This document shows positions 1 through 64,000 of a stretch of DNA of 64,000 bases, piece by piece. The notes under the pieces were generated by a model that was given only the letters and a program-made list of their open reading frames with translations, ran no database searches and was not told the origin of the DNA. The stretch is from an uncultured Verrucomicrobiota bacterium. Lineage in GTDB: Bacteria; Verrucomicrobiota; Verrucomicrobiia; Limisphaerales; UBA9464. How positions within the stretch are numbered: the first letter of the stretch is position 1; the number at the start of each line of letters is the position of its first letter. The DNA is taken from NCBI GenBank assembly GCA_903939515.1, contig CAJAHH010000010.1:124001-188000 (forward strand), in the 5' to 3' direction. Both the position numbers and the translations under genes were made by a program.

Positions 1-8
1 CCGCGTCC

Positions 9-941
9 ATGAACTCACTGAACATCGCCTGCCTGATCATCACCTTCACTGCTGCGGTCGGACTTCGTCAGGGCATGAACCATCGGAGCGATCAAAAGGA
101 ATTGCTGAAGCTTCGTACAGAGGAGCGCACCCTTCAAAATACCATCGCGGAACACGATGCGCGCACCTCCGAATCCAGCCGACGCAGTTCCAATCACCGG
201 TCCGAGCTCGATCAAATCAACGCCGAACTTCGCGCCATCAGCGACGCGATTGTTCGCACGGCCCCCGTACCTGACCCGGAAACCGAGGGCCGCTGGCCTG
301 TCGATCGACCGTACTTCCACCTACCCAAACGCCTCCTCGATCAGATCAGCTACTCGATATTCACAGCGGACGGAAAACCCACCGAGGAAACGAAAATCCT
401 GTTCGGCCTCACGCCCCACGAACGTGAAATGCTTTGGCAGGCTTGGACCGATTTCCGATCCGATCTCCAGGAACTTCAGATTCGATCGGCTGAACGCCTC
501 CCGGATGGCCCTGTGGTCGCAACGGTCGAGCGGAGTGTCCGGTTCCACATGCATGCAATCACCGAGGAACTTGCCGGGCTTCGGTCCCGACTCGATGGTC
601 GGATCGAGCACTATCTCGGCCTCACCCGTGCCCGTCTTCTCGCCGATCCGCTGGATGAGCAGATTTCAAACCTCATTCCTCCCATCGGGGATCGGGAGGT
701 CATCATCGCCTACCAAGCCGACCGCCAAACGGATGGTTCTATCCAACACTACCTGAGCTTCTCAGACCCGGCCGGCACGGTCATGTACAACCAACCTGTC
801 GAATTCCAAATCCCGAATCCGCCTCTCAACTACGGCGAATCCCCTGCTGTCATCGATACAGGTTCCCGCCTCAGCCCGGACTCTGCCCTGTGGAATTACC
901 GTCACCTATTCGGCGATCAACCCCTGTTGTCCGCTCCCTGA
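9..941 (+). CDS. hypothetical protein with N-terminal hydrophobic segment and coiled-coil-like region
   Basis: 310-aa ORF at window edge; frame is open to base 1, so the start could lie upstream. Confidence 0.6.
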   Translation: MNSLNIACLIITFTAAVGLRQGMNHRSDQKELLKLRTEERTLQNTIAEHDARTSESSRRSSNHRSELDQINAELRAISDAIVRTAPVPDPETEGRWPVDRPYFHLPKRLLDQISYSIFTADGKPTEETKILFGLTPHEREMLWQAWTDFRSDLQELQIRSAERLPDGPVVATVERSVRFHMHAITEELAGLRSRLDGRIEHYLGLTRARLLADPLDEQISNLIPPIGDREVIIAYQADRQTDGSIQHYLSFSDPAGTVMYNQPVEFQIPNPPLNYGESPAVIDTGSRLSPDSALWNYRHLFGDQPLLSAP

Positions 942-1186
942 ATCGGAGCGAACCGGTTGGGAGGAAACCGATGGTATGGCGGAATCTTTCGGACGGCGCG
1001 GCGCGGCGCGGGAAGAGCGAGAAGCGAGCCGATTGCCGCCCATCGACCAGCGGACCACGCTTTTGCGCAGAGATAAGCGAGCAATGCACCGAGGCAGCAG
1101 GCTCGTTATGTCCGAACCTTCAGCGTCTGCGATCTCTTGGAAACTGCGAGATGGATACGTTCCCCTACCAACGAACTCACCACGAA

Positions 1187-1221
1187 TTGACAGGATTCTC
1201 GGTAAAACATAGTTTTACAGA
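1187..1221 (+). promoter_or_regulatory. promoter/operator candidate of toxin-antitoxin module
   Basis: TTGACA at 1187-1192; 17 nt downstream TAGTTT; perfect inverted repeat GTAAAAC-ATA-GTTTTAC at 1202-1218, 3 nt before the antitoxin ATG. Confidence 0.5.
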
Positions 1222-1449
1222 ATGGTCAAAACGATCTCCAAGATCGGGAATTCGCAGGGATTGATCTTCGATGCCGCGTTGATGGAATTGGCGCATTTGC
1301 GGGTGGGCGATCAGGTGAACGTGGAGGTCCACGACGGCGGCACGATCACCCTCACCCCCCTCCGCCCCAGACCCTCTCGTGAGGAGGTGTCGGAGGTGAT
1401 CCGGAAGACACTGAAGGACTATGCCCAGACGATGAAAAAGCTGGCATGA
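1222..1449 (+). CDS. AbrB/MazE-type antitoxin
   Basis: MVKTISKIGNSQGLIFDAALMELAHLRVGDQVNVEV is a swapped-hairpin AbrB-like fold; overlaps the downstream toxin ORF. Confidence 0.85.
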   Translation: MVKTISKIGNSQGLIFDAALMELAHLRVGDQVNVEVHDGGTITLTPLRPRPSREEVSEVIRKTLKDYAQTMKKLA

Positions 1450-1853
1450 AGGCGATGCCGGAAGACCCGTTTCATCTCACGGTGGAAATCGTGCGGGAGA
1501 TTCATGACACCGCCATCGCGGAATTCGGAGGTTCCACCGGTGTGCGCGAACTGAGTTTGCTGGAATCGGCGGTTGCCGCCCCTCAGGCGAGCATCGGGGG
1601 CAGGTCGCCTTATGCGGATCTCGCGGAGATGGCGGCGGCCTACCTGTTCTATTTGTGCAGAAACCACCCGTTCATCGACGGTAACAAGCGGGCGGCACTC
1701 GGTGCATGCCTCGTGTTCCTGAGGTTGAACGGCCTCGAACCGGAAGCCGACAGCCCGGCGTGGGAAGAACTCACGCTGGCCGTAGCCGCTAGCGAGATCG
1801 ACCGTGAAGGAACCACCACCCGCCTGAGGCGCCTCCTGCCGAAGCGACACTGA
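1446..1853 (+). CDS. doc: Doc-type (Fic family) death-on-curing toxin
   Basis: Fic motif HPFIDGNKR; 135 aa; coupled to antitoxin (4-nt overlap). Confidence 0.88.
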   Translation: MKAMPEDPFHLTVEIVREIHDTAIAEFGGSTGVRELSLLESAVAAPQASIGGRSPYADLAEMAAAYLFYLCRNHPFIDGNKRAALGACLVFLRLNGLEPEADSPAWEELTLAVAASEIDREGTTTRLRRLLPKRH

Positions 1854-1872
1854 TCCACAGCACAGTCGGAAA

Positions 1873-1920
1873 GTAGTCCACAAACGCCCGGTGAGGGTAG
1901 TTCGTAAACGCCCGGTGAGG
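1873..1920. repeat. two tandem 24-bp units GTAGTYCRYAAACGCCCGGTGAGG
   Basis: gtagtccacaaacgcccggtgagg / gtagttcgtaaacgcccggtgagg, 3 mismatches; intergenic. Confidence 0.85.
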
Positions 1921-2027
1921 GCACCGAGCCTACAGCCTACCCAACCCACGAAGTCACCGTGTAGGCCGTGGCCCCTACCCGGCGTCCCCCACGCCAAACC
2001 CAAACGACAAATGGAAAGTAGGCAGGC

Positions 2028-5000
2028 TCACCGCTGCGAGAGCAGGTAGGCTAGGAGGTGGTGGAAGTCACCCGGGCTGAGGGTCTCGCCGAAGGTGTCG
2101 GGCATGAGGGACAGCTCACTTTCTTGCTTTTGGGTCACGGTTGATTTCTTTACGGAGAACTCCTTGCCAGCCGGATCGACCAGTACGAGCAGGTCACCTT
2201 CCTCGCGGCGCATTAATCCCGCCAGTTCGTCGCCATCCTGGGTGGTGATGCGGGTTTGGCGGAAGGCGTGGTCCACATTGCGGTTGGGATCCAAGATGTC
2301 CTCGCACAAGCGCTCGACTCCTCGGTTGCCGATGCCGGTCAACTGAGGCCCCACCAACCCGCCGACGCCTCCCAACTGATGGCAGGCCTGGCAATTTTGC
2401 TGGAAGATCCGCAAACCCTCCGAGGGCTTGGCTTGGGCGCGGTCGAAGCCATCGCGGCGGGCGGCCAAGAGCTTTTCGCGAGCCTCATCCGCCTGGGGCA
2501 GTCCACGCGTCAGCTTCTCAACTCGCTCGGTCCATCGGTCCGGATTGGCCCGCTGCAGGCGCTCACGCGCACCCGCTTGCTGGAGGATGCGCGGCGAGGC
2601 CAACCCCTGCTCCACCGATTTCAGGAAGACCTCGGCTCCCTCGCGGTTGGCCGTCAGGGCGATGGCCCATTGCAGCTGGACTCGATACGCAACTCCTTTG
2701 AACGCGGCCGAAACCGCCGCCCGACTCTCAGGCGTATTGCGCTCGGCCAAGATCACGCCCAGGCGTTCCCGAAGCGACTGCGGTTGGCCGCCATCAGCCA
2801 GAACGGCCGAGGCCACCGTGACACCCCGGACCGAATCCAGGGCCATGAGTGCCTTCGCAGCGACCGCCCGCGGCTCCGATTCGCCCGGACGGGACACCCA
2901 CGCCTCCAACTGGGGTACCAACTCCTTCAACCCAAGCCGCGCCGCCAATTCCGCCGCTCCGGCCGCACGTTCGGCCAGGGCGCGGGGCGATGCGGTGGGC
3001 AGCACCGGCGCTCCCTCGACCCCACCGATCGCCAACCAGGCGTAGGCATCGCCCGTGTCGGCGTCGGTCACCTCGATCACGCCGCGCTTTCCCGGATGCG
3101 CTCGGGTATCCCACACCACCGGGATCAGGGTGTCGCTCCGAGGCGGGCGGACTTCGAGAAGCACCGCGCCTGAAACCGCGTCCTTCAACCGCACGCCATT
3201 CACGTGCTTGGCCGGCTTGTCGGGATAGCCGTCGTGACCGCAGAGCCAGAAGCGAATCTCCCCACCCAGGTCGAATTCGGGCGACCGAAGAATACCCGTC
3301 TTCTGCTCGCCTCGCGCGAGACTCGAGAGAACCCGCAGCGGTGGTCCATCGGCACGCCGGCGTTCCTGATAATCCCAAGGGCTCTCCGTCGGAGGATTCA
3401 GCGGCGTCTGAATCCAGTTCGAGTCGGTTCCGGAGGTCAGAAGGCGCGAGGCCAGTTCTGCCCCCCACGCCTTCAAGGCGGGAGTGAGCGAGGCGCCCCG
3501 TTGCTGGAGTCCCTGATCCATGGAACCGAAGAGGGTGAACTGGAAATCCAGCTGATTGTCAAAACGCCGCCGAACAAATCCGGACAGCGCTGACCATTGG
3601 CTTTCCGGTGCGTATCGGGCCGCGTGGCGCAGGGCTTCCGCCAGAGTGGGAACGGTCTTCCCATCGAGCTGATCCAGCCGACCGATCAAGTACGAAGCCG
3701 CCTCGGCCGAAGGCACCGCGAGCACGACATCAGCCAGGGCGCGTTGATCCGATTGCGACCAGTCGTTGCGCGACAAGACATGAGCAAAAATGCCCGGGGC
3801 CTGGAGGTGATCTCGAAGGGCCTTGCGCAGCACATACACCCCGTGGGTGTCCGCTGCCGGAATTCGGCTGAGCGCGTCCAGAATCGGCCGAAGATTCTCT
3901 CGGTGCGGCCACTGCCCCAAGACCTCGGCGGCGCAGCGGACTTCCAGACCCTCACTCGAACCCAATCGAGCTCGAACGACGGCCAGCGTTTCCGCATCCA
4001 CCGCCATTCCGCGAGCCTGGGCGTCATTTTCATGGGCCAGGATGCCTCGCTCGGCGATCAACCGGAGGGCATGGACACGGACCAAGGAATCCCTTGGGTC
4101 GGACAAGTCAGCCAAAAAATCCTTACCCTTCAAGCCCGCCTCAGCGCCACCCAACCGGTGCTGGAGCCACAGGGCGGAAACCCGCACCGCAGAGGCACGC
4201 TCGGCGCTTTCCGAACTTGCACTAAGTTTCTGGCCACGGGCTTTCACCGCAGCTCGGCGCACCGCCGGCAACGCCTTGGACCCGAACCGGTCTTGGATTT
4301 CTCCCATCGCCAACAGCCGACGGCTCAAGCTGGGTGAACCCAGTTCGCCAACCAAACCGTCAAGGTCGGTGGCCAAGGCCGGCGACCGCAGCCGAGCCTT
4401 GCCGTCGGTTCCCTTATAGACCACCCGCCACAACCGCCCACGCTCCCGGTCGCGGCCGGGGTGGGTCAACGGCACCTCGTAGTGGCCGATGATGCGGTTG
4501 TAAAAGTCGGCGATGTAGAGAGCGCCGTCCGGCCCGAGGGTGGCATCAACAGGCCGGAACCACGGATCGGTGGTAGTGAGGAAATCGGACTGCTCGGTGG
4601 CCTTCGGTGTGGACCCATTGAAGGTGATCGTGTCGCGGTTCAGGCGGCTGGTCATCACGTTGCCGATGAAGAGCGTGTCGCGATATTCGGCGGGCCAGAG
4701 GTTGTCGTTGTAGTAGACAGCCCCATCAATGGCCGTGCTGCCGTGGGCGTGCTCGAGCATCACCGGAGCGAAGCCAAGCCCGTCATGGGGTTTGCCGAAG
4801 CTGGGATACCAACCTCCAGTCAACAGTTGGTACAGAGGGGCACTGTGGCAGTCGCTGGAATAGAGGTTTCCGCGGGCATCCCAAGCCAGACCAAACGGAT
4901 TTACCTGACCGTGCGTGTGGTGCTCGATACGGGAACCATCGAGGCGGATGCGGTAGGTGTTGCCCGAGTTCAAATCCACATGACTGCCGTCGCGGGCCGT

Positions 5001-5624
5001 GACATGGGAGTCGTTGTTGAACCCGTGCGTTGCGTAGAGCCAGCCATCGAAGCCACGGCGGAACGAGGCCTGGTTGCCATGGGTATCACGGGTGTGATCG
5101 AAGGGCCCGTAAAGAGGGGTCCGCTTGTCGGCCTTGCCGTCACCATCGGTGTCCTCGAGCAGCCAGATATGGGGGATGCTCCAGACGAGCGCCTTCCAAT
5201 GGCTGTTGTCGGTGCGGAAGGGATACACCCCGATGGGAATATTCAGGCCGTCGGCAAACTGGGTCACCTTGCGGGCGCGACCGTCTGGACCAAAATCCTC
5301 GAAGATCATTACCCGGTCCCGACCGACCCGGTTGGTGGGCGCAGCCCAAGGGTATTCGATACTGGTCGTGACCCAAAGCCGACCCGCCGCATCAAAGGCG
5401 AGGTTCATGGGCTTGTGGATGTCGGGCTCGTTGGCCACCAACTGAATTTCGAATCCGGGCGGTAATCGGAAAGCCTTTGCCTGATCGGCCGGACTCACCG
5501 GTTCACTCGTGCGGACGCCCAAGGCCAGGTCGGGATCGTCCGCACCGAGCACCGCTCCACCCACCCAAGAGAGAGCGGCAACAACAGCGGTGACGAAACA
5601 ATTGCAAGCTCTCGGGATTCTCAT
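2028..5624 (-). CDS. PVC-type heme-binding membrane-bound dehydrogenase with HEAT-like repeats and C-terminal cytochrome c domain
   Basis: N-terminal RLPPGFEIQLVANEPDIHKPMNLAFDAAGRLWVTTSIEYPW; C-terminal CQACHQLGG heme motif; 1198 aa with signal peptide. Confidence 0.88.
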   Translation of the reverse strand: MRIPRACNCFVTAVVAALSWVGGAVLGADDPDLALGVRTSEPVSPADQAKAFRLPPGFEIQLVANEPDIHKPMNLAFDAAGRLWVTTSIEYPWAAPTNRVGRDRVMIFEDFGPDGRARKVTQFADGLNIPIGVYPFRTDNSHWKALVWSIPHIWLLEDTDGDGKADKRTPLYGPFDHTRDTHGNQASFRRGFDGWLYATHGFNNDSHVTARDGSHVDLNSGNTYRIRLDGSRIEHHTHGQVNPFGLAWDARGNLYSSDCHSAPLYQLLTGGWYPSFGKPHDGLGFAPVMLEHAHGSTAIDGAVYYNDNLWPAEYRDTLFIGNVMTSRLNRDTITFNGSTPKATEQSDFLTTTDPWFRPVDATLGPDGALYIADFYNRIIGHYEVPLTHPGRDRERGRLWRVVYKGTDGKARLRSPALATDLDGLVGELGSPSLSRRLLAMGEIQDRFGSKALPAVRRAAVKARGQKLSASSESAERASAVRVSALWLQHRLGGAEAGLKGKDFLADLSDPRDSLVRVHALRLIAERGILAHENDAQARGMAVDAETLAVVRARLGSSEGLEVRCAAEVLGQWPHRENLRPILDALSRIPAADTHGVYVLRKALRDHLQAPGIFAHVLSRNDWSQSDQRALADVVLAVPSAEAASYLIGRLDQLDGKTVPTLAEALRHAARYAPESQWSALSGFVRRRFDNQLDFQFTLFGSMDQGLQQRGASLTPALKAWGAELASRLLTSGTDSNWIQTPLNPPTESPWDYQERRRADGPPLRVLSSLARGEQKTGILRSPEFDLGGEIRFWLCGHDGYPDKPAKHVNGVRLKDAVSGAVLLEVRPPRSDTLIPVVWDTRAHPGKRGVIEVTDADTGDAYAWLAIGGVEGAPVLPTASPRALAERAAGAAELAARLGLKELVPQLEAWVSRPGESEPRAVAAKALMALDSVRGVTVASAVLADGGQPQSLRERLGVILAERNTPESRAAVSAAFKGVAYRVQLQWAIALTANREGAEVFLKSVEQGLASPRILQQAGARERLQRANPDRWTERVEKLTRGLPQADEAREKLLAARRDGFDRAQAKPSEGLRIFQQNCQACHQLGGVGGLVGPQLTGIGNRGVERLCEDILDPNRNVDHAFRQTRITTQDGDELAGLMRREEGDLLVLVDPAGKEFSVKKSTVTQKQESELSLMPDTFGETLSPGDFHHLLAYLLSQR

Positions 5625-5835
5625 GACGCGGCGGTGAAAGGGACACTATCTCTGCGAGAACACAAAATAAACCCCGGAGGTTCCCGGTCTACGACCTAGG
5701 GTGCGCTCAGGTTGTGGGCGGGTCTTACTGACAGCCTAAACCGAGTGGGATGCTCCAACTTCAAAATCACTCCTTTCATCGAACACACCACCTACCCGCT
5801 TTTTATTTCAGAGCGACTTTCCTAACCTCCAGCCG

Positions 5836-8508
5836 ATGGCCGCTGAAGCAACACTCACCCCAATGATGGCGCAGTATCGCCGTATTAAGGGGGAACTCCC
5901 AAAGGACGTGCTCCTGCTGTTCCGACTGGGGGATTTCTATGAGATGTTCTTCGAAGATGCGGTGGTGAGTTCCCAACTCCTGCAACTCACTCTGACCCAG
6001 CGCAACGGCATCCCGATGTGCGGCCTACCCCACCACGCGGCCAACAACTACATCGGCCGCCTGCTCAAGGCCGGGCGGAAGGTGGCCATTTGTGATCAGA
6101 CCGAAGAGGCCAAGCCCGGCAAACTGGTGCAGCGAGAAGTCACTTCTATCTTGTCGCCGGGAACCCACTTCGACGACCGACTGTTGCGGGCCGAGCGGAA
6201 CAACTTTCTGGCGTCCATCGCCCTCCACGGCAACACCTACGGACTGGCCTGCGTCGACCTCACGACGGGAGATTTCCGACTCACAGAACTCACGGGCGAC
6301 AAAGCCCTCTTGGCCGAGTTGGAGCGCCTGCGTCCGGCCGAACTCATTTTTCCCGGAGCCTCCAAGGCGTTATCAGAGTTATTGAGCGAGAACAGCACAC
6401 AGCTCTCGCCCCATGACGACTGGGTTTTCATGCCTGAGACGGCCCTCTTTACCCTGCGCGAACACTTTAAGGTGGCCTCGCTCGATGGGTTCGGCCTGCG
6501 CAACCGCACCGCAGCCACCGGTGCCGCCGGAGCCATTCTCCATTACCTCAGCACTCACTTGCGCCGCGACGTGGCGCACCTGACCCGGCTCGGCTTCTAC
6601 GAAGTAGCCGACTACCTCATCCTCGACTCCATTTCGCTGCGCAATCTGGAGATCCTAGAACCCATCCATGCAGACGCTCTCCGCAACACCACGCTCTTCG
6701 GAGCCCTGAACCACACCGTAACACCGATGGGGGCCCGCCGATTGCGTGACTGGCTCACCCAACCTCTGGCCGCCGAAGAACCGATCCGACGACGGCAAGA
6801 CGCCGTGAAGTCCTGGCTCGATCATCCGCCCGCCCTGGCCGCCTTCCGGGCCCGATTGGCCGAGGTTCGCGACCTCGAACGAACGCTCAGCCGGCTCAGT
6901 CTCGGCAGCGGGAATGCGCGGGACCTTCTGGCGCTACGACTCGCTTTAGAGCAACTGCCCTCCGTCAAGGCGGCCGTGGCCGGGGCCACCCTGCCCGGGC
7001 CCGACGCCGCGCAGAGCGACCTGCTCCCGGGCCCGGCGACGAAGGACAGTCTCGAACCCCCGGAGCTCGGACGCTTGGGCTCCCTGCTCCGCGAACTCCC
7101 CGACCTCATCGAACTGCTCGGCCACGCCGTCGCCGATGAACCACCCTTGGCGGTGAAGGAGGGCGGGATGATTCGGGACGGCTTCAGCCCGGAGTTGGAC
7201 GAACTCCGCTCGGCGGCCCGAGGCGGCAAGGACTGGCTGGCCAAGCTTCAACAAGACGAGATCGCCCGCACCGGCATTCCGTCGCTGAAAGTCGGCTTCA
7301 ACTCGGTGTTTGGCTATTACATCGAAGTCACCAAATCGCACCTCGCCAAGGTACCGGGTGACTATGTGCGCAAACAGACCGTGGCCAGCGGCGAGCGCTT
7401 CATCACCCAAGACCTCAAGGTCATGGAATCGAAGATCCTCGGTTCCGAAGAACGGGCCACGAAGTTGGAGTACGACTTGTTCCTTCGCCTGCGCGAGGAG
7501 GTGCTCAACCACCTCAAGTCTATCCAAGAAACCGCCTCCGCACTGGGGCAACTCGATGTCTTGGCCAGCTTCGCCGAGTTGGCGCGGATCCAGGGGTGGA
7601 ACCGGCCGGAGGTTCGAGACGAGGGGCGCATCCAAATCCAAGAAGGCCGTCACCCGGTGCTGGAGTTGCGGATGACCGAGGAGCGATTCGTCCCCAACGA
7701 CACCGACCTCAATTTGGAGAGCCACCAAATCGCCCTCATCACCGGCCCCAACATGGCCGGCAAGAGCACATATATCCGGCAAGTGGCGCTGCTGGCGGTG
7801 CTCGCCCACACCGGTTCCTACATCCCGGTTGCCTCGGCGCGCATCGACCTGTGCGATCGCATCTTCACGCGGATTGGCGCCAGCGATGACCTGGCCCGCG
7901 GCCAGAGCACCTTCATGGTGGAAATGAGCGAGACAGCCAATATTCTCAACAATGCCACCCGACGCAGCCTGATTATCCTCGATGAGATTGGCCGTGGCAC
8001 AAGCACGTTCGACGGACTGAGCTTGGCCTGGAGCATCGTCGAGCACCTGCATCATCAAGTCGGGGCCAAGTCCCTCTTTGCGACCCATTATCACGAATTG
8101 ACCGAGCTCGCCTCGCCTCATGGCAGCGAATCGACGAACTCACAGAACTCGGCCTCCGAAAGAGCCTCGGGCCGACTACCTCGAGTGCGGAACTACAACG
8201 TCGCGGTTCGGGAGTGGAATGATCAGATCATCTTCCTGCGCAAGATTCAGCCCGGACCCGCCGACAAGAGCTACGGCATCCAAGTCGCGCGACTGGCCGG
8301 GGTACCTCGACCGGTCATCGATCGCGCTAAAACTATCCTAAGAGTCCTTGAGGAGGCCGAACTCAACTTGCAACACGTGGCCGCGCCGGACAGCGGGTCC
8401 CCGGGCGAGACCGATCCCGGCAGTGGCCGATCCCGAAGGGTCCGTCGTCTCGAGCGCGATGCGCTGCAAGAGCTAACACCGCCGCCCCAGCTGGACCTCT
8501 TTTCCTGA
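5836..8508 (+). CDS. mutS: DNA mismatch repair protein MutS
   Basis: TPMMAQYRRIKGELPKDVLLLFRLGDFYEMFFEDA; Walker A GPNMAGKSTYIRQ; DEIGRGTSTFDG. Confidence 0.98.
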   Translation: MAAEATLTPMMAQYRRIKGELPKDVLLLFRLGDFYEMFFEDAVVSSQLLQLTLTQRNGIPMCGLPHHAANNYIGRLLKAGRKVAICDQTEEAKPGKLVQREVTSILSPGTHFDDRLLRAERNNFLASIALHGNTYGLACVDLTTGDFRLTELTGDKALLAELERLRPAELIFPGASKALSELLSENSTQLSPHDDWVFMPETALFTLREHFKVASLDGFGLRNRTAATGAAGAILHYLSTHLRRDVAHLTRLGFYEVADYLILDSISLRNLEILEPIHADALRNTTLFGALNHTVTPMGARRLRDWLTQPLAAEEPIRRRQDAVKSWLDHPPALAAFRARLAEVRDLERTLSRLSLGSGNARDLLALRLALEQLPSVKAAVAGATLPGPDAAQSDLLPGPATKDSLEPPELGRLGSLLRELPDLIELLGHAVADEPPLAVKEGGMIRDGFSPELDELRSAARGGKDWLAKLQQDEIARTGIPSLKVGFNSVFGYYIEVTKSHLAKVPGDYVRKQTVASGERFITQDLKVMESKILGSEERATKLEYDLFLRLREEVLNHLKSIQETASALGQLDVLASFAELARIQGWNRPEVRDEGRIQIQEGRHPVLELRMTEERFVPNDTDLNLESHQIALITGPNMAGKSTYIRQVALLAVLAHTGSYIPVASARIDLCDRIFTRIGASDDLARGQSTFMVEMSETANILNNATRRSLIILDEIGRGTSTFDGLSLAWSIVEHLHHQVGAKSLFATHYHELTELASPHGSESTNSQNSASERASGRLPRVRNYNVAVREWNDQIIFLRKIQPGPADKSYGIQVARLAGVPRPVIDRAKTILRVLEEAELNLQHVAAPDSGSPGETDPGSGRSRRVRRLERDALQELTPPPQLDLFS

Positions 8509-8694
8509 GGGCCTACCTGCAAACCCGAAGCAACGGGGCGATGGAAGGTTTTGAACTAGCCCGGGAACGAACGAGGGATTAACTCGGCATAGACGCCGGA
8601 ACTGGCCCAAAACGCCCGGTGACCGAGGAGCGAACAAAGCCCCTCGGCGCAGCGAGCCCGTCTGAATTGAGACAAGGACTAAACCTTGACCCGT

Positions 8695-9816
8695 TCAGAA
8701 CTTGAACTGAACGCCTGCCATGGCCCCGAACACGGAGCCCAGTTGAATACTGGTACCGCGGCCTTGCGACGAAAAGTTCAGATCCGAATTCGACTGAATG
8801 TCGCCGCCAGCGAAGACCGACCAGCTCGGGGTGATGGCGAAATCCACCAAGGCCCGGGCATAGAATCCCGGACGCCAATCCGCACGGGAGGCGTTGACCG
8901 TCAGGTTCGGAGTCTCACCACCAAACTTCGCCAGGTTTCCGGTAAAGGTAGTGGACTCACTGAAGCGCAAGTCGGCCTGAGCATAAATGGTGCAGAAGCC
9001 GGCTCCCAGACCCACCGTCAACCGGTCGGTCACCGGCAACTCGACCCAGGGGCCGAACTTGACCGTGTGCAAGTCGGTCGAGACGGCCGCATTCAACGAG
9101 TTGAACGAGTTGATGCTGACGTCTTGCACCTCGGAAGACCGCACGGGAACCTCGGAAGACCGCACGGGATCGAAGTCCACGACTGGAGCAACGGGCCCGC
9201 CAGGGACCGGCCCAAAATATCCGCCCTGATATCCCGCAGACGGGGGAACGATGCCGCCCAATGAGTACACCGACTGGCGACGGGTGGCCGTGCCGGAGAC
9301 CGTACTGGAGGCCGACGCGTCGAAGGTGGTGAAACCATAACCTGCCTCGACGCCCCAATGACCCGTCCGCTTCTTGAAGGACCGGAAACTGTAAAGTTCG
9401 TACATCGCCCACAACTCCCCTCCATAGGCGGTGCTGCCCCCGCTGCCATCCAACGTCCCCACCCGTGGCACCTGATCGAATCGAGTCAGCGTGAGTTCAT
9501 TTCCAGCAACCTGATTTTCGCGCTGATAACCCCAATTCCAAGTCGCGGATCCCGGATTGGCGGACACTGCACCTGCATTGGTCGAGGTAGAGGTGTTCGA
9601 TCCCAACAGCACATAACCATCGGCGAATTGCCCGGCCGCACCCGACAGGGGCACCTGAGTATCGGTGAACGAGGCTTTGAGGTTGAACTGCACCCGACCC
9701 GCTAGGCGGAAACGGATGCCCAAGGGCTCGGGCGCATCCTCATTCTGAGCGCGGGCAGACAAGGCGGCACTGGTGGCGAGGAGCAGGAGGGCGGTGCGTT
9801 GAATCGAAGGACTCAT
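8695..9816 (-). CDS. outer-membrane beta-barrel-like hypothetical protein
   Basis: signal peptide MSPSIQRTALLLLATSAALSARA; alternating strands; C-terminal aromatic GVQFKF; ORF extends to 9837. Confidence 0.6.
   Translation of the reverse strand: MSPSIQRTALLLLATSAALSARAQNEDAPEPLGIRFRLAGRVQFNLKASFTDTQVPLSGAAGQFADGYVLLGSNTSTSTNAGAVSANPGSATWNWGYQRENQVAGNELTLTRFDQVPRVGTLDGSGGSTAYGGELWAMYELYSFRSFKKRTGHWGVEAGYGFTTFDASASSTVSGTATRRQSVYSLGGIVPPSAGYQGGYFGPVPGGPVAPVVDFDPVRSSEVPVRSSEVQDVSINSFNSLNAAVSTDLHTVKFGPWVELPVTDRLTVGLGAGFCTIYAQADLRFSESTTFTGNLAKFGGETPNLTVNASRADWRPGFYARALVDFAITPSWSVFAGGDIQSNSDLNFSSQGRGTSIQLGSVFGAMAGVQFKF
9128..9169. repeat. perfect 21-bp tandem duplication inside CDS
   Basis: acctcggaagaccgcacggga x2, encoding a duplicated PVRSSEV heptapeptide. 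Confidence 0.95.
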
Positions 9817-9861
9817 GGCGGTAAAAGTCGACGTCAAGAGAGGCGAAGAAGGGACTGAATT

Positions 9862-11358
9862 TCAGCGGAATTCAAGGACTCGGTAGAAACGGTTGGTCGG
9901 AGTGTTTTCCGTCCGGGGCGACCCATTGTCGAGCCACTGTACTTTCCGACCATTGCCCAAAAATGCCGGGCGGGCGGTTCGGATGACCGAGTTGGTGTTG
10001 TCCTGAGCGCTGAAATCATTCAGCGAATCTGAGTAGCGGATGTAATAGCTGAAGTTGGTTAGTGTCGGAAACTCGAGCAGGACACCGCCGGAGAGAACCG
10101 GCTTGTAGGTCACCGGGACCAGATTGGTTCGACCGATCGGGGTCTGGAGGGTACTGTCCAACGCGAATTCGGTCACATATCCCGGCGTTCCGATGCTGTT
10201 TGGCCGACCATCGGACACGTAGTACTCGAAGGTCAACCGGCGGACGGCGAACGCGTCCATGGGCCCCACAAACACCGAGGGACTGGGCGGAGTGCCCACC
10301 GGGCCCAATGAACTGGCGAGCGAGACTCGTACGCCGCGGGTGTCATTAGTCAACCCGGTGACGATGAGCAGGACGTCCGCGAGGGCATCCGGACGTAGGT
10401 TGACCACCTGGGCCTCCTGCTCAAAATAACCGGTCTGTCGATTGAGAGTGACCGATCCGCTCGGAATCACCTGCGGCGTCATCAAGATATTGAGGGGGAA
10501 CGTCACCCGATCCGCTAAATTAGTTCCCAAGACTCGGTCACTGCCACTGGGCAACGGCAGGAACGGGCGGGCAATATTCGTCGAAGGATCGTCCTGCACC
10601 GGCACCAACTGAGCGGCCGCCAGCGCTAGGGCCGGGTCCCGATCGGTAGATGTAGTCAGAACCAGTCGACCCATTTGCTGATCCATTGAGAACCCGACGG
10701 AGGCGTCATTGGTCAGGGTGTACGCAAAAGAGAATCGGCCACTCTCCAACGAGGTACGGACCGTAGTGTTGGTCGGTGCATCGGCACTGGGGACGAAGAC
10801 CAAATTCCGAACCACCGTGGGGTCGAAGGTCCATGTCACTCCGACACCCCGATCCGGTCCCATCACCGAGAAAATCACCGGGAACGAAAATTGACGTTCC
10901 AATCCAGAAGCCGCGTTCGTACTGACCGAGACCGTGGCCAACCGAAGCCGTGACGCCACCCCAACCACCACCGACAATTTGGCCGATTCGCTCACCACCG
11001 TGTTAGTTCCAGAAGAAACGGCAACCCGGAACAAACCACTGTAAGCGGTAGCGACATTGGTCAGGACCAACTGAGGCAAGGTCGTATTGGTCGAATTGTA
11101 GCCCCCTGCAGCGATGGGAGTCTGGTTGGTGCCTGCTAGCCACTGGTAAGTCAGGACCGCAGACGCATCTAAGGAGGACGGTACGGCGTCCACCGAAAGG
11201 GTCACCGTCTCTCCGGCGTAGGCCCCTTGACTAATTGGCTGGCGGCGGATTACCGGCAGGCGATCCGCGGCATCCGGCGAAGAGCCGGCCACGACAACGA
11301 CGGAGCTGGCCAACGGCAGGAGGCCCACCAACAGTCCACGGACAAAGGCATTCAACAT
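9862..11358 (-). CDS. secreted Ig-like domain protein with C-terminal FYRV motif
   Basis: signal peptide; PVIRRQPISQGAYAGETVTLSVDA...LTYQWLAGTN Ig-like; ends NRFYRVLEFR. Confidence 0.7.
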   Translation of the reverse strand: MLNAFVRGLLVGLLPLASSVVVVAGSSPDAADRLPVIRRQPISQGAYAGETVTLSVDAVPSSLDASAVLTYQWLAGTNQTPIAAGGYNSTNTTLPQLVLTNVATAYSGLFRVAVSSGTNTVVSESAKLSVVVGVASRLRLATVSVSTNAASGLERQFSFPVIFSVMGPDRGVGVTWTFDPTVVRNLVFVPSADAPTNTTVRTSLESGRFSFAYTLTNDASVGFSMDQQMGRLVLTTSTDRDPALALAAAQLVPVQDDPSTNIARPFLPLPSGSDRVLGTNLADRVTFPLNILMTPQVIPSGSVTLNRQTGYFEQEAQVVNLRPDALADVLLIVTGLTNDTRGVRVSLASSLGPVGTPPSPSVFVGPMDAFAVRRLTFEYYVSDGRPNSIGTPGYVTEFALDSTLQTPIGRTNLVPVTYKPVLSGGVLLEFPTLTNFSYYIRYSDSLNDFSAQDNTNSVIRTARPAFLGNGRKVQWLDNGSPRTENTPTNRFYRVLEFR

Positions 11359-11542
11359 GATTGGGTGCACCGGGCAAATTCAACCGCTTGGGCTGCCGCC
11401 GGCACGACGTTTCTGCGGGTCCTCGGAAGGGCCTTCAAGCGCAATCTGCTCCGGCTTCCATCGGGGAGCTCTCTCACCGGGTTGGCAACAACAGCACAAC
11501 GAGGAATAAGAGAAGGCGGATTCTTCGGAAAAAGGTCATCGT

Positions 11543-11572
11543 GGCGCGTTGGGTTAAGGCGCGTTGGGTTAA
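11543..11572. repeat. two perfect 15-bp tandem units ggcgcgttgggttaa
   Basis: direct reading of intergenic sequence upstream of the minus-strand Ig-like gene. Confidence 0.9.
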
Positions 11573-11617
11573 AAAAGAGGGGTAGGCTTATTTGTTACTA
11601 AGACCCGCTGCACCTCC

Positions 11618-12172
11618 TCATCCCGGTGGGCGGCGATCCGGGTTCAGCAAGGGATGCAACTCTTTGCGACCATGGACGTGAACGGCCGTCCACTCGGCCA
11701 AACGGCGACCCAGAAGTCGGCACACTCCTTCAGCGTCCTCACCACGAGGTTCCTTCACCACAACAGCCCCATAGTGCGGCGTGTGCAGACGCGTTGCATA
11801 GTCGGTGACGCCGAACACGAGGAACCCGAAGTTCATCAACACGGTGAGCAAGCTCTGGCAGGCCAACTCCATCCCTCCGCCCCATCCGCCAGCGGTGCTA
11901 AAGGCGCAGCCAATCTTGCCATCCGCCTTCATCCAGTGCGGGCCCATGACCTCGTCCCAGAAGCGCTTCATCCGCCACGACAGAATGCCCATGTTGGTCG
12001 GGCTACCAAGTGCGAGACCGTCACACCACAAGACATCGTCGGCCGTGGCCTCGGCGATGGAGCGCACCCGCACTTCGGTGTCGGGCACCGTCCGGGCCCC
12101 CTCGGCCACCAGTTCCGCCATCTTGGCGGTGTTGCCCGACAACGAATCGAAAAGCACCAACACTCGGTTCAT
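11618..12172 (-). CDS. WrbA/flavodoxin-family NAD(P)H:quinone oxidoreductase-like protein
   Basis: MNRVLVLFDSLSGNTAKMAELVAEGA flavodoxin P-loop; GLALGSPTNMG; STAGGWGGGME. Confidence 0.85.
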   Translation of the reverse strand: MNRVLVLFDSLSGNTAKMAELVAEGARTVPDTEVRVRSIAEATADDVLWCDGLALGSPTNMGILSWRMKRFWDEVMGPHWMKADGKIGCAFSTAGGWGGGMELACQSLLTVLMNFGFLVFGVTDYATRLHTPHYGAVVVKEPRGEDAEGVCRLLGRRLAEWTAVHVHGRKELHPLLNPDRRPPG

Positions 12173-12273
12173 GCCGACATTTCAAACCCGCAAACCCCGG
12201 AAGGAAACCCGATTCTCGAACCGATCGCACTTCGATCCTAATTGCCTGAATCGCCCCAATCAGCCGAATCGGG

Positions 12274-15200
12274 TCAGAACCGACGCACCCGGAAGAACCG
12301 GGTGGTGCCTGAGGTTTCAATGCGGAACTCCTCGGCACGGGGGGCCGTGGCAGCGGGCCACGTGTTCAGCGAAGTCCAATCACCCTCCGAGAGAGAAACC
12401 CGTTCCTCCAAGCGGTGGGAAGAACCCGCCACCGCATCGAAGCGAATGCGAATACCTGTTGCCTCTCGTTCCGCCACCACCCGCACCGATTCCACGGCCC
12501 CATCGGGGTCCGGCACGCCGGGCGATCCACCCAACTGCGCGCTGCGTTTCCAGGATGCCGCCAACGCTGGATCACCCGGCGCTCGAGGATTTACCAACAC
12601 CAACGAGTACCCTCCCCCGTCTGCCAACGGTTCCCACGAAGCCTCGTAGCGGAAGTCGAACACCGGCTCGTCGAGCGGACCGCTGAGGGCCAACCGTTCC
12701 CCATCGTTGGCCAACTGATCGCCACCATATTCACCAATCAAATTGGTCACCGTCAGGTTGGCCACGGAGAACCGCGCCAAATTCCGAACCAAAACTCCGT
12801 AGGCACCCGGCGCCAAGGTCGGCGCATTGGTGAGCGACCAGGTAAAATCGATGCCACCCCGGAGGCGCATGCCTGCCAGCGACACGGGGCTGTCACCCCG
12901 ATTCCAGAGCTCCACAAACTCCAAGTCATCGGCATCGCCCGGAGCACCAGCGTCATCAGGGTGAAAGTGGATTTCACTCACCACCAGCGGGATGGGCTTC
13001 ACCACATAAGTGGCCGACACCGGACCGGACCACGTGGATTTCAAGGGCGGATTGTTGGCACCCGTCAGCGCAGAGTGGAGAGGGTTCACCGAGCGAGCCA
13101 CCAGCTTGGCATTGGCCTCCAAAGTGATAGGACTGCCCATGTAGCGACGGGCCGCGGGATTGGTTCGGCCACCGGGCCATCGAGGATCGGACCCATCGGT
13201 CGTATAATAGACGGAGGTCGTCAGGCCGGTGGGCGCGATGATTTCCGCACCGAATCCAGAGTCTACTCGGCCCGAGGGACTTGCCAAACGAGGCGGAGAC
13301 ACGAATTGACGATCCATGAAGTCGGTCCGATTCGAAATCCACGCCTTCATCAAATTGACCTCCGCCTGATAACTGCCCCCTCGAGGAAAAACTCCCCATC
13401 GATTCTTCTCGCGAGGTTGCGCGGTTCGCACCTGACGGGCCAAATCGTCGACCCGATGCCAGAGGTTGGTGGTGGCAAAATGACCGGTCCGCAATTCTTG
13501 GTAGCGGTCGATATAATCCTGAAAAAACTCTGGGTCACGGAACACCCGATCCCACCAGGGATAATTGAAGAAGTCGGTGCCGAGATCTGAGCTTTGGGAA
13601 CGCCACACCCGCGGGTTGAGGTCCCGCCCGTCGGTGGAGCCGAGCGCTCGATCGAAATCCCAGATTGGGCCGAAATGAATCTTCCCCTCGCGTTTCTTGT
13701 AGAAAAAGGCACTTAACCTCAAGGCATCGACGTTGAACGACATCACGTTCAGGAGGTGATGATCCACCCAGGAACCGGTATCGATGTACGCTCGAAATCC
13801 GGTCACGGGGTTGGTGAACCGGTTGTTGTCATACAGGGCATTCCCGAAGGACGTGAGGTAGTTGCGGATATAATTCAGCTGGGCGGCGCGGGCGGGGAGC
13901 TTGAGTTGGTCTTCCCTCGGATCAACCAAGGCCACCGACTGATTGGCTGCGAAAATCCCAGAATCTCCCGGGTCCAAACGGTCGATCTTCATGAGGTAAC
14001 CGCCGGACAGCGAGGGCAGCGTGAGGTTCTCCGGCTCCAAAGTCCCGGCATCGACCCGGTCCTTGCCCACCTCGATCCGGTCCATCAGCACATAAATGCC
14101 CGCGTAACTGGTCGAGTCGATCGCCCCGGTGCCCGAACCCACAAAATAGACCTCCACAAAGCGGGTATTCGGCGAGTAGCGCCCGATGTCCCGGCTGAGT
14201 TGGTGCATGAAGGGATTGTGAATGAGCACCGGCTCGAAGTGGTTGGGGGCATACATCACCCAGTCGCCGTCGGCGGGCATTCCCAAGGGCGACAACGGGC
14301 GGTCGTTGTCCCACTCGTCACGGAACTCCAACCGATAGCTGGCCTTTTCGATGCCTTCGGTGCTGGATCCGCGAACGGAAATGCCGGCCCGCGTGGCCAA
14401 GGTCGGAGCATCCGTCAACCGCGTCACCCCGTTCGTATCGGGCTCGAAGAGCTGCATGTGGGCAAAGACCCGAGTATTGGCCGGAGGCCGGCCCCGACCA
14501 AAATCATGGATGAGCATCACCGGCAGGTCCGAACGAAAATTGGCCACCGTCGATGAGAGTGGGAGGAAGGTCTCCCCTCGAAGCTCTCCTGGCAGCAAGC
14601 CGCCGGAGAACGCGCGCGCCCGCACTCGGACCGCCAAGTTAATGAACCTCAAGGGAGTGGAGTACACGGCTGAGGATTCGGTGGGCGTAGACCCATCGAC
14701 CGTGTAGCGGATCACTGTCCCAATGGGTACCGGGGCATTGGTCGATGCACTCAAACTCAGCCCTAGTTCCAAGGTGCCTGAGTAAGTGCCGCTGGAAACC
14801 GAGAACACGATCTCGGGCGCGAAACCATCGCCCTTGGCCCCATTCGGTGCGCCTGGAGTGGGAACCACAAAGTATCCGCTGCGGTTCGGGGCCCCCTCGG
14901 CGTGGCCATAAGAAACGTCGGCCCGCTGAGGCGGATAGGCCGGGGAATATTCGTCCTGGATCACGCCTTGCGCATTGAGCAGAGCCAAGCGTTCGCCCGC
15001 GGAGCTCAGTCGGAACGATGTGTGCAGACGGGCCGTGTCGTTCGTGCGGTTCTTGCCCGAGGCAAACACCCGCAGTCGCCCGTTGGGTGCCAGGAAGAGC
15101 GATGGAAAGACCCAGCGGTCGGTCCCGGCTACCAACAGCCATCCTTGGAGTGAGGCCAGCGATGTGCCGCTGTTGAAGAGTTCGATCCAATCGGAATTGT

Positions 15201-16167
15201 CTCCATCCTCATCGCGCACCCCCCGACTGTTGACAGCCAGGAACTCATTAATGAGCACGCCCTTGGCTTCGCTCCCTCCTTCCACAGTCACCGACCAGGC
15301 TGCACCCGCGAACGGAAGCCTCGCCGAAGACAAGTCCGTGATTTCGTGACCGGGAATAAATTGGAAGCCCACCGTGCCCACTCCAACTTGAGGAAATTTG
15401 AAGAGGTATTGATCCGGGGCCACGGCCACCACTGACTGCGCCACCACACCGTTGATCTTCAAATCGCCGGCGTCCACGCCCTGAACAGGTTCATCAAAGA
15501 GCACCTCCACCGAGGCGAAGGGAGCCACCACAGAACCCTCGGACGGCAAGATCCGGGCAATGCGAGGTGCCTGCTGATCTAAATCGCCCTCTAATTCTGC
15601 ATCGAGAACTAGGTCACTGCTGCCCAACGTCACATTGAAGGCCTGGATGGCCAACACGTTGTTCCCCGCCTTGAGCACTTCCTTCGGCAAGGCCACCGCA
15701 TACTCCACAAAATCCACCGGCTCGGTCGCCGTAATAGAGGCCATTGAAGCGAAGTTGAACTCCCCCTCGGGCGAGCCGAATCGGGCCACTTCCCGACCAT
15801 TGATCCAGGCAATAAATCCATCATCTACCTTCACTCGCAGGATCAGACTGCGAACGTCTGCCGGGGAACCCACCGTGAACGCACGCCGTAGGAACACCGA
15901 GGAATACCGGTTCTGCATGTCGGTCAATTCGGTGCCCGTCAACGCCTCGCCGTAAAAGACCGGAAGTGTCGCCGCAGACCAGGCGGCCTCATTGAACGTG
16001 CTGACACGCCACTCGGTCGCATCCGGTGAAGAGGCCTCGGCGGTTCCTTTGGCTAACCGCCAAACATCTCCTCTCGGAATGAGTCGCTGGGTCTGAGCCT
16101 CCATCATCACGGTAGAAAGCAGCCACAACAGCGCGGCAACAGAACACGTCATCCAATGGGTCATCAT
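12274..16167 (-). CDS. secreted lamin-tail-domain / CotH kinase-family protein
   Basis: MTHWMTCSVAALLWLLSTVMMEAQ signal; VLINEFLAVNSRGVRDEDGDNSDWIELFNSG (LTD); RAGISVRGSSTEGIEKASYRLEF and FGPIWDFDRALGS (CotH); ORF extends to 16488 but this start matches a signal peptide. Confidence 0.85.
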   Translation of the reverse strand: MMTHWMTCSVAALLWLLSTVMMEAQTQRLIPRGDVWRLAKGTAEASSPDATEWRVSTFNEAAWSAATLPVFYGEALTGTELTDMQNRYSSVFLRRAFTVGSPADVRSLILRVKVDDGFIAWINGREVARFGSPEGEFNFASMASITATEPVDFVEYAVALPKEVLKAGNNVLAIQAFNVTLGSSDLVLDAELEGDLDQQAPRIARILPSEGSVVAPFASVEVLFDEPVQGVDAGDLKINGVVAQSVVAVAPDQYLFKFPQVGVGTVGFQFIPGHEITDLSSARLPFAGAAWSVTVEGGSEAKGVLINEFLAVNSRGVRDEDGDNSDWIELFNSGTSLASLQGWLLVAGTDRWVFPSLFLAPNGRLRVFASGKNRTNDTARLHTSFRLSSAGERLALLNAQGVIQDEYSPAYPPQRADVSYGHAEGAPNRSGYFVVPTPGAPNGAKGDGFAPEIVFSVSSGTYSGTLELGLSLSASTNAPVPIGTVIRYTVDGSTPTESSAVYSTPLRFINLAVRVRARAFSGGLLPGELRGETFLPLSSTVANFRSDLPVMLIHDFGRGRPPANTRVFAHMQLFEPDTNGVTRLTDAPTLATRAGISVRGSSTEGIEKASYRLEFRDEWDNDRPLSPLGMPADGDWVMYAPNHFEPVLIHNPFMHQLSRDIGRYSPNTRFVEVYFVGSGTGAIDSTSYAGIYVLMDRIEVGKDRVDAGTLEPENLTLPSLSGGYLMKIDRLDPGDSGIFAANQSVALVDPREDQLKLPARAAQLNYIRNYLTSFGNALYDNNRFTNPVTGFRAYIDTGSWVDHHLLNVMSFNVDALRLSAFFYKKREGKIHFGPIWDFDRALGSTDGRDLNPRVWRSQSSDLGTDFFNYPWWDRVFRDPEFFQDYIDRYQELRTGHFATTNLWHRVDDLARQVRTAQPREKNRWGVFPRGGSYQAEVNLMKAWISNRTDFMDRQFVSPPRLASPSGRVDSGFGAEIIAPTGLTTSVYYTTDGSDPRWPGGRTNPAARRYMGSPITLEANAKLVARSVNPLHSALTGANNPPLKSTWSGPVSATYVVKPIPLVVSEIHFHPDDAGAPGDADDLEFVELWNRGDSPVSLAGMRLRGGIDFTWSLTNAPTLAPGAYGVLVRNLARFSVANLTVTNLIGEYGGDQLANDGERLALSGPLDEPVFDFRYEASWEPLADGGGYSLVLVNPRAPGDPALAASWKRSAQLGGSPGVPDPDGAVESVRVVAEREATGIRIRFDAVAGSSHRLEERVSLSEGDWTSLNTWPAATAPRAEEFRIETSGTTRFFRVRRF

Positions 16168-16479
16168 CAAAAGACTAGGCACGGTTGCCAGAGTCCGCAA
16201 AGCCCTGAACACCGGAGATCCCTCACTAGAAAATAGCCGTTGCCGCTGGCTTGGGGGCTTCGATAGCGTCGCTCCGTGATTTCGAAGCGTGAACAGGTAG
16301 CCGTACGTGTAACCCTCCGGGGCTGACGCGGACTGGCCGACTGTTTGGAATCCAGGTCGCCCGCGTCTCCGGCAAAGGATCGCGGGCTTCGGTTCTGTGC
16401 GGGGCCCGTTTCCAGAGACGGTGCGTCCAGGCCAGCCTCCACGAACCGAAATACCGATACCGTGAAAAGCGAACATCCC

Positions 16480-16953
16480 ATGCGCCACACCATCTCCGTG
16501 CTCGTCGAAAATAAGTTCGGCGTCCTGACCCGCGTCTCCGGCCTATTCAGCGGCCGCGGCTACAACATCGACTCGCTGAATGTCGCCCCAACCCATGATG
16601 CCACCCTCAGCCGGATGACCATCGTCACCCGAGGGGATGACGCCACCGTTGAGCAAATTTGCAAACAGCTCGAGAAGCTCATCGATTCAGTCAAGATCGT
16701 AAACTACAGCAAGACGGACTACATCGATCGCGAACTGGTCCTCGTCCGCGTGTCGGCCAATGGCCAGAACCGTGCTGAGATCTGCCAACTGGCCGAACTC
16801 TTCCGCGCCAAGGTGGTCAACGTGCAACCCGACAACATCGTCATCGAAATCACCGGGGCCGAAACTAAGATCAACCAGTTCCTGCTGCTGGTGAAGGATT
16901 TCGGCATTCTCGACCTCACCCGCACCGGTGTGGTCGCCCTGCCCCGGAACTGA
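16480..16953 (+). CDS. ilvN: acetolactate synthase small subunit
   Basis: MRHTISVLVENKFGVLTRVSGLFSGRGYNIDSLNVAPT ACT domain; internal ATG at 16480 is the expected start. Confidence 0.96.
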   Translation: MRHTISVLVENKFGVLTRVSGLFSGRGYNIDSLNVAPTHDATLSRMTIVTRGDDATVEQICKQLEKLIDSVKIVNYSKTDYIDRELVLVRVSANGQNRAEICQLAELFRAKVVNVQPDNIVIEITGAETKINQFLLLVKDFGILDLTRTGVVALPRN

Positions 16954-16992
16954 GCCTGCGGATTCTCGCCTATCGGCGGAGAATCCGGTCAC

Positions 16993-17021
16993 AAAAAAGC
17001 CCGCCTCACGGCGGGCTTTTT
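16993..17021 (+). terminator. Rho-independent terminator after ilvN
   Basis: AAAAAAGCCCGCC-TCAC-GGCGGGCTTTTT. Confidence 0.93.
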
Positions 17022-17095
17022 CGTTTAGAACGGCTTTGGCCTGCGGGAAAGTCCGGATGAACCGAACCCCGGTCTCCGAACCCGCAGAGGACAAA

Positions 17096-17656
17096 TCACT
17101 TCGCCTTCAATGCCGCCTCAATGGCTGCGACCACCTCGGTGGCATCGGGCTGAGTGCGAGGGCTGAAGCGATGCAGCACCTTGCCATCACGACCCACGAG
17201 GAACTTACCAAAGTTCCACTCGATCGGGCCCGGGAACGCTGCCTCTTTGCCTGAGAGCACCGAGTACAAGGGGTGCTGCTCCGGCGGGTTGACGTTCAGT
17301 TTGGCGAAGAGCGGGAAGCTCACCGAGTACTTGGTCGAGCAGAAGCTCTTAATCTCATCGGCCGTGCCCGGCTCCTGAGCTCCGAACTGATTGCACGGAA
17401 ATCCGAGCACCTCGAGACCCTGCCCGTGGTACTTCTTATAGAGTGCTTCCAACTGCTTGTACTGCGGGGTCAGACCACATTGCGAGGCAACGTTGACCAC
17501 CAACAGCACCTTACCGGAGTAGGCTTTGAGGGAGGTGTCCTTACCGTCGATGTCCTTAAGTTTGACCTCTTGGAGAGGAGTGGATGCGATCATAGTGAAG
17601 GTAGTTGCGGCCAGAGCGACGACGCGGATCAGGCCGGTAATAAGGGAACTATTCAT
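17096..17656 (-). CDS. glutathione peroxidase family protein (Cys type)
   Basis: GKVLLVVNVASQCGLTPQYKQLEALY; GFPCNQFGAQEPG; EWNFGKFLVGRDG. Confidence 0.95.
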   Translation of the reverse strand: MNSSLITGLIRVVALAATTFTMIASTPLQEVKLKDIDGKDTSLKAYSGKVLLVVNVASQCGLTPQYKQLEALYKKYHGQGLEVLGFPCNQFGAQEPGTADEIKSFCSTKYSVSFPLFAKLNVNPPEQHPLYSVLSGKEAAFPGPIEWNFGKFLVGRDGKVLHRFSPRTQPDATEVVAAIEAALKAK

Positions 17657-17746
17657 GAATTGAAATGTTACCCCATCTCGCAGGGAGTCAACCGTGCGCT
17701 TTCAACCGATGCTTGCCGGCCGGGCGCTGAGGCCCACTCTCAGGCC

Positions 17747-18337
17747 GTGCGCATTATCGGAGGACTGGCTGCAGGCCGACTATTGAAGGTTCCAGAAGGA
17801 CTCGGAGTCCGCCCCACGCCCGACAAGGTCAAACTGGCGGTTTTCAACAGCCTGGGAGCCTTCTTAGATGGAGCACGGGTCTTGGACTTGTTCGCCGGCA
17901 GCGGAGCCCTTGGTCTAGAATGCCTGAGTCGCGGCGCTCGAGAAATGGTCAGCATCGAGAAGTCTGAGAAACACGCCCGATTCTTCCGCCAAAATCTCGC
18001 CGCCTCAGGCTTACCCGTCACTGCGGTAACTTTGCGCGTCCAGGATGTGTTTTTGGTGTTTCCCCAACTGGCGCAAAGCGGACGCCAATTTGACCTCATC
18101 ATCGCCGACCCTCCCTATGGCGAGAAGAACGTCGGCCGTCGATCGACCTCCCTCGCCCAATTGCTGCTCGATGACATCGTGTTGCCAGGACTTTTGGCAC
18201 CCGGCGGGTTGTTCGTGGCGGGCCACACCAAGCGCGACACCCTGGAGATCCCCGCCACCTGGAAGGAGCGCAAAGACATGCGACACGGCGACACGGTGAT
18301 GCGATTTCTGGAGCGCCCCGATGAGAAACGCGATTGA
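17747..18337 (+). CDS. rsmD: 16S rRNA (guanine966-N2)-methyltransferase RsmD
   Basis: GTG start VRIIGGLAAGRLLKVPEGLGVRPTPDKVKLAVFNSLG; DLFAGSGALGLE; ADPPYG. Confidence 0.92.
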   Translation: MRIIGGLAAGRLLKVPEGLGVRPTPDKVKLAVFNSLGAFLDGARVLDLFAGSGALGLECLSRGAREMVSIEKSEKHARFFRQNLAASGLPVTAVTLRVQDVFLVFPQLAQSGRQFDLIIADPPYGEKNVGRRSTSLAQLLLDDIVLPGLLAPGGLFVAGHTKRDTLEIPATWKERKDMRHGDTVMRFLERPDEKRD

Positions 18338-19295
18338 ACTCCTCATGGCCGCCATCGCTCTCGCCTGCCTGGGGATGACTTCGATGGCCGCCGAACCCGA
18401 TCTGGCCGGCCACACATCGGCCTCGCATTCCCTGGCCTTGCAGCGCTCGGTGGATAACGCCGTTGCCAAGACCTTGGCCCGCACTTGGAACCCGCCGCTT
18501 CAGGCCCAGCAACTCGCCGTCACGGCCGTGGATTTGAGCGAGCCCCAGAAGCCCACCTTCGCCTCGGCCCGAGGAACGGAACCCGTCTACCCGGCGAGCG
18601 TCATCAAGCTGTTCCATCAAGCCGCCGTGCATCGCTGGATGGAGGACCGGAAAATTCAAGATACGGCCGAGGTGCGACGGGCCCTCCGCGACATGATCGT
18701 GGAGTCGTACAACGAGCCCACCCACTACCTCATCGATCTCCTCACCGGCACCACCAGCGGACCAGAACTGCCCGAAGCGGACCTGAAGACCTGGTGGGAA
18801 CGGCGTAACGCGGTGAATCGCTGGTTCCATTCCATGGGTTATCCGAGCGCGATCAACGCCAGCAAGAAGCCCTGGTGCGAAGGCCCGTATGGGCGGGAAA
18901 GTCAGGCCATCGCCGCCTATGAACCCCGGCGCAATTTCCTGACCACCGAAGCCACGGCGCGCCTGATGCTTGAGATGGCGTTGGGGCAGTGCGTCAACCC
19001 CGACCGATCGCGCCAGATGCTAGAGCTCATGGCCCGGGATTTCACCGCACCGGCCACCGACCCCGAAGACCAAGCCCACGGGTACACCGGACTCGCACTA
19101 AAGCCCGGAACGAAGCTGTGGTCCAAGTGTGGTCTGACTAGTCAGACCCGCCACGATGCCGCCCTGGTGGAACTCCCCTCCGGCAAACGCATCATCCTGG
19201 TCATTTTCACCACCGACCACGCCACCGAACGGGACATCATCCCCACCGTGGCCCGGGAAATTCTCACCTCGATCGGCTCTCCGCCCCAACCTTGA
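18321..19295 (+). CDS. serine hydrolase (class A beta-lactamase-like)
   Basis: signal peptide; YPASVIKLFHQAAVHRWME (SxxK); overlaps rsmD by 17 nt. Confidence 0.8.
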   Translation: MRNAIELLMAAIALACLGMTSMAAEPDLAGHTSASHSLALQRSVDNAVAKTLARTWNPPLQAQQLAVTAVDLSEPQKPTFASARGTEPVYPASVIKLFHQAAVHRWMEDRKIQDTAEVRRALRDMIVESYNEPTHYLIDLLTGTTSGPELPEADLKTWWERRNAVNRWFHSMGYPSAINASKKPWCEGPYGRESQAIAAYEPRRNFLTTEATARLMLEMALGQCVNPDRSRQMLELMARDFTAPATDPEDQAHGYTGLALKPGTKLWSKCGLTSQTRHDAALVELPSGKRIILVIFTTDHATERDIIPTVAREILTSIGSPPQP

Positions 19296-19366
19296 TCCTC
19301 CGGTTCTCAGTTTCGGATCCCATCGCCCGCCGTCGGAACACGTTTGAACCGACCGCCCTCAAGGCC

Positions 19367-19393
19367 GCCCGGTGAGGGCACTGAGCCTACAGC
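19367..19393. repeat. dispersed intergenic repeat A (GCCCGGTGAGGGCAC[C/T]GAGCCTACAGC)
   Basis: nearly identical to 1910-1936. Confidence 0.85.
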
Positions 19394-19447
19394 GCACCAC
19401 CAACCCGCAACGTCACCCTGAAGGCCAGAGTCCCCCGCCCTTACCCA

Positions 19448-19505
19448 CCTTCGCGGCGCTTCCGGTCCGCCAGGATCGAGTCCTCTCGGCCCGTTTTTTG
19501 CCCAA
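19448..19505. repeat. dispersed intergenic repeat B, copy 1
   Basis: ccttcgcggcgcttccggtccgcca...gatcgagtcctctcggcccgttttttgcccaa, shared with 20008-20079 and 21341-21400. Confidence 0.9.
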
Positions 19506-19584
19506 TTCCTCGGCAACCAAGATTCGGCCCACTGCTCATCCGCCGACCCCAGCGACAGACGCAAGCCTCCTTGGACAGTTCGCT

Positions 19585-19674
19585 GCGGCATTCCCCTCGC
19601 GGGTGGGGAGAACGAAGCCCGTGGCGATGATGACTCGGGCGTGATCGGACCATCCCCACGTGGGTGGGGAGAAC
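19585..19674 (-). CRISPR. minimal one-spacer CRISPR-like relic, type I-E-like repeats
   Basis: two 29-nt repeats (19585-19613, 19646-19674; 22/29 identical) separated by exactly 32 nt; minus-strand repeat GTTCTCCCCACCCACGTGGGGATGGTCCG resembles the I-E form GTNNTCCCC...GGGGATNNNCCG; second repeat degenerate at its 3' end. No cas genes in window. Confidence 0.5.
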
Positions 19675-19772
19675 TCGATGAGGACCGTTCAGGTCCTCAG
19701 GAGAATTGATGGTGAGCTCCCGCGAGGGTCCATTGCGGTTGCCTCGATTTCTCGGACGGTGAGGAAGGGAGA

Positions 19773-19979
19773 TTGATTACCTTGAAGCCCATCAAAGAAT
19801 CCCCTCCAAAAACCCGCCGCAAGTTCGACACCACCTTCAAGCGCGAGGCTGTCGGCAACTGGCTTTGCAGTGGCAAATCCGCTGCCGTCGTCGCCAAGGA
19901 ACTCGGTCTCACAGAAGGACTGCTCTTCGCCTGGCGCAAGCTCCTGCCCCCCCCCCGACGACGCTGGGGGGAGAAATAA
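19773..19979 (+). pseudogene. truncated IS3-family transposase OrfA (HTH_Tnp_1-like) remnant
   Basis: RRKFDTTFKREAVGNWLCSGKSAAVVAKELGLTEGLLFAWRK, ends shortly after a C10 homopolymer; no OrfB follows. Confidence 0.75.
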
Positions 19980-20007
19980 TTGTCGTTGAACATGGCGTGA
20001 GAACCGC

Positions 20008-20079
20008 CACCTTCGCGGCCCCGCCGGGTCGCCCACCTCCCGGTGGAGATCGAGTCCTCTCGGCCCGTTTTTTGCCCAA
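20008..20079. repeat. dispersed intergenic repeat B, copy 2
   Basis: accttcgcggccccgccgggtcgcccacctcccggtggagatcgagtcctctcggcccgttttttgcccaa. Confidence 0.9.
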
Positions 20080-20090
20080 CTCAGATGAAG

Positions 20091-20159
20091 GGGGAATGGA
20101 CGGTAAGACACCATCCCTACCAGATGCACGGGGATGAACGGTGAGACACCGCCCCTACC
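20091..20159. repeat. two copies of repeat C (GGGGAATGGACGGTGAGACACCGCCCCTACC)
   Basis: 20091-20121 and 20130-20159; contains palindrome GGTG-AGA-CACC. Confidence 0.9.
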
Positions 20160-20211
20160 GACTGTCGCTTTGTTGAAAGGTTCAGTCGGGGCCGAGCGAA
20201 TAACTGGGGAC

Positions 20212-21237
20212 ATGGCCAAGCCGCTCAATCACGACAGCCCTTGGAAAGACACCATCGAACAGTTCACCCGGTCTTTCCTTGAAGTCACCTTTCCCGAGGT
20301 CGCCGCCGGCATCGATTGGTCAGTCCAGCCCGAATCACTCGAGCAAGAACTCCGCGAGATTACCCCGGCCTCCGAGGTCGGGGCCAAGCGGGTCGACAAA
20401 CTTCTCAAAGTCCGCCTCCTCGATGGCACCGACCAGTGGCTCTACATTCACATCGAGGTCCAGATGCACTACGACCCCGGTCTGCCCAAGCGCCTTTTCA
20501 TCTACCACTACCGCATCTTCGACAAATACGGCGTCAGCCCGCTCACCCTTGCCATCCTCGGAGACACTAGCCGGAAATGGCGCCCCACATCCTACCACTA
20601 CCAATCCCTCGGCTGCGGCATCACCTTCCTCTTCCTCATCTGCAAGACCATCGACTTCAGGGGCAAGCTCGACGACCCGCGCTACCGGCACCAACAAACA
20701 CTCTTCGTTATTGCCGCCCATCTCGGTACCCAAGAACACCGGCGGAACCCACAGAACCTCTTCGCCTGCCTCCTCGAACTCACCGTCAAACTTGGCAACG
20801 AGGGATACTCCCCATCGGAAATCCAACAATTGCACCGCCTGATCGACTGGTTGATGCCGCTGCCCGGCGCGCTTAAGCTCCAGTTCAGAAACCAACTCCA
20901 GCAACGCCTAACCGACAAAACCATGCCCCACATCACCCTCTTCGAAGAACTCGCCCTTAAAGAAGGCCTTGAGAAAGGCATCCAGAAAGGCATCCAGAAA
21001 GGCATCCAGAAAGGCATCCAGAAAGGTCTCTTGGAAGGCCGCCAGGAAGGCCTTGAAAAAGGCATCGTCCAAACCGCCCGCGAGGCGATTCTTGATGTTC
21101 TCGACTCTCGGTTCGGCGAAGTGTCTGACGCCGTCCGCGAGCGCATTAACACCCTCGACGATGATCGCACCCTCAGGGATCTGCTGCGCCGCGCTGCCCG
21201 AGTACCCAGCCTCACCGAATTTTCAGTCGGTCTGTGA
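20212..21237 (+). CDS. Rpn-family recombination-promoting nuclease / putative transposase (PD-(D/E)XK)
   Basis: KRVDKLLKVRLLDGTDQWLYIHIEVQMHYDPGLPKRLFIYHYRIFDKYG (D...ExQ core); C-terminal KGIQKG repeats. Confidence 0.82.
   Translation: MAKPLNHDSPWKDTIEQFTRSFLEVTFPEVAAGIDWSVQPESLEQELREITPASEVGAKRVDKLLKVRLLDGTDQWLYIHIEVQMHYDPGLPKRLFIYHYRIFDKYGVSPLTLAILGDTSRKWRPTSYHYQSLGCGITFLFLICKTIDFRGKLDDPRYRHQQTLFVIAAHLGTQEHRRNPQNLFACLLELTVKLGNEGYSPSEIQQLHRLIDWLMPLPGALKLQFRNQLQQRLTDKTMPHITLFEELALKEGLEKGIQKGIQKGIQKGIQKGLLEGRQEGLEKGIVQTAREAILDVLDSRFGEVSDAVRERINTLDDDRTLRDLLRRAARVPSLTEFSVGL
20977..21024 (+). repeat. four perfect 12-bp tandem repeats ggcatccagaaa inside the rpn-like gene
   Basis: units at 20977, 20989, 21001, 21013 encoding (GIQK)4. 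Confidence 0.98.
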
Positions 21238-21257
21238 ATCCACCCCTCGGCAAGCCC

Positions 21258-21339
21258 GGGGAATGGACGGTGAGACACCGCCCCTACCGGTTACAGGGGA
21301 ATGGATGGTGGGTTACCATCGCGAGCGATGGCCCTTACC
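21258..21339. repeat. two further copies of repeat C (second diverged)
   Basis: 21258-21288 ggggaatggacggtgagacaccgcccctacc; 21296-21339 ggggaatggatggtgggttaccatcgcgagcgatggcccttacc. Confidence 0.8.
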
Positions 21340-21340
21340 C

Positions 21341-21400
21341 GCCTTCGCGGCGCGTCCGGGCCGCCCACCTCCCGGTGGAGATCGAGTCCTCTCGGTCCGC
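21341..21400. repeat. dispersed intergenic repeat B, copy 3
   Basis: gccttcgcggcgcgtccgggccgcccacctcccggtggagatcgagtcctctcggtccgc. Confidence 0.9.
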
Positions 21401-21411
21401 ACGTGGCCACC

Positions 21412-21432
21412 GGCGCTTTCGGAGAAATCGCC
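21412..21432. repeat. dispersed hairpin repeat D, copy 1 (GGCGCTTTCGGAGAAATCGCC)
   Basis: identical 21-mer at 24588-24608; stem pairs GGCG/CGCC and TTTC/GAAA. Confidence 0.85.
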
Positions 21433-21464
21433 ACGCCCTACCGCCCTCAGAGAGGGCTCGGATC

Positions 21465-22826
21465 TTAGCTCAACTGATCGAGGCGGCCGGTGCTGTCGCC
21501 GAGGCGCTCCGTTGGCGCGCCCATCCGGTCGAGCATCGACAAGAACAAGTTAGCCATCGGGGTGTTCTTGGCATACCGGACATGGCGTCCCGGTTTGATG
21601 GTGCCACCGCCCCGTCCTGCAAGCAGGACCGGCAAGTCGTGGTGGGCGTGGGACATGCCGTCTTCAATGGCGCTGCCGTACACGATCATCGAATTATCCA
21701 GCAGGCTGCTGCCATCAGACTCCCGCGTGTCCTGAAGCTGTTTCAGCCAAGCGGCGAATAACTGCATGTGGAAGACGTTGATCTTGGCGATCTTCTCCTT
21801 CTTGTCCTCCTTGCTCTCGTGATGAGACAGGTCGTGATGCCCCTCCTTGACCCCGATGACCGGATACGGGCGATTGCTGCCATCATGAGCCATCACGAAG
21901 GAGCCGATCCGAGTGCTGTCGGTGCGGAACGCCAACGTCATGATGTCGAACATCAACTTTACGTGATCTTCGTACTTGGCCGGAACTCCTTCCGGGCGGG
22001 TGTGGTCGGGCAACTCGACGCCCACCTTATCGGCCATGGCGATGCGGCGTTCCACATCGCGCACCGCGCTCATGTACTCGTCGAGTTTGTGCTGATCGTT
22101 GCGACCCAGTTGGCCGTGCAGACGCTGGGCGTCCTCTAATACGAAATCGAGAACACTGGAACGCCGCGCCTGGCGCCGAGCACGCACCTCGGCCGATTCA
22201 CCTGAGTCTCCCTGAGTAAACAATCGGTCGAAGGCCAGCTTCGGATCCACTTCTGGCGGCATGGGCGTGGAGCCCGAGCGCCAGGATACATTGAAGGAGT
22301 AGGCGCAGCTGTAACCCGAATCACACTGGCCGGAAAGTTGCCCTCGGTCGGTGCCCAGTTCGAGGCTGGGGAACCGGGTGTGGTTGCCCACCTTCTGGGC
22401 GGCCAATTGGTCCACAGACACGCCCACCCGGATGTCCGCGCCCTGCGTCTTGCGCGCCTGGCAGGCCGTCAAGAATGTCGCCGAAGCCCGGGCATGATCG
22501 CCGGCACCGTCGCCATTGGGGCGAGCCTTGTCGTGTGCCAACCCGCTCAGCACGGTGAGCTGGTCACGCACCGGAGCCAGTGGCTGCAAAATACGAGGCA
22601 ACTCGAAGGACGAACCGGTCTGCTCGGGCGTCCAGTGCTTCATGAGAGCCCCGTTCGGGATGTACACGAAGGCCATCCTCAAGGGGGGCTTGCCCGCCGA
22701 AGCCGCAGCACCGGCTGCAGCCCCCAATGCGCGAACAGCCGGAGCCGAAGCTAGAAACGGTAACGCGACCGCGGTACCCAATCCTCGGAGAAAGGTTCGT
22801 CTCGGCTGATGTTCGAAAAGGCTCAT
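21465..22826 (-). CDS. DUF1552 domain-containing secreted protein
   Basis: MSLFEHQPRRTFLRGLGTAVALPFLASAPAVRA; PPLRMAFVYIPNGALMKHWTPEQ; RDQLTVLSGLAHDKA. Confidence 0.9.
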   Translation of the reverse strand: MSLFEHQPRRTFLRGLGTAVALPFLASAPAVRALGAAAGAAASAGKPPLRMAFVYIPNGALMKHWTPEQTGSSFELPRILQPLAPVRDQLTVLSGLAHDKARPNGDGAGDHARASATFLTACQARKTQGADIRVGVSVDQLAAQKVGNHTRFPSLELGTDRGQLSGQCDSGYSCAYSFNVSWRSGSTPMPPEVDPKLAFDRLFTQGDSGESAEVRARRQARRSSVLDFVLEDAQRLHGQLGRNDQHKLDEYMSAVRDVERRIAMADKVGVELPDHTRPEGVPAKYEDHVKLMFDIMTLAFRTDSTRIGSFVMAHDGSNRPYPVIGVKEGHHDLSHHESKEDKKEKIAKINVFHMQLFAAWLKQLQDTRESDGSSLLDNSMIVYGSAIEDGMSHAHHDLPVLLAGRGGGTIKPGRHVRYAKNTPMANLFLSMLDRMGAPTERLGDSTGRLDQLS

Positions 22827-22985
22827 AACGATGGGGCTTTGGACGGCTGAACTTGATACCGAATTTAACCCTGTTTGAGTTGAACTCAAGGTTTCCGAGC
22901 AGACGAAGTCGGAGTTTTCAAGTTTCCCTGAATTATCACGGCCCAAACTTTGGCGTCCGGCCCGGAATTCGTTAGACTGCACCCC

Positions 22986-24452
22986 ATGCGGAGCCGCTTG
23001 TTGCTACTAACCTGCCTGTGGGTGGGTTCGGCATTCCTCGGCCACACCGATCCGGCCACGCCCCCGGCGAATCCTCTTCCGGCTCCCCCGTCCAACACCT
23101 CGTCCAATACCGCCGCGTCCAATACCGCCCCAATTTCTTCGGCCGCCTCAGCGGTCCGGAAAGGGCTTCAGTGGAACGCCGCAACCGATCGCTACGCGGC
23201 ATCGATCCCCGGATGGCCTATCCAACGGGTTTTGGCACGTTTGAGCGGTCAAACCGGCTGGCGGGTTTGGATCGAAGATGGGATCGAAACCCAAATTCGG
23301 GCCCAGTTCCGAAACTTGCCCGCCCGAGAGGCGTTGCCGCGGATCCTCGGTGGATTGAATTATTCACTCACCACCTCCAGCAACGGTCGCCGGGAACTCA
23401 AGGTGTTCGCCACGCAAGCTCGGTCCAGCACCCTTGAAATCGTGGCCGATGAGGGCGATGGGATGATCGCCAACGAATTGATCGTCCGTTCCAAATCCGG
23501 TTCCCCCATCGATCTAAAATTCTTGGCTGGTCTGAATGGAGCCAGCCTGGTGGGAACCAACGGAGTGGCCGGGGCCTATCAAATCCGCTTTGATTCGGAG
23601 AAACTGGCCGAGGACGCCAAGCAGACGCTGGCCAATGAGTCCGAAGACCTCGCGGTCGAGAACAACCAACGGCTCGACTCCCCGGATGCGCCTGTCGCGG
23701 TCTCCGGAATAACCGCCCCGCCCTTGCGATTGACGGCCACGGTGCGACCCGATGGGAACCGGCGGGTGATCGCGCTTATCGACTCGGCACCGCAACCGCT
23801 GGCTCCGGCTTTCCAGTCCTTCCTGCTGCCCACCGTCGATCTCGTGCCGGGAGCCCCGGCCTCGGGTGGCCCTTCGCACGGCACTTCCATGGCGGAGGCG
23901 ATGGTTCGTGGCCTGAGCGCCGGATCGACTGAAACCAGCACCAGCACCCGCATCCAGCCGTACAATGTTTACGGTGCCAGCGAGTCGGCCTCGACGTGGG
24001 ACGTAGCCCGCGGAATCACACAAGCCGCCCAAGACGGTTCCACCATCATCAACCTGTCACTTGGCAGTGCCCAAGACAGCCCCTACCTCCGGGACGTCAT
24101 CCAGCAAGTCACTGGTCAGGGAGCGTTGGTCATTGCCGCAGCGGGCAACAATGGCACCGCCGATCCCTTCTACCCGGCCGCCTATGATGCAACGCTGGCG
24201 GTGACCGCCACGGGACGCTCCGGACAGCTGACGCCCTACGCCAACCGGGGCGGCTTCGTCGATCTGGGAGTACCCGGTTCGACCGTAGTTCAGATGGATG
24301 GGCAGTCGTGGGTGGTTCAGGGCACGTCGGTCTCGGCCGCCTACGCCTCAGGCATGGCTGGAGCCTTGGCTCAAAACCCACAGACGTCGCTGGCTCCGGT
24401 CCGCTCCAAGCTCATCGAAACCTTCCCCATCCAGCGGGCCAAGGGCCCCTGA
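22986..24452 (+). CDS. S8 subtilisin-like serine protease, secreted
   Basis: signal peptide; GGPSHGTSMAEAM (His), VIAAAGNNG, GTSVSAAYASGMAGAL (Ser). Confidence 0.88.
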   Translation: MRSRLLLLTCLWVGSAFLGHTDPATPPANPLPAPPSNTSSNTAASNTAPISSAASAVRKGLQWNAATDRYAASIPGWPIQRVLARLSGQTGWRVWIEDGIETQIRAQFRNLPAREALPRILGGLNYSLTTSSNGRRELKVFATQARSSTLEIVADEGDGMIANELIVRSKSGSPIDLKFLAGLNGASLVGTNGVAGAYQIRFDSEKLAEDAKQTLANESEDLAVENNQRLDSPDAPVAVSGITAPPLRLTATVRPDGNRRVIALIDSAPQPLAPAFQSFLLPTVDLVPGAPASGGPSHGTSMAEAMVRGLSAGSTETSTSTRIQPYNVYGASESASTWDVARGITQAAQDGSTIINLSLGSAQDSPYLRDVIQQVTGQGALVIAAAGNNGTADPFYPAAYDATLAVTATGRSGQLTPYANRGGFVDLGVPGSTVVQMDGQSWVVQGTSVSAAYASGMAGALAQNPQTSLAPVRSKLIETFPIQRAKGP

Positions 24453-24587
24453 AATGGAATCCTTGTCCCTCCGGGTGCGGTCACTCGCAGTTGGTTTTAG
24501 CCCCCCCGAGAGGACGCCCGAGGACCTCCTGGATAGGGGCTGATCTTCGAGCGGTCCAGCTCTGCGGCGGTCCATGTCTGCGGACGT

Positions 24588-24608
24588 GGCGCTTTCGGAG
24601 AAATCGCC
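24588..24608. repeat. dispersed hairpin repeat D, copy 2
   Basis: identical to 21412-21432. Confidence 0.85.
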
Positions 24609-25015
24609 CTGCCTCGGAGGTGCTCAGGCAAGGTGGGGTCTCAGCAACAATCCGGAATCTATGGGACGTTGCCGGTTTGAAATCCGCGGTTTTGCCGGAT
24701 TCTCGGATCTGTTTTGTTTCAGGATGAGCACCCGCGTTTCTTCCTTCTTCCAAATGGGGCCGAGTGCATCCGGGGCCCACTAGACTTGATAAGAATTTCC
24801 TCGGGCAACCGACAAGCTGAGGCCAGATCGATGATACGTTGAGTTTCTGGGATCAGCGGTTTTCAGACCGGCAGGTTTCATCGGTTTTCACACCGTCACT
24901 GACAATCCCCCTCTGATCAGATAAGTCGGGGTACAAACCTTACCCTCGGGGTCTTAAGCCCCGCTTGGCCAGCCACGAGGTTTGTCACCTCATCCCTGCC
25001 CGTCACAACCCGCAC

Positions 25016-26194
25016 TTAGGGCAACGGCCGCACTCGATAAACCCGGCCTGAGTCGACGATCGGATCGAAGAGCACGGTTCCTCCGGCCTGACTCATCATT
25101 TCAGCCTGGGTTGCAAAAGGACCCGGCATGGCCGCCGCCGACTCAATCGCATAGCGACGACCGGTCAGCCCGTTGAAGGAAAGCCTCAGGGAGTCCGAGA
25201 CGAGAGTGGGTTGGTCCCACACCACCGGACCGGCCACAGACAGCGTCGCGCCGTCGCTGTCCACGAATCCACCCAGGTTGGTAATCCGCACCCGGTACAC
25301 CCCGGCCGCAGTCGCGGTGACATTCGTCACGACCAACGTCGGTCCCGGGGGGCCAGCGCTCCCGACCACCACGCCATCCCGCGTCCAAGAATAGGTCAGG
25401 TTGGTGCCTGTTGCAGAAACACCCAACGAGAACCCTTCGCCAGCATGCAGCGCCCGACCCACGGGCTGGGTCGTGATCACCGGCTTGGCAACCGCGGCCT
25501 GCACGGTGAGGGTCGCCCAGTCGCTGAAGACGGTCGCCAAATCGTTGATCAACCTGAGGCGATATCGGCCGGAGTCCGCCACTTGGGCGCTGGGCAAGGT
25601 AAGAGTCGCGTTGGTGGCATTCTTAACCTCGAGGTCCTCCTTGAACCACCGCAGCGCCACGGGTTGATCCCCTGAATAGGCAACCGTCAGACTCGCCGAT
25701 TGGCCCTGGGCCACGTTGAGGTTGGCAGGCTGGGATGTGACCGCGGGCGGATTGGCACCGACCACTGTGAGCGCCACGTTGAGATCAGCCCAATTGCCCC
25801 CCAAGCTGGTGGTCTCCCAACCACGGATCCTCAGGGTGAACGGCCCACTAGCGGTGGGGGTTCCCGTGAGCGTTCCACGCGTGGAGAGGGTTGTGCCCGG
25901 CGGCAATCCAGAGACGGCCGAATAGGATCTGGCCGTGCCATGGGAAGAACTGGTGATCGAAAATGTCACCGACGTGCGAACGCCGTTGGTGGCCCGAACG
26001 GCCGCAGGCACTACGCCGGTGGCCCCCGACAGCCCATGCATGCTGCCCGCCACGGCCGCTGCACCAAAGACCCATCGGAGGATGAACAGCGTCGGAGCCG
26101 CCATCACCCCGGGCGCAGACTGCGCCACACGCAGCAGGGGAGCCAATTGAAGGAAAGCGGCCAACACATGGGGATGAATTAAGATCCGTTTCAT
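25016..26194 (-). CDS. secreted protein with Ig-like domains
   Basis: PAVTSQPANLNVAQGQSASLTVAYSGDQPVALRWFKED and PVITTQPVGRALHAGEGFSLGVSATGTNLTYSWTRDG; ends GRVYRVRPLP. Confidence 0.8.
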   Translation of the reverse strand: MKRILIHPHVLAAFLQLAPLLRVAQSAPGVMAAPTLFILRWVFGAAAVAGSMHGLSGATGVVPAAVRATNGVRTSVTFSITSSSHGTARSYSAVSGLPPGTTLSTRGTLTGTPTASGPFTLRIRGWETTSLGGNWADLNVALTVVGANPPAVTSQPANLNVAQGQSASLTVAYSGDQPVALRWFKEDLEVKNATNATLTLPSAQVADSGRYRLRLINDLATVFSDWATLTVQAAVAKPVITTQPVGRALHAGEGFSLGVSATGTNLTYSWTRDGVVVGSAGPPGPTLVVTNVTATAAGVYRVRITNLGGFVDSDGATLSVAGPVVWDQPTLVSDSLRLSFNGLTGRRYAIESAAAMPGPFATQAEMMSQAGGTVLFDPIVDSGRVYRVRPLP

Positions 26195-26249
26195 AGAGAC
26201 CAAGCCAAGAATATGAGCACTTCCGGACCGCGCAAACGCTGGCTAGAAA

Positions 26250-26513
26250 TTAGTTGCAACCGCAACCGCCCCCGCCCACTCCGCGTCCGCCGGCCGCTGC
26301 CTCACGGCTAAACCACATGTGTTCGGCCAGTAACAACCCTGCCGGATCCCGATCTCCGCGCATCGTTGCATCCGACAGCGTGCGACGCTGCCATGGCTCA
26401 ACGGTAGAACAACCCGTGCCCAAGGCGATAATGACCGCAACGGCCGCCAACACCATCCCACCCGGACGGGAGGAACAGGCTGGTTGAAGGGGGAGTAGAT
26501 TTTTGACGCTCAT
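26250..26513 (-). CDS. DUF4266 small lipoprotein-like protein, C-terminal GGGGCGCN
   Basis: ALGTGCSTVEPWQRRTLSDATM...LLLAEHMWFSREAAAGGRGVGGGGCGCN. Confidence 0.85.
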   Translation of the reverse strand: MSVKNLLPLQPACSSRPGGMVLAAVAVIIALGTGCSTVEPWQRRTLSDATMRGDRDPAGLLLAEHMWFSREAAAGGRGVGGGGCGCN

Positions 26514-26533
26514 ATCTATTCTATCGATAAAGT

Positions 26534-27073
26534 TTAGGCTTTAACCGTTTTTAGGAGGCGTTCGATGATTTCAACGTACTTCTTGCGGGTAGCTTCCCCT
26601 TCGTACTTGGGATGCACCGAATCGAGACGCCCCTCCGGTCCGAAGAAGTAGGAGGTCGGCATCCCGGGAGGGCGAACCTTGGAGGCCAGCTTTTCCTGGG
26701 CATCGCGCACGGTCGCAAAACTCACCGAGTTCTTCTTGAGGAAGCGATCCATGTCCGGTTGCCGCTCGTCCATGGAAACGCCGATGAGCACATATCCCCT
26801 CGACCCATAGGTTTTGTGGAGGTTTTCCAACACGGGGAAGGACTGACGACAGGGCACACACCATGAGGCCCAGAAATCGAGGTGAACCACCTTGCCGGAA
26901 AGGTCTGGCACGGTGCCTTCGAGCTGCAGGCTCTTGAGGTCCGGAAGGGTGTCACCGGGCTGAAGCCCTGCCGCCCAGCCCAGCGGAATCGTGGCCATCA
27001 GCGCCATCCCGGCGGCCGAAGTTCGCAGGAATTGGCGGCGTGGCAGGGAGATTTCAAGAGGCGACATGTTCAT
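26534..27073 (-). CDS. TlpA-family thiol-disulfide oxidoreductase
   Basis: DFWASWCVPCRQSFPVLENLHKTYGSRGYVLIGVSMDE; MNMSPLEISLPRRQFLRTSAAGMALMATIPLGWA export signal. Confidence 0.92.
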   Translation of the reverse strand: MNMSPLEISLPRRQFLRTSAAGMALMATIPLGWAAGLQPGDTLPDLKSLQLEGTVPDLSGKVVHLDFWASWCVPCRQSFPVLENLHKTYGSRGYVLIGVSMDERQPDMDRFLKKNSVSFATVRDAQEKLASKVRPPGMPTSYFFGPEGRLDSVHPKYEGEATRKKYVEIIERLLKTVKA

Positions 27074-28082
27074 AAAATCGGCGACTGCTGAGTTTGGATT
27101 GAGGTCCGTGGAGAAGTCCCTCGGCCCCCGGTTGAGATTCGATGAGACGGAGACCTTCGTCGGGCCCCAGCACGAGGGCCGCGGTGCTGAGCATGCCCGC
27201 CAGGGTGCAACTTGGGGCCAGCACGTGCACAGCCCGGCACCCGTTTTGGACTGGACGCCCTGTGCGCGGGTCGAGGATGTGTCCCCAGCGCTTGCCTGCT
27301 GCATTGAAGCCCCGATGGTAATCCCCCGAGGTGGCCACGGCCGCATCCCGGACAGCCAGACCACACCAAGCCTTTCCCGGCTGATCGGGGTCTTCGAGCC
27401 CGAGGTGCCAACCCGGGCGACCATCGGCTGGCAACCCCATCACCCGGATGTCGGCTCCGAAGTCCACCAAGGCCCCGGTCAGTCCGCACTGACGCGCCAA
27501 AAGGGCTACCTGATCCACCGCGTACTCCTTGCCCATGCCACCCAGATCCAAGCACATCCCTGGGTCACTCAATCTCACCGAACCCGGCTTGCGCTCCACC
27601 TTTCGCCAACCGACACACTGGCGAGCGGCTTCGATCTGTGGGTCGGTGGGAATTTGTGCCCGACGCCAATCCCACAATTGAATGAGAGGCAACGCGGTGG
27701 GATCAAACACACCGCGGGTCAAAAAATGCATCTCGTGGCACAGCGCCAAAATCCGGTCGATCTCCGGATCGGAAGCCACCGCGGCACCGCCGGCTGATGC
27801 GTTGAGAACAGAGATCCAACTATCGGTCAGGAATCGGGAATACTTGGCCTCAAAGGCCGCCAACCATCCCAATGCCTCGCCATCGAAACGGCGGATCGCC
27901 TCCGGCGAACCCACCGTAACCCACCGACACGTGGTACCGAGAGCCATGAAGTGCAATTCCCGACCGCCATCGGTTGGCGACTCCTGACACGACTCCCGAA
28001 TCCGGCGAAGGACCGCCGAAGCATTCCCCCGGACCACGGTCGCAGGCGCCGGTTCGCTGGATTGGACAGGGGCGCTCACCAT
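27054..28082 (-). CDS. apbE: FAD:protein FMN transferase (ApbE family)
   Basis: DLGGMGKEYAVDQVALLARQCGLTGALVDFGADIRVMG; AAVATSGDYHRGF; HILDPRTGRPVQNG. Confidence 0.93.
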   Translation of the reverse strand: MVSAPVQSSEPAPATVVRGNASAVLRRIRESCQESPTDGGRELHFMALGTTCRWVTVGSPEAIRRFDGEALGWLAAFEAKYSRFLTDSWISVLNASAGGAAVASDPEIDRILALCHEMHFLTRGVFDPTALPLIQLWDWRRAQIPTDPQIEAARQCVGWRKVERKPGSVRLSDPGMCLDLGGMGKEYAVDQVALLARQCGLTGALVDFGADIRVMGLPADGRPGWHLGLEDPDQPGKAWCGLAVRDAAVATSGDYHRGFNAAGKRWGHILDPRTGRPVQNGCRAVHVLAPSCTLAGMLSTAALVLGPDEGLRLIESQPGAEGLLHGPQSKLSSRRFYEHVAS

Positions 28083-29338
28083 TGGAAACCAATACCCATC
28101 GTGAAGACATTTGCCTGGGGGTAAGCCGACGACAAGGTCACGCCATCGAGGCCTTGCATGAGGTAGCGCTTGTAGGCCAGGTCCACAGAAACATGCTCAT
28201 GCACTTGCCAGTGAATGCCAACTCCCAGCGTCCACGTCTCGAGGTGGCTCAGGCGGTAATCCGCCGAATAATACTGGGGCCACGCGGGCACTGACAAAAC
28301 ACGCCCATCCCCGGGGAACCCGGGCTCCCCATCAAAAATCAGACTTCCATCGGACTGCAGGGCCGCGTTCACGCCGTTGGGATCCACCAACGTCCCGTTG
28401 AACACAGGCGCGTAGAAGTCGGCCGCTGACTGGACGTGGTAGCGCAGCATTGGGGAGATCACGAGTTTCTCTCCGACCTTCTGGTTCCACTGGACTGCCG
28501 CGGTGTTGGCCCAAATGCCCCAGTCGTCGTGGTGGAGGCGGTAGTTGGCGTCGACGCTGCCATTGAGCGCGCTCACGAAGTGGGTGATCCCGAGATACCC
28601 CACCTGCTTAATGCGTTGATTCGGGCGATTCTCACCGACTGATGCCGAGGGATCCGAGTTGTAGCCCTCGACCGGAAAGTCGTACTGGAAGTGAACCCCC
28701 TTGTACGGGTCCGTTAGATAGCCATCAGCCACGCCCACGGTCAAATTGGCCGTCAAGTACGTGTTGGGTCCCAGCAACTGGGTCACCCCCAAGAGACCGT
28801 CCCAAGTGTCCTTGTCTTTCCACAGCGTCTTATTGGCCAACCAGAAGCCGGTGACCTGGTCGAAATTGCGCGACAAACCCAGATTCAAAATCGTGTTCTT
28901 CTGGTTGAACTCGATGCTCTCATTCAGGGAAAGACCGATAGAGCGGTAATCACTCTCTTCGCTGTACGAAAGTTGGGGGCGCGTGATGAAGCGACCGGCG
29001 GTGAGGTCGAGTTCAACGGAGCCAGCACGACGGATGTCCTGGAAGTTCTGAAGCGGCAAACGATCGGTTCCTGGCGCGGCGGCCGCCCCGGTCGGGGTCG
29101 CTCCCGAGATGCCATCGTAAACGAAGTTTGCTTTTACCACCGCCTTGGCGTTCAAGGCCTGTTCGGCATAAACCGCGTGGGTCCGGATGTGGATCCGATC
29201 GTTGTCCTCGATATAGTCCTCGTAGCGGTAATCCACCCGGTTCTCAGCACGAGCACGGACCAAGGAAACGCAGTGCAGCAATAAGGCAGTCAGGACGGGG
29301 CTGATTCGGGCCATCAGGCACCGGGACCACGGAGGCAT
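28076..29338 (-). CDS. DUF3570 outer-membrane beta-barrel-like protein with ApbE-type flavinylation motif
   Basis: start MPPWSRCLMARISPVLTALLLHCVSLVRARA signal; ENRVDYRYEDYIEDNDRIHIRTHAVYAEQALN; DGISGATPTG; C-terminal MGIGFQW; overlaps apbE by 7 nt. Confidence 0.85.
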   Translation of the reverse strand: MPPWSRCLMARISPVLTALLLHCVSLVRARAENRVDYRYEDYIEDNDRIHIRTHAVYAEQALNAKAVVKANFVYDGISGATPTGAAAAPGTDRLPLQNFQDIRRAGSVELDLTAGRFITRPQLSYSEESDYRSIGLSLNESIEFNQKNTILNLGLSRNFDQVTGFWLANKTLWKDKDTWDGLLGVTQLLGPNTYLTANLTVGVADGYLTDPYKGVHFQYDFPVEGYNSDPSASVGENRPNQRIKQVGYLGITHFVSALNGSVDANYRLHHDDWGIWANTAAVQWNQKVGEKLVISPMLRYHVQSAADFYAPVFNGTLVDPNGVNAALQSDGSLIFDGEPGFPGDGRVLSVPAWPQYYSADYRLSHLETWTLGVGIHWQVHEHVSVDLAYKRYLMQGLDGVTLSSAYPQANVFTMGIGFQW

Positions 29339-29461
29339 GGGTTGGATCAGAAGGTTCAAAAGCAGGTCAGGCAATCCTTTAGACGCCTCAACTCCCGTGT
29401 AGATTTCACTGACATCGCAGCCTTTCAACCCCTCCACACCTCGTCCGGGGCAGAACCCAGG

Positions 29462-30325
29462 TCATCCGGAGATCGGACTTGGCAGTGGGGACGGCTGCAA
29501 GTCCGGGTTAGGCGCGGAGTTAGGCATCGGGATCGCTAAACGGTCCAATACTCGAGCGGCGGCAGCAAAACCGAAGGTGCCGGTCACCTGAGTGGCTGAG
29601 CCGAAGCCGGATTCACAGTTGAGCCGCAGGGGCATTTCGTTGTCCGAGGCGCGGGTCGCGCAAACTTGGCCGTCACGGTCCGGAAAGACCGGAGCCTCGG
29701 CCGAATGAACACAGTCGATGCGCAGTTTTTTAGCAGTTCTCGAAAACCCGTGCTTCTGGCGGAGGCGCTTGCGCACTTCACTCAACAACCGGTCGTGCGT
29801 CACGGTGGCCAAATCGGCGACTCGAACCGCGGTCGGATCACGGCGTCCGCCGGCCCCGCCGCACACCACCAACGGAATCCCGGCACCGTGACACAAGGCG
29901 ATCAACCGCACCTTGTTGGACATGGCGTCGATGGCATCCACTACGAAGTCCGGGCGGTCTTCGGAACCGAGACCGGTCTCCAGTCCCAACAGGCGCGACG
30001 CCGTATCGGCCGTGAAAAACTCCACCCGGCCTTCCACCCGAGCCTCTGGGGAAATGGCCCGAACCCGTTCCGCCATGACTTCCACCTTGGACCGTCCCAC
30101 CGTGGAATCCAGCGCATGCAACTGCCGGTTGATGTTGCTGACGCACACGTCGTCGAGATCGACCAAGGTGAGTCGACCTATCCCCGAACGGGCGAGCGCT
30201 TCTACCACCCAGGAGCCCACGCCGCCAATGCCGATCACTAGAACGTGCGCGGCGCGAAACCGGCTCAATGCGGCCGCCCCGTAAAGCCGTGCTATCCCTC
30301 CAAATCGGAAGTCAAAATCACTCAT
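29462..30325 (-). CDS. tcdA: tRNA threonylcarbamoyladenosine dehydratase
   Basis: MSDFDFRFGGIARLYG; VLVIGIGGVGSWVVEALARSGIGRLTLVDLDDVCVSNINRQLHA. Confidence 0.95.
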   Translation of the reverse strand: MSDFDFRFGGIARLYGAAALSRFRAAHVLVIGIGGVGSWVVEALARSGIGRLTLVDLDDVCVSNINRQLHALDSTVGRSKVEVMAERVRAISPEARVEGRVEFFTADTASRLLGLETGLGSEDRPDFVVDAIDAMSNKVRLIALCHGAGIPLVVCGGAGGRRDPTAVRVADLATVTHDRLLSEVRKRLRQKHGFSRTAKKLRIDCVHSAEAPVFPDRDGQVCATRASDNEMPLRLNCESGFGSATQVTGTFGFAAAARVLDRLAIPMPNSAPNPDLQPSPLPSPISG

Positions 30326-30569
30326 GATCGAAATGCCCCACTGGCAAAACATTCAGGTCAAGGCACCCCATCCGTCGATCCGGATCCCTCGGACCCCAGG
30401 GCTCTGCTCCCGAGCAAAGTACTCCAAGTTTCGGAGACGTTCATGAACCCGCTGGAGAGTGAGCCTTGCCGTGCGCACGAAGCAAATCAGGGAACTCCAA
30501 TGAGTTCCCTGATCGAAGCCGGATGCCCTAGGCCACCCGAAAGCCATACCGTTCAGAATCTGCGGAAAA

Positions 30570-31436
30570 TCAGAGTTCCTTCCAGTTGCGGTGACGGTAG
30601 TTGTTCCAAACCCAACGGAAGTCCGGGTTGTTGGGGCCACCACCACTCCAGTTGAAGCTGGAAATACCGACGGCGGAATCCTTAGCGGCCTTGATGGTTC
30701 TGGCTTCAATCCAGCGGTGCCCCTCGTAGTGGCCGTCCTGGAAGGAAAAGGTGCTGAAGTTGCCGTGGAAAATGGCGAAGGGATCGATCCACCCCTTGGA
30801 ATCCGTACTCAGCACCCAGGTGCCGAGGTTGGAATTACGGGGATCGGATTCTTCGATAAACACGAAGGACTGGGACGGGGAACTTACCTCGGAGGCCTTG
30901 AGGTACGGAGGCTGAGAGGCTTCCCATCCGAGAATGCCGTTCATGCCGTTGGCCTTGGAGTAACTGTCGTAGGCCCACCCGGCGCCCGGACGCCGCTTGG
31001 AACGGAGGTCTCCCGGGCAGTGATACGCTCCAAACGCCGAGCAGTACTCCCACATTGGGGAGTTGGTCATGCCCTTCTGAACCCGCCTGAGCGCTTCTTC
31101 GAGGGTAATGCCATTGGCGATGTCTGGCACCGGTCCCTGCCAATATCCGCCACCGGTGAGTGCCACCACAGCTCCCCCCTTGTTCCTCCAACCATCGGTC
31201 GGAGCCAAGGAGTCGTTGTTGTCCATCGAGTACATCTGCCAGGCCAGAACCAACTGCTTCTGGTTGCTCGCACAGGCGGCACCCGTGGCTTTGGATTTCG
31301 CCTTGGCCAAGGCCGGCAAGAGCATGCCGGCCAGAATCGCAATGATGGCGATGACGACGAGCAACTCGATCAAAGTGAAACCGGAATTGCTCGAACGACG
31401 TCGCGAAGTACTCGAAGGACACGAATCAAATTTCAT
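30570..31436 (-). CDS. prepilin-type N-terminal methylation / H-X9-DG pseudopilin-like protein
   Basis: [41 protein letters not shown] fits H-X9-DG. Confidence 0.93.
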
Positions 31437-31812
31437 GAACAAGGATAAAGGATGTCTCGAAATCGTAGTCCCATTCTGAGCCAAACTCCAAGCTCATACG
31501 GCGCTCCTACAGAATGTTCAAATTCCGTCGGGAGGCCGACACAACCGCACCTGGCCTGAGCCTTAAATACTTCGCCGCCCGGTTCCGTAGGTGCGAATGA
31601 GACTGAGACGGGCAAGGCGTTTTCTCGAGATGGAATGGGGAGGGCAAGGTTTACTGAAATCTTGTGGGTAGCCCTCGCCTAATTTTTTAGGAAAAGAACC
31701 CACGCCTTTAGAAAGCCCAACGGTTCATGGCCAATATCCGTGAGAACACGCACACGCTCCCAGAAAGACATTGCGTTCGGCCTCCGGGTTTTGGGTCATT
31801 GGCGGGGTGACT

Positions 31813-33378
31813 ATGGTCGAACGCATCATGACCCTGATTGTTGGGCTGCTACTGGGTTTGGCGATCGGCTGGATCCTCAAAGGTCTGCGTCGGGAACCCT
31901 CGACGATGGCCGCCTCCGCCTTGGAGGAAGAACTGCGCCAGCAGGCCCTCCGGCGAGAGAGCGAGGCCAACGAGTGGCAGACCCGATCCGCCAACGCTCA
32001 GGCTGCGGCCGCCGCGGCAGAAGCCTCTCGGGACGGCGCGCGCCGGGAGGCGTCCCAAGCCATCGAGGCACATCGTGAAAAAGACACCGAGGCGAACTCA
32101 CTTCGCCTTGAATTGGCCCAGACCCAAAGTCGCCTGGCCACGGCCACCGCAGAAAGCGCTGCAGCCCGAGCCAGCATCCTTGAGCAGCAGCGGGTCCATG
32201 AAGAATCTGAGCGCAGCCTCAAAGAAACCCATGGGCAATGGGTGACGGAATTGCGGTCTTCGCAGGAGAAGTCGCTGACGGATCTTAAGCAAAGCTTTGC
32301 CGGACTGAGCGCGGAAGCGCTCAAGCAGAACGGACCAGAATTCCTGCGTCTGGCCAATGAGACGTTCACCCGCTTCCAGGAGTCGGCCAAGGGGGACTTG
32401 TCCTTGCGCGAACAGCGCATCGAGTCGCTGGTCAAACCGCTGGAGGATCAACTCAAGGCCTACCAGGCTCGGCTCCAGCAAAGCGATTCCCTTCAATCGA
32501 CCGCCCTCGGAGAAGTCCGACGGCAAGTCGAAGAGCTTTCGACCCACAGTCAGACCCTTTCCAGCGAGACCCACCGTCTCCGCGCAGTGCTCTCCTCTAA
32601 TCAAGCCCGGGGGCGGTGGGGTGAAGAAACCTTGCGCCGCGTCGTGGAGGCCTCCGGCATGAGTGCCCACTGCGATTTCGTGGAACAAGTGCGCGAGGGG
32701 GATTCTAAACCCGACCTCATTGTCCGACTGCCCGGCGAGCGGGTGATCATTGTGGATTCCAAGGTCCCGGATTTGGAGTTTCTCGCGGCCGTCGATTCGG
32801 AGGAAGAGGGACGGCGCAACGCCGCACTGGCCGAGCACGCCGCCAAGATGAAATCCACTATCAAGGCGTTGGCCGACCGAGATTATCCGGCTCAGTTCAA
32901 CAACGCGCTGGACCATGTGGTGCTCTTCGTCCCGGCGGAATCTCTCTTCAGCGCCGCACTCGAGGGCGATCGGGATCTCATTGTCTGGGCCGCCGAACGA
33001 CACATCCTCTTGGCCACTCCCGCTTCACTCATCGCCCTACTGCGGAGCGTTGCGGTGAGCTGGCAGGCGCATGAACAGTCTCAGAACGCCCAGCAAATCG
33101 CCGAGGCGGCGCAAACGCTTTACGAACGGGTCAACCGCTTCGTGGAGCATTTCGAGCGGATTCGCGACGGGTTAAGCAAGGCCACTAAGGCCTATGATGA
33201 CGCCGTGGGTAGCTACGAACGGATGGTCCGACCCAGTGGTGAACGCCTAGCCAGACTGGGCGGAGGCGTCGACAGCCGGACGCTCCCGGAGATCCAAACC
33301 CTCGATACCTCGCTGAGGCAGGCCCCAGAAAATCGGCTCCCCCTTGCACCGTCCAAGGAATTGGGCCCGACCGTGTGA
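31813..33378 (+). CDS. rmuC: DNA recombination protein RmuC
   Basis: coiled coil then RGRWGEETLRRVVEASGMSAHCDFVEQ...LPGERVIIVDSKVPD. Confidence 0.93.
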   Translation: MVERIMTLIVGLLLGLAIGWILKGLRREPSTMAASALEEELRQQALRRESEANEWQTRSANAQAAAAAAEASRDGARREASQAIEAHREKDTEANSLRLELAQTQSRLATATAESAAARASILEQQRVHEESERSLKETHGQWVTELRSSQEKSLTDLKQSFAGLSAEALKQNGPEFLRLANETFTRFQESAKGDLSLREQRIESLVKPLEDQLKAYQARLQQSDSLQSTALGEVRRQVEELSTHSQTLSSETHRLRAVLSSNQARGRWGEETLRRVVEASGMSAHCDFVEQVREGDSKPDLIVRLPGERVIIVDSKVPDLEFLAAVDSEEEGRRNAALAEHAAKMKSTIKALADRDYPAQFNNALDHVVLFVPAESLFSAALEGDRDLIVWAAERHILLATPASLIALLRSVAVSWQAHEQSQNAQQIAEAAQTLYERVNRFVEHFERIRDGLSKATKAYDDAVGSYERMVRPSGERLARLGGGVDSRTLPEIQTLDTSLRQAPENRLPLAPSKELGPTV

Positions 33379-33398
33379 GTGCTTGGGGTTGGCGCGAC

Positions 33399-34430
33399 TC
33401 AGACCGTCGGCAACCTCAGCTGCAAAGACAACAGTCCGAGGACAGCCTCTGTCTTCAGCAACCAGACCCGACGTGGCGGCAAGGGCTCTTGATCGGTCAA
33501 TCCCAATAGAGCAACAACCCCCAGAGTGCAGGCTCCGACAATCCATGTCCGCCGCCCGGTCCGAAACCGAGCGATGGCCTGAATGCGATGGACCAAGGAT
33601 CGTGGGGCCGCCGAGGGGTCTCCCTGCCACGCGACAGCGACTCGATCGGTTTCCAAGCCTGAGGCTCTCTCCAAGCACTTCAGAAGGACCTGCCCGTACA
33701 ACACTTTGCTGACACGGTCCGCCGACAATGCGTGAACGTCACACGCTTCTTCGCGATCTTCACGCCATCGCTGCAGAATCCAGCCCACCACCGGGTTGAA
33801 CCAATGCACGGTTCGCACCGTTTCCAGCAGCACGTTCAGCCAAAGGTCGCGACGACGGAGATGGGCTATCTCATGGAGAAATATCAGACGAATCTCCTTC
33901 TGGGAAAACTGCTCCCCTAGGTTGGGAGGCACCAGCAGGCACGGCTGGATTAATCCCGCCAGACACGGACCCCCCACTTCCTGGGATTGCCGGATGGGAA
34001 CCCGGCGCATGGATATCGGCTCTTCCCGGATGGCCTCATTCCAAAGGTCCACCAAACTCGATTGTGCGGACTGCGAGCGAGCGATCCTTTGTTGAAGCCG
34101 CGTCCAATCCGACATCACCCAAGCAACTCGGACGACCATGCCTGCGGCCCATGCCGCGAGGCACCAACGCCATCCGTCGATAGGAAAAGACCCAGCAGTA
34201 ATCGTTGGAAACAACGGAGCGGTGACATTAAAGAGGCTCACCGGAGAAGGGATTTCCCAGGGCCACACCAACCGCGCCAACACCAAACCGCTCAGGATTA
34301 ACCGCCAATCGGGTGAAAGGTGCCGCCGAAGCAACCGTCGCACTCCAAGCACGAAAATTCCCAGCACTGCCGCATTGGCGGAACCGCTTATCAAATCCCA
34401 CCCCAGATTACGAATAACCTCCGGACTCAT
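33399..34430 (-). CDS. M56/BlaR1-like membrane metallopeptidase
   Basis: LIFLHEIAHLRRRDLWLNVLLETVRTVHWFNPVVGWIL (HExxH). Confidence 0.9.
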   Translation of the reverse strand: MSPEVIRNLGWDLISGSANAAVLGIFVLGVRRLLRRHLSPDWRLILSGLVLARLVWPWEIPSPVSLFNVTAPLFPTITAGSFPIDGWRWCLAAWAAGMVVRVAWVMSDWTRLQQRIARSQSAQSSLVDLWNEAIREEPISMRRVPIRQSQEVGGPCLAGLIQPCLLVPPNLGEQFSQKEIRLIFLHEIAHLRRRDLWLNVLLETVRTVHWFNPVVGWILQRWREDREEACDVHALSADRVSKVLYGQVLLKCLERASGLETDRVAVAWQGDPSAAPRSLVHRIQAIARFRTGRRTWIVGACTLGVVALLGLTDQEPLPPRRVWLLKTEAVLGLLSLQLRLPTV

Positions 34431-34473
34431 GTCAGAACGTCTCTGACATAGCAGGTTGCTTGCCTAGCTTCGC

Positions 34474-34851
34474 TTACTCGGAGGTTTCGGATTCCAGAAT
34501 CCGACGCAACTCGCTGATCTGAGCCTTGGAGAGCTTTCGGCTCTCAACATAGTGAGCCATCATCCCGGGGAGGGATCCGCCAAAGACGCGGTCTAGAAAG
34601 GATCGTGTGGCTGCCGAGACGCACTCTGCTTCGGACACCTTTGCGCTGTAGTGATAAATCCGACCAATGGATTCGTAGCTCAAGGCGTCCTTGCGAACGA
34701 GTCGATTGAGCAAGGTCTTGGCGGTGACCGCCATCCAGGTGGGATCCTCCTTTTGGAGTTGGAAAATCACATCCGCGGAGGTCACCGGATGTCGTTTCCA
34801 GACAATCCGCATGATCTCCCATTCCGTCTCTGATATACGGGGTAAGGGCAT
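34474..34851 (-). CDS. BlaI/MecI/CopY-family transcriptional regulator
   Basis: MPLPRISETEWEIMRIVWKRHPVTSADVIFQLQKEDPTWMAVTAKTLLNRLVRKDALSYE; paired with M56 peptidase. Confidence 0.93.
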   Translation of the reverse strand: MPLPRISETEWEIMRIVWKRHPVTSADVIFQLQKEDPTWMAVTAKTLLNRLVRKDALSYESIGRIYHYSAKVSEAECVSAATRSFLDRVFGGSLPGMMAHYVESRKLSKAQISELRRILESETSE

Positions 34852-35014
34852 GACGTCTCCATCAAACGGTAACGAGGGGCTGAATGACCCATCGCTACTG
34901 CCGTGCCCAACCATTGTCAATCGGGGGTTCCCGATATTTCACCTAGAAGATCCAAGGCGGCCAGACGCTCTTAGAACTAGGGTGCAGATTACCCAAGAAA
35001 ACCTCCAAACCGAT

Positions 35015-35575
35015 TCAAACCGTCATGATTTCCTTCTCCTTGATCGCCAAATGCTGATCCACCTTGGCGATGAAGGAATCGGTTAATTTCTGAACATCGG
35101 CTTCAGCGGTCTTGATCGCGTCCTCCGAGACACCGCCGTCGTTCTTGGTCTTCTTCAACGCCTCGATCGCCTGACGGCGTTCATTGCGGACGGCAACGCG
35201 CCCTTCCTCAGCGATGCGCTTACAAATCTTAACGAACTCCTGACGGCGCTCAGAGCTCAAATCCGGCAGCACGATGCGAATGAAGCGACCCTGCGAAGCA
35301 GGATTGAGTCCCAGGCCTGAGGCTTGGATCCCCTTTTCGACGGCCTTCATGGTGGACTGGTCGAAGGGTTGTACCATCAGCATTCGGGCCTCGGGCGCCG
35401 TGATGGTGGCCAACTCCTTCAGTCGCATGTTGGAGCCGTAGGCTTCCACCATCACATTCTCAATGAGGGAGGGGGTCGCCTTGCCGGTGCGAACCCCGGA
35501 AAACTGGTTCAGGACGTGGTCTTCAGACTTCAGCATCCTCTCCTCGGTATCAAAGATCACTTCATCGATGGTCAT
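35015..35575 (-). CDS. frr: ribosome recycling factor
   Basis: SGVRTGKATPSLIENVMVEAYGS; QGRFIRIVLPDLSSERRQEFVKICKRIAEEGRVAVRNERR. Confidence 0.97.
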   Translation of the reverse strand: MTIDEVIFDTEERMLKSEDHVLNQFSGVRTGKATPSLIENVMVEAYGSNMRLKELATITAPEARMLMVQPFDQSTMKAVEKGIQASGLGLNPASQGRFIRIVLPDLSSERRQEFVKICKRIAEEGRVAVRNERRQAIEALKKTKNDGGVSEDAIKTAEADVQKLTDSFIAKVDQHLAIKEKEIMTV

Positions 35576-35627
35576 GGTGATTGTTTGTGGGTTTTGGTCG
35601 TTGTTGAAAATTGAGGCTCGGTGCTCT

Positions 35628-36377
35628 TCAGGCCACCACTTGGGTGCCCACCTTCTTGCCGAGCACCACATTGCGCAGATTGTGGGGTTTGAAGAAATCA
35701 AACACGACAATGGGCATCTTATTATCCATGCAAAGAGCGAAGGCAGAGGCGTCCATGACCTTCAATTGTTTCTCAAGGGCCGTGGTGTAGCTGACTTGAT
35801 CGTAGCGTTTTGCGTCGGCGTGCTTCTTGGGGTCTTTGTCGTAGATGCCATCGACCTTGGTGGCCTTCAACACCACTTCGGCTCCGATCTCATTGGCTCG
35901 CAACGCAGCAGCCGTATCGGTCGAAAAGTAAGGATTGCCGGTCCCTGCCGCGAAGATGACCACGCGACCCTTCTCTAGGTGACGCACGGCCCGGCGCCGA
36001 ATGAAGGGCTCGGCAATTTGAGTCATGTTGATGGCGCTTTGGACGCGGGTCGCAACGCCCTGCTTCTCGAGCGCGTCCTGGAGAGCCAAGGCGTTAATGA
36101 CCGTAGCCAGCATGCCCATGTAGTCACCCGTGGCCCGCTCAATACCCTTCTCGCTTCCCTGAAGGCCTCTAAAGATATTGCCGCCGCCGACCACGATCAC
36201 CACTTCGACACCCAGTTTCTGGACCTCGGCGACCTGGCAAGCCATGTCGTGCACGGCCTCCGGGTTGATGCCCTGTCCCTCGACGCCTCCGAGTGCCTCA
36301 CCGCTAAGTTTTAGGAGGATTCGGCGGTAACGCGGTTGTGATGCTACTGCAGGTTTCTTCATCGGCGCAGTGTTCAT
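35628..36377 (-). CDS. pyrH: uridylate kinase
   Basis: [43 protein letters not shown]. Confidence 0.98.
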
Positions 36378-36436
36378 ATCAGCCAGACGATCCCGTCGTC
36401 AACGAGGTGGCACCCCGGTCGGCGGTAATCCCCAGG

Positions 36437-37555
36437 TCAATTCTCTGATGAAACCCGCTCGAACCGTCGCCCTGGGAACTGACGAACTAGTCGTTTGAGC
36501 TCGAGGCTGAACAGGGCGACCTGAACCGCACTGGGAGGCAACCCCGACCCGCGGATAATTGGATCTACCTCCAAAGTTTCCCGGCCGAGAGCATCCCACA
36601 CGGCCTGCTCCGCCGCGTTCAGGGTGATGGACGGAAACTCCGGCTGCCCAGCTGAGACCTCAGGGCGATTGGATCCCGGGAATCGGTATTCAAACTCGCT
36701 GAGTATGTCCTCGATGCCCTCACAGAGCTTGGCTCCTTTCTTGATCAAATCATGACACCCCTTGCTGCGCGGGCTGTCGATCCGGCCCGGCACCGCGAAG
36801 ACCTGTCGACCGTAGTCATTGGCCAAATTAGCGGTAATTAGAGCTCCGCTGGACAAACTGGCCTCGACCACCACCGTGCCGAGGCTCATGCCAGCCACGA
36901 TCCGGTTTCGGGCAGGAAAGGTGCCGCGGTCGGCGGAACGTCCGAAGGGAAACTGGGTCACCAAGGCTCCGCGCTCGGCGATGCGTTCGAACAATTCGCC
37001 GTTCTCGGAGGGATAGACCCGATCAATTCCTGTACCCAACACGGCAATGGTTCGGCCATGGGCGCTCAAGGCGCCTTGATGGGCTGCTGTGTCGGCTCCG
37101 CGTGCCCCTCCGCTAATGACGCTGACCCCAGTGTAGGCCAGTTGGTAGCCCAACTTCCGAGCCACCTCCATGCCGTAGGAGGTCGTCAAACGAGATCCCA
37201 CGATCGCTACCCCTTGCATGTCTTCCGGGGTCAACTTCCCCTTCACATAGAGCACTGTAGGCGGATCATAGATTTGCTTGAGGAGCGCCGGATACTCAGG
37301 TTCGGTAAACCCCAGCACCGTCACCCCGGACTCCTGGATCCGGCGCAGTTCGCCTGCCAAATCCACCTCAGACTCCCAACGGGCGATGCTGGAGGCCATT
37401 GGACCACTGATGCCGGGCACCCGTTCCAACTCGCCCTGCGAGGCCCTGAGCACTGCCGTGGGATCGCCTCCAAAATAATCAAGCAAATGGCGGGTGCGAA
37501 TCGGGCCGACACCCGAGATAAGGTTCAGGGCCACAAGGGCCTCAATAGTTTCCAT
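36437..37555 (-). CDS. dprA: DNA-processing protein DprA
   Basis: VAIVGSRLTTSYG; VISGGARGADTAAHQGAL; FPARNRIVAGMS. Confidence 0.97.
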   Translation of the reverse strand: METIEALVALNLISGVGPIRTRHLLDYFGGDPTAVLRASQGELERVPGISGPMASSIARWESEVDLAGELRRIQESGVTVLGFTEPEYPALLKQIYDPPTVLYVKGKLTPEDMQGVAIVGSRLTTSYGMEVARKLGYQLAYTGVSVISGGARGADTAAHQGALSAHGRTIAVLGTGIDRVYPSENGELFERIAERGALVTQFPFGRSADRGTFPARNRIVAGMSLGTVVVEASLSSGALITANLANDYGRQVFAVPGRIDSPRSKGCHDLIKKGAKLCEGIEDILSEFEYRFPGSNRPEVSAGQPEFPSITLNAAEQAVWDALGRETLEVDPIIRGSGLPPSAVQVALFSLELKRLVRQFPGRRFERVSSEN

Positions 37556-37674
37556 TGGGAAGACACTTCAAGTTTCTCCCAGCTAATTCGTTGCACGGCT
37601 CCGCTTTCTTTCAGACTTGGTGCCCCTTTGCGCTTTCGCATGGGGCCGATCGCTTGTTCCATTCGGAACCGACG

Positions 37675-39144
37675 ATGCTTCACCGAATCACCGTTTCTGA
37701 ACTTGCCCACCGCATCCACCAAGGAGAGGTGTCCTCCCGCGAAGCCACTCAGGCCTGCCTCGACCAAATCGGTCGGGTCGATGGCCAGGTTAAGGCCTAC
37801 CTGAACTACGATGCGGCCGACGCACTAGCACAGGCCGATGCCGCCGACCAACTGCGCGCATCGGGTTCGGCGACCCCGTCTGAGCACCCGCTGCTGGGGG
37901 TGCCGATCAGCCTTAAAGATGTGATTGCCCAAAGAGGGCAGCCCATGACCTGCGGTTCGCGCATCCTGGGAAACTTCGTCTCCCCCTACGACGCCACGGT
38001 GGTGAAACGCCTGAAGCAGGCAGGTGCGGTGGTCTTCGGGCGACTCAATTTGGATGAGTTCGCCATGGGTAGTTCCACGGAAAACTCGGCGTTCTTCACC
38101 ACTCTTAACCCCTGGGATACCACACGAATTCCGGGAGGTTCCTCCGGGGGCTGCGCCGCCAGTGTTGCGGCCCACGAGTGTTTCGCCAGTGTTGGATCGG
38201 ACACCGGGGGATCTATCCGTCAACCCGCAGCCCTCTGCGGCGTGGTCGGTATAAAGCCCACCTACGGTCGCGTTTCGCGCTATGGCCTAACAGCCTTCGC
38301 GAGCTCCCTCGACCAAATCGGACCGTTCACCAAAGATGTCACGGATGCGGCACTGATGACTCAGGTCCTCAGTGGTCATGACCCCATGGATTCCACCTCC
38401 ATGCAGGAACCCGTCCCCGATTATCGCGCAGCCTTCTCAGGCTCATTGAAGGGCCTTCGGATCGGCCTGCCCAAAGAATACATGATCGGCGGCATGCACC
38501 CCGAAGTAGAGGCATCGGTGCGTGCGGCTGTCCACCAACTGGAGTCGCTCGGGGCCGAGATCGTCGAAGTCTCCCTGCCTCACACGGAATACGCGGCTGC
38601 GACCTACTACATTATTGCTCCGGCCGAGGCCTCGGCCAACTTGGCGCGCTTCGATGGCGTCCGCTACGGAGCTCGAGTAGATGGCTCTACTCCCATGGAG
38701 CTCAACAGCCGCACTCGCGGTCAGGGCTTCGGACCCGAGGTGAAGCGCCGCATCATGCTCGGCACCTACGTGCTCAGCAGTGGCTACTACGACGCCTATT
38801 ACATCCGGGCTCAGAAGGTGCGCACCCTAATCCGCAACGACTTCCTGGACGTGTTCCAGAAGGTCGATGCCTTGGTCACTCCGACCACGCCCGCCCCGGC
38901 CTTCAAGGTGGGAGAAAAATCCAATGACCCGTTGCAAATGTACCTGTGCGACGTGTTCACCATTTCCTGCAATCTGGCAGGTATTTGCGGATTGAGCCTG
39001 CCCTGCGGATTTGCCTCGGATCCAAAACTACCCATCGGACTGCAATTGCTGGGCAAGCCCTTCGGCGAATCCACCTTGTTCCGCATCGCCCACGCCTACG
39101 AACAAAGCACTCCGTGGCATCGAGAGTTGTCCCCGTTAGCCTAA
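37675..39144 (+). CDS. gatA: Asp-tRNA(Asn)/Glu-tRNA(Gln) amidotransferase subunit A
   Basis: amidase signature GGSSGGCAASVAAHECFASVGSDTGGSIRQPAALCGVVGIKPTYG. Confidence 0.97.
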   Translation: MLHRITVSELAHRIHQGEVSSREATQACLDQIGRVDGQVKAYLNYDAADALAQADAADQLRASGSATPSEHPLLGVPISLKDVIAQRGQPMTCGSRILGNFVSPYDATVVKRLKQAGAVVFGRLNLDEFAMGSSTENSAFFTTLNPWDTTRIPGGSSGGCAASVAAHECFASVGSDTGGSIRQPAALCGVVGIKPTYGRVSRYGLTAFASSLDQIGPFTKDVTDAALMTQVLSGHDPMDSTSMQEPVPDYRAAFSGSLKGLRIGLPKEYMIGGMHPEVEASVRAAVHQLESLGAEIVEVSLPHTEYAAATYYIIAPAEASANLARFDGVRYGARVDGSTPMELNSRTRGQGFGPEVKRRIMLGTYVLSSGYYDAYYIRAQKVRTLIRNDFLDVFQKVDALVTPTTPAPAFKVGEKSNDPLQMYLCDVFTISCNLAGICGLSLPCGFASDPKLPIGLQLLGKPFGESTLFRIAHAYEQSTPWHRELSPLA

Positions 39145-39158
39145 CTGTCCCGCGGTCA

Positions 39159-39188
39159 GCCGGAAGTTTTGGACAGAACACTTCCGGC
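39159..39188. terminator. terminator-like hairpin between convergent gatA and uvrA-like genes
   Basis: GCCGGAAGT-12 nt-ACTTCCGGC, 9-bp perfect stem; no clear U tract. Confidence 0.45.
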
Positions 39189-39212
39189 ACTCCTCCTATT
39201 CCAGACAAACTC

Positions 39213-41945
39213 TCAAACAGGCTGCTGGGCAAGGGTCCGTCGCAGGTGGCGACCGGTATGAGAAATGGGGTCCGCGGCAATTTGTTCCGGGGTCCCCTCG
39301 GCCACGACTTGCCCGCCGCCTGCGCCCCCCTCGAGCCCCATATCCACAATCCAGTCGGCTTCGGCGATGAGATCGAGGTTGTGCTCGATCACGATGACCG
39401 AGTGGCCCGCATCCACCAAGCGCTGCAGCACGGCAACCAAGCGTCGAACATCCTGGATGTGCAGTCCGAGAGTGGGCTCTTCGAGCACAAAAAGATCTCG
39501 GGGCAGCGGCCGGCCGGGAGCCTTTCGTAGAATTAAATCGGCGTTTTCCCGCTCGATCGCGGCGGATTTGAGTCCACCCAGAAGGTGGGTCACTAGCTTA
39601 ATTCGCTGGGCCTCACCCCCGCTCAAGGTCGGGCTAATTTGGCCCAATTGAAGGTATTCAAGCCCCGTATCCCTCAAGGCTTCCAGAGGGCGGCGCAACC
39701 GCGTTTGGTGGGCAAAAAACTCAATGGCTTCAGCCACGGAGAGCTGGAGCACCTCCGCGATGGACTTGCCCTGATAGCGAATCTCCAGCGTCCCTGCGTT
39801 GAAGCGTTTGCCACCGCAGGCCTCGCAGCCCACCGAGGCGGTTGGGAGAAAATTCATTTCCATCTTCACCACCCCTGCCCCTTCGCAGTGCGGACACCGT
39901 CCTTGAGAGGAATTGAAACTAAAACGTCCGGGTCCATAGCCACGCATACGGGCCTCGGGCACCAGAGCAAACAAGGCTCGGATGTCGTCAAAGAATCCCA
40001 CGTAAGTAGCAGGGGTGGACCGCGGAGTGCGTCCGATGGGGGTTTGATCCACCTCGTGGACGGCGCGCAAGCTCCCCAAGCCACGGACTCCCCCCGCCAA
40101 TCCTCGCACCTTCTTTTCGTCCTCACCGGCCAGTACCGCTCGAACCCCAGGCACCAGACACTCTTTGACCAAGGTGCTCTTGCCCGACCCGCTCACCCCC
40201 GTCACCACCACCAAGCGTCCCAAGGGGAAGGATACGGTCACATCCTTGAGGTTGTTCAACCGCGCGTGGTGCACGGTCAACCACTCGACAGAAATCACCG
40301 AGGCGGCCGCCTTCGCAGATTTCCCCCGCGGCTTGCGTACTCCAGTCACTTCGACGGGGCGTCGCTCGCCACGGGCCGGTCGCGGCAGCGGTTCTCGAAG
40401 GCAGCGACCCGTCACCGAATCCGGGTGGCGAAGCAAATCCTGCAATGTGCCCTCGGCGACGACCTCTCCCCCACGCACACCCGCACCAGGACCCAAATCT
40501 AAAATCCAATCGGCACGGCGCATGGTGTCTTCATCGTGCTCCACCACCACGAGGGAATTGCCCCGCGCGCGCAGTTTTTCCAAGGCGTCGAGCAAGTGTT
40601 GGTTGTCTCGGGCATGGAGCCCGATGGTGGGCTCATCGAGCACATACAGGACGCCACTGAGATTCGACCCCAACTGAGCCGCAAGCCGGATCCGTTGACC
40701 TTCGCCACCGCTCAAGGTGATCACACTGCGGCTGAGTTGCAGATAACCCAGACCCACCTCTCCCATGAACTTCAGGCGCTCACGGATCTCCGGAAGAATG
40801 TCCCGAGAGATTTCTGCAGCGCGACCCTCGGGGCGCAGAGCGTCAAACCAGGCTCGAGCCACTTCGACGGACCAACGACCCATTTCCTCGATGGTGGGGC
40901 GTTCCGATGGGGCTTCACCCAGGGGCAACCGGACGGCCCGCGCCACCGGATTCAGACGGGCTCCTTGGCACGAAGGGCAAGTCTCCCGGGATTCAGCCCA
41001 GCTGAACCACGATTCCTCCACCGAGTCGGCATTGGCCCCACGCTCCACATCGGGCAAGTGGAACAACTCGCCGAAACCGCGGCATTGCAGGCACCATCCC
41101 TGGCTGGAGTTGTAGCTGAAATTCTTGGGATCCAACGAAGGGAACGACCGCCGGCATTTGGGGCAACCGCGTTCCGTGGAATGCACGGTCAGGTGCCCCT
41201 TGCGATCGAGAGCAAAGAGGGTGCGTTTGCCCGCTTCGAGGGCTTCCTCGATCCGCTGAACGCGCACCTCGGAAGAGTCGCTGGCCTTAAAAACACCCGT
41301 GACGACTTCAACATCGTGTTCCTTGAATCGATCGAGTCGGAAGTTCTCATCGGCCAGAACCAACTGACCATCGGCGCGCAGTTCATGATAACCCCGCTGA
41401 CGAGCCCATTCGGCCACCTCGCTGTGGAACCCCTTGCGATTGCGAATTACTGGAGCCAGCAGCTTCAGTGGCCCGCGCCTGCGGACTGCCTCGTCCAAGG
41501 TGGTCAGCAACTCCTCGCGAGTTTGTGCCTCGACGGGAACAGCACAGTCGGGGCACTGCAGGATTCCCAATCGGGCGTACAGCAGGCGGATGAAGTGGTA
41601 CACCTCGGTCACGGTGGCCACCGTACTCTTGCCACCACCCCGGGTAGTTCCCTGCTCGATACTGACCGACGGCGGTAACCCCGTGATGAGATCCACATCC
41701 GGCCGGGACATCGGATCTGCAAACTGGCGAGCGTAGGCACTCATCGAGTCCAGGAACCGACGTTGCCCTTCGGCGAACAAAATATCGAAGGCGAGGGTGC
41801 TCTTGCCGGAGCCACTGACCCCGGTCACCACCACGAACTTCCCGCGCGGGATATCCACGGAGATGTTGCGCAAATTGTGCTCGCGCGCCCCCTGGATGCG
41901 GATGACATCCGACGCCACGGGGGAGTTTTTCAGTTCCTTCGACAC
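39213..41945 (-). CDS. uvrA: excinuclease ABC subunit A family protein (UvrA or UvrA2-like)
   Basis: VVVTGVSGSGKSTLAFDILFAEGQRRF; two ABC signatures LSGGE; Zn-binding CxxC pairs; 910 aa. Confidence 0.92.
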   Translation of the reverse strand: MSKELKNSPVASDVIRIQGAREHNLRNISVDIPRGKFVVVTGVSGSGKSTLAFDILFAEGQRRFLDSMSAYARQFADPMSRPDVDLITGLPPSVSIEQGTTRGGGKSTVATVTEVYHFIRLLYARLGILQCPDCAVPVEAQTREELLTTLDEAVRRRGPLKLLAPVIRNRKGFHSEVAEWARQRGYHELRADGQLVLADENFRLDRFKEHDVEVVTGVFKASDSSEVRVQRIEEALEAGKRTLFALDRKGHLTVHSTERGCPKCRRSFPSLDPKNFSYNSSQGWCLQCRGFGELFHLPDVERGANADSVEESWFSWAESRETCPSCQGARLNPVARAVRLPLGEAPSERPTIEEMGRWSVEVARAWFDALRPEGRAAEISRDILPEIRERLKFMGEVGLGYLQLSRSVITLSGGEGQRIRLAAQLGSNLSGVLYVLDEPTIGLHARDNQHLLDALEKLRARGNSLVVVEHDEDTMRRADWILDLGPGAGVRGGEVVAEGTLQDLLRHPDSVTGRCLREPLPRPARGERRPVEVTGVRKPRGKSAKAAASVISVEWLTVHHARLNNLKDVTVSFPLGRLVVVTGVSGSGKSTLVKECLVPGVRAVLAGEDEKKVRGLAGGVRGLGSLRAVHEVDQTPIGRTPRSTPATYVGFFDDIRALFALVPEARMRGYGPGRFSFNSSQGRCPHCEGAGVVKMEMNFLPTASVGCEACGGKRFNAGTLEIRYQGKSIAEVLQLSVAEAIEFFAHQTRLRRPLEALRDTGLEYLQLGQISPTLSGGEAQRIKLVTHLLGGLKSAAIERENADLILRKAPGRPLPRDLFVLEEPTLGLHIQDVRRLVAVLQRLVDAGHSVIVIEHNLDLIAEADWIVDMGLEGGAGGGQVVAEGTPEQIAADPISHTGRHLRRTLAQQPV

Positions 41946-42040
41946 AGCCTGAGGATGGTCCTGCTTTGGTTCTCGAGCAAACGGTCCGGGACGCCTCTTT
42001 TCGATAACCCCTAGAAGGCCCCAAAAAAAGCGCCTCTCTT

Positions 42041-42430
42041 TCAGCGAGCCAACAAGGCCACCAACTCCCGATCGGCCTCGGGAAATGCGTAAGTGGGCAG
42101 GTCCTTCGGACCAACCCAGGCCACGGCCGCACAGTCGATAGGCCGGGGCTCCCCTGAAATCAGCACCGCGGCATAGAAGCGAAGTCGGACCGATTTCTCC
42201 GGATAGTGATGCACCGTCTCATACCGCAGTTCGCCCACGGTCACGGTGATGGCCAATTCTTCCTGCAACTCGCGGACCAGACAGTCTTGCCACGTCTCGG
42301 CCGGCTCGCGCTTGCCGCCGGGAAATTCCCAGAGCCCGGCCAGATGGGAACCTTGTTTTCGCTGGGTGATGAGGATCAACCCATCGCGCTCCACCAGGCC
42401 TGCTGCCACGTCGATGACACCGGAGGGCAT
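42041..42430 (-). CDS. NUDIX (MutT-like) hydrolase
   Basis: GLWEFPGGKREPAETWQDCLVRELQEELAI Nudix box. Confidence 0.93.
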   Translation of the reverse strand: MPSGVIDVAAGLVERDGLILITQRKQGSHLAGLWEFPGGKREPAETWQDCLVRELQEELAITVTVGELRYETVHHYPEKSVRLRFYAAVLISGEPRPIDCAAVAWVGPKDLPTYAFPEADRELVALLAR

Positions 42431-42437
42431 GACCAAT

Positions 42438-43451
42438 TCAGCCGCCAATGCGGTAGTATTCCCGGTACCAGGCGACGAACCGCTCGATGCCGAGTTCGAT
42501 CGGTGTGGCCGGCTTAAAATCCACAGCCTCGGTGAGGGCGTCGACGTCGGCATAAGTCGCAGGCACGTCGCCCGCCTGCATCGGCAACATCCGCTTCTCC
42601 ACCGTCTTCCCGATGGTCTTTTCGAGACAACCGATGACGTGCATTAGCTCGGCAGGCTGATTATTGCCGATGTTGTAAATGCGGTAGGGGGCCGAGCTCG
42701 TCCCCGGATCCGGCACAGCCCCGTTCCAGTTGGGATTGACTGAAGCCAAACGGTCACAGGTGCGAACCACGCCTTGGACGATGTCGTCGATATAGGTGAA
42801 ATCGCGCCGCATCTTCCCCTGGTTGAACACATCGATCGGCTGACCGGCCAAGATCGCCTTGGTGAACAGAAACATAGCCATGTCCGGGCGTCCCCAGGGG
42901 CCGTACACCGTGAAGAACCGCAAGCCCGTCGTCGGAAGTCGGTACAAGTGGCTGTAGGTGTGCGCCATCAGCTCATTGGCCTTCTTGGTGGCGGCATACA
43001 AGCTCAAGGGGTGATCCACGGTGTGGTGGACACTGAAGGGCATGGTTGTGTTGGCCCCATACACCGACGAGGACGAGGCATACACCAGGTGCTCGACACC
43101 ATGATGGCGACATCCCTCTAGGATATTCATGAAGCCCACGAGGTTCGAATCCACGTAGGCGTGGGGATTTTGAATGGAATACCGCACGCCTGCCTGCGCG
43201 GCCAAATGGATAACCCGCTGCGGCTTTTCTTGTGCGAAGAGAGCCTCCATGCCGGCGCGGTCGGACAACTCTAGGCGGTGGAAACGGAAACCCGGACGCC
43301 CGCTGAGCTTGGCCAACCGGGCCTCCTTCAGGCTGACGTCGTAGTAGTCGTTGAGGTTGTCGAGGCCGATCACCTCATCCCCCCGACTCAACAGCAGCTC
43401 GGAGGTGTGGAAACCAATGAATCCGGCCGCGCCGGTGACGAGGATTTTCAT
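42438..43451 (-). CDS. NAD-dependent epimerase, probable UDP-glucuronate 4-epimerase
   Basis: [55 protein letters not shown]. Confidence 0.9.
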
Positions 43452-43493
43452 AACCTAATTTTAACCGTCTCCAGACCGCTGAGGCGCCGCGCT

Positions 43494-44792
43494 TCAGCGA
43501 CCAATACTGCGATACAAGAACCCCAGTTGCTTCATTTCCACCGGGTCCAACAAGTTGCGGCCGTCAAAAACAATGGCCGTCGCCATGGAAGATTTGATAC
43601 GGGCCCAGTCGAGTCGACCGAACTCCGACCACTCAGTGGCGATCACCAGCGCATCGCACCCAGTCGCGACTGCTTCCGCCTCCGAGACATACTCCACGGC
43701 TGAACCTGCGGGAAAGAAAGCTCGGGCTTTTTCCATGCCCTTGGGATCGTGCACCCGCAACCGCGCACCGTCGGCCAGCATGCGGTGACACAAATCGATG
43801 GACGGCGAATTGCGCACGTCATCGGTGTTCTGCTTGAAGGTCAACCCCAACACACCGATGTGCTTTTCTTTGAGCACCCACAGCGTGTCGGTGATTTTTT
43901 GATGGAACCGCTCCATCTGCGTGGCATTGATCCGCTGAACTTCCTTGAGTAGGCGGAAATCGTACCCCAACTGCTCGCTAATCTTGATGAAGGCGCTCAG
44001 GTCTTTCGGGAAGCAGGACCCCCCAAAGCCGAGACCTGCCTGGAGGAATCGGGTGCCAATACGCGCATCGAGCCCCATGCCTCGGGTGACCTCTTGGACA
44101 TTGGCGCCACTGGCCTCGCAAATCACCGACAGTGCATTGGCGTAGCTGATCTTCAGCGCGAGGAAGGAATTGGCCGCATGCTTGATGAGTTCAGCCGAAT
44201 TGGCGTCGGTCACGATGATCGGCGCATGGAAGGGCTCGTAAATCTCCCGCATCTTGGCCGCCGCCCGTTCACTGGAGGTCCCGACAACCACCCGGTCGGG
44301 CTTCATGAGGTCGTCGATGGCAAAACCCTCCCGGAGGAACTCCGGATTGCTCACCACATCAAAATCAGCATCGGTCTTCCGGTAGCGCTTAATCGTCTCG
44401 GCCACCTTCTCGGCGGTCTTCACGGGGACCGTGCTCTTGTCGACGATGACCCGGTAGCCAGTCAGGCACCCGGCGATTTCCCGAGCCACGCCTTCGATGA
44501 AGCTCAAATCCACCGAACCATCGGGCTGCGGCGGCGTCGGGACGGCGATGAACACCGCCTCGGAACCCGCCACGCCTTCAGCCGTGGATGACGTGAAACT
44601 CAGACGCCCGGCCGCGACTGTCCGATGCACCAAGGCTTCCAAGCCGGGCTCGAAGATGGGGATTTCGCCGCCTTGCAAGCGACGAACCTTTTCGCGGTCG
44701 GAATCAACGCAAATGACCGTGTGCCCTACATCCGCAAAACAGGCGCCGGTGACCAATCCGACATAGCCCGTGCCAATAATTGAAATGTTCAT
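43494..44792 (-). CDS. ugd: UDP-glucose 6-dehydrogenase
   Basis: MNISIIGTGYVGLVTGACFADVGHTVICVDSD; GFGGSCFPKDLSAFI. Confidence 0.96.
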   Translation of the reverse strand: MNISIIGTGYVGLVTGACFADVGHTVICVDSDREKVRRLQGGEIPIFEPGLEALVHRTVAAGRLSFTSSTAEGVAGSEAVFIAVPTPPQPDGSVDLSFIEGVAREIAGCLTGYRVIVDKSTVPVKTAEKVAETIKRYRKTDADFDVVSNPEFLREGFAIDDLMKPDRVVVGTSSERAAAKMREIYEPFHAPIIVTDANSAELIKHAANSFLALKISYANALSVICEASGANVQEVTRGMGLDARIGTRFLQAGLGFGGSCFPKDLSAFIKISEQLGYDFRLLKEVQRINATQMERFHQKITDTLWVLKEKHIGVLGLTFKQNTDDVRNSPSIDLCHRMLADGARLRVHDPKGMEKARAFFPAGSAVEYVSEAEAVATGCDALVIATEWSEFGRLDWARIKSSMATAIVFDGRNLLDPVEMKQLGFLYRSIGR

Positions 44793-44844
44793 TCAGGTGA
44801 GACCGGACTCGATGCCAAAACCGATGAAACGATCCGGTGACACC

Positions 44845-45570
44845 TCACGGAACCGGCTTCACCGCGGGCTTGGCGACGGGGGCATTGGTGGCCACCGAGG
44901 TCAATTCAGGATGAGCCTGAAGCAAGGCCGCCTTGTGGGCCGAGGCTTCTTGGGCCGCCATGCTGGTGGCGTCCTTGGACACCTCGTCATACAAGGCAAG
45001 CGCCTCTGAATACTGCTTTTGCGATTCGTGGATCAACGCCTTGGACAAGCGGGCCTGAGCCACCAACGGATCGGTAGCAAAGCCCGAGATGAACCGACCA
45101 TAAGCCGCGATGGCCTCGGCCGTCTTGTTCTGGGCATCGAGGGCACTGGCCACTCCGTAGGTCGCAGCGCCTCCCAACAAACTATCCGCATGGGTCTGAT
45201 TGAAGGTCTCTAAGGCCTTCTGAGACTCGGCATACTTGCCGTCTTCGAACAGTTTGGTGGCGGCCAAGAATTCTGAACGCTCGGCAGCGGCCGTTCCAGA
45301 ATGCTGGGACGCGACCTTGAACAGGTCGGCCGCGGTCGGTCCGCCGTTCTTTCCGGCAGCGCTCAAAGTCGCAAAGAGCGCCTGATTGGCTTCGGCCTCG
45401 GCAGAGGCGTGCACGTTCTTCTGGACGATCAAAGTCACTGCCGCCAAGGAAACCACAACAAATCCGATGGCCAGAGTCTTCTTGTTCTCCTCCAACCAGG
45501 TCAGCACGGACAACGTCAGGTCCGCTGAGGGCTGTTGCTCTTCTGGCTGGGGCTGAATCTGCAGGCTCAT
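44845..45570 (-). CDS. YfgM-like tetratricopeptide membrane-anchored protein
   Basis: single N-terminal TM helix followed by TPR-like Ala-rich helices. Confidence 0.7.
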   Translation of the reverse strand: MSLQIQPQPEEQQPSADLTLSVLTWLEENKKTLAIGFVVVSLAAVTLIVQKNVHASAEAEANQALFATLSAAGKNGGPTAADLFKVASQHSGTAAAERSEFLAATKLFEDGKYAESQKALETFNQTHADSLLGGAATYGVASALDAQNKTAEAIAAYGRFISGFATDPLVAQARLSKALIHESQKQYSEALALYDEVSKDATSMAAQEASAHKAALLQAHPELTSVATNAPVAKPAVKPVP

Positions 45571-45776
45571 AAAGTGCCCGAGATCATTGAGATCAAGGCT
45601 ACAAACACAAGAGCGAACCCAAGGGGCCGCTTGCCCGAGTCTTCCCGCGAGTTCGCTAACCGGTCGGCGAGACTCTGGAATGCCAAAAAAGAGACACGTC
45701 CCAGCCGCGGGTCACCGAAACTTTAAAGGCCAAGGGGTCTCTGCCCTGCTCGGAAGTCTGTCGGACAAACAAACCC

Positions 45777-47000
45777 TTAAAACTCCGCGCTGCGGACCCA
45801 AGCTTGGTTGAAGCGCGCGTGGCGTATTGTTTCCCGACCACCGAGCACTTCGCTCCAAGTCGCGTGCAACCCACCGTCCCGTGTTTCAATTAAAGAGGGA
45901 TAAGAAAACGAGCCCTGCCCCGGCAACGCACCGGCCAATTGCCGCCGAATCGGCCAAGTCTTCCCTTCATCTTGACTCATCCAGACGGCCAACGAATGAC
46001 GCCCAGATTCCACCGCGTTGCCGATAAAGATCCATTCACCCGATCGAAGCACCCGCACCTCAGCTCCGGAACCCGGATTGGGAATTTCAGAATCTTCCGC
46101 CGGAGTCCAAGTCTCTCCGCGATCCCTGGATTCGGCGCGAAGCAAACGCTGCGGAGGCGGACCATTGTCCCGCATCCAAGCCACCACCGAACCATCCCGG
46201 CGAACCGTCAGGCTCGGCTGAACATTCCCTACACCCACGATGGGCCCGGACGGACGCCAAGACCGTCCCTGATCATCGGAAAGGGCCACCATCGAAATGG
46301 AATATCCATCGTGGTAAAGCGGCAGCATCCACCGACCCGCCACGGTGGTGAGGTGGGCGCGCGGCATCCAACCCAGTCGACGATAGAGTCGATTGGTGGC
46401 ACCGAGGTGGATTCCTTCAATAAATTCCGACACTTCCTGGCGCTGCCTAGAAGTCAGATCCGGTCGTGAGTGCTCCTGCTGCAACCGAGGCAAATGGCCA
46501 TTGAGGACTTTGAGAAATTCTTCGCCCGGGGCCAACAAGACCGGCTCCATGCCGTCCCAACGCACCGGTCCACGAGTCCGCCACCGGGCACTCACCCGCG
46601 CCTGCAACAACGTCGATTCCCACGTGTTGGCCAGAATCACGGCATGGAAGAGCCACAAGCGACCTTGCGCATCCACATGGAGCGACGGATTGCAGTCCGG
46701 GAATCCCGGTGTGTCCCAGAGGGTGAAGCGGGGTTCCCATGAACGGGATCCGGGCCGACGACGCGAGGCCTGAAGCTTCACATCATCAGCCTTGCGCTCG
46801 CCGGACCCGTTGAACCACGCCACCAACAACGTGCCGTCGGGAGCCTCGACCACACAGGAAGCATGATTGTGCCGGGCCTCCGGCGCGAAGATCACCTCGG
46901 AGATTAGCGTGGGTATTACGCGGTCGGAACCCGATACGGCCAAAGCGGCTAGGCAGCAAACCCACCAGAAAACCCACCCACCGGCTCGTTGAAAGCGCAT
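45777..47000 (-). CDS. secreted sialidase/BNR-repeat family protein
   Basis: HNHASCVVEAPDGTLLVAWFNGSGERKADDVKLQASRR; VALSDDQGRSWRPSGPIVGVGNVQPSLTVRRDGSVVAWMRDNGPP. Confidence 0.88.
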   Translation of the reverse strand: MRFQRAGGWVFWWVCCLAALAVSGSDRVIPTLISEVIFAPEARHNHASCVVEAPDGTLLVAWFNGSGERKADDVKLQASRRRPGSRSWEPRFTLWDTPGFPDCNPSLHVDAQGRLWLFHAVILANTWESTLLQARVSARWRTRGPVRWDGMEPVLLAPGEEFLKVLNGHLPRLQQEHSRPDLTSRQRQEVSEFIEGIHLGATNRLYRRLGWMPRAHLTTVAGRWMLPLYHDGYSISMVALSDDQGRSWRPSGPIVGVGNVQPSLTVRRDGSVVAWMRDNGPPPQRLLRAESRDRGETWTPAEDSEIPNPGSGAEVRVLRSGEWIFIGNAVESGRHSLAVWMSQDEGKTWPIRRQLAGALPGQGSFSYPSLIETRDGGLHATWSEVLGGRETIRHARFNQAWVRSAEF

Positions 47001-47070
47001 GATTGTCAAAGATTCACTCAGACTCCGCAAACCCGTCGTTGAGAATACGGTCTATGGTTGGAGGGGGCGC

Positions 47071-50000
47071 TCACGGCGGAGTAATATCCACGACCCGGTA
47101 GAAGCGACTCGCGCTGCCTTCGGACCCCGGATCGCTCAACACCGTGCTGTCGGCGCTGACACTCACTTCTTGGATGGGGCTCCACGTTCCCAGAACCCCG
47201 CCTCGCTCCAAGCGATAGCGACGCCCCAAAGAACCGCGCAACACCAGTTCCAGAGTGCCATCCGCCAAGAACCCTGAGAGCTCCAGGCGTGGAGCCGACA
47301 CGCCTCGATTGGCCGCTCCCGGAGTCGGGGTTCCCAACGATCCCGTCGCCGGATCGCCGTCGATTTGGAGCGCCCAGGAACGGTCATTGGCGGCATCCAC
47401 CGTGCCCCGGAAGACATCCACGGCCTGTGGACCAACTCCGACAGTGCGACCGAGCAGGATTTGGAACGGAGCTCCAGCCGTGGACGGCAATCGGAAGGAT
47501 GTGTGCCATTCGGTGGTCGTGTTCTGCAGCGTGTCGCCATCGACAAAGACGACGCGGAATCCCCCCGGCGGAATCGAGGTCGCAGGCGGGAAGCCCCAAG
47601 GGATGGATCCGGCGAGCATGTCCGTCAGGAAAAGCCCCTCCAGAGATACCGGCGCATCGCCCGTATTGATCAACTCCAGCCACGGCTCGGCCGTGCCGCT
47701 CAAGTCTCGAAGACCCAGCCCATTGCGTGGCAATACCTCGTTGATGCGCAGCGTCGGAAACTCAGGCAGGACCGCGGACACCGTGTTGGCCGCACCCGGG
47801 GTGGCTGAAAGAGATACGCCACCTTCCAACGTCATCTCCAACCCAAACACGATGTCCGAGCTCGAGAGGTTGGCCTGATGCACCTCGACCGCGAAGGTGT
47901 TTTCTCCCGGCACCAGGAACTCCGAAGGCAAGGTGAACGGACCCTCAATGGCCGCATCGCCGACGGTGCGGTTGGCAAATGTTTCATGCGTCACCACAAC
48001 ATCGTCCATGCCGAGGAAATGCGCTTTCCGTCCATTGACCCACAGCACATAGCCATCGTCCAACATCACCCGGAATCGGACCGACACGCCCGCCGTAAGG
48101 GCGGGGATCGTAACCTTTCGACGGAAGTAATAGGCAGACTGCCCCAAGGTTAGCGCCGTGGTTTTGTTGGTGGCCAGAGCGGCCGACTCCACATAGAGGA
48201 GCCCGCCACCACTGGGCCAGGCGGCCTCATTGAATGCAGGCGTCACCCAGTTGGTGCCGCCTGCTGGGGCTCCGTCCTGGAAGTACTTCCACGTGTCCGT
48301 GAAACCCAGCACCGTGCGGCTTCCCTGGAATGTCGTCGCCACCGTCCAGTTACCCGCACGGTTGCGATCCTGACGCGCATCGATGAGCTGCAGTGACTGG
48401 TTGGTGCCCAGTGTGCCACTGGGCCATGGAGCCACACCGTCATAATCCACTCGGTCCAACACCGTTTCCGGCGTTCCACCGGTGGTGGGTTGAACCAATC
48501 GCAACGAGTCGGCGACGGCCCCGAGGCTGCCGGTCCACTCGCCGAGGATTCTCGGGATCACACCGAACACATTCGACATTCCCGTCGGACTGCGAACAAC
48601 CAACGCCCGTGCTCCCGGAGCCATGGTACTGCCGCTCGGGAATGCAAAACTCAAATTGCTTCCGCTCAGACGCAGGCCAGACAAATCCCACGCGGTTTTC
48701 GAAGAACGGTTGAAGAGTTCAATGAACTCGGCACCGACTGGCGAAGACCGCCGCAGGATCTCCGAAAAAACCACCTGGAATCGCGGGCGAACGGTGATCT
48801 CAAAGCGTTGGGTGTCACTGAGATTGCCCGGACCGTCATCGGTCACTCGAACAGAGATCGTCTGGATGGAGGCCCCTGCATCGTCATCCGGGGTCCACTG
48901 AAACAAACCGCTAATCGGATCGATGGTTACTCCGGCGGGAGCCCCGGGTTCGATGGAGAATCGGAGGTTCTGTGCCGGCTGGTCGGGATCCGTTGCCGAA
49001 ACCACGACGCTCACACTGCGCCCCTCGTCCACAGTCAACGGGGCGATGGGTGCCAGTACGGGAGGTTGATTGAGTTCAGCCACTTCCAACAGCAACTCGC
49101 GCACCACTGAAAGCGCGTCGGACGAACCGTCTACCGCCCGTACCAGCACCACCACACTCGCTGGGCCCTGTGCCTCGGTCGGCGTCCAGTGGACGGCACC
49201 CGTCTGAGGATTGAGTACGAACCCATCCGGTGCAGGACCATCGATCTGGAACCGCACGGGCAAGCCTTCGGGATCCGAGGCTTTCAAAGCCAGGCTCCAC
49301 GGAGTCCCCTCGACCAACTTCTGGGAGGTTACCCAATCAAAGATCGGCGGGTTGTTGATTTCCAAGACACGGATCCGGAGCACCCCGGAAACTGATCGCG
49401 AGGGTACTCCATCGTCCCGAATTCGATAGGCCACCGTTTGAATCGTGCCGCCGAGGCTTTCATCGGGCGTCCAAGTGATTTGCCCCTTGGAAGACAATGT
49501 CAGGCCTGCGGGCAGGATTCCTTCCGCCTCAAAGGTTAGTAACTGCGCGGGGCGGTCCGGATCTGTTGCCTCTAATTGAGTGAGGAGCTCAACCCCTTCT
49601 TTCGCCTCCAAGGTCACCTCCGTGGGCGGGTTCGGCACGAGGTTCACTTCGGTGACGTTGATCTGGACCCGCAACAGGCTGGTCCGAATGGGCGAGCCAT
49701 TGTCCAACGCGCGAACCAGAAAACTATAGACACCCGGACCATCGCTCTCCGAAGGCAGCCATTGGAAGCGGCCCGTTGTCGAATCGATCACCGCACCCGG
49801 AGGCGCATCGGCACCCAACGCGTAGGTCACGGTCTGCCCCGCATCCGGATCGACCGCGTTGACGATGAACGCGATTGAAACTTGCTCTTGCGAACTCATG
49901 GGATTCATCGGAATGAAAACCGGGGGTCGATTTCCTCCCGCTAGGACATTGGGCAATCCCGGTGTGGGCACTTCCATCGAGGACAACGGCACCGGTCCTC

Positions 50001-53000
50001 CATCCGGGAATCGGCCCAGGGAAACGTCATTAGTCTGGGCGCCAAACGTGATCTCATCGACCAGGACACCCCGTGGGTCGAACAACCCCACTTGTTCCCC
50101 TTCCCGCGACAGCGAAAAATTCACATGAAGGTCGGGCGTCCCGGATTTGTTCTGACCGGTCTCATTGTCCGCCCAGATCCGCAGAAAACCACCGGCGGGA
50201 ATGGGGTAGCCCGTAGGAATCCGGAACATGGATGAGACCGAGTTTGTCAACCGGTCGGTCAAATAGAAGCCGCTGAGGTCCACCGTGTTAGTGCCTCCAT
50301 TGTAGAGCTCGATCCAATCGTCGTAATCCCCGTCCACCGGATCTTGTACGGTGCGAGTGTTCTGGGCCATGACCTCGTTGATCACGACTCGGAAATCCGG
50401 GAATGAGGCGTCGTTGGTGGCCCCGGGCGTGGGATAGAACAAGCTCTGCGCGCTGCGTGCGACCCCATCGGGCACCAGACCCAAGGATCGATCGGCAGGC
50501 AACGAACGCCAGGTGAGGTAATCCAAGACGGTGGTCCCGGAGGCTCCGCCTTCATCGCGAACTAGAGCCACCACTCCATTGGTTGGGCTTAATCGGAACG
50601 AACTGTGAATCACCCCTGAAACCGACTCGCCTTCCTCACCATCGCACCAAATCGTCAAGAATCCTCCGGCCGGAACCATCGAGCCCACCGGGAAGGACCA
50701 CTTGAGGCGGTTGGTCCAATTGTCCGTCAGGTAAAGCCCCCCCAAGTCGAGGGCTGAGGCACCCGTGTTGTAAATTTCAACATAGGGATCCGCATCGCCC
50801 GCATTGTCACGAGGACCCTTGATATTAGCCGGGAGCACTTCGTTGATCCACACGGGCGGAATACTCACCAAGCCACCCGAGCTCGCATTAATTTTGCCCG
50901 GCGTCACTCGATTGACGGCATTGGTCTCGGCGGTCATCCAATTGCCCACCCTCCAAGAAGATTGAGATGCATCGATGCGTTGGAGTGACGAGCCCAGACC
51001 ATCGGCCAGCGACGGCCATGGCAGGGAGTTGTCGTAGCGAACCTCACTCAGCACTACCTCATTGGTGGCCGACCCACGGACCAACGACAAACGTTCACCC
51101 CCGTTGTCCAGAGAACCGGCAAATTCATCGAAGACTCGAACACCAGTACCATAGGCGAGGACAAACGCCGTCCGATCGCGAACCAAGACCCAATAGGTGG
51201 CCGGGGGAATGACAGAACCCTCCGGGAAGGTGTAACCCACCCCATTGAGGCGGCTTCCCGAGAGATCGAACGACGTAGACAGCGATCGGTTGAAGATCTC
51301 AACAAAGGACGCACCCGGCTCCAGCGGATTGTAGTGGATCTCGTTAATTCCCACATAATCGACTACCTGCTGAATCACTCCGTTGTATCGAACCGTCACC
51401 GTTTTGGTCATCCCTGGCAGCGGCGTGCCATCGGCCCGGACCGCGACCAAATTCAGCACATTGGTAACACCCACCAGCGGCACACGAATGCGGAAGACCT
51501 GAGGGGAGGTCCACTCCAGCGGCATGGGAGTGCCGTTGACCTCAATGGCAGCGGTCGCGAAGGGCGCCGTGCCATCAATGACCGCCACCGGAGTCGTCGA
51601 CGTGAAATTGTTCCCGCCACTGGAGGTAATGGTAAAGGCCTTGGCGTCGGAGGCCGTGATCTGAGTGTTGAGATACGTCCGCCGACCGTTCAAATAGCTA
51701 CCGATGATGGTGGGCGAGGAAATGCCCGTGACCCCGTTGAAAGACAACGCGGCACTCCGTGCGGTGAACTGCGGTTGGTATTGGGCGGCAGTTAAGGGAC
51801 CCGAGACGGCCTCTTGATAGGCCCGCCAGGCCATGCGTTGGAAAATCGGCGTGTCAAACATCACGTTGACCGCGCCATCGTTGCCTCCAAAGAGACGTCG
51901 ATTGGTCGGATCTCCCACTCCCAGAACCCAGTCCATGTCCCAGGGCAGGATTCGCCAGCGACCTCCCGGCTGGAAATAAATGTACTTGTTCTGCGAATTG
52001 CCCGTTCCCCACGTGTCCCAGTTCCCCAAGCACCCATCGAGGGCAAAGCTGCGCATCCATTGATTAATGTCGGCGATGTTGAGCAAGTTTGGGACGAAGT
52101 TCGCGGTGCGATCGTTGGCCGCGGTGACCATCGCAAAGAAGTTGGTAAAGTCGTTGGCGGTGGTCCCGGTCGGCCGACCCTGCCAGTTGTAGCGGTACCT
52201 CGAGAGATTGTACTGACCATTGGGATTTCGGTAGACGCCCAGATCGGCGCCCGTTGGCGCGAACCCTCCGGAATCGTCAAATTCGAAGGCGAAGGCCACC
52301 TTGCGCAAGTCGCCCGAACCGCCGTCCGGATACCACGACTCGGCGTATTCATTGGAGGGCTGTTCCAAATCCTCACACACGCTACCGAACGCGGATCCGT
52401 TGCGGTAGAACCGCATGTAAGCGGTGTTCAGGTAGGGCACCCCCATCTTGCGGGCGATCCAGTTGGCGATCTGGTTGCGCATCCGGGTCTCCTCTTCACC
52501 ACCATTGCCCGTCAGTCCGTAGACCCGGTCCCGGGTTCCCAACAGCAAGTCGTCACCGGGGACTGTCAGGGCGTAATCGGCCTGTCCAGTAAAGGGGCTG
52601 CCCTTGCGGCGGATCCCGGCGTTGTAAATCACGCGCAAGTTGCCATGGACGAGGGTGCAATCACGGAAGGTATTATCGAGACCACCCACGAGCGACGAAT
52701 CCTGACCGTTGCTGAGCCAAGTATTCTGGGAGGCGGTCAACCACGCGTGGACATGGTTAAACGTGCCCGTAGGCACTGAATCACCCCAGCGGATATTGGC
52801 TCCGCTGACCGCAGGCAAACCGGCGTACACCGTTCCTGACGGGAAAATGCTCGAGGCCGTGGACGTGGCATTGTCAAAGGCCTCGACAATGAACTGCACC
52901 AACTCACCCGAGCCCCGACCATTCAAGGTGCCCGACCAAATTCCGTCGCCCGCGAGCGCGTCGCCTCCCGCACCATCGTCGCGCATGGCCACCGAAGAAA

Positions 53001-56000
53001 ACGCGGCCGTCTCGACGGTGCGGAAACGCAAACTCACCGAACTCAGCCCGTCCGGATCGGAGACCCGTGCCGTGACGACCACGGGTAGCCCGGCTGCGGG
53101 AACTGCCGGCGTGTGACGAACTAGATCGATGGACGGACCGGCATTGTTGACCTTGCGGCTATTGGGCAATCCCGGTGTGCCCAGGTTGCGGGGCACTTGC
53201 AGTCGAGCGGTCATTTCGAATCCGCCACCGCGGGTCCGGAACAGCACCTCGGGCCACCCTGCCTGCCATCGGGCGCGCACCCGTAAGGTCATTCGGGCCC
53301 CATCATTCAGCCCCCCGGATATCGGAGCGCGAATGCAGTTCCGACCTGCGTCCAAATCGCCCGGCGCGATGACGTGCAAAACACGACTTCCATCAAAGGC
53401 TCCGGTCGATTCGATTCGTGAGCGGCGGTGATGACCCAAGAACGACCACCCATTGGCAGCGGTGCCTGAGCCCACCTCGAACCCACCATTGGTCACGATG
53501 AGGGTTCCGGCAGCATTAAGAACTTCCAACTGATCCAAAAGGCATTCACCGGCCCCCAACATTCCCAACTGCAAACGCGAGGCAGGCTGGGTACTGAAGC
53601 GGAGGGTGTCGGTCAGGGTGAACTGCTGCCACTCACCCTTGGCTGTCTCATCCGAATCCGCCCAACTGGAAGCCCGGAGAGGATCGGCGCGAGGATCCAC
53701 CAACTCCATAGAGGAACCGCCGCCGCCAGACCATTGGCCCCAGCGACCCGCATCCCGATAATCCACCGTGGAAACTTCGATGTGAATCGTGTCACTGGAC
53801 ACCTGCCCCACCGAGTTGGTACTGAGGATTTCGTCCGGCTTGGACAAAGACAAACGCTCTCCGGAATTCCGCAGCGAGCCCGACCAATTGCCGAAGGAAT
53901 TAGCGGCAGTCAATTGAGTGTGGTTGGCCCGGAGACGTTCCACATTCCGACCCACAACCACATACCCACCGCCCGGAATCGAAGCACCTGCCGGGAACGT
54001 GTACGAGACCCCCTGCTCCAAACGCCAACCGGCTAAATCCACCGGTTGGGAAGATCGATTGTGCACTTCGACAAACTCATCGGCGTCATCGTCCGAGATG
54101 GGATGGTACATGATCTCATTGAGCACCACGTCCTCGACCCGGCGCGGCGCATTGGCCTTTCCAGGGGTAAAGGATTCCAATCGTCTCCAACCTAAAGCCC
54201 CGTCGGGCGTACGACCCGAAGCCACGCCATTTTCCTGAGCCCCAAAGCGAACAACATCGAGGACCCGCACTCCATTGGAACTCATCAACCAAACGCTCTC
54301 GCCCGCGGCGCTCAACCGAAAACCCAGCACCTTCTCGTCCAGCACCAGAAACCCTCCCGGTGCCAACACCGTGCCAGCCGGGATCCGGAACCGATTCGTA
54401 CGAACATCATCGGTCAATACACAGCCCGACACGTCCGCCGGTTGGGTGCTGCCATTGTAAAGCTCCACCGTGTCGAGTTGAGGCAGGTCGGTATGGGCCA
54501 GCACTTCATTCATCACCACTTTTGAAGCGGGATCCAGGGGCGGCTGAACGTCCATCTGGCCTGGATTCCCACCGCGGACGGCGCTGATAGTCCAGGCGCG
54601 CGGATCGGCCTCGCCATAGCTGGGGTTGGCCAAGACCAGAGAGTGCCCCGAACCATCGGCGGCGGCAGGCCAGGGATCGCGGGTTCCGAAATCGGTCGCC
54701 AACTTCTGAGCGCCCATTTCATCCCGTAATTCGAGCGGCCCTCCCGATTCATTGAAGCTGCCCGAATAGGGGCCCAGAACATCCCGAATCCCATGACGTT
54801 CCATCAAGGCAGCGGGATCCTTGGCCACGACCACGAACTGACCAGCCCCCAGGCGGAATCCTTCCGGAAACTGGAAGCGGACGGTCCCTTCGATCTTCCA
54901 GCGGGAAAGGTCTTCAAACACATCCCCCGCATTGTAAAGCTCGACGAACTCCAACCCAGGGCTCCCCGGAAGCGTCTGCGGATGGTACTGAATTTCACTG
55001 AAGACGATCCGAGTCCGCCGACTGGAAAGTCCTAACCCTTCCCGTTGAGGCAGATACGTCACCTCATTGGCTTCGGACACGCTGCCGTAGTCGCGGAATC
55101 GCACCAGCGCCACGGCATTGGTATCGCGTCCGCCCACAGTCAGACCCACTTGCACCGTATTGGGCATGGAAATGGACGCGGACCCCAGCGCGGTCCAGTT
55201 CGTACCGTCGAACGAACCAAATCCGGCGAGAGACGTGCCAGCGCGGCGCAATCGCAGCCACGTCTGCGGGTAATTCACCGGATATCCACCCCGGGGTGCG
55301 GTCATTGGGGCATTGGCGCCGCTGGAAGGGCGATTGCGAAAGAAGCAACCCACGGAGGGCGATCCAGCAAAGGCTCCGGCGAAGGTCGCATTGGCGTCCG
55401 CACTGGAGCGGATGACTAATCCAGCCGTCATGTAAGGGTCGGTAACGGTGAGCCCGTCCACGCGAACCCGAAGGTCGAAGTTGCCGGTCAGCGACTGTGC
55501 GGCAAATCCGGCCGAGTCGGTCGTGCCACTAATGTCGCCACCGCGGGCCGAAACATCGAACCCACCTCGGGAGACCCATTGAACCAGCGTGGCACGGGCG
55601 TCGTTGCCGCCCAAATTCACCGGAAATAGTTCCGTCGTGAAAAACTCACGCTCGGTGTTGGAAATTAACGCATTGGCGCGCGCCGACTGGTCACGAATGC
55701 CATTGAGGGTGAGCCGGTATCGGGTGGATTCCACGAGCCCGCTCACCTCCAAAACGAGCAGCGTCGGATTGGTTCCCAACGCCGCTGATTGAACGCTCAC
55801 CCCACCATCGATTCGAAAGGCGTCACTCACCGCTCCCGCAGGAATCGTCACGGCTTCGCTGAACTCGATGATCACATTGGTCAGACCCACATTGTACACT
55901 CGCCGAACCTCCGGAGCGACCGTGTCGGGGGTTACCGTCAAGGTCACCGCGACGGACTGGGTAGAACCTAAGGCATTGGTCAGAAAGGCTTGGAATGAAG

Positions 56001-56760
56001 CGTCATTATCCGCCCAACGCACCGGATCCAACGTGTAACTCGCGCCCGTGGCATTGGGAATGAGGTTACCGCCCCGCTTCCAGAACACGTCGGCCCCACC
56101 GGGGTTGTCGTACGCCACGGTGAAGGTGGCTGAACCGCGTTCATCGACCGTCAGCGCCACGGGTTGTTGGGAAATCCGCGGTGCCTCGGGCTTTAGCCCC
56201 CAGGCGACAAAGTGGTCGAGAGGAATGGGTCCCTCGTCCACGCCATCTGGGCGCACCCATCGAACCGCCAAATTGTCCCCGCCGCCGCCTTCTTTCTGGA
56301 GGGCTTCAATGTAATAGCGAGAACCCGCAACCAAGGTGATCGGGGCGCTTTTCTGCTCGGGCAGGCTATCCCACTGGCGTGGAGGGGTCCAACCTAGGAC
56401 CCCGGCGATCCATCGGGCCTTATCCGGACCGGCGTCGGTACTCAGGAACAGTCCGGCGTAGTCATCGGCAGCGATCCAGAAGGTGTACTTGCCACTCAGT
56501 GGGGCCGTGAAGATGCCCCGCAACCGTTGTCCATAATTCTCGGCCACATCGGTGGGGGCCTCGAAAAAATCCGTGATGATGTTGGTGGACGTCGGCTTAT
56601 TGGGAAAAGCCGGGTTGTTGGTGAGCGCATCGAGGGTGACACCCGGAATGTCGCTGAACACCTCCCTCAAGAGGGTGCCGCCGCGAACTGGCAGCCAGCC
56701 CAGAATAGCCATCAACACCCAGCGACCCAGCGTCGTACCCGTTCGAAACTTCCAGTTCAT
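47071..56760 (-). CDS. giant secreted protein with PA14-like, multiple LTD, CotH kinase-like and cadherin/Ig-like repeats
   Basis: about 3229 aa from MNWKFRTGTTLGRWVLMAILGW; PA14-like GQRLRGIFTAPLSGKYTFWIAADDYAGLFLSTD; about 8 INEV/SEI...VELYN LTDs; GRWRILPWDMDWVLG; 4 consecutive ATDPD...WTP repeats. Confidence 0.9.
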   Translation of the reverse strand: MNWKFRTGTTLGRWVLMAILGWLPVRGGTLLREVFSDIPGVTLDALTNNPAFPNKPTSTNIITDFFEAPTDVAENYGQRLRGIFTAPLSGKYTFWIAADDYAGLFLSTDAGPDKARWIAGVLGWTPPRQWDSLPEQKSAPITLVAGSRYYIEALQKEGGGGDNLAVRWVRPDGVDEGPIPLDHFVAWGLKPEAPRISQQPVALTVDERGSATFTVAYDNPGGADVFWKRGGNLIPNATGASYTLDPVRWADNDASFQAFLTNALGSTQSVAVTLTVTPDTVAPEVRRVYNVGLTNVIIEFSEAVTIPAGAVSDAFRIDGGVSVQSAALGTNPTLLVLEVSGLVESTRYRLTLNGIRDQSARANALISNTEREFFTTELFPVNLGGNDARATLVQWVSRGGFDVSARGGDISGTTDSAGFAAQSLTGNFDLRVRVDGLTVTDPYMTAGLVIRSSADANATFAGAFAGSPSVGCFFRNRPSSGANAPMTAPRGGYPVNYPQTWLRLRRAGTSLAGFGSFDGTNWTALGSASISMPNTVQVGLTVGGRDTNAVALVRFRDYGSVSEANEVTYLPQREGLGLSSRRTRIVFSEIQYHPQTLPGSPGLEFVELYNAGDVFEDLSRWKIEGTVRFQFPEGFRLGAGQFVVVAKDPAALMERHGIRDVLGPYSGSFNESGGPLELRDEMGAQKLATDFGTRDPWPAAADGSGHSLVLANPSYGEADPRAWTISAVRGGNPGQMDVQPPLDPASKVVMNEVLAHTDLPQLDTVELYNGSTQPADVSGCVLTDDVRTNRFRIPAGTVLAPGGFLVLDEKVLGFRLSAAGESVWLMSSNGVRVLDVVRFGAQENGVASGRTPDGALGWRRLESFTPGKANAPRRVEDVVLNEIMYHPISDDDADEFVEVHNRSSQPVDLAGWRLEQGVSYTFPAGASIPGGGYVVVGRNVERLRANHTQLTAANSFGNWSGSLRNSGERLSLSKPDEILSTNSVGQVSSDTIHIEVSTVDYRDAGRWGQWSGGGGSSMELVDPRADPLRASSWADSDETAKGEWQQFTLTDTLRFSTQPASRLQLGMLGAGECLLDQLEVLNAAGTLIVTNGGFEVGSGTAANGWSFLGHHRRSRIESTGAFDGSRVLHVIAPGDLDAGRNCIRAPISGGLNDGARMTLRVRARWQAGWPEVLFRTRGGGFEMTARLQVPRNLGTPGLPNSRKVNNAGPSIDLVRHTPAVPAAGLPVVVTARVSDPDGLSSVSLRFRTVETAAFSSVAMRDDGAGGDALAGDGIWSGTLNGRGSGELVQFIVEAFDNATSTASSIFPSGTVYAGLPAVSGANIRWGDSVPTGTFNHVHAWLTASQNTWLSNGQDSSLVGGLDNTFRDCTLVHGNLRVIYNAGIRRKGSPFTGQADYALTVPGDDLLLGTRDRVYGLTGNGGEEETRMRNQIANWIARKMGVPYLNTAYMRFYRNGSAFGSVCEDLEQPSNEYAESWYPDGGSGDLRKVAFAFEFDDSGGFAPTGADLGVYRNPNGQYNLSRYRYNWQGRPTGTTANDFTNFFAMVTAANDRTANFVPNLLNIADINQWMRSFALDGCLGNWDTWGTGNSQNKYIYFQPGGRWRILPWDMDWVLGVGDPTNRRLFGGNDGAVNVMFDTPIFQRMAWRAYQEAVSGPLTAAQYQPQFTARSAALSFNGVTGISSPTIIGSYLNGRRTYLNTQITASDAKAFTITSSGGNNFTSTTPVAVIDGTAPFATAAIEVNGTPMPLEWTSPQVFRIRVPLVGVTNVLNLVAVRADGTPLPGMTKTVTVRYNGVIQQVVDYVGINEIHYNPLEPGASFVEIFNRSLSTSFDLSGSRLNGVGYTFPEGSVIPPATYWVLVRDRTAFVLAYGTGVRVFDEFAGSLDNGGERLSLVRGSATNEVVLSEVRYDNSLPWPSLADGLGSSLQRIDASQSSWRVGNWMTAETNAVNRVTPGKINASSGGLVSIPPVWINEVLPANIKGPRDNAGDADPYVEIYNTGASALDLGGLYLTDNWTNRLKWSFPVGSMVPAGGFLTIWCDGEEGESVSGVIHSSFRLSPTNGVVALVRDEGGASGTTVLDYLTWRSLPADRSLGLVPDGVARSAQSLFYPTPGATNDASFPDFRVVINEVMAQNTRTVQDPVDGDYDDWIELYNGGTNTVDLSGFYLTDRLTNSVSSMFRIPTGYPIPAGGFLRIWADNETGQNKSGTPDLHVNFSLSREGEQVGLFDPRGVLVDEITFGAQTNDVSLGRFPDGGPVPLSSMEVPTPGLPNVLAGGNRPPVFIPMNPMSSQEQVSIAFIVNAVDPDAGQTVTYALGADAPPGAVIDSTTGRFQWLPSESDGPGVYSFLVRALDNGSPIRTSLLRVQINVTEVNLVPNPPTEVTLEAKEGVELLTQLEATDPDRPAQLLTFEAEGILPAGLTLSSKGQITWTPDESLGGTIQTVAYRIRDDGVPSRSVSGVLRIRVLEINNPPIFDWVTSQKLVEGTPWSLALKASDPEGLPVRFQIDGPAPDGFVLNPQTGAVHWTPTEAQGPASVVVLVRAVDGSSDALSVVRELLLEVAELNQPPVLAPIAPLTVDEGRSVSVVVSATDPDQPAQNLRFSIEPGAPAGVTIDPISGLFQWTPDDDAGASIQTISVRVTDDGPGNLSDTQRFEITVRPRFQVVFSEILRRSSPVGAEFIELFNRSSKTAWDLSGLRLSGSNLSFAFPSGSTMAPGARALVVRSPTGMSNVFGVIPRILGEWTGSLGAVADSLRLVQPTTGGTPETVLDRVDYDGVAPWPSGTLGTNQSLQLIDARQDRNRAGNWTVATTFQGSRTVLGFTDTWKYFQDGAPAGGTNWVTPAFNEAAWPSGGGLLYVESAALATNKTTALTLGQSAYYFRRKVTIPALTAGVSVRFRVMLDDGYVLWVNGRKAHFLGMDDVVVTHETFANRTVGDAAIEGPFTLPSEFLVPGENTFAVEVHQANLSSSDIVFGLEMTLEGGVSLSATPGAANTVSAVLPEFPTLRINEVLPRNGLGLRDLSGTAEPWLELINTGDAPVSLEGLFLTDMLAGSIPWGFPPATSIPPGGFRVVFVDGDTLQNTTTEWHTSFRLPSTAGAPFQILLGRTVGVGPQAVDVFRGTVDAANDRSWALQIDGDPATGSLGTPTPGAANRGVSAPRLELSGFLADGTLELVLRGSLGRRYRLERGGVLGTWSPIQEVSVSADSTVLSDPGSEGSASRFYRVVDITPP

Positions 56761-57021
56761 AATTTGATACCAAAATTGCAGCCGAACACCCGTTCTGAGC
56801 CCTGTGATAAACAACGATTGAACAGGGCTTGGCGGGAACGATTCCGTTGGATCGTTCCGGCTGAGCACGGAATTAGCAGCTTCCGTGCAAATTCAATCCC
56901 GCGGTGACGAATGCGTAACATCCACCACAGTTGGAGTCACTCCTGGAACAGTGATGATCGCCGGTCCGTTCCATCCGGTGGATTTCCCAACAAAACCCAG
57001 GGCGGGACCTATCTCTCTGAC

Positions 57022-58299
57022 TCAATCTCTCCAGAAAAAGGATTCCTCCCCAACCCGGTAACGGACGGCCATCTCCGGGGTCTCGACGGGTTGGCCCCGA
57101 TGCAAGGATTCTACCCCCGCCAAGGTCATTCCTGAGGTGAGCAAGGTGCGCTCCAGCGGATACGGTTGGCGGCGTTCCACGACCATCCGTTCGATGTGGC
57201 GAATTTGCGGATTAAAGAAGTCGGCCGTGGACGACCCGTGAGTGGGCATCGGCAAGTACATCTGGCACGAGGTGATTTGCCCTGTCTTGGCATTCAAACC
57301 CGCATAGTTGAAGTCACGGATGGTGAGCATCGCCAAGGTGGTCCGGAAGCCATCGCGGTGATCAATGAAGTAGCCCCAGGCCTCTGGGAAGACTTCCCGA
57401 GCCCAGTCCAGACTCACCGGGGCTGAAGGATAGCCGTCGCGGACCGGCAGGTTGTGGCTGCGAACCAACGCTGCCTCCAAGAGACGCCGAGTGGAATCCC
57501 TGCGACTCAACGCCTCCCAAAAGGCCCGTCCCCGGAGCCCGTGGACTCGACGAATCCCCACTTCGCCGCCCTTGCGCCGCTCCGACATGCATTGCGCGGT
57601 CTCCAAGCCATGGATGTCGTAGCTATCGGCCCCTCCGTAGGCGGCAACAAGGCTTTCCGACAGCGGAGTGCCCAAGGGCATTTCCGTGGGCGGCATTCGT
57701 TTGGTGACCGGCAGCGAAGAACCCGCCTGAAACGGGAACTTAAGGCGGCGGGCGTCCTCCACCATTTCTACGCATTCACGCCAATTGGTAGAGAGGTGCT
57801 TGTCGTTGAACACGGGCACGCTGCGACCCGAAGTTTCAAACACCCGGACCACCTCCTTGAAGAACCGGTAGCGAGGATAGAGCGTCTGACCCAGGTCGGT
57901 TTTGGGATACTGACCGTGCTCGCCGATGATCACCACGCCATCGACGGCCAACCGACCGGTCCCCAGCGTCAACGCCTCGGCGATGCTCGAAAAGATGGGA
58001 ACGCCATGACGGGCCGCCGTCCCCCGGGCCAGATCCTTTTCCGGGAACTGGTCGACGTACAACGACACCAAATCCACCTCCGGTTTCCGCCAACCTCCCT
58101 CCCAGACATAGCCCAAGAGAAGCCGATCGATGAAATGCTGGGCATGGGAGTGCAAGCGAACCTCCGTTGCAATCAAGGCGATCTTCTTTCGGGCAGGTCT
58201 CGCACTCTTCGAGGCCCAGACCGCGGGTGCCAGGACGGTCGTTCCGGCGACGGTACCGGCGGTGGCGAGGAACTGTCTGCGGGAGAGGGCCGTGTTCAT
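57022..58299 (-). CDS. TAT-signal secreted protein of unknown function
   Basis: MNTALSRRQFLATAGTVAGTTVLAPAVWA. Confidence 0.75.
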   Translation of the reverse strand: MNTALSRRQFLATAGTVAGTTVLAPAVWASKSARPARKKIALIATEVRLHSHAQHFIDRLLLGYVWEGGWRKPEVDLVSLYVDQFPEKDLARGTAARHGVPIFSSIAEALTLGTGRLAVDGVVIIGEHGQYPKTDLGQTLYPRYRFFKEVVRVFETSGRSVPVFNDKHLSTNWRECVEMVEDARRLKFPFQAGSSLPVTKRMPPTEMPLGTPLSESLVAAYGGADSYDIHGLETAQCMSERRKGGEVGIRRVHGLRGRAFWEALSRRDSTRRLLEAALVRSHNLPVRDGYPSAPVSLDWAREVFPEAWGYFIDHRDGFRTTLAMLTIRDFNYAGLNAKTGQITSCQMYLPMPTHGSSTADFFNPQIRHIERMVVERRQPYPLERTLLTSGMTLAGVESLHRGQPVETPEMAVRYRVGEESFFWRD

Positions 58300-59555
58300 G
58301 GGAGGGTTCGTGTCTTGAGTCGGTGGAGGTACCAGAGCGGAGGTAGAGCAAGAATGGGCAGGAGCCCGGCTGCCACCAGACCCGGATCCATCGTTCCCAG
58401 GCGGTCAGCAGATATTCCGAAAAGCATTTGGGCTTGGGCCGGAAGGATCCAGGCCGCGACGCCTGCAGCTCCGGTGACCTTACCTTGATGATGCTCGGAA
58501 AGATCCTGGGTGAAGGTGTGGTAGAGCGGAAACACCCCGAGCGCTCCCGCGGCGATGGCCAACAACACGACCATAAGCCAAGGCCCTCGCCCCAACCAAG
58601 GCACCGCAACGGTCCCGCAGCACAAGAGGGCGCAGGCGGCAAACACGAGGAACCGAGCTCCCGAGGGTGTCCGACCTCGACGGGCCAGGGCCACCGCAAG
58701 AGCACCGGCCGCCAGGCACCCCACATCGGCCGCCGCGAAGAACGCTGAGTTGAAGTGAAGGGCTTCGGTCTCAGAATAGCCCCTACCCTTCTGCAAGAAC
58801 ATCGGCAACCAAGCCCGCAGCACTTGCCAGGTCGTGTTGATGCAGGCCACCACCCCGATGATCGCCAACATCCGACCGCTGAAGAGCACTTTCAGAAAAG
58901 GCGTGGCCGAGGATCCTGATGCCTCAAATGATTCTGCCCCGGAACGTAAATCACCGGAACGCACCAAGGCCAACCAGGGGATGAGCCACAGCAACCCGAC
59001 CGCACCCAACAAGAAAAACGGAGGACGCCAGGCACCCGTACCGTCGGCAGATCCAACTCCGAGCAACAACGGCAATACCAAGGGGGTGAGGATCGCCCCC
59101 ACAGTCGCGCCACTCTGGAGCAGGCCATTGCCCAGCGAGCGCTGTCGCTCATCGAGCAGCGAACGGGTGATACGCACCGCACAGGGCCAATGCCCGGCCT
59201 CGAAAAAACCGAGCAGACCGCGAAAAATCAGGAGGTCCTGATGATTTTGAGCCCAACCCGTGCTCATCCCGACCAGCGACCAGAGCGCCAGCACGGCGGC
59301 ATAAACGCGGTGCACCGCAAAGCGATCGGCCATCCACCCGAAAACCAAAGATCCCGCGGCGAAGGAATAACCAAAGACCGCCTCGACCTGACCATACTGG
59401 GTCTTGGTCATGCCAAACTCCTGAGTAATCCGCACCGACAGCCCGGACAAGGTCTGCCGGTCCATGTAGTTGATCGCCGAGGCCAGCAACAACATCCCGC
59501 ACACCGACCACTTCCAGACGGCACCGCGCGAACCCGATGGAGGAAGGGCGGTCAT
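58296..59555 (-). CDS. MFS transporter (ACS/hexuronate-like)
   Basis: LLLASAINYMDRQTLSGLSVRITQEFGMTKTQYGQVEAVFGYSFAAGSLVFGWMADRF. Confidence 0.92.
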   Translation of the reverse strand: MTALPPSGSRGAVWKWSVCGMLLLASAINYMDRQTLSGLSVRITQEFGMTKTQYGQVEAVFGYSFAAGSLVFGWMADRFAVHRVYAAVLALWSLVGMSTGWAQNHQDLLIFRGLLGFFEAGHWPCAVRITRSLLDERQRSLGNGLLQSGATVGAILTPLVLPLLLGVGSADGTGAWRPPFFLLGAVGLLWLIPWLALVRSGDLRSGAESFEASGSSATPFLKVLFSGRMLAIIGVVACINTTWQVLRAWLPMFLQKGRGYSETEALHFNSAFFAAADVGCLAAGALAVALARRGRTPSGARFLVFAACALLCCGTVAVPWLGRGPWLMVVLLAIAAGALGVFPLYHTFTQDLSEHHQGKVTGAAGVAAWILPAQAQMLFGISADRLGTMDPGLVAAGLLPILALPPLWYLHRLKTRTLP

Positions 59556-59561
59556 GGCACC

Positions 59562-60329
59562 TTAGGCTTCCGACCAGGAGACTCCGTCCCACCGGCGGAC
59601 CCGCTCCAGCAAGCGGACCACATCGGCGGAGAACACTTCGAAGAGCACCTCACCTTTTTCCTGCGACGCAGCCGCGGGGTGACCAATGTGACCAGTGGAG
59701 GTCCGTTCGCGGGTGACCCAACCCCGATGGGCCGGATGAAACGGTGCCGTCGCATCCACCGGATCCAGCGAACCGAAGGATCCCACCTTGGCGGGATCTA
59801 ATCGCAGCATCATCGAGGTCTCCCACTCACAGGCATGTCCCATTTCCTGCTGCACCCACCCCCCGACCACGGACCGCTCGAAGGGCCTTCCACCCAGGCT
59901 CCAGTAGGTGGCCATGAGGAGCAGCAACCCCTCCGTGTCCCGGTGACGTTGGCGCAATTCAAAGACCGCCTGACGGCCCGGAACATCATTGCCTCCATGG
60001 CCATTGAGGAAGATCACCCGCTTGAATCCGTGCCTCAGCACATTCTCCGCAAGGCCCACGAGCAGGTCTAAATACGGACGAGGCGGCGCCGAAAGGGTTC
60101 CCGGAAAATCGAGGTGATGATCCGAATTCCCGAGCCAGAGCACGGGGGCAAATACCGCCTGGCTAGCAAGGGCCGCCTCGGCCCGACGTACGACCTCGCC
60201 CACAAGTTGGGTGTCAGTCAGCACGGGCAAATGCCCCCCGTGCTGCTCCAGCGCGGCGATGGGAAAAATAATCGGCGTCTCGCGCGGCAAGGCGGCCAAC
60301 TGGGGCGAAGTGAGTTCGGCGAGGTACAT
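59562..60329 (-). CDS. creatininase-family protein
   Basis: PIIFPIAALEQHGGHLPVLTDTQLVGEV; FLNGHGGND; GHACEWETSMMLRL. Confidence 0.93.
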   Translation of the reverse strand: MYLAELTSPQLAALPRETPIIFPIAALEQHGGHLPVLTDTQLVGEVVRRAEAALASQAVFAPVLWLGNSDHHLDFPGTLSAPPRPYLDLLVGLAENVLRHGFKRVIFLNGHGGNDVPGRQAVFELRQRHRDTEGLLLLMATYWSLGGRPFERSVVGGWVQQEMGHACEWETSMMLRLDPAKVGSFGSLDPVDATAPFHPAHRGWVTRERTSTGHIGHPAAASQEKGEVLFEVFSADVVRLLERVRRWDGVSWSEA

Positions 60330-60428
60330 GGAGAATTGAGTTCTAGGATGCAGATTCGATGCGCGGGGTCAAAGGAAGGTGACGAACCCAGGCGAGGTAA
60401 TGCAAACACGTCTCACCCGGTCCGCCGC

Positions 60429-63428
60429 TTAGGGCTCCCAACTCTTCCGGAGTTGACCGGTCTCGGTATCCCAGACGCGCACAATCCCGCGATCGTCGGT
60501 ACCCACGGCCCACCGTCCATCGCGACTCACCGAAAGGGCCTGGAGGTACTCGGGCGCAGCGGCAAGGTCTCGCAGCGTCTCACCGTCGGCCTTGAACACG
60601 CGCCCCTTGCCCGACCCGCTCACCGCCACAAACCGCAAGGCCTGACCGGCTGCCTGAAGTCCGGTCACCTCTTTACCAAAGCCATCGATATTCTTGCGAC
60701 GCTCACCCGTGCGAGGGTTCCACAACTTGACCGTGCCCTCGGCTCCGGCGGTTGCCAAGACACTGCCGTCGGCCGTCCAAGCCACCCCGATGACATGGTG
60801 GGTGTGTCCCTCCAGATTGAAGCGAGGCATGTTGGTCTTCAGCCCGGTGATCCTAGCGAATCGATCGGCCCCGCTGCTGGCCAGGCGGTCACCGCGCGGT
60901 GAGAAGGCCAATGCGGTCACCGCGTCGCTGTGCAGGCTTCCCAGATCCTGGGCCACCGAGCCGTCGGACAACTGCCACACCTTGAGTTCCCCGGACCTCG
61001 AAGGCTCACCGCCACCGGTTGCCAACAGGGTGCCATCGGGACTGAAGGCCAACGCATTCACACGGTCAGCAAAGGCGGGGGCGAGCGATGTTCCCGCCAA
61101 GGTCTGCCGAAGGAACCACGGGCGTGCAGTCTGGATGCGGCTGACGCCATCGGGGAACGCGGCCAAAAATTCGTCCTCACTCAGAGCAACCAAGGCCAGC
61201 GGAGCTCCCTGGCCCACGGCAAAGGTGCTGACGGCTCTACCAATATCGGGGTGCCACCGGGTCCACAATCCATCGGCACCCACCGTCAACAGCGCGCCTC
61301 CCGAGGGGGACACGGCAGCACTCTGGAAGGGTTGGGACTTGGATCGATTCCAATGGGTCTGAAGCGCCTGAATCCGGGCCTCCGATCGACTCACCCGCTC
61401 CTGAGCCACCGTCTTTTCAGCCTGGGTCGAGGCCACGGAAGCCGTCGTCGTTACGACGTTTTTCTCCGCAAGAACGACATCCTGCACGGTGCCTTCAGCC
61501 GCGATGCGAGCCTTGTCGAGCGTCCCCTTTAGCTCGCCTGCCTTTTTTTGAGCGGCCGCCAATTGCTCCTCAGCCTTCTTGCGACGCGGCGGCACTTCGA
61601 TTTCGGCCCGCTCCAACGCAGCCTTCCGACGGCCCAACAGCTCTGCCTTCGCGATCACATCGTCCAAGGCCTTCAACGCTAATTCAGGCGATCCCTTGGC
61701 TAGGGCGGTCGCCTGCTGCACGGAATTACTGGCCTCCTGGGATTCCGCCTGGATCTTGGTCAATTCACTGGCGGCCGCATCCCGTTCCCGGGTGGCCGTG
61801 GTAGCGAGAGCATTCTGGTCCGACCATTCCTTCTCCCGCTCGGAAAGCGTTTTTGTCGCGAGATCGCGCTTCTCACGCGCTTTGCCTAAAGCGCTCTGAG
61901 CGTTGGTCACCGCCGTTTGGGCCTCTTGAATCCAAGTTCCCGCCGCGGCCAATTCCAACTTACTCCGCCCCAACTCCGCCTCCTCCCGCGCCACATCCGC
62001 CGAAAGTCGAGGATCGCCTGCCATGCGGGCCCCATTGGTGAGGGAAAGAGTGCGGAAGATCGTCTCCGCGGAACCGTCCGCCAGAAGTGCAACCCCATTG
62101 GATCCCGACCGATCCCAAAGCAAAGACCGGACCGGAGCGGACAACCGCCGCTGAGTGGCCGAACTTTGAGTCCATTGTTGGATGACCCCATTGGAATCCG
62201 ACAACCAAAGTGCACCTCCCGTCGCGGTGTCCGCCGCTAGTATGCTTACCGCTGAAGGGATTCCGGGAGCGTCTTCGAGCACCCAGTTCCCGCTGCCTGC
62301 GCCATCATCGGTTCGTCGCAACCGCTGAGCCGCATGGGCGGAGCCATAGGTCACCCACCATTGATTTTCTCCTAGAACCCAGGCCATTCCCGTCGGTTCG
62401 ACCGGCAGTGCCATCACCTTGGAAAACGATAGCCCCGTCTTGGTTATCGAGACGTTCCACCACTCACGACCGGAGACCACTGCCAACCAGTGCCCATCGG
62501 GAGACCACCCAAGCCGAACTGTCGACAACGACGTGCTCGGCGACATCCCCTTCAGCGCCCCGGCACCCAGCACACGCGACCACGGATTAGAACGGACTTC
62601 CAAAATTCCCGAGGCCGTCACCGAGGCCACCGCAGTGCCATCCGGCGAGAACGCCGCAGCCACCCAAGACGACTTGGCAGGAATAGACACCATCGGCTCG
62701 ACCGTCACCGGACGCCGTTGCCACAAACGCACCTCGCGAAATCCGGCCGTCGCCAACCATTCATCATCAGGGCTAAAGGCCAGAGCTCCAACCACATCGC
62801 GCTGACTGGCCCCATCGAGGGAGGGATCTTGCAAGCGCCCCACCGTTTTGCCGGTGGCTACTTCCAGCAGACTCACCCGATTAGCCCGAGCCACCGCCAC
62901 CGTGCCGCCCTGCGAATCGAGGGCCACTGCAAAACTGGATTTCCAGTCCTGGGAAATCGGTTTCCACGCGGGCTCCACCACGACGGTACGGTCGGCCTTG
63001 GCTCCCTGCTCGATCCAACGCCAAAGCACCCCCAACTCTTCGGGCGTCAAATTCCGGGCATTGGATTTGTTGCCCGCCGGCGGCATGACCAAGTCTTCAA
63101 CCTGATGGGCTGCGGACTTGAGAACGAGACTGTCGGCGGGTTTTCCGGCCACTGCGCCCGGCCCGGTTTCGCCTCCGCGCAAGAGGGAGGCCGGAGTCTC
63201 CAAATTTAGCCCAGCCTTCGCTCGGGTCTGATTATGGCACGGAAGGCAGTTGGCCTGGAACATCGGGAGGATGTCCTTCTGAAAGCCAACCGCGGCATTC
63301 GTATCACCGAGCGTGTTGCGTATGGGGATCGGACTGACGGCAGCTGCAACCGAATGAATCCCGGCCATCCCGATAGTGATGGCCCAGGCGGTCCACCATC
63401 CACACCGACGTCTGTTCACGGACTTCAC
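60429..63428 (-). CDS. secreted CxxCH cytochrome-like / WD40 repeat protein with internal coiled coil
   Basis: ILPMFQANCLPCHNQTRAKAGLNLET; multiple WD40 blades. Confidence 0.9.
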   Translation of the reverse strand: MKSVNRRRCGWWTAWAITIGMAGIHSVAAAVSPIPIRNTLGDTNAAVGFQKDILPMFQANCLPCHNQTRAKAGLNLETPASLLRGGETGPGAVAGKPADSLVLKSAAHQVEDLVMPPAGNKSNARNLTPEELGVLWRWIEQGAKADRTVVVEPAWKPISQDWKSSFAVALDSQGGTVAVARANRVSLLEVATGKTVGRLQDPSLDGASQRDVVGALAFSPDDEWLATAGFREVRLWQRRPVTVEPMVSIPAKSSWVAAAFSPDGTAVASVTASGILEVRSNPWSRVLGAGALKGMSPSTSLSTVRLGWSPDGHWLAVVSGREWWNVSITKTGLSFSKVMALPVEPTGMAWVLGENQWWVTYGSAHAAQRLRRTDDGAGSGNWVLEDAPGIPSAVSILAADTATGGALWLSDSNGVIQQWTQSSATQRRLSAPVRSLLWDRSGSNGVALLADGSAETIFRTLSLTNGARMAGDPRLSADVAREEAELGRSKLELAAAGTWIQEAQTAVTNAQSALGKAREKRDLATKTLSEREKEWSDQNALATTATRERDAAASELTKIQAESQEASNSVQQATALAKGSPELALKALDDVIAKAELLGRRKAALERAEIEVPPRRKKAEEQLAAAQKKAGELKGTLDKARIAAEGTVQDVVLAEKNVVTTTASVASTQAEKTVAQERVSRSEARIQALQTHWNRSKSQPFQSAAVSPSGGALLTVGADGLWTRWHPDIGRAVSTFAVGQGAPLALVALSEDEFLAAFPDGVSRIQTARPWFLRQTLAGTSLAPAFADRVNALAFSPDGTLLATGGGEPSRSGELKVWQLSDGSVAQDLGSLHSDAVTALAFSPRGDRLASSGADRFARITGLKTNMPRFNLEGHTHHVIGVAWTADGSVLATAGAEGTVKLWNPRTGERRKNIDGFGKEVTGLQAAGQALRFVAVSGSGKGRVFKADGETLRDLAAAPEYLQALSVSRDGRWAVGTDDRGIVRVWDTETGQLRKSWEP

Positions 63429-64000
63429 GGTTTGACCTCCGGCTTGGCGACGCTAACGACCGTCACATGGAAGGGCTCCGACCAAATGGCCAGAGTCAGG
63501 TCGCGGGGCTTGGCCTTTTCTTCGGCGGCCTTACGACGAGCCTCGGCATCCTTCTTGCGGGTTTCGGCGGCCGCCTTCCCTTCTGGCTTAGCGGCGGACA
63601 ACGCCTGGTCGGCCACCTTCAAGTCCGCCTCTGCCGACACCAAGGCTTCGGGTGCCTGACGGTATTTCCCGATCAGGGTCCCCTGCAGCCAGAGCGTGTG
63701 GGTTCCCGACGGGAGTCGAGCCTCGCCCAGAGACACTTCGGCCACCAGGTTGGTGGCCTTTTCCGGAACACTAATCTCCGAAACCTTGTCCAACGCAGTC
63801 TGTCCCACGGCCTTCAGTTTAAAGGCCCCTTGAAACTCCCCGCGCCGTTCAATTTGCAGGGGGAATTTCCAAGTGGCCCCATCGGCCGATCCCGTGGCGG
63901 TTCCAACTCGGATCGTCACTGGAGCCAATTCTTGGGTCACCACGCCGAGGCCCGAGGCGCGAGAACGACGGACCACTGGATTCTCAATATTGTAATCGAT
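63425..64000 (-). CDS. partial protein upstream of the WD40 gene, truncated at window edge
   Basis: reverse frame stays open to base 64000 (...IDYNIENPVVRRSRASG...); overlaps next CDS by 4 nt. Confidence 0.65.
   Translation of the reverse strand: MDYNIENPVVRRSRASGLGVVTQELAPVTIRVGTATGSADGATWKFPLQIERRGEFQGAFKLKAVGQTALDKVSEISVPEKATNLVAEVSLGEARLPSGTHTLWLQGTLIGKYRQAPEALVSAEADLKVADQALSAAKPEGKAAAETRKKDAEARRKAAEEKAKPRDLTLAIWSEPFHVTVVSVAKPEVKP

Follow-up and report, generated by a model that had tools for sequence, protein, structure and literature searches.

REP clusters flanking an rpn gene in an uncultured Verrucomicrobiota bacterium and a probable route for its passive duplication

GTAG-type REPs consist of a GTAG head followed by a hairpin and are hypothesised to be mobilised by RAYTs (PMC3733652, PMC2817692). 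In the described GTAG-REP and BIME systems with a RAYT, termed REPtrons, several REP families are found per genome, REPs form dimers of opposite orientation, RAYT genes have REPs on both sides, and the elements are located in spacers (PMC2817692, PMC3733652). The repeats around an rpn nuclease gene in the 64,000-nucleotide stretch of DNA that we analysed (the window) are alike in all of these respects. Two of the repeat types, B and C, nevertheless depart from this picture: they are few here and cluster at rpn and toxin-antitoxin loci instead of being distributed genome-wide, their orientation relative to rpn is fixed, and the genome's own assembly lacks a RAYT for the B/C pair.

The rpn gene itself resembles the RpnL/RpnS family (COG5464 / TIGR01784), for which a layout of an internal start and variable repeats was reported by Zhong et al. 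(PMC10327210). The likeness extends to a PD-(D/E)XK-type D...E-x-Q motif, an internal Met, variable 4-aa repeats, the existence of several paralogs and a presence/absence pattern among relatives (PMC10327210). No flanking inverted repeats could be identified at published rpn genes; the clade described here, in contrast, has ordered REP clusters on both sides of the gene. Work on the spread of rpn found neither terminal repeats nor a transposase role, and rpn genes elsewhere are not considered transposases (PMC10327210).

Integron and CALIN arrays are alike in that single genes alternate with palindromic modules of one orientation; unlike for them, no integrase was found for the arrays described here, whose modules are REPs and in which rpn is on one strand and the toxin-antitoxin genes are on the other. 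In enterobacteria, genes are known to be duplicated by recombination between REP sequences. There, as here, direct REPs can serve as substrates for duplicating or deleting the intervening DNA; in contrast, the segments here are defence cassettes, and the orientation is uniform at 16 loci in several species. In this clade, the spread of rpn has a concrete and testable candidate route: the gene may hitch-hike on REP clusters that RAYTs have made and that serve as joints for recombination. REPs, which are usually viewed as selfish or housekeeping repeats, are also tied in this way to phage-defence gene turnover.

The rpn gene and the repeat cluster around it

Features of the locus are collected in the table. 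Where genomes have to be told apart, G000 is this genome, other G numbers are its relatives, and C numbers after a colon are contigs.

Features of the rpn locus, in window coordinates
Feature	Position	Strand	Basis or remark
D-type REP (GTAGGCTCAGTGCCCTCACCGGGCGG)	19365..19390	-	2 mismatches vs D consensus
B0, third B copy, beyond the bracket initially annotated	19437..19508	+	74-97% over its parts
Two CRISPR-like repeats, 61 bp apart, apparent remnant array	19592..19674	.	repeat comparison
Truncated transposase OrfA / IS66 TnpA-like fragment (HTH_Tnp_1)	19773..19979	+	PF01527 E=8e-9; NF047595 weak
B1, B REP unit	20007..20082	+	GTAG-type hairpin within right half
C REP copy 1	20091..20121	-	repeat comparison and consensus scan
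C REP copy 2	20130..20159	-	repeat comparison and consensus scan
38-nt leader common to rpn paralogs	20174..20211	+	matches in C105, C106 and C6 all begin at 20174
rpn (RpnL), PD-(D/E)XK-type nuclease, 341 aa	20212..21237	+	weak TIGR01784 match, alignment
Candidate internal antitoxin RpnS, 104 aa	20923..21237	+	starts at invariant Met238; predicted
12-bp tandem repeats encoding KGIQ-type 4-aa units	20963..21046	+	copy number varies among sister copies
C REP copy 3	21258..21288	-	exact match to consensus
Degenerate C copy 4	21296..21336 (about)	-	25 nt at 80%
B2, B REP unit	21331..21401	+	repeat comparison and consensus scan
R-type REP	21412..21436	-	homology to rpn-less sister sites restarts at 21407, its edge

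The window protein matches the Rpn family model TIGR01784 weakly but specifically (E=7.5e-6; 25.9 bits, below the cut-off of 52.1), and its full-length identity to annotated Rpn proteins is 33-34% (34% over 97%). In an alignment of eight sequences, D62, E82 and Q84 are invariant and constitute the D...E-x-Q/K active-site motif; Met238 is also invariant and is followed by 4-aa repeats, the number of which depends on the copy. The start at 20212 is conserved in relatives, and there is an in-frame ATG at 20134 as well. No sequence relative of the window protein was found in the PDB, and its single-sequence structure model is too poor to bear on the nuclease fold (pLDDT 46). Pairwise comparison of rpn copies gave dN/dS of 0.16-0.30, and purifying selection thus acts on the gene. 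A role as antiphage toxin is assigned from the Rpn family (PMC10327210); by analogy, this rpn would encode the toxin RpnL together with an antitoxin, RpnS, in the same frame and would function in phage defence. Another dispersed repeat (ATGACGCTATGGCACCTTTTGTGTAAATAGGTGGGACCGACC), present on many contigs of the genus (G000:C105 1645-1693 and G000:C106 3313-3363 among them), disrupts one of the rpn paralogs near codon 187.

The initial annotation had described rpn as bracketed by copies of B and C in mirrored order, B-C-C-[rpn]-C-C-B. The repeats are real, lie where they had been placed and have the same direct orientation on both sides: the two B copies at 20007-20067 and 21339-21399 align in direct orientation over 61 nt with 90% identity (E=2e-19). 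The second downstream C, on the other hand, is degenerate; its match is confined to the first 15-25 nt or so, although it is kept in G014 and G017. When positions 17001-25000 were scanned with five consensus sequences of the GTAG-hairpin type, nine elements were detected, whereas Markov shuffles of the region gave none in 49 of 50 cases and one in the remaining case. Over the whole window, the same scan gave 10 REP matches as opposed to none in the reversed control. The mirrored order is therefore present but incidental: because B0, D and R elements belong to the same cluster, the symmetric bracket is part of a longer run of REPs. As a meaningful feature, the symmetry was rejected, being seen elsewhere only at the orthologous locus of G014; other rpn copies have different orders, e.g., rpn-D-B-C(x5) or rpn-D-E-R.

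The segment between B0 and B1, which holds the transposase fragment, is missing from G014; its place is taken by a single D-B unit. In G001, four CRISPR-like repeats of the kind seen in the window lie at 61-bp spacing beside cas3 (G001:C162 765-2106), so the two-repeat copy in the window looks like a remnant.

REP families and their RAYT genes

A GTAG head followed by a hairpin-forming palindrome was found in four consensus sequences. Read on the appropriate strand, the consensus of C is GTAG-GGGCGGTG-TCT-CACCGTCC (hairpin z=-2.96), that of R is GTAG-GGCGATTTC-TCC-GAAAGCGCC, and that of B is GTAG-GGAACGAG-TCCT-CTCGGTCC; D has the consensus GTAG-GCCCGGTG-CCCT-CACCGGGC, with an 8-bp hairpin after the GTAG (z=-3.75). 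DNA folds of all four place the stem directly after the head (z from -2.2 to -3.75), and the hairpins of C, R and D exceed those of shuffled sequences. The window's own B copies have a GTGG or degenerate head and fold weakly (z=-1.3). The fifth consensus, E, has a weaker GTAG-hairpin layout that is no better than shuffles (z=-0.3). The REP-like nature proposed for B and C is thus borne out by their layout and extends to D, E and R. The R family is dispersed, with 92 copies genome-wide (51 on the plus and 41 on the minus strand; none in the control), most of them at sites without rpn. B and C have about 8-12 copies each, which is a low count for REPs. Rfam gave no match, even at E 0.5, and a known structured RNA was rejected on this ground.

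RAYT genes with flanking REPs were found for B/C, R and D. In G014, a RAYT gene (G014:C222, 254-709) is flanked by B-C-C at one end and by B-C-C-B-C at the opposite end; its product matches NF047646 with E=4e-21 and 75.4 bits, just under the curated cut-off of 80. This RAYT is full-length only in G014, and relatives that are 47-53% identical to it occur in other families of the order. The genome under study has a RAYT of its own on G000:C68, which scores 85.8 bits against the same NF047646 (REP_Tyr_transpos) cut-off of 80 and sits between R elements. The R pair is direct, whereas the REPtron layout as described has an inverted REP pair. On G001:C74 and G005:C168, D elements with 5 mismatches flank RAYT homologues on each side. 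Since the B/C-bracketed RAYT was found only in G014 and no RAYT of this pair was detected in the genome's own assembly, B and C would be orphan REPs in this genome.

Given the GTAG-hairpin layout and the RAYT genes bracketed by REPs, B and C are most likely REPs of the RAYT type, and the evidence for their REP identity is strong. Upstream of rpn, B+ ... C- pairs make up BIME-like composites, which belong to a set of no fewer than five families (B, C, D, E, R) in the genus.

Association with rpn, orientation and variable sites

Strong B copies are found on four contigs of this genome, all of which have rpn paralogs, and in G000, G001, G005 and G017 a strong B always adjoins rpn. Significant B matches among the 59 relatives are essentially limited to G001, G005, G014 and G017; two weak ones were found in G016 and G029. 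In G000, G001, G005 and G017, full-length B is nearly exclusive to clade-II rpn genes, whereas several B copies in G014 adjoin RAYT or toxin-antitoxin genes rather than rpn. As a background for the repeat counts, we used 790 kb of long contigs from this genome, which gave 22 REP matches (none in the control); all three B and all three C matches lie within the rpn locus, and a D-R pair on C15 lies beside an rpn 3' fragment. An association of B and C with rpn, proposed earlier as a check, holds for B in G000, G001, G005 and G017, but about half of the C copies have no rpn nearby, and neither C nor R is rpn-specific. Among the clade-I rpn genes scanned (about 50% identical), none had REPs nearby.

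The REPs located up to 1 kb from 16 clade-II rpn copies or fragments all point the same way relative to the gene, 70 of 70 in total (B+17, C-17, R-17, D-10 and E+9), although these copies are related and hence not independent. R elements over the whole genome, by contrast, are split 51/41. At several loci without rpn, REPs have mixed orientations relative to each other. Distances recur as well: at most copies, the rpn stop is followed by C- after 21-22 bp or by D- after 25-35 bp. On the one hand, the uniform orientation argues against piecemeal insertion and for orientation-preserving co-duplication or exchange. On the other hand, it could stem from one old block duplication rather than from continuing exchange. 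The zeta/AAA, MNT/HEPN, VapBC-like and HicAB cassettes, all of them on the strand opposite to rpn, are likewise set apart by REP clusters. Toxin-antitoxin-like arrays (zeta/AAA, MNT/HEPN, HicAB) with REP modules of about 115-310 bp in between are found on G000:C106, G005:C226, G003:C187 and G014:C286.

A further expectation, that the rpn segment varies between relatives, was confirmed: sister genomes have orthologous sites without rpn, and one breakpoint falls exactly at a REP. The genomes compared are fragmented assemblies (mostly 70-980 contigs) broken at these very repeats, and rpn copies and REPs are often located where contigs end, which means that assembly errors could affect some of the junctions. 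In G000, G014 and G017, the order is rpn-C-(C)-B-R-DUF1552. In G001 and G005, the DUF1552 gene is accompanied by an R element and glycosyltransferase-like genes (this name, like DegP-like below, reflects the look of the sequence only), with no rpn, B or C, and homology with these two genomes restarts at 21407, the edge of R. In G015, the beta-lactamase-like and DUF1552 genes are only 24 bp apart. Left-hand breakpoints are imprecise in these comparisons. A clean empty site in G014, with a single R as opposed to R-cargo-R, was considered and dropped, as only its right edge is precise.

Two further loci bear on how the flanks behave. On G001:C162, an orthologous rpn (96% identical) lies beside the beta-lactamase-like gene as B-R-E-R-rpn-B, followed by a CRISPR array and cas3; the colinear place in G000 has a single B0 and the CRISPR remnant. 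At a second, DegP-like locus in G014, where the contig begins in the rpn 3' end, this end is followed by C-C'-B that is 85% identical to the block in the window, and the C-C'-B flank was thus co-duplicated with rpn. At the G000 orthologue of that site, one more D-B unit separates rpn from C.

Explanations for the arrangement

The explanation that we consider probable is that an rpn toxin/internal-antitoxin gene resides in a REP-punctuated defence array and is passively duplicated and rearranged by recombination between direct REP clusters. RAYT single-strand (HUH) transposases would have spread the REPs; rpn would be carried passively, alongside toxin-antitoxin genes, in an array with REP clusters of one orientation between its cassettes; and recombination between these direct-repeat clusters could result in duplication, deletion and exchange of rpn and its neighbours. 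We infer that RAYT moved these REPs and that homologous recombination between REPs moves rpn, the latter step being drawn from fragmented assemblies.

The simplest competing scenario is that RAYT inserted the REPs independently into tolerant spacers of a dispensable defence region, with no mobility common to rpn and the repeats. The roughly 90 dispersed R sites, most of them without rpn, the location of REPs in spacers and the clade-I rpn genes without REPs, which show that the two are separable, all fit this scenario, but the single orientation of 70/70 elements, the recurrence of element order and distance at unlinked copies and the two loci at which C-C'-B was duplicated together with the 3' end of rpn do not, and we regard it as unlikely. 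Somewhat less likely still, the repeats could be mainly RNA or DNA signals (bidirectional terminators or mRNA stabilisers) between rpn and DUF1552 that limit read-through and toxin dosage, with recombination being incidental. C or D hairpins are indeed seen 21-35 bp past most rpn stops, rpn and DUF1552 are convergent, and REPs lie near gene 3' ends in other species (PMC3733652). However, similar clusters are found upstream of rpn starts, the hairpins are not followed by T-tracts and have no Rfam match, and a signal role leaves the restriction of B to rpn loci and the variable sites unexplained. It is also rather doubtful that the locus is an integrase-free cassette system with oriented REP clusters as joints for rpn and other toxin-antitoxin genes, in which cuts by Rpn stimulate recombination and thereby raise the copy number of its own gene.

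The initial annotation had proposed that the repeats delimit a mobile or recombining cassette or are REP-like targets of Rpn. Neither an Rpn-driven element with B and C as its ends nor action of Rpn on them found support. That B and C are ends of an rpn-encoded transposon or cassette, cut and moved by Rpn as a PD-(D/E)XK nuclease, is very improbable, even though the B repeats are direct at those clade-II copies that have both flanks assembled and a B on each side (G000:C10, G014:C184, G001:C162, and G005:C226, whose downstream B is truncated) and copies and empty sites differ among species. Abundant REPs occur away from rpn, there are B clusters around RAYT and toxin-antitoxin genes where no rpn is found, clade-I rpn genes lack B and C, and the order and length of the flanks are not fixed. 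An insertion sequence or transposon was rejected, since the flanking repeats are direct and the ends vary among copies; no target-site duplication was seen in the site comparison. In vitro, no sequence specificity could be detected for RpnA (PMC5350276), and terminal repeats are lacking at rpn genes elsewhere (PMC10327210), so action of Rpn on B and C is unlikely; RAYTs are the natural partners of REPs. An integron-like array, in which B/E/R clusters would be attC-type sites and rpn and toxin-antitoxin genes would be cassettes captured by an integrase, is barely credible. Cassettes do alternate with conserved palindromic modules of one orientation, but rpn is on the strand opposite to its toxin-antitoxin neighbours, and the elements are laid out as GTAG-REPs and associated with RAYTs. 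A search of G000, G001 and G005 gave no integron integrase that passed the TIGR02249 cut-off, and the integron explanation was rejected for this reason.

Passive duplication of rpn by recombination between REP clusters thus remains our preferred reading for the clade-II copies. The spacer next to DUF1552 has a further occupant: in five other relatives (G002:C60, G003:C24, G007:C27, G010:C126 and G018:C246), the same spacer holds a clade-I rpn, about 50% identical, in the opposite orientation. Two rpn lineages were apparently placed independently at this site.

Follow-up and report, generated by a model that had tools for sequence, protein, structure and literature searches.

The window, i.e., the whole stretch of 64,000 nucleotides that was analyzed, contains a four-gene operon that is a Verrucomicrobiota member of the already published DUF3570/ApbE/TlpA/DUF4266 flavinylation system, and the system itself is not new. 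New in relation to it, as far as the available portions of the literature go, are features of the ApbE and the topology of the barrel: judged from sequence, the ApbE lacks the signal peptide that would match its three exported partners, its active site is changed, and the FMN-accepting threonine of DUF3570 is predicted to be at the extracellular end of an outer-membrane barrel. These observations pose two questions, namely in which compartment FMN is attached and whether the flavin faces the outside. If attachment before export and an outward-facing flavin were both true, this would represent a way for electrons to cross the outer membrane without haem, as well as a cofactor that is installed before the export of an outer-membrane protein.

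The operon, its published relatives and its conservation

The four genes are located on the minus strand (29338-26250) in the order DUF3570, apbE, TlpA-like gene and DUF4266 gene (Table 1). DUF3570 and apbE share seven nucleotides (ATGGTGA, 28076-28082), the thioredoxin gene overlaps the end of apbE by 20 nt (start at 27073) or 14 nt (start at 27067), and its distance to the DUF4266 gene is 20 nt. The initial annotation had given the same order, overlaps and gap, all of which were confirmed. A start of the TlpA open reading frame at 27424 was rejected as over-extended, and the leader begins at the likely ATG at 27073 (or 27067). For DUF3570, 29338 is a sensible start, from which a signal peptide at about residues 1-31 is followed by 389 aa of mature protein. 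The flanking genes are unrelated, with an Ig-domain protein encoded on the downstream side and a TcdA-like ThiF protein on the upstream side. The former is a repeat protein located next to the operon (25016-26203, minus strand), and an open reading frame farther along (22950-24452, plus strand) appears subtilisin-like by eye.

Table 1. Features of the operon (positions in the window)
Feature	Position	Strand	Support
DUF3570 protein, predicted outer-membrane 16-strand beta-barrel and FMN-accepting substrate, 420 aa	28076..29338	-	Pfam PF12094, E=2.1e-65; AlphaFold2 pLDDT 94.4
ACC codon for the predicted FMN acceptor in SGAT, precursor Thr81 (Thr50 of the mature DUF3570 protein)	29096..29098	-	Thr or Ser at this position in nearly all DUF3570 proteins aligned
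FAD:protein FMN transferase of the ApbE family, 342 aa, no signal peptide	27054..28082	-	Pfam PF02424, E=3.3e-67
ApbE Glu186 (GKE replacing AKG), clade-specific	27525..27527	-	
ApbE Gly296, at the position of Asp301 of Listeria FmnB, the catalytic Asp that binds the metal	27195..27197	-	
TlpA/ResA-like thioredoxin with TAT-like leader and active site WASWCVPC	26534..27073	-	Pfam PF13905/PF00578, E=3.6e-15/2.6e-14
DUF4266 lipoprotein, lipobox Cys35, ends in GGGGCGCN (CXC tail)	26250..26513	-	Pfam PF14086, E=7.1e-18

A full-text search of the literature for DUF3570 or DUF4266 led to a single paper, the survey of Meheust et al. 2021 (PMC8238504), so that the initial suspicion that surveys of ApbE-linked loci already list the system was borne out. 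There, the combination of ApbE, DUF3570, a thioredoxin-like protein and DUF4266 was described under the name "DsbD systems", together with 316 further clusters of the same gene set without DsbD, and the function of the DUF3570 system was called uncertain (PMC8238504). The DUF3570 protein of Chlorobium luteolum was flavinylated by ApbE at two [S/T]GA[S/T] sites, and in the available text it is the only one for which covalent FMN was shown (PMC8238504). The present operon is like the DsbD-type system in its gene set, its acceptor motif and the CXC tail of DUF4266, which had already been remarked upon in the survey (PMC8238504). It differs in that the DUF3570 protein has one intact motif instead of the two reported there, and in that the available portions of that paper, the first screen of which discarded ApbE genes without signal peptide, describe neither a leaderless ApbE lacking the Asp nor the barrel topology (PMC8238504). 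Also in the rest of the literature examined, as far as it was available, no report of a leaderless cluster ApbE, of the active-site change described below or of a barrel topology with acceptor site was found.

The four-gene arrangement is conserved far beyond chance. Among 241 Verrucomicrobiota genomes DUF3570 was detected in 26 and DUF4266 in 25, all of which belong to the 26, and the two genes were clustered in each of the 25; the lone exception was one partial DUF3570 match. Two of the 25 genomes contain two clusters apiece (L039/L040 and L041; genomes G170 and G182), and these are complete copies about 10-13 kb apart. The 27 Verrucomicrobiota clusters that were fully read encode an ApbE in all cases and a thioredoxin in 25. 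When this set was combined with a scan of named genomes, DUF3570, ApbE and DUF4266 were found together at 93 loci, 88 of which also encode a thioredoxin. The scan was keyed on the DUF4266 tail, and an 18-row alignment of DUF3570 offered no conserved stretch; the neighbor counts cover the four core genes and DsbD. The comparison of gene neighborhoods proposed in the initial annotation thus revealed conserved clustering. In Pseudomonadota, 26 of 349 genomes contain DUF3570, and the usual order is thioredoxin, DUF4266, DUF3570, ApbE. About ten relatives have a DsbD gene adjoining the cluster or in its vicinity; in the genome of the window it is on the same contig at a distance of 63 kb from the operon, i.e., it is not co-localized. 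Searches of plasmids yielded only remote matches in Vibrio, on records without usable annotation.

Several clusters deviate from the common pattern. On one contig (WLWN01000001; L049 and L066) DUF3570 reads as if split into several pieces, with one in-frame TAG, while the remaining cluster is intact. Seven clusters of Pseudomonadota (L197, L201-L206) have no adjacent ApbE gene. A loss of the acceptor motif in these clusters was ruled out, because the motif is retained there. In the two of them that were examined with Pfam (L204 and L197), the downstream genes include TPR proteins. Four genomes whose clusters have no adjacent ApbE were searched further, and in two of them an ApbE with an apparent leader is encoded about 12 kb from DUF3570.

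ApbE without export signal and with a changed active site

Leaders were called by hydropathy, not with SignalP. The ApbE of the window has neither a lipobox nor a hydrophobic leader, even when the frame is extended to the upstream stop, and the upstream frames were also inspected for the 27 Verrucomicrobiota clusters. The 111 cluster ApbEs of Verrucomicrobiota and Pseudomonadota that share the active-site change had a median hydrophobicity peak before the core of 0.63; only three reach at least 1.8, none of them with a convincing leader. An N-terminal peak of at least 1.8 was seen in 89% of the thioredoxins, 98% of the DUF4266 proteins and 89% of the DUF3570 proteins, i.e., in the exported partners. 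As read from the sequences, the absence of a signal peptide thus holds across all 111 cluster ApbEs. A cytoplasmic ApbE without signal peptide is also known from Klebsiella, but its substrate, a soluble fumarate reductase, is cytoplasmic as well (PMC12052999), whereas the present substrate is an exported outer-membrane protein. That flavinylation is possible in a cytoplasm follows from the published test in E. coli, for which signal-peptide-truncated constructs were used (PMC8238504). The ApbEs of three divergent Verrucomicrobiota clusters (L059-L061) have leaders and the sequence AKG together with the Asp, and, therefore, modification before export is not required by the substrate.

In all 111 cluster ApbEs the catalytic metal-binding Asp is replaced by Gly, and Glu has taken the place of Gly directly after the active-site Lys; this pair is abbreviated KE/G below. 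The equivalents of the catalytic-triad Ser and His as well as the Lys are invariant, and the metal-binding Thr is nearly so. The Asp that matches Gly296 of the window ApbE in an alignment with the T. pallidum ApbE corresponds to the Mg2+-binding Asp301 of Listeria FmnB, and alanine at such metal residues of FmnB greatly reduced or abolished activity (PMC8906456). The loss of the Asp could, therefore, result in a weak or altered activity. Compared with the structurally solved ApbEs of T. pallidum, E. coli and Listeria (FmnB), the cluster ApbE belongs to the same fold family and has the invariant Ser and His and the FAD-type motifs, but it differs in the missing leader, in the Gly at the metal position and in the Glu after the active-site Lys.

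For comparison, 26 other ApbEs were used, 24 from 18 searched cluster-bearing genomes and two from the genome of the window itself. None of them has the KE/G pair, and 24 have kept the Asp. Some are also leaderless, but of another type, and thus the KE/G pair is unique while the absence of a leader is not. In a phylogenetic tree all sampled KE/G ApbEs grouped in a single clade (SH-aLRT 96), in which the Verrucomicrobiota sequences were on one side and the Pseudomonadota sequences on the other.

The predicted DUF3570 barrel and the thiol partners

The mature DUF3570 protein was modeled with AlphaFold2 (47 sequences; pLDDT 94.4, pTM 0.88), and 16 main strands were counted from the strand list. 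On the side of both termini the turns comprise 3-5 residues, and the opposite loops have up to about 60. As a general rule, the long-loop side is extracellular in barrels with a C-terminal beta-signal, which is Trp in the window protein; the last residue is W, F or Y in 79 of 90 homologues. With a signal peptide, a closed even-stranded barrel in the model and a C-terminal aromatic residue, the protein is predicted to be an outer-membrane barrel. The best matches of a fold search in the PDB were also outer-membrane barrels, with low TM-scores and none of them close.

The single intact acceptor motif, SGAT, comprises residues 78-81 of the precursor, and a second motif, TGAA, is degenerate. In the model strand 3 carries SGAT (mature residues 47-50) at its top, on the side of the long loops, and the parity of Thr50 is lumen-facing. 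The motif is conserved also in clusters of different gene order. The extracellular half holds 24 of the 33 conserved strand residues (p=0.007), which are mostly lumen-facing. The FMN-acceptor Thr is thus predicted to be at the extracellular end, to face the lumen and to be among the most conserved residues. A homologue from Burkholderiaceae had the same predicted topology at lower confidence (pLDDT 78.8), with both of its motifs in the same loop. Several DUF3570 proteins (L042, L037, L048, L050 and relatives) have an insertion of about 100 residues rich in Pro, Ser and Thr straight after the motif, a position that would suit an outer loop. The SGAT motif and the flavinylated homologue of C. 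luteolum (PMC8238504) support the initial view of the barrel as carrier of FMN.

The leader of the window thioredoxin is TAT-like (RRQFLR), with a score below the curated cut-offs; most relatives have a hydrophobic Sec-type leader instead. The tail of DUF4266 is CGCN in 90 of 94 relatives. The TlpA-like protein and DUF4266 probably feed electrons to the flavin of the barrel. The initial annotation had assigned the whole module to the extracytoplasmic space. The TlpA-like protein and the Cys-tailed lipoprotein stand as redox partners, but the ApbE had to be taken out, because the window ApbE and its whole clade have no export signal. A metallation of the lipoprotein, also suggested there, may or may not occur.

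Possible mechanism and alternatives

The following reading has, in our estimate, an even chance of being correct. The leaderless ApbE would transfer FMN from FAD in the cytoplasm to Thr81 of the precursor made from the overlapping upstream DUF3570 gene, and this precursor would then be exported by Sec and folded by BAM. In the predicted 16-strand barrel the FMN would be placed in the lumen, at the end that faces the outside. From what is generally known of conjugated preproteins, an FMN-bearing chain could plausibly pass through the Sec channel. Electrons would flow from DsbD to the TlpA-like protein and on to the CXC tail of DUF4266, which would reach into the barrel, and from there to the FMN and across the outer membrane to an acceptor at the cell surface, for which Fe(III) is the leading guess. 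The electron path and the outside acceptor are suggested by guilt by association.

An alternative is that the ApbE does leave the cytoplasm, non-classically or piggy-back, and that the barrel receives its FMN in the periplasm, like in the extracytoplasmic systems described so far. Secretion is usual among ApbEs, and those known to have exported targets are themselves exported, as far as the available text goes (PMC12052999); in addition, leaders are present in the ApbEs of the divergent DUF3570 clusters and near some of the TPR-type clusters, and the TAT-like leader of the window's TlpA could point to such a route. However, 111 orthologues from two phyla have no convincing leader while their partners in the same operons have ordinary ones, and the mostly Sec-type leaders of the related thioredoxins imply that TAT hitch-hiking cannot be general, and we regard the export of the ApbE as unlikely. 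Even less probable is that the KE/G ApbE is a changed enzyme or a chaperone-like binder and not the FMN transferase for the barrel. The replacement of the Asp in all 111 would fit this, but the other catalytic residues are retained, the new Glu strictly accompanies the loss of the Asp, as expected for a rebuilt metal site, and the linkage to a barrel with acceptor motif is constant. Furthermore, a DUF3570 protein was flavinylated by its cognate ApbE (PMC8238504), which may be of the KE/G type or may have Gly and Asp at the two positions (KG/D).

The barrel and its FMN could also act within the envelope, e.g., in periplasmic redox balance or iron assimilation, without electron flow to the outside. 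DsbD and TlpA are donors on the periplasmic side, and VIT1 iron transporters were reported for 25 clusters by Meheust et al. (PMC8238504), but in the predicted barrel the acceptor and the conserved residues are found at the extracellular end, and this explanation appears improbable to a similar degree as an exported ApbE. A further-reaching proposal combines the features of the ApbE with the barrel topology: a distinct cytoplasmic ApbE clade, its metal site rebuilt through exchanges of Asp for Gly and of Gly for Glu, would flavinylate the barrel before export, the FMN would traverse Sec to the extracellular mouth, and the CXC lipoprotein and the thioredoxin would feed it with electrons, resulting in a thiol-flavin wire that spans the outer membrane without haem. 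It is tentative, and we hold it to be possible but short of an even chance. In porin-cytochrome conduits of the MtrCAB type a barrel carries electrons across the outer membrane via haem. Both barrels would have this task in common, by analogy and not by homology, but in the present system flavin and thiols in a single 16-strand barrel would replace the haem.

Follow-up and report, generated by a model that had tools for sequence, protein, structure and literature searches.

The locus and its gene cassette

The window analysed here, that is, the whole stretch of 64,000 nucleotides from contig CAJAHH010000010.1 of an uncultured Verrucomicrobiota bacterium, carries on its minus strand a four-gene cassette encoding a DUF3570 protein, an ApbE, a thioredoxin and a DUF4266 protein. 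The genes and the features that delimit the DUF3570 frame are as follows.

28076..29338, minus strand: DUF3570 gene, outer-membrane beta-barrel (PF12094 match, AlphaFold barrel and structural matches)
29246..29338, minus strand: predicted Sec-type signal peptide of DUF3570, MARISPVLTALLLHCVSLVRARA and then ENR (judged from sequence, without a signal predictor)
28076-28078, minus strand: DUF3570 stop codon TGA
27054..28082, minus strand: apbE (FAD:protein FMN transferase family), leaderless (PF02424, E 3.3e-67)
about 26534..27073, minus strand: TlpA/ResA-like thioredoxin (WCVPC), start inferred (PF13905, E 1e-15)
26250..26513, minus strand: DUF4266 lipoprotein with the glycine-rich C-terminal tail GGRGVGGGGCGCN (CxC) (PF14086, E 7e-18)

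The first gene matches the DUF3570 profile PF12094 with an E-value of 2.1e-65 and 221.6 bits, against a curated cut-off of 25. Its start is uncertain; ATG 29336-29338 or ATG 29312-29314 is likely, and the listed GTG start is doubtful. Cleavage of the signal peptide is predicted after RARA, between VRARA and ENRVDY, which makes the codon at 29243-29245 the first of the mature protein (E1). At the other end of the gene, the apbE start (ATG 28080-28082) overlaps the DUF3570 stop by 7 bases. A TcdA-like tRNA ct6A synthase of the ThiF family lies directly upstream of the cassette (29462-30352, minus strand; 292 bits, slightly below the NCBIfam cut-off of 304), and a BlaR1-type M56 peptidase and penicillinase-repressor pair occupies 33399-34920 on the same strand.

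Across Verrucomicrobiota, and also in a plasmid record of Vibrio, the cassette is retained, with apbE, thioredoxin and DUF4266 directly downstream of DUF3570 in nearly all loci. Protein searches of plasmids returned DUF3570 relatives from Vibrio and Hymenobacter only. The thioredoxin CxxC is kept in 47/47 cassette relatives, and the CxC tail of DUF4266 in 52 of 53, the lone exception ending at the edge of its locus. No DsbD adjoins the cassette within the window; a DsbD-like gene is found elsewhere on the same contig (C10:215714), and DsbD lies directly downstream of the cassette in three other loci (L045, L047 and L095, the last being the Vibrio record).

Several further features of these genes were observed. 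In the window thioredoxin and its closest relatives the signal is Tat-like, with PRRQFLRT (27022-27073, minus strand), while it is of Sec type in most other cassettes. The DUF4266 tail, GGxGVGG[GS]GCGCN, is conserved far above what a mere linker would need. Two complete cassettes stand about 10 kb apart at L080 and at L054/L094 (genomes G181 and G169), the motif of one copy being DAIVGATPNG.

The acceptor motif and its conservation

The putative site of FMN attachment comprises two features.

29096..29116, minus strand: flavinylation motif DGISGAT in the DUF3570 frame, mature residues 44-50
29096..29098, minus strand: codon of the acceptor Thr, residue 114 of the ORF and T50 of the mature protein (S or T in 50/50 relatives)

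The minus-strand translation of the DUF3570 frame around the motif reads NFVYDGISGATPTGAAAAPG, the codon of the Asp being 29114-29116; motif and Thr codon were both found where the original prediction had placed them. Dxx[ST]GA[ST] arose by chance in 58 of 20,000 shuffles of the mature DUF3570 sequence and is absent from every other long ORF within the window. There is one [ST]GA[ST] site in this protein, the next Thr-Gly-Ala (TPTGAAA) being without an acceptor.

Loci encoding DUF3570 were drawn from 387 genomes of the phylum, 42 of them with a match, and from genome contigs. In the 50 aligned relatives, about ten of which nearly duplicate the window protein, so that counts refer to sequences and not to independent events, the acceptor column holds T in 43 and S in 7, and nothing else. 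Positions G5, P8 and G10 of DGISGATPTG are invariant. Conservation of the motif holds in full for the acceptor and only in part for the strict pattern: just 24/50 relatives satisfy Dxx[ST]GA[ST], because position 1 (D in 41, N in 9), position 4 (S, T, A or V, with A or V in 14) and position 6 (S in 3) vary. The aligned proteins have no conserved Cys.

The site is kept with or without an adjacent apbE. Three loci (L044, L065 and L082) have no apbE beside DUF3570, and the same special type of apbE occurs elsewhere in each of these genomes. The possibility that motif and apbE linkage were gained and lost together was rejected, the unlinked loci keeping the motif. The proposed likeness to NqrC and RnfG extends to the motif and not to the domain; no match to FMN_bind (PF04205) was found in the window DUF3570 protein, and searches for other substrate families, FMN_bind and DUF2271, gave no protein in its genome.

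Covalent flavinylation of the family has direct experimental precedent. Meheust et al. described in 2021 gene clusters of apbE, DUF3570, thioredoxin and DUF4266, with or without DsbD, and counted 316 clusters without it (PMC8238504). The DUF3570 protein of C. luteolum was flavinylated by its ApbE, and Ser-to-Ala substitution at both of its motifs was needed to abolish the modification (PMC8238504). Since both the flavinylation and the cassette were thus published, the basic claim is already established for the family. In combination with the conserved acceptor, that experiment makes flavinylation of the window DUF3570 well supported. The prediction of an ApbE-type acceptor site in a DUF3570 outer-membrane barrel beside apbE is likewise supported.

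The family also includes divergent members. In a distant subfamily (L086-L090), DxVSSAS stands at the place of the motif and a second site, [QT][ST]GAS, follows slightly downstream. In five DUF3570 proteins (L050, L051, L052, L067 and L077), a long insert of low complexity interrupts the outer loop that follows strand 3. It brings a further site-like sequence, AGATP (e.g., WAKAGATPA), which may be another flavin site on an extended extracellular arm. Frames split by a frameshift or stop, with intact neighbours, occur in L048, L072 and L096, and DUF3570 of Hymenobacter DG25B is annotated as two genes.

Fold of DUF3570 and position of the site

An AlphaFold2 model of DUF3570, computed from 49 sequences after two plasmid-record rows were left out, has 16 strands, a pLDDT of 92.9 and a pTM of 0.87. 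Its long connections follow strands 3, 7, 9, 13 and 15 only and are all on one side. The even strand number and the aromatic C-terminus (FQW) are those of an outer-membrane barrel, and every structural match listed is a barrel of the outer membrane, among them BamA (Z 22.4), PelB (21.2) and BcsC (18.7), which align over nearly the whole model with an rmsd of 3.3-4.2 over 258-288 residues. A second model, made for L087 of the distant subfamily with a pLDDT of 88.6, likewise shows 16 strands, and both of its sites lie in the connection after strand 3.

When sides are assigned by the usual rule, with the barrel termini periplasmic and the long loops outside, the acceptor Thr is predicted where strand 3 ends on the extracellular side, not at the periplasmic mouth. 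The original prediction, which placed the site near the mature N-terminus and took this as a possible position of FMN at the periplasmic mouth or plug of the barrel, therefore holds for the sequence (mature residue 50) and is not supported in space: the N-terminus forms strand 1 in the model and not a plug, and the acceptor is put on the extracellular side. Strand parity, applied without coordinates, would place D44, I46, G48 and T50 on the same side as K38 and N40, which is taken to face the lumen. Of 55 outer-lumen positions 18 have low entropy, as against 2 of 54 inner-lumen positions, and the entropies of the two halves differ (p = 1e-7). The outer loops DPYK, ENRP, QSAADFY and YSADYRLS are conserved and structured.

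The charged cavity, which is conserved, and the outer loops, conserved and structured as they are, could also belong to a protein in which FMN at the outer mouth serves sensing, gating or the capture of a metal or substrate in place of outward electron transfer. The constant linkage to thioredoxin and to DUF4266 with its CxC, and in some loci to DsbD, points instead to a supply of electrons, and a sensing, gating or capture role is considered quite improbable.

The predicted position also bears on how the flavin could be attached. Because the folded barrel would hide a Thr at its outer mouth from an ApbE in the periplasm, attachment must precede folding. Burial had been named beforehand as grounds for discarding the site. 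It does apply to a folded barrel facing a periplasmic ApbE, and it leaves flavinylation itself unrefuted because ApbE can act on unfolded DUF3570; on coexpression, most of the C. luteolum protein ended up in the insoluble pellet, and after purification under denaturing conditions it still bore flavin (PMC8238504).

The linked ApbE: absence of a leader and altered metal site

The ApbE encoded next to DUF3570 differs from ordinary members of its family at both its N-terminus and its active site. The two altered residues are located as follows.

27525..27527, minus strand: Glu186 of ApbE (GKEYAVD), Gly in ordinary ApbEs, adjoining the match of the Mg2+ ligand E169 of E. coli Ftp (PMC4767422)
27195..27197, minus strand: Gly296 of ApbE, where E. 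coli Ftp (D280; PMC4767422) and FmnB (Asp301; PMC8906456) have the metal-binding Asp

The N-terminus of the window ApbE, MVSAPVQSSEPAP, leads into the ApbE core, and the window sequence contains no ATG, GTG or TTG upstream of ATG 28080-28082 in the open apbE frame. Neither a clear signal peptide nor a lipobox was found in the linked ApbE of about 48 main-clade loci. By the best hydropathy of 12 N-terminal residues, the linked main-clade ApbEs reach at most 1.8, as opposed to 1.9-3.5 in the 29 scorable ordinary ApbEs of the phylum and 1.9-2.8 in those of the distant DUF3570 subfamily; the measure is crude, 39/50 DUF3570 proteins reaching 1.8 by the same rule. The leader is not missing throughout the DUF3570 family: this generalization was rejected, the linked ApbEs of L087-L090 and Hymenobacter having a signal peptide and an intact Asp.

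A leaderless ApbE beside an exported substrate suggests that FMN is attached in the cytoplasm. The same barrel could also be flavinylated in the periplasm, before the BAM step, either by an exported ApbE or by the linked ApbE exported in an unconventional manner. The genome does encode two further ApbEs, one of them with a lipobox-like leader of the lipoprotein type (contig C82), and in the distant subfamily the linked ApbE itself has a signal peptide. Yet the linked enzyme is leaderless in about 48 main-clade loci, with no upstream start in the window, and it is the one type kept together with DUF3570 even where the genes are unlinked. Periplasmic attachment is thus regarded as unlikely, and attachment in the cytoplasm is the preferred reading.

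The active-site changes accompany the missing leader. The Gly that follows Lys in (A/G)KGY is Glu in 49/49 linked ApbEs and is kept in 31/31 controls; the metal-binding Asp is Gly in 49/49 linked ApbEs and remains Asp in 30/31 ordinary ApbE controls. The pair of changes therefore separates the groups completely (49/49 versus 0/31). Aligned on E. coli Ftp, the window ApbE has Gly296 for D280, Ser299 for D283 and Thr300 for T284. A supported branch (98/91; 99/95 without Vibrio) sets the linked ApbEs apart, the long-branched one of Vibrio included, and the Vibrio enzyme likewise has both changes and no leader. Another leaderless ApbE, about 7 kb from DUF3570 in L133 (G283:C51), has GKEYAAD and a different sequence at the Asp site, DSGGLAT; it is possibly a further variant.

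In E. coli Ftp, E169 is a ligand of the second Mg2+ (PMC4767422). Both Mg2+ ions of FmnB have Asp301 as a ligand, and the enzyme loses most or all of its activity when its Mg2+-binding residues are substituted (PMC8906456). The linked ApbE lacks exactly this Asp, which counts against the mechanism favoured here. It may have lost FMN transfer and retained another role, such as FAD cleavage or a chaperone function, with the DUF3570 motif kept for the structure of the barrel; the presence of Gly in all 49 would fit, as would the Ala or Val at motif position 4 in 14/50 relatives and the retention of the G-x-T-P-x-G part. Against such a loss stand the catalytic Ser and His, retained in 49/49, the Glu that adjoins the E. 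coli Mg2+ ligand position in 49/49, and a DUF3570 acceptor that is always S or T. The C. luteolum ApbE, ABB24423.1, was moreover active on its DUF3570 (PMC8238504), although it may not be of the same ApbE class. Overall, a transfer-dead ApbE appears improbable, somewhat more so than attachment in the periplasm, and an active cytoplasmic enzyme is retained in what follows.

Proposed mechanism and its significance

The absence of an export signal and the altered metal site of ApbE indicate that the flavin may be attached inside the cell. The neighbouring leaderless ApbE would attach FMN to unfolded DUF3570, most probably ahead of Sec export and within the cytoplasm; the FMN-bearing chain would then pass Sec and be folded into the barrel by BAM. 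After folding, the FMN would sit where strand 3 reaches the extracellular side, turned towards a charged and conserved cavity in the outer lumen.

The thioredoxin CxxC, the DUF4266 CxC and the DsbD that adjoins some cassettes suggest a relay in which electrons would run from a DsbD-type membrane thiol carrier to the periplasmic thioredoxin, on to the DUF4266 lipoprotein, and from there to the FMN and an acceptor outside the cell. Between the periplasm and a single FMN at the outer mouth lies a long distance, which the relay could bridge only with the DUF4266 tail or another carrier; the flexible, glycine-rich CxC tail may enter the barrel and reduce the FMN, which could then pass its electrons to an acceptor outside. 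The first part of this relay follows the earlier proposal (PMC8238504); the lumenal arm and an acceptor outside the cell are additions suggested here.

The chances of the central reading, a 16-stranded barrel with one FMN on Thr114, attached before folding by the leaderless ApbE, fed by a thiol relay and reducing an acceptor outside, are judged to be about even. Put in its more general and more demanding form, it would have a whole clade of leaderless ApbEs with swapped metal ligands flavinylate the barrel precursor in the cytoplasm, with Sec and BAM carrying the flavin to the extracellular mouth of a haem-free conduit fed by a CxC arm; this is put forward more tentatively, with the balance leaning against it. 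The literature searched describes covalent flavinylation by exported ApbEs acting on periplasmic or membrane proteins, or by cytoplasmic ApbEs acting on cytoplasmic proteins. If true, the modification of an exported outer-membrane barrel by an ApbE of the cytoplasm would follow a different logic, with the cofactor first and export second.

Comparison with known systems

The closest known system is that of Meheust et al., the sole match when 5.39 million papers were searched for DUF3570, which has the same family, the same cassette and the same kind of acceptor motif as the window (PMC8238504). It differs in that C. luteolum DUF3570 has two [ST]GA[ST] motifs and the window protein one, and the main text makes no mention of a barrel, of the location of the site, of a leaderless ApbE or of the change at the metal site (PMC8238504). 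A barrel with its flavin site at the outer mouth, together with a clade of leaderless, ligand-swapped ApbEs, therefore looks new, no description having been found in the literature searched.

With ApbE, Ftp and FmnB (PF02424), the window ApbE shares the whole domain, the catalytic Ser and His and the DPRTG motif. Unlike them, it lacks the signal peptide or lipobox, which is usual though not universal, it has Gly for the metal Asp and Glu for the Gly of the AKGY loop, and it belongs to a clade of its own (99/95). ApbEs that act in the cytoplasm on substrates residing there are known (PMC12052999). That of Klebsiella pneumoniae has, like the window ApbE, no signal peptide; it modifies a soluble fumarate reductase of the cytoplasm, whereas the substrate in the window has an export signal (PMC12052999).

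The FMN_bind proteins NqrC and RnfG (PF04205) have the acceptor motif Dxx[ST]GA[ST] in common with the window DUF3570, and their fold is unrelated to it. In porin-cytochrome conduits such as Mtr, electrons cross the outer membrane by way of a barrel. These conduits use haems, whereas the route proposed for DUF3570 would rely on a covalent flavin on the barrel itself and on thiol carriers; if true, a barrel with a flavin at its outer mouth would provide Gram-negative bacteria with a haem-free path for electrons to the outside.
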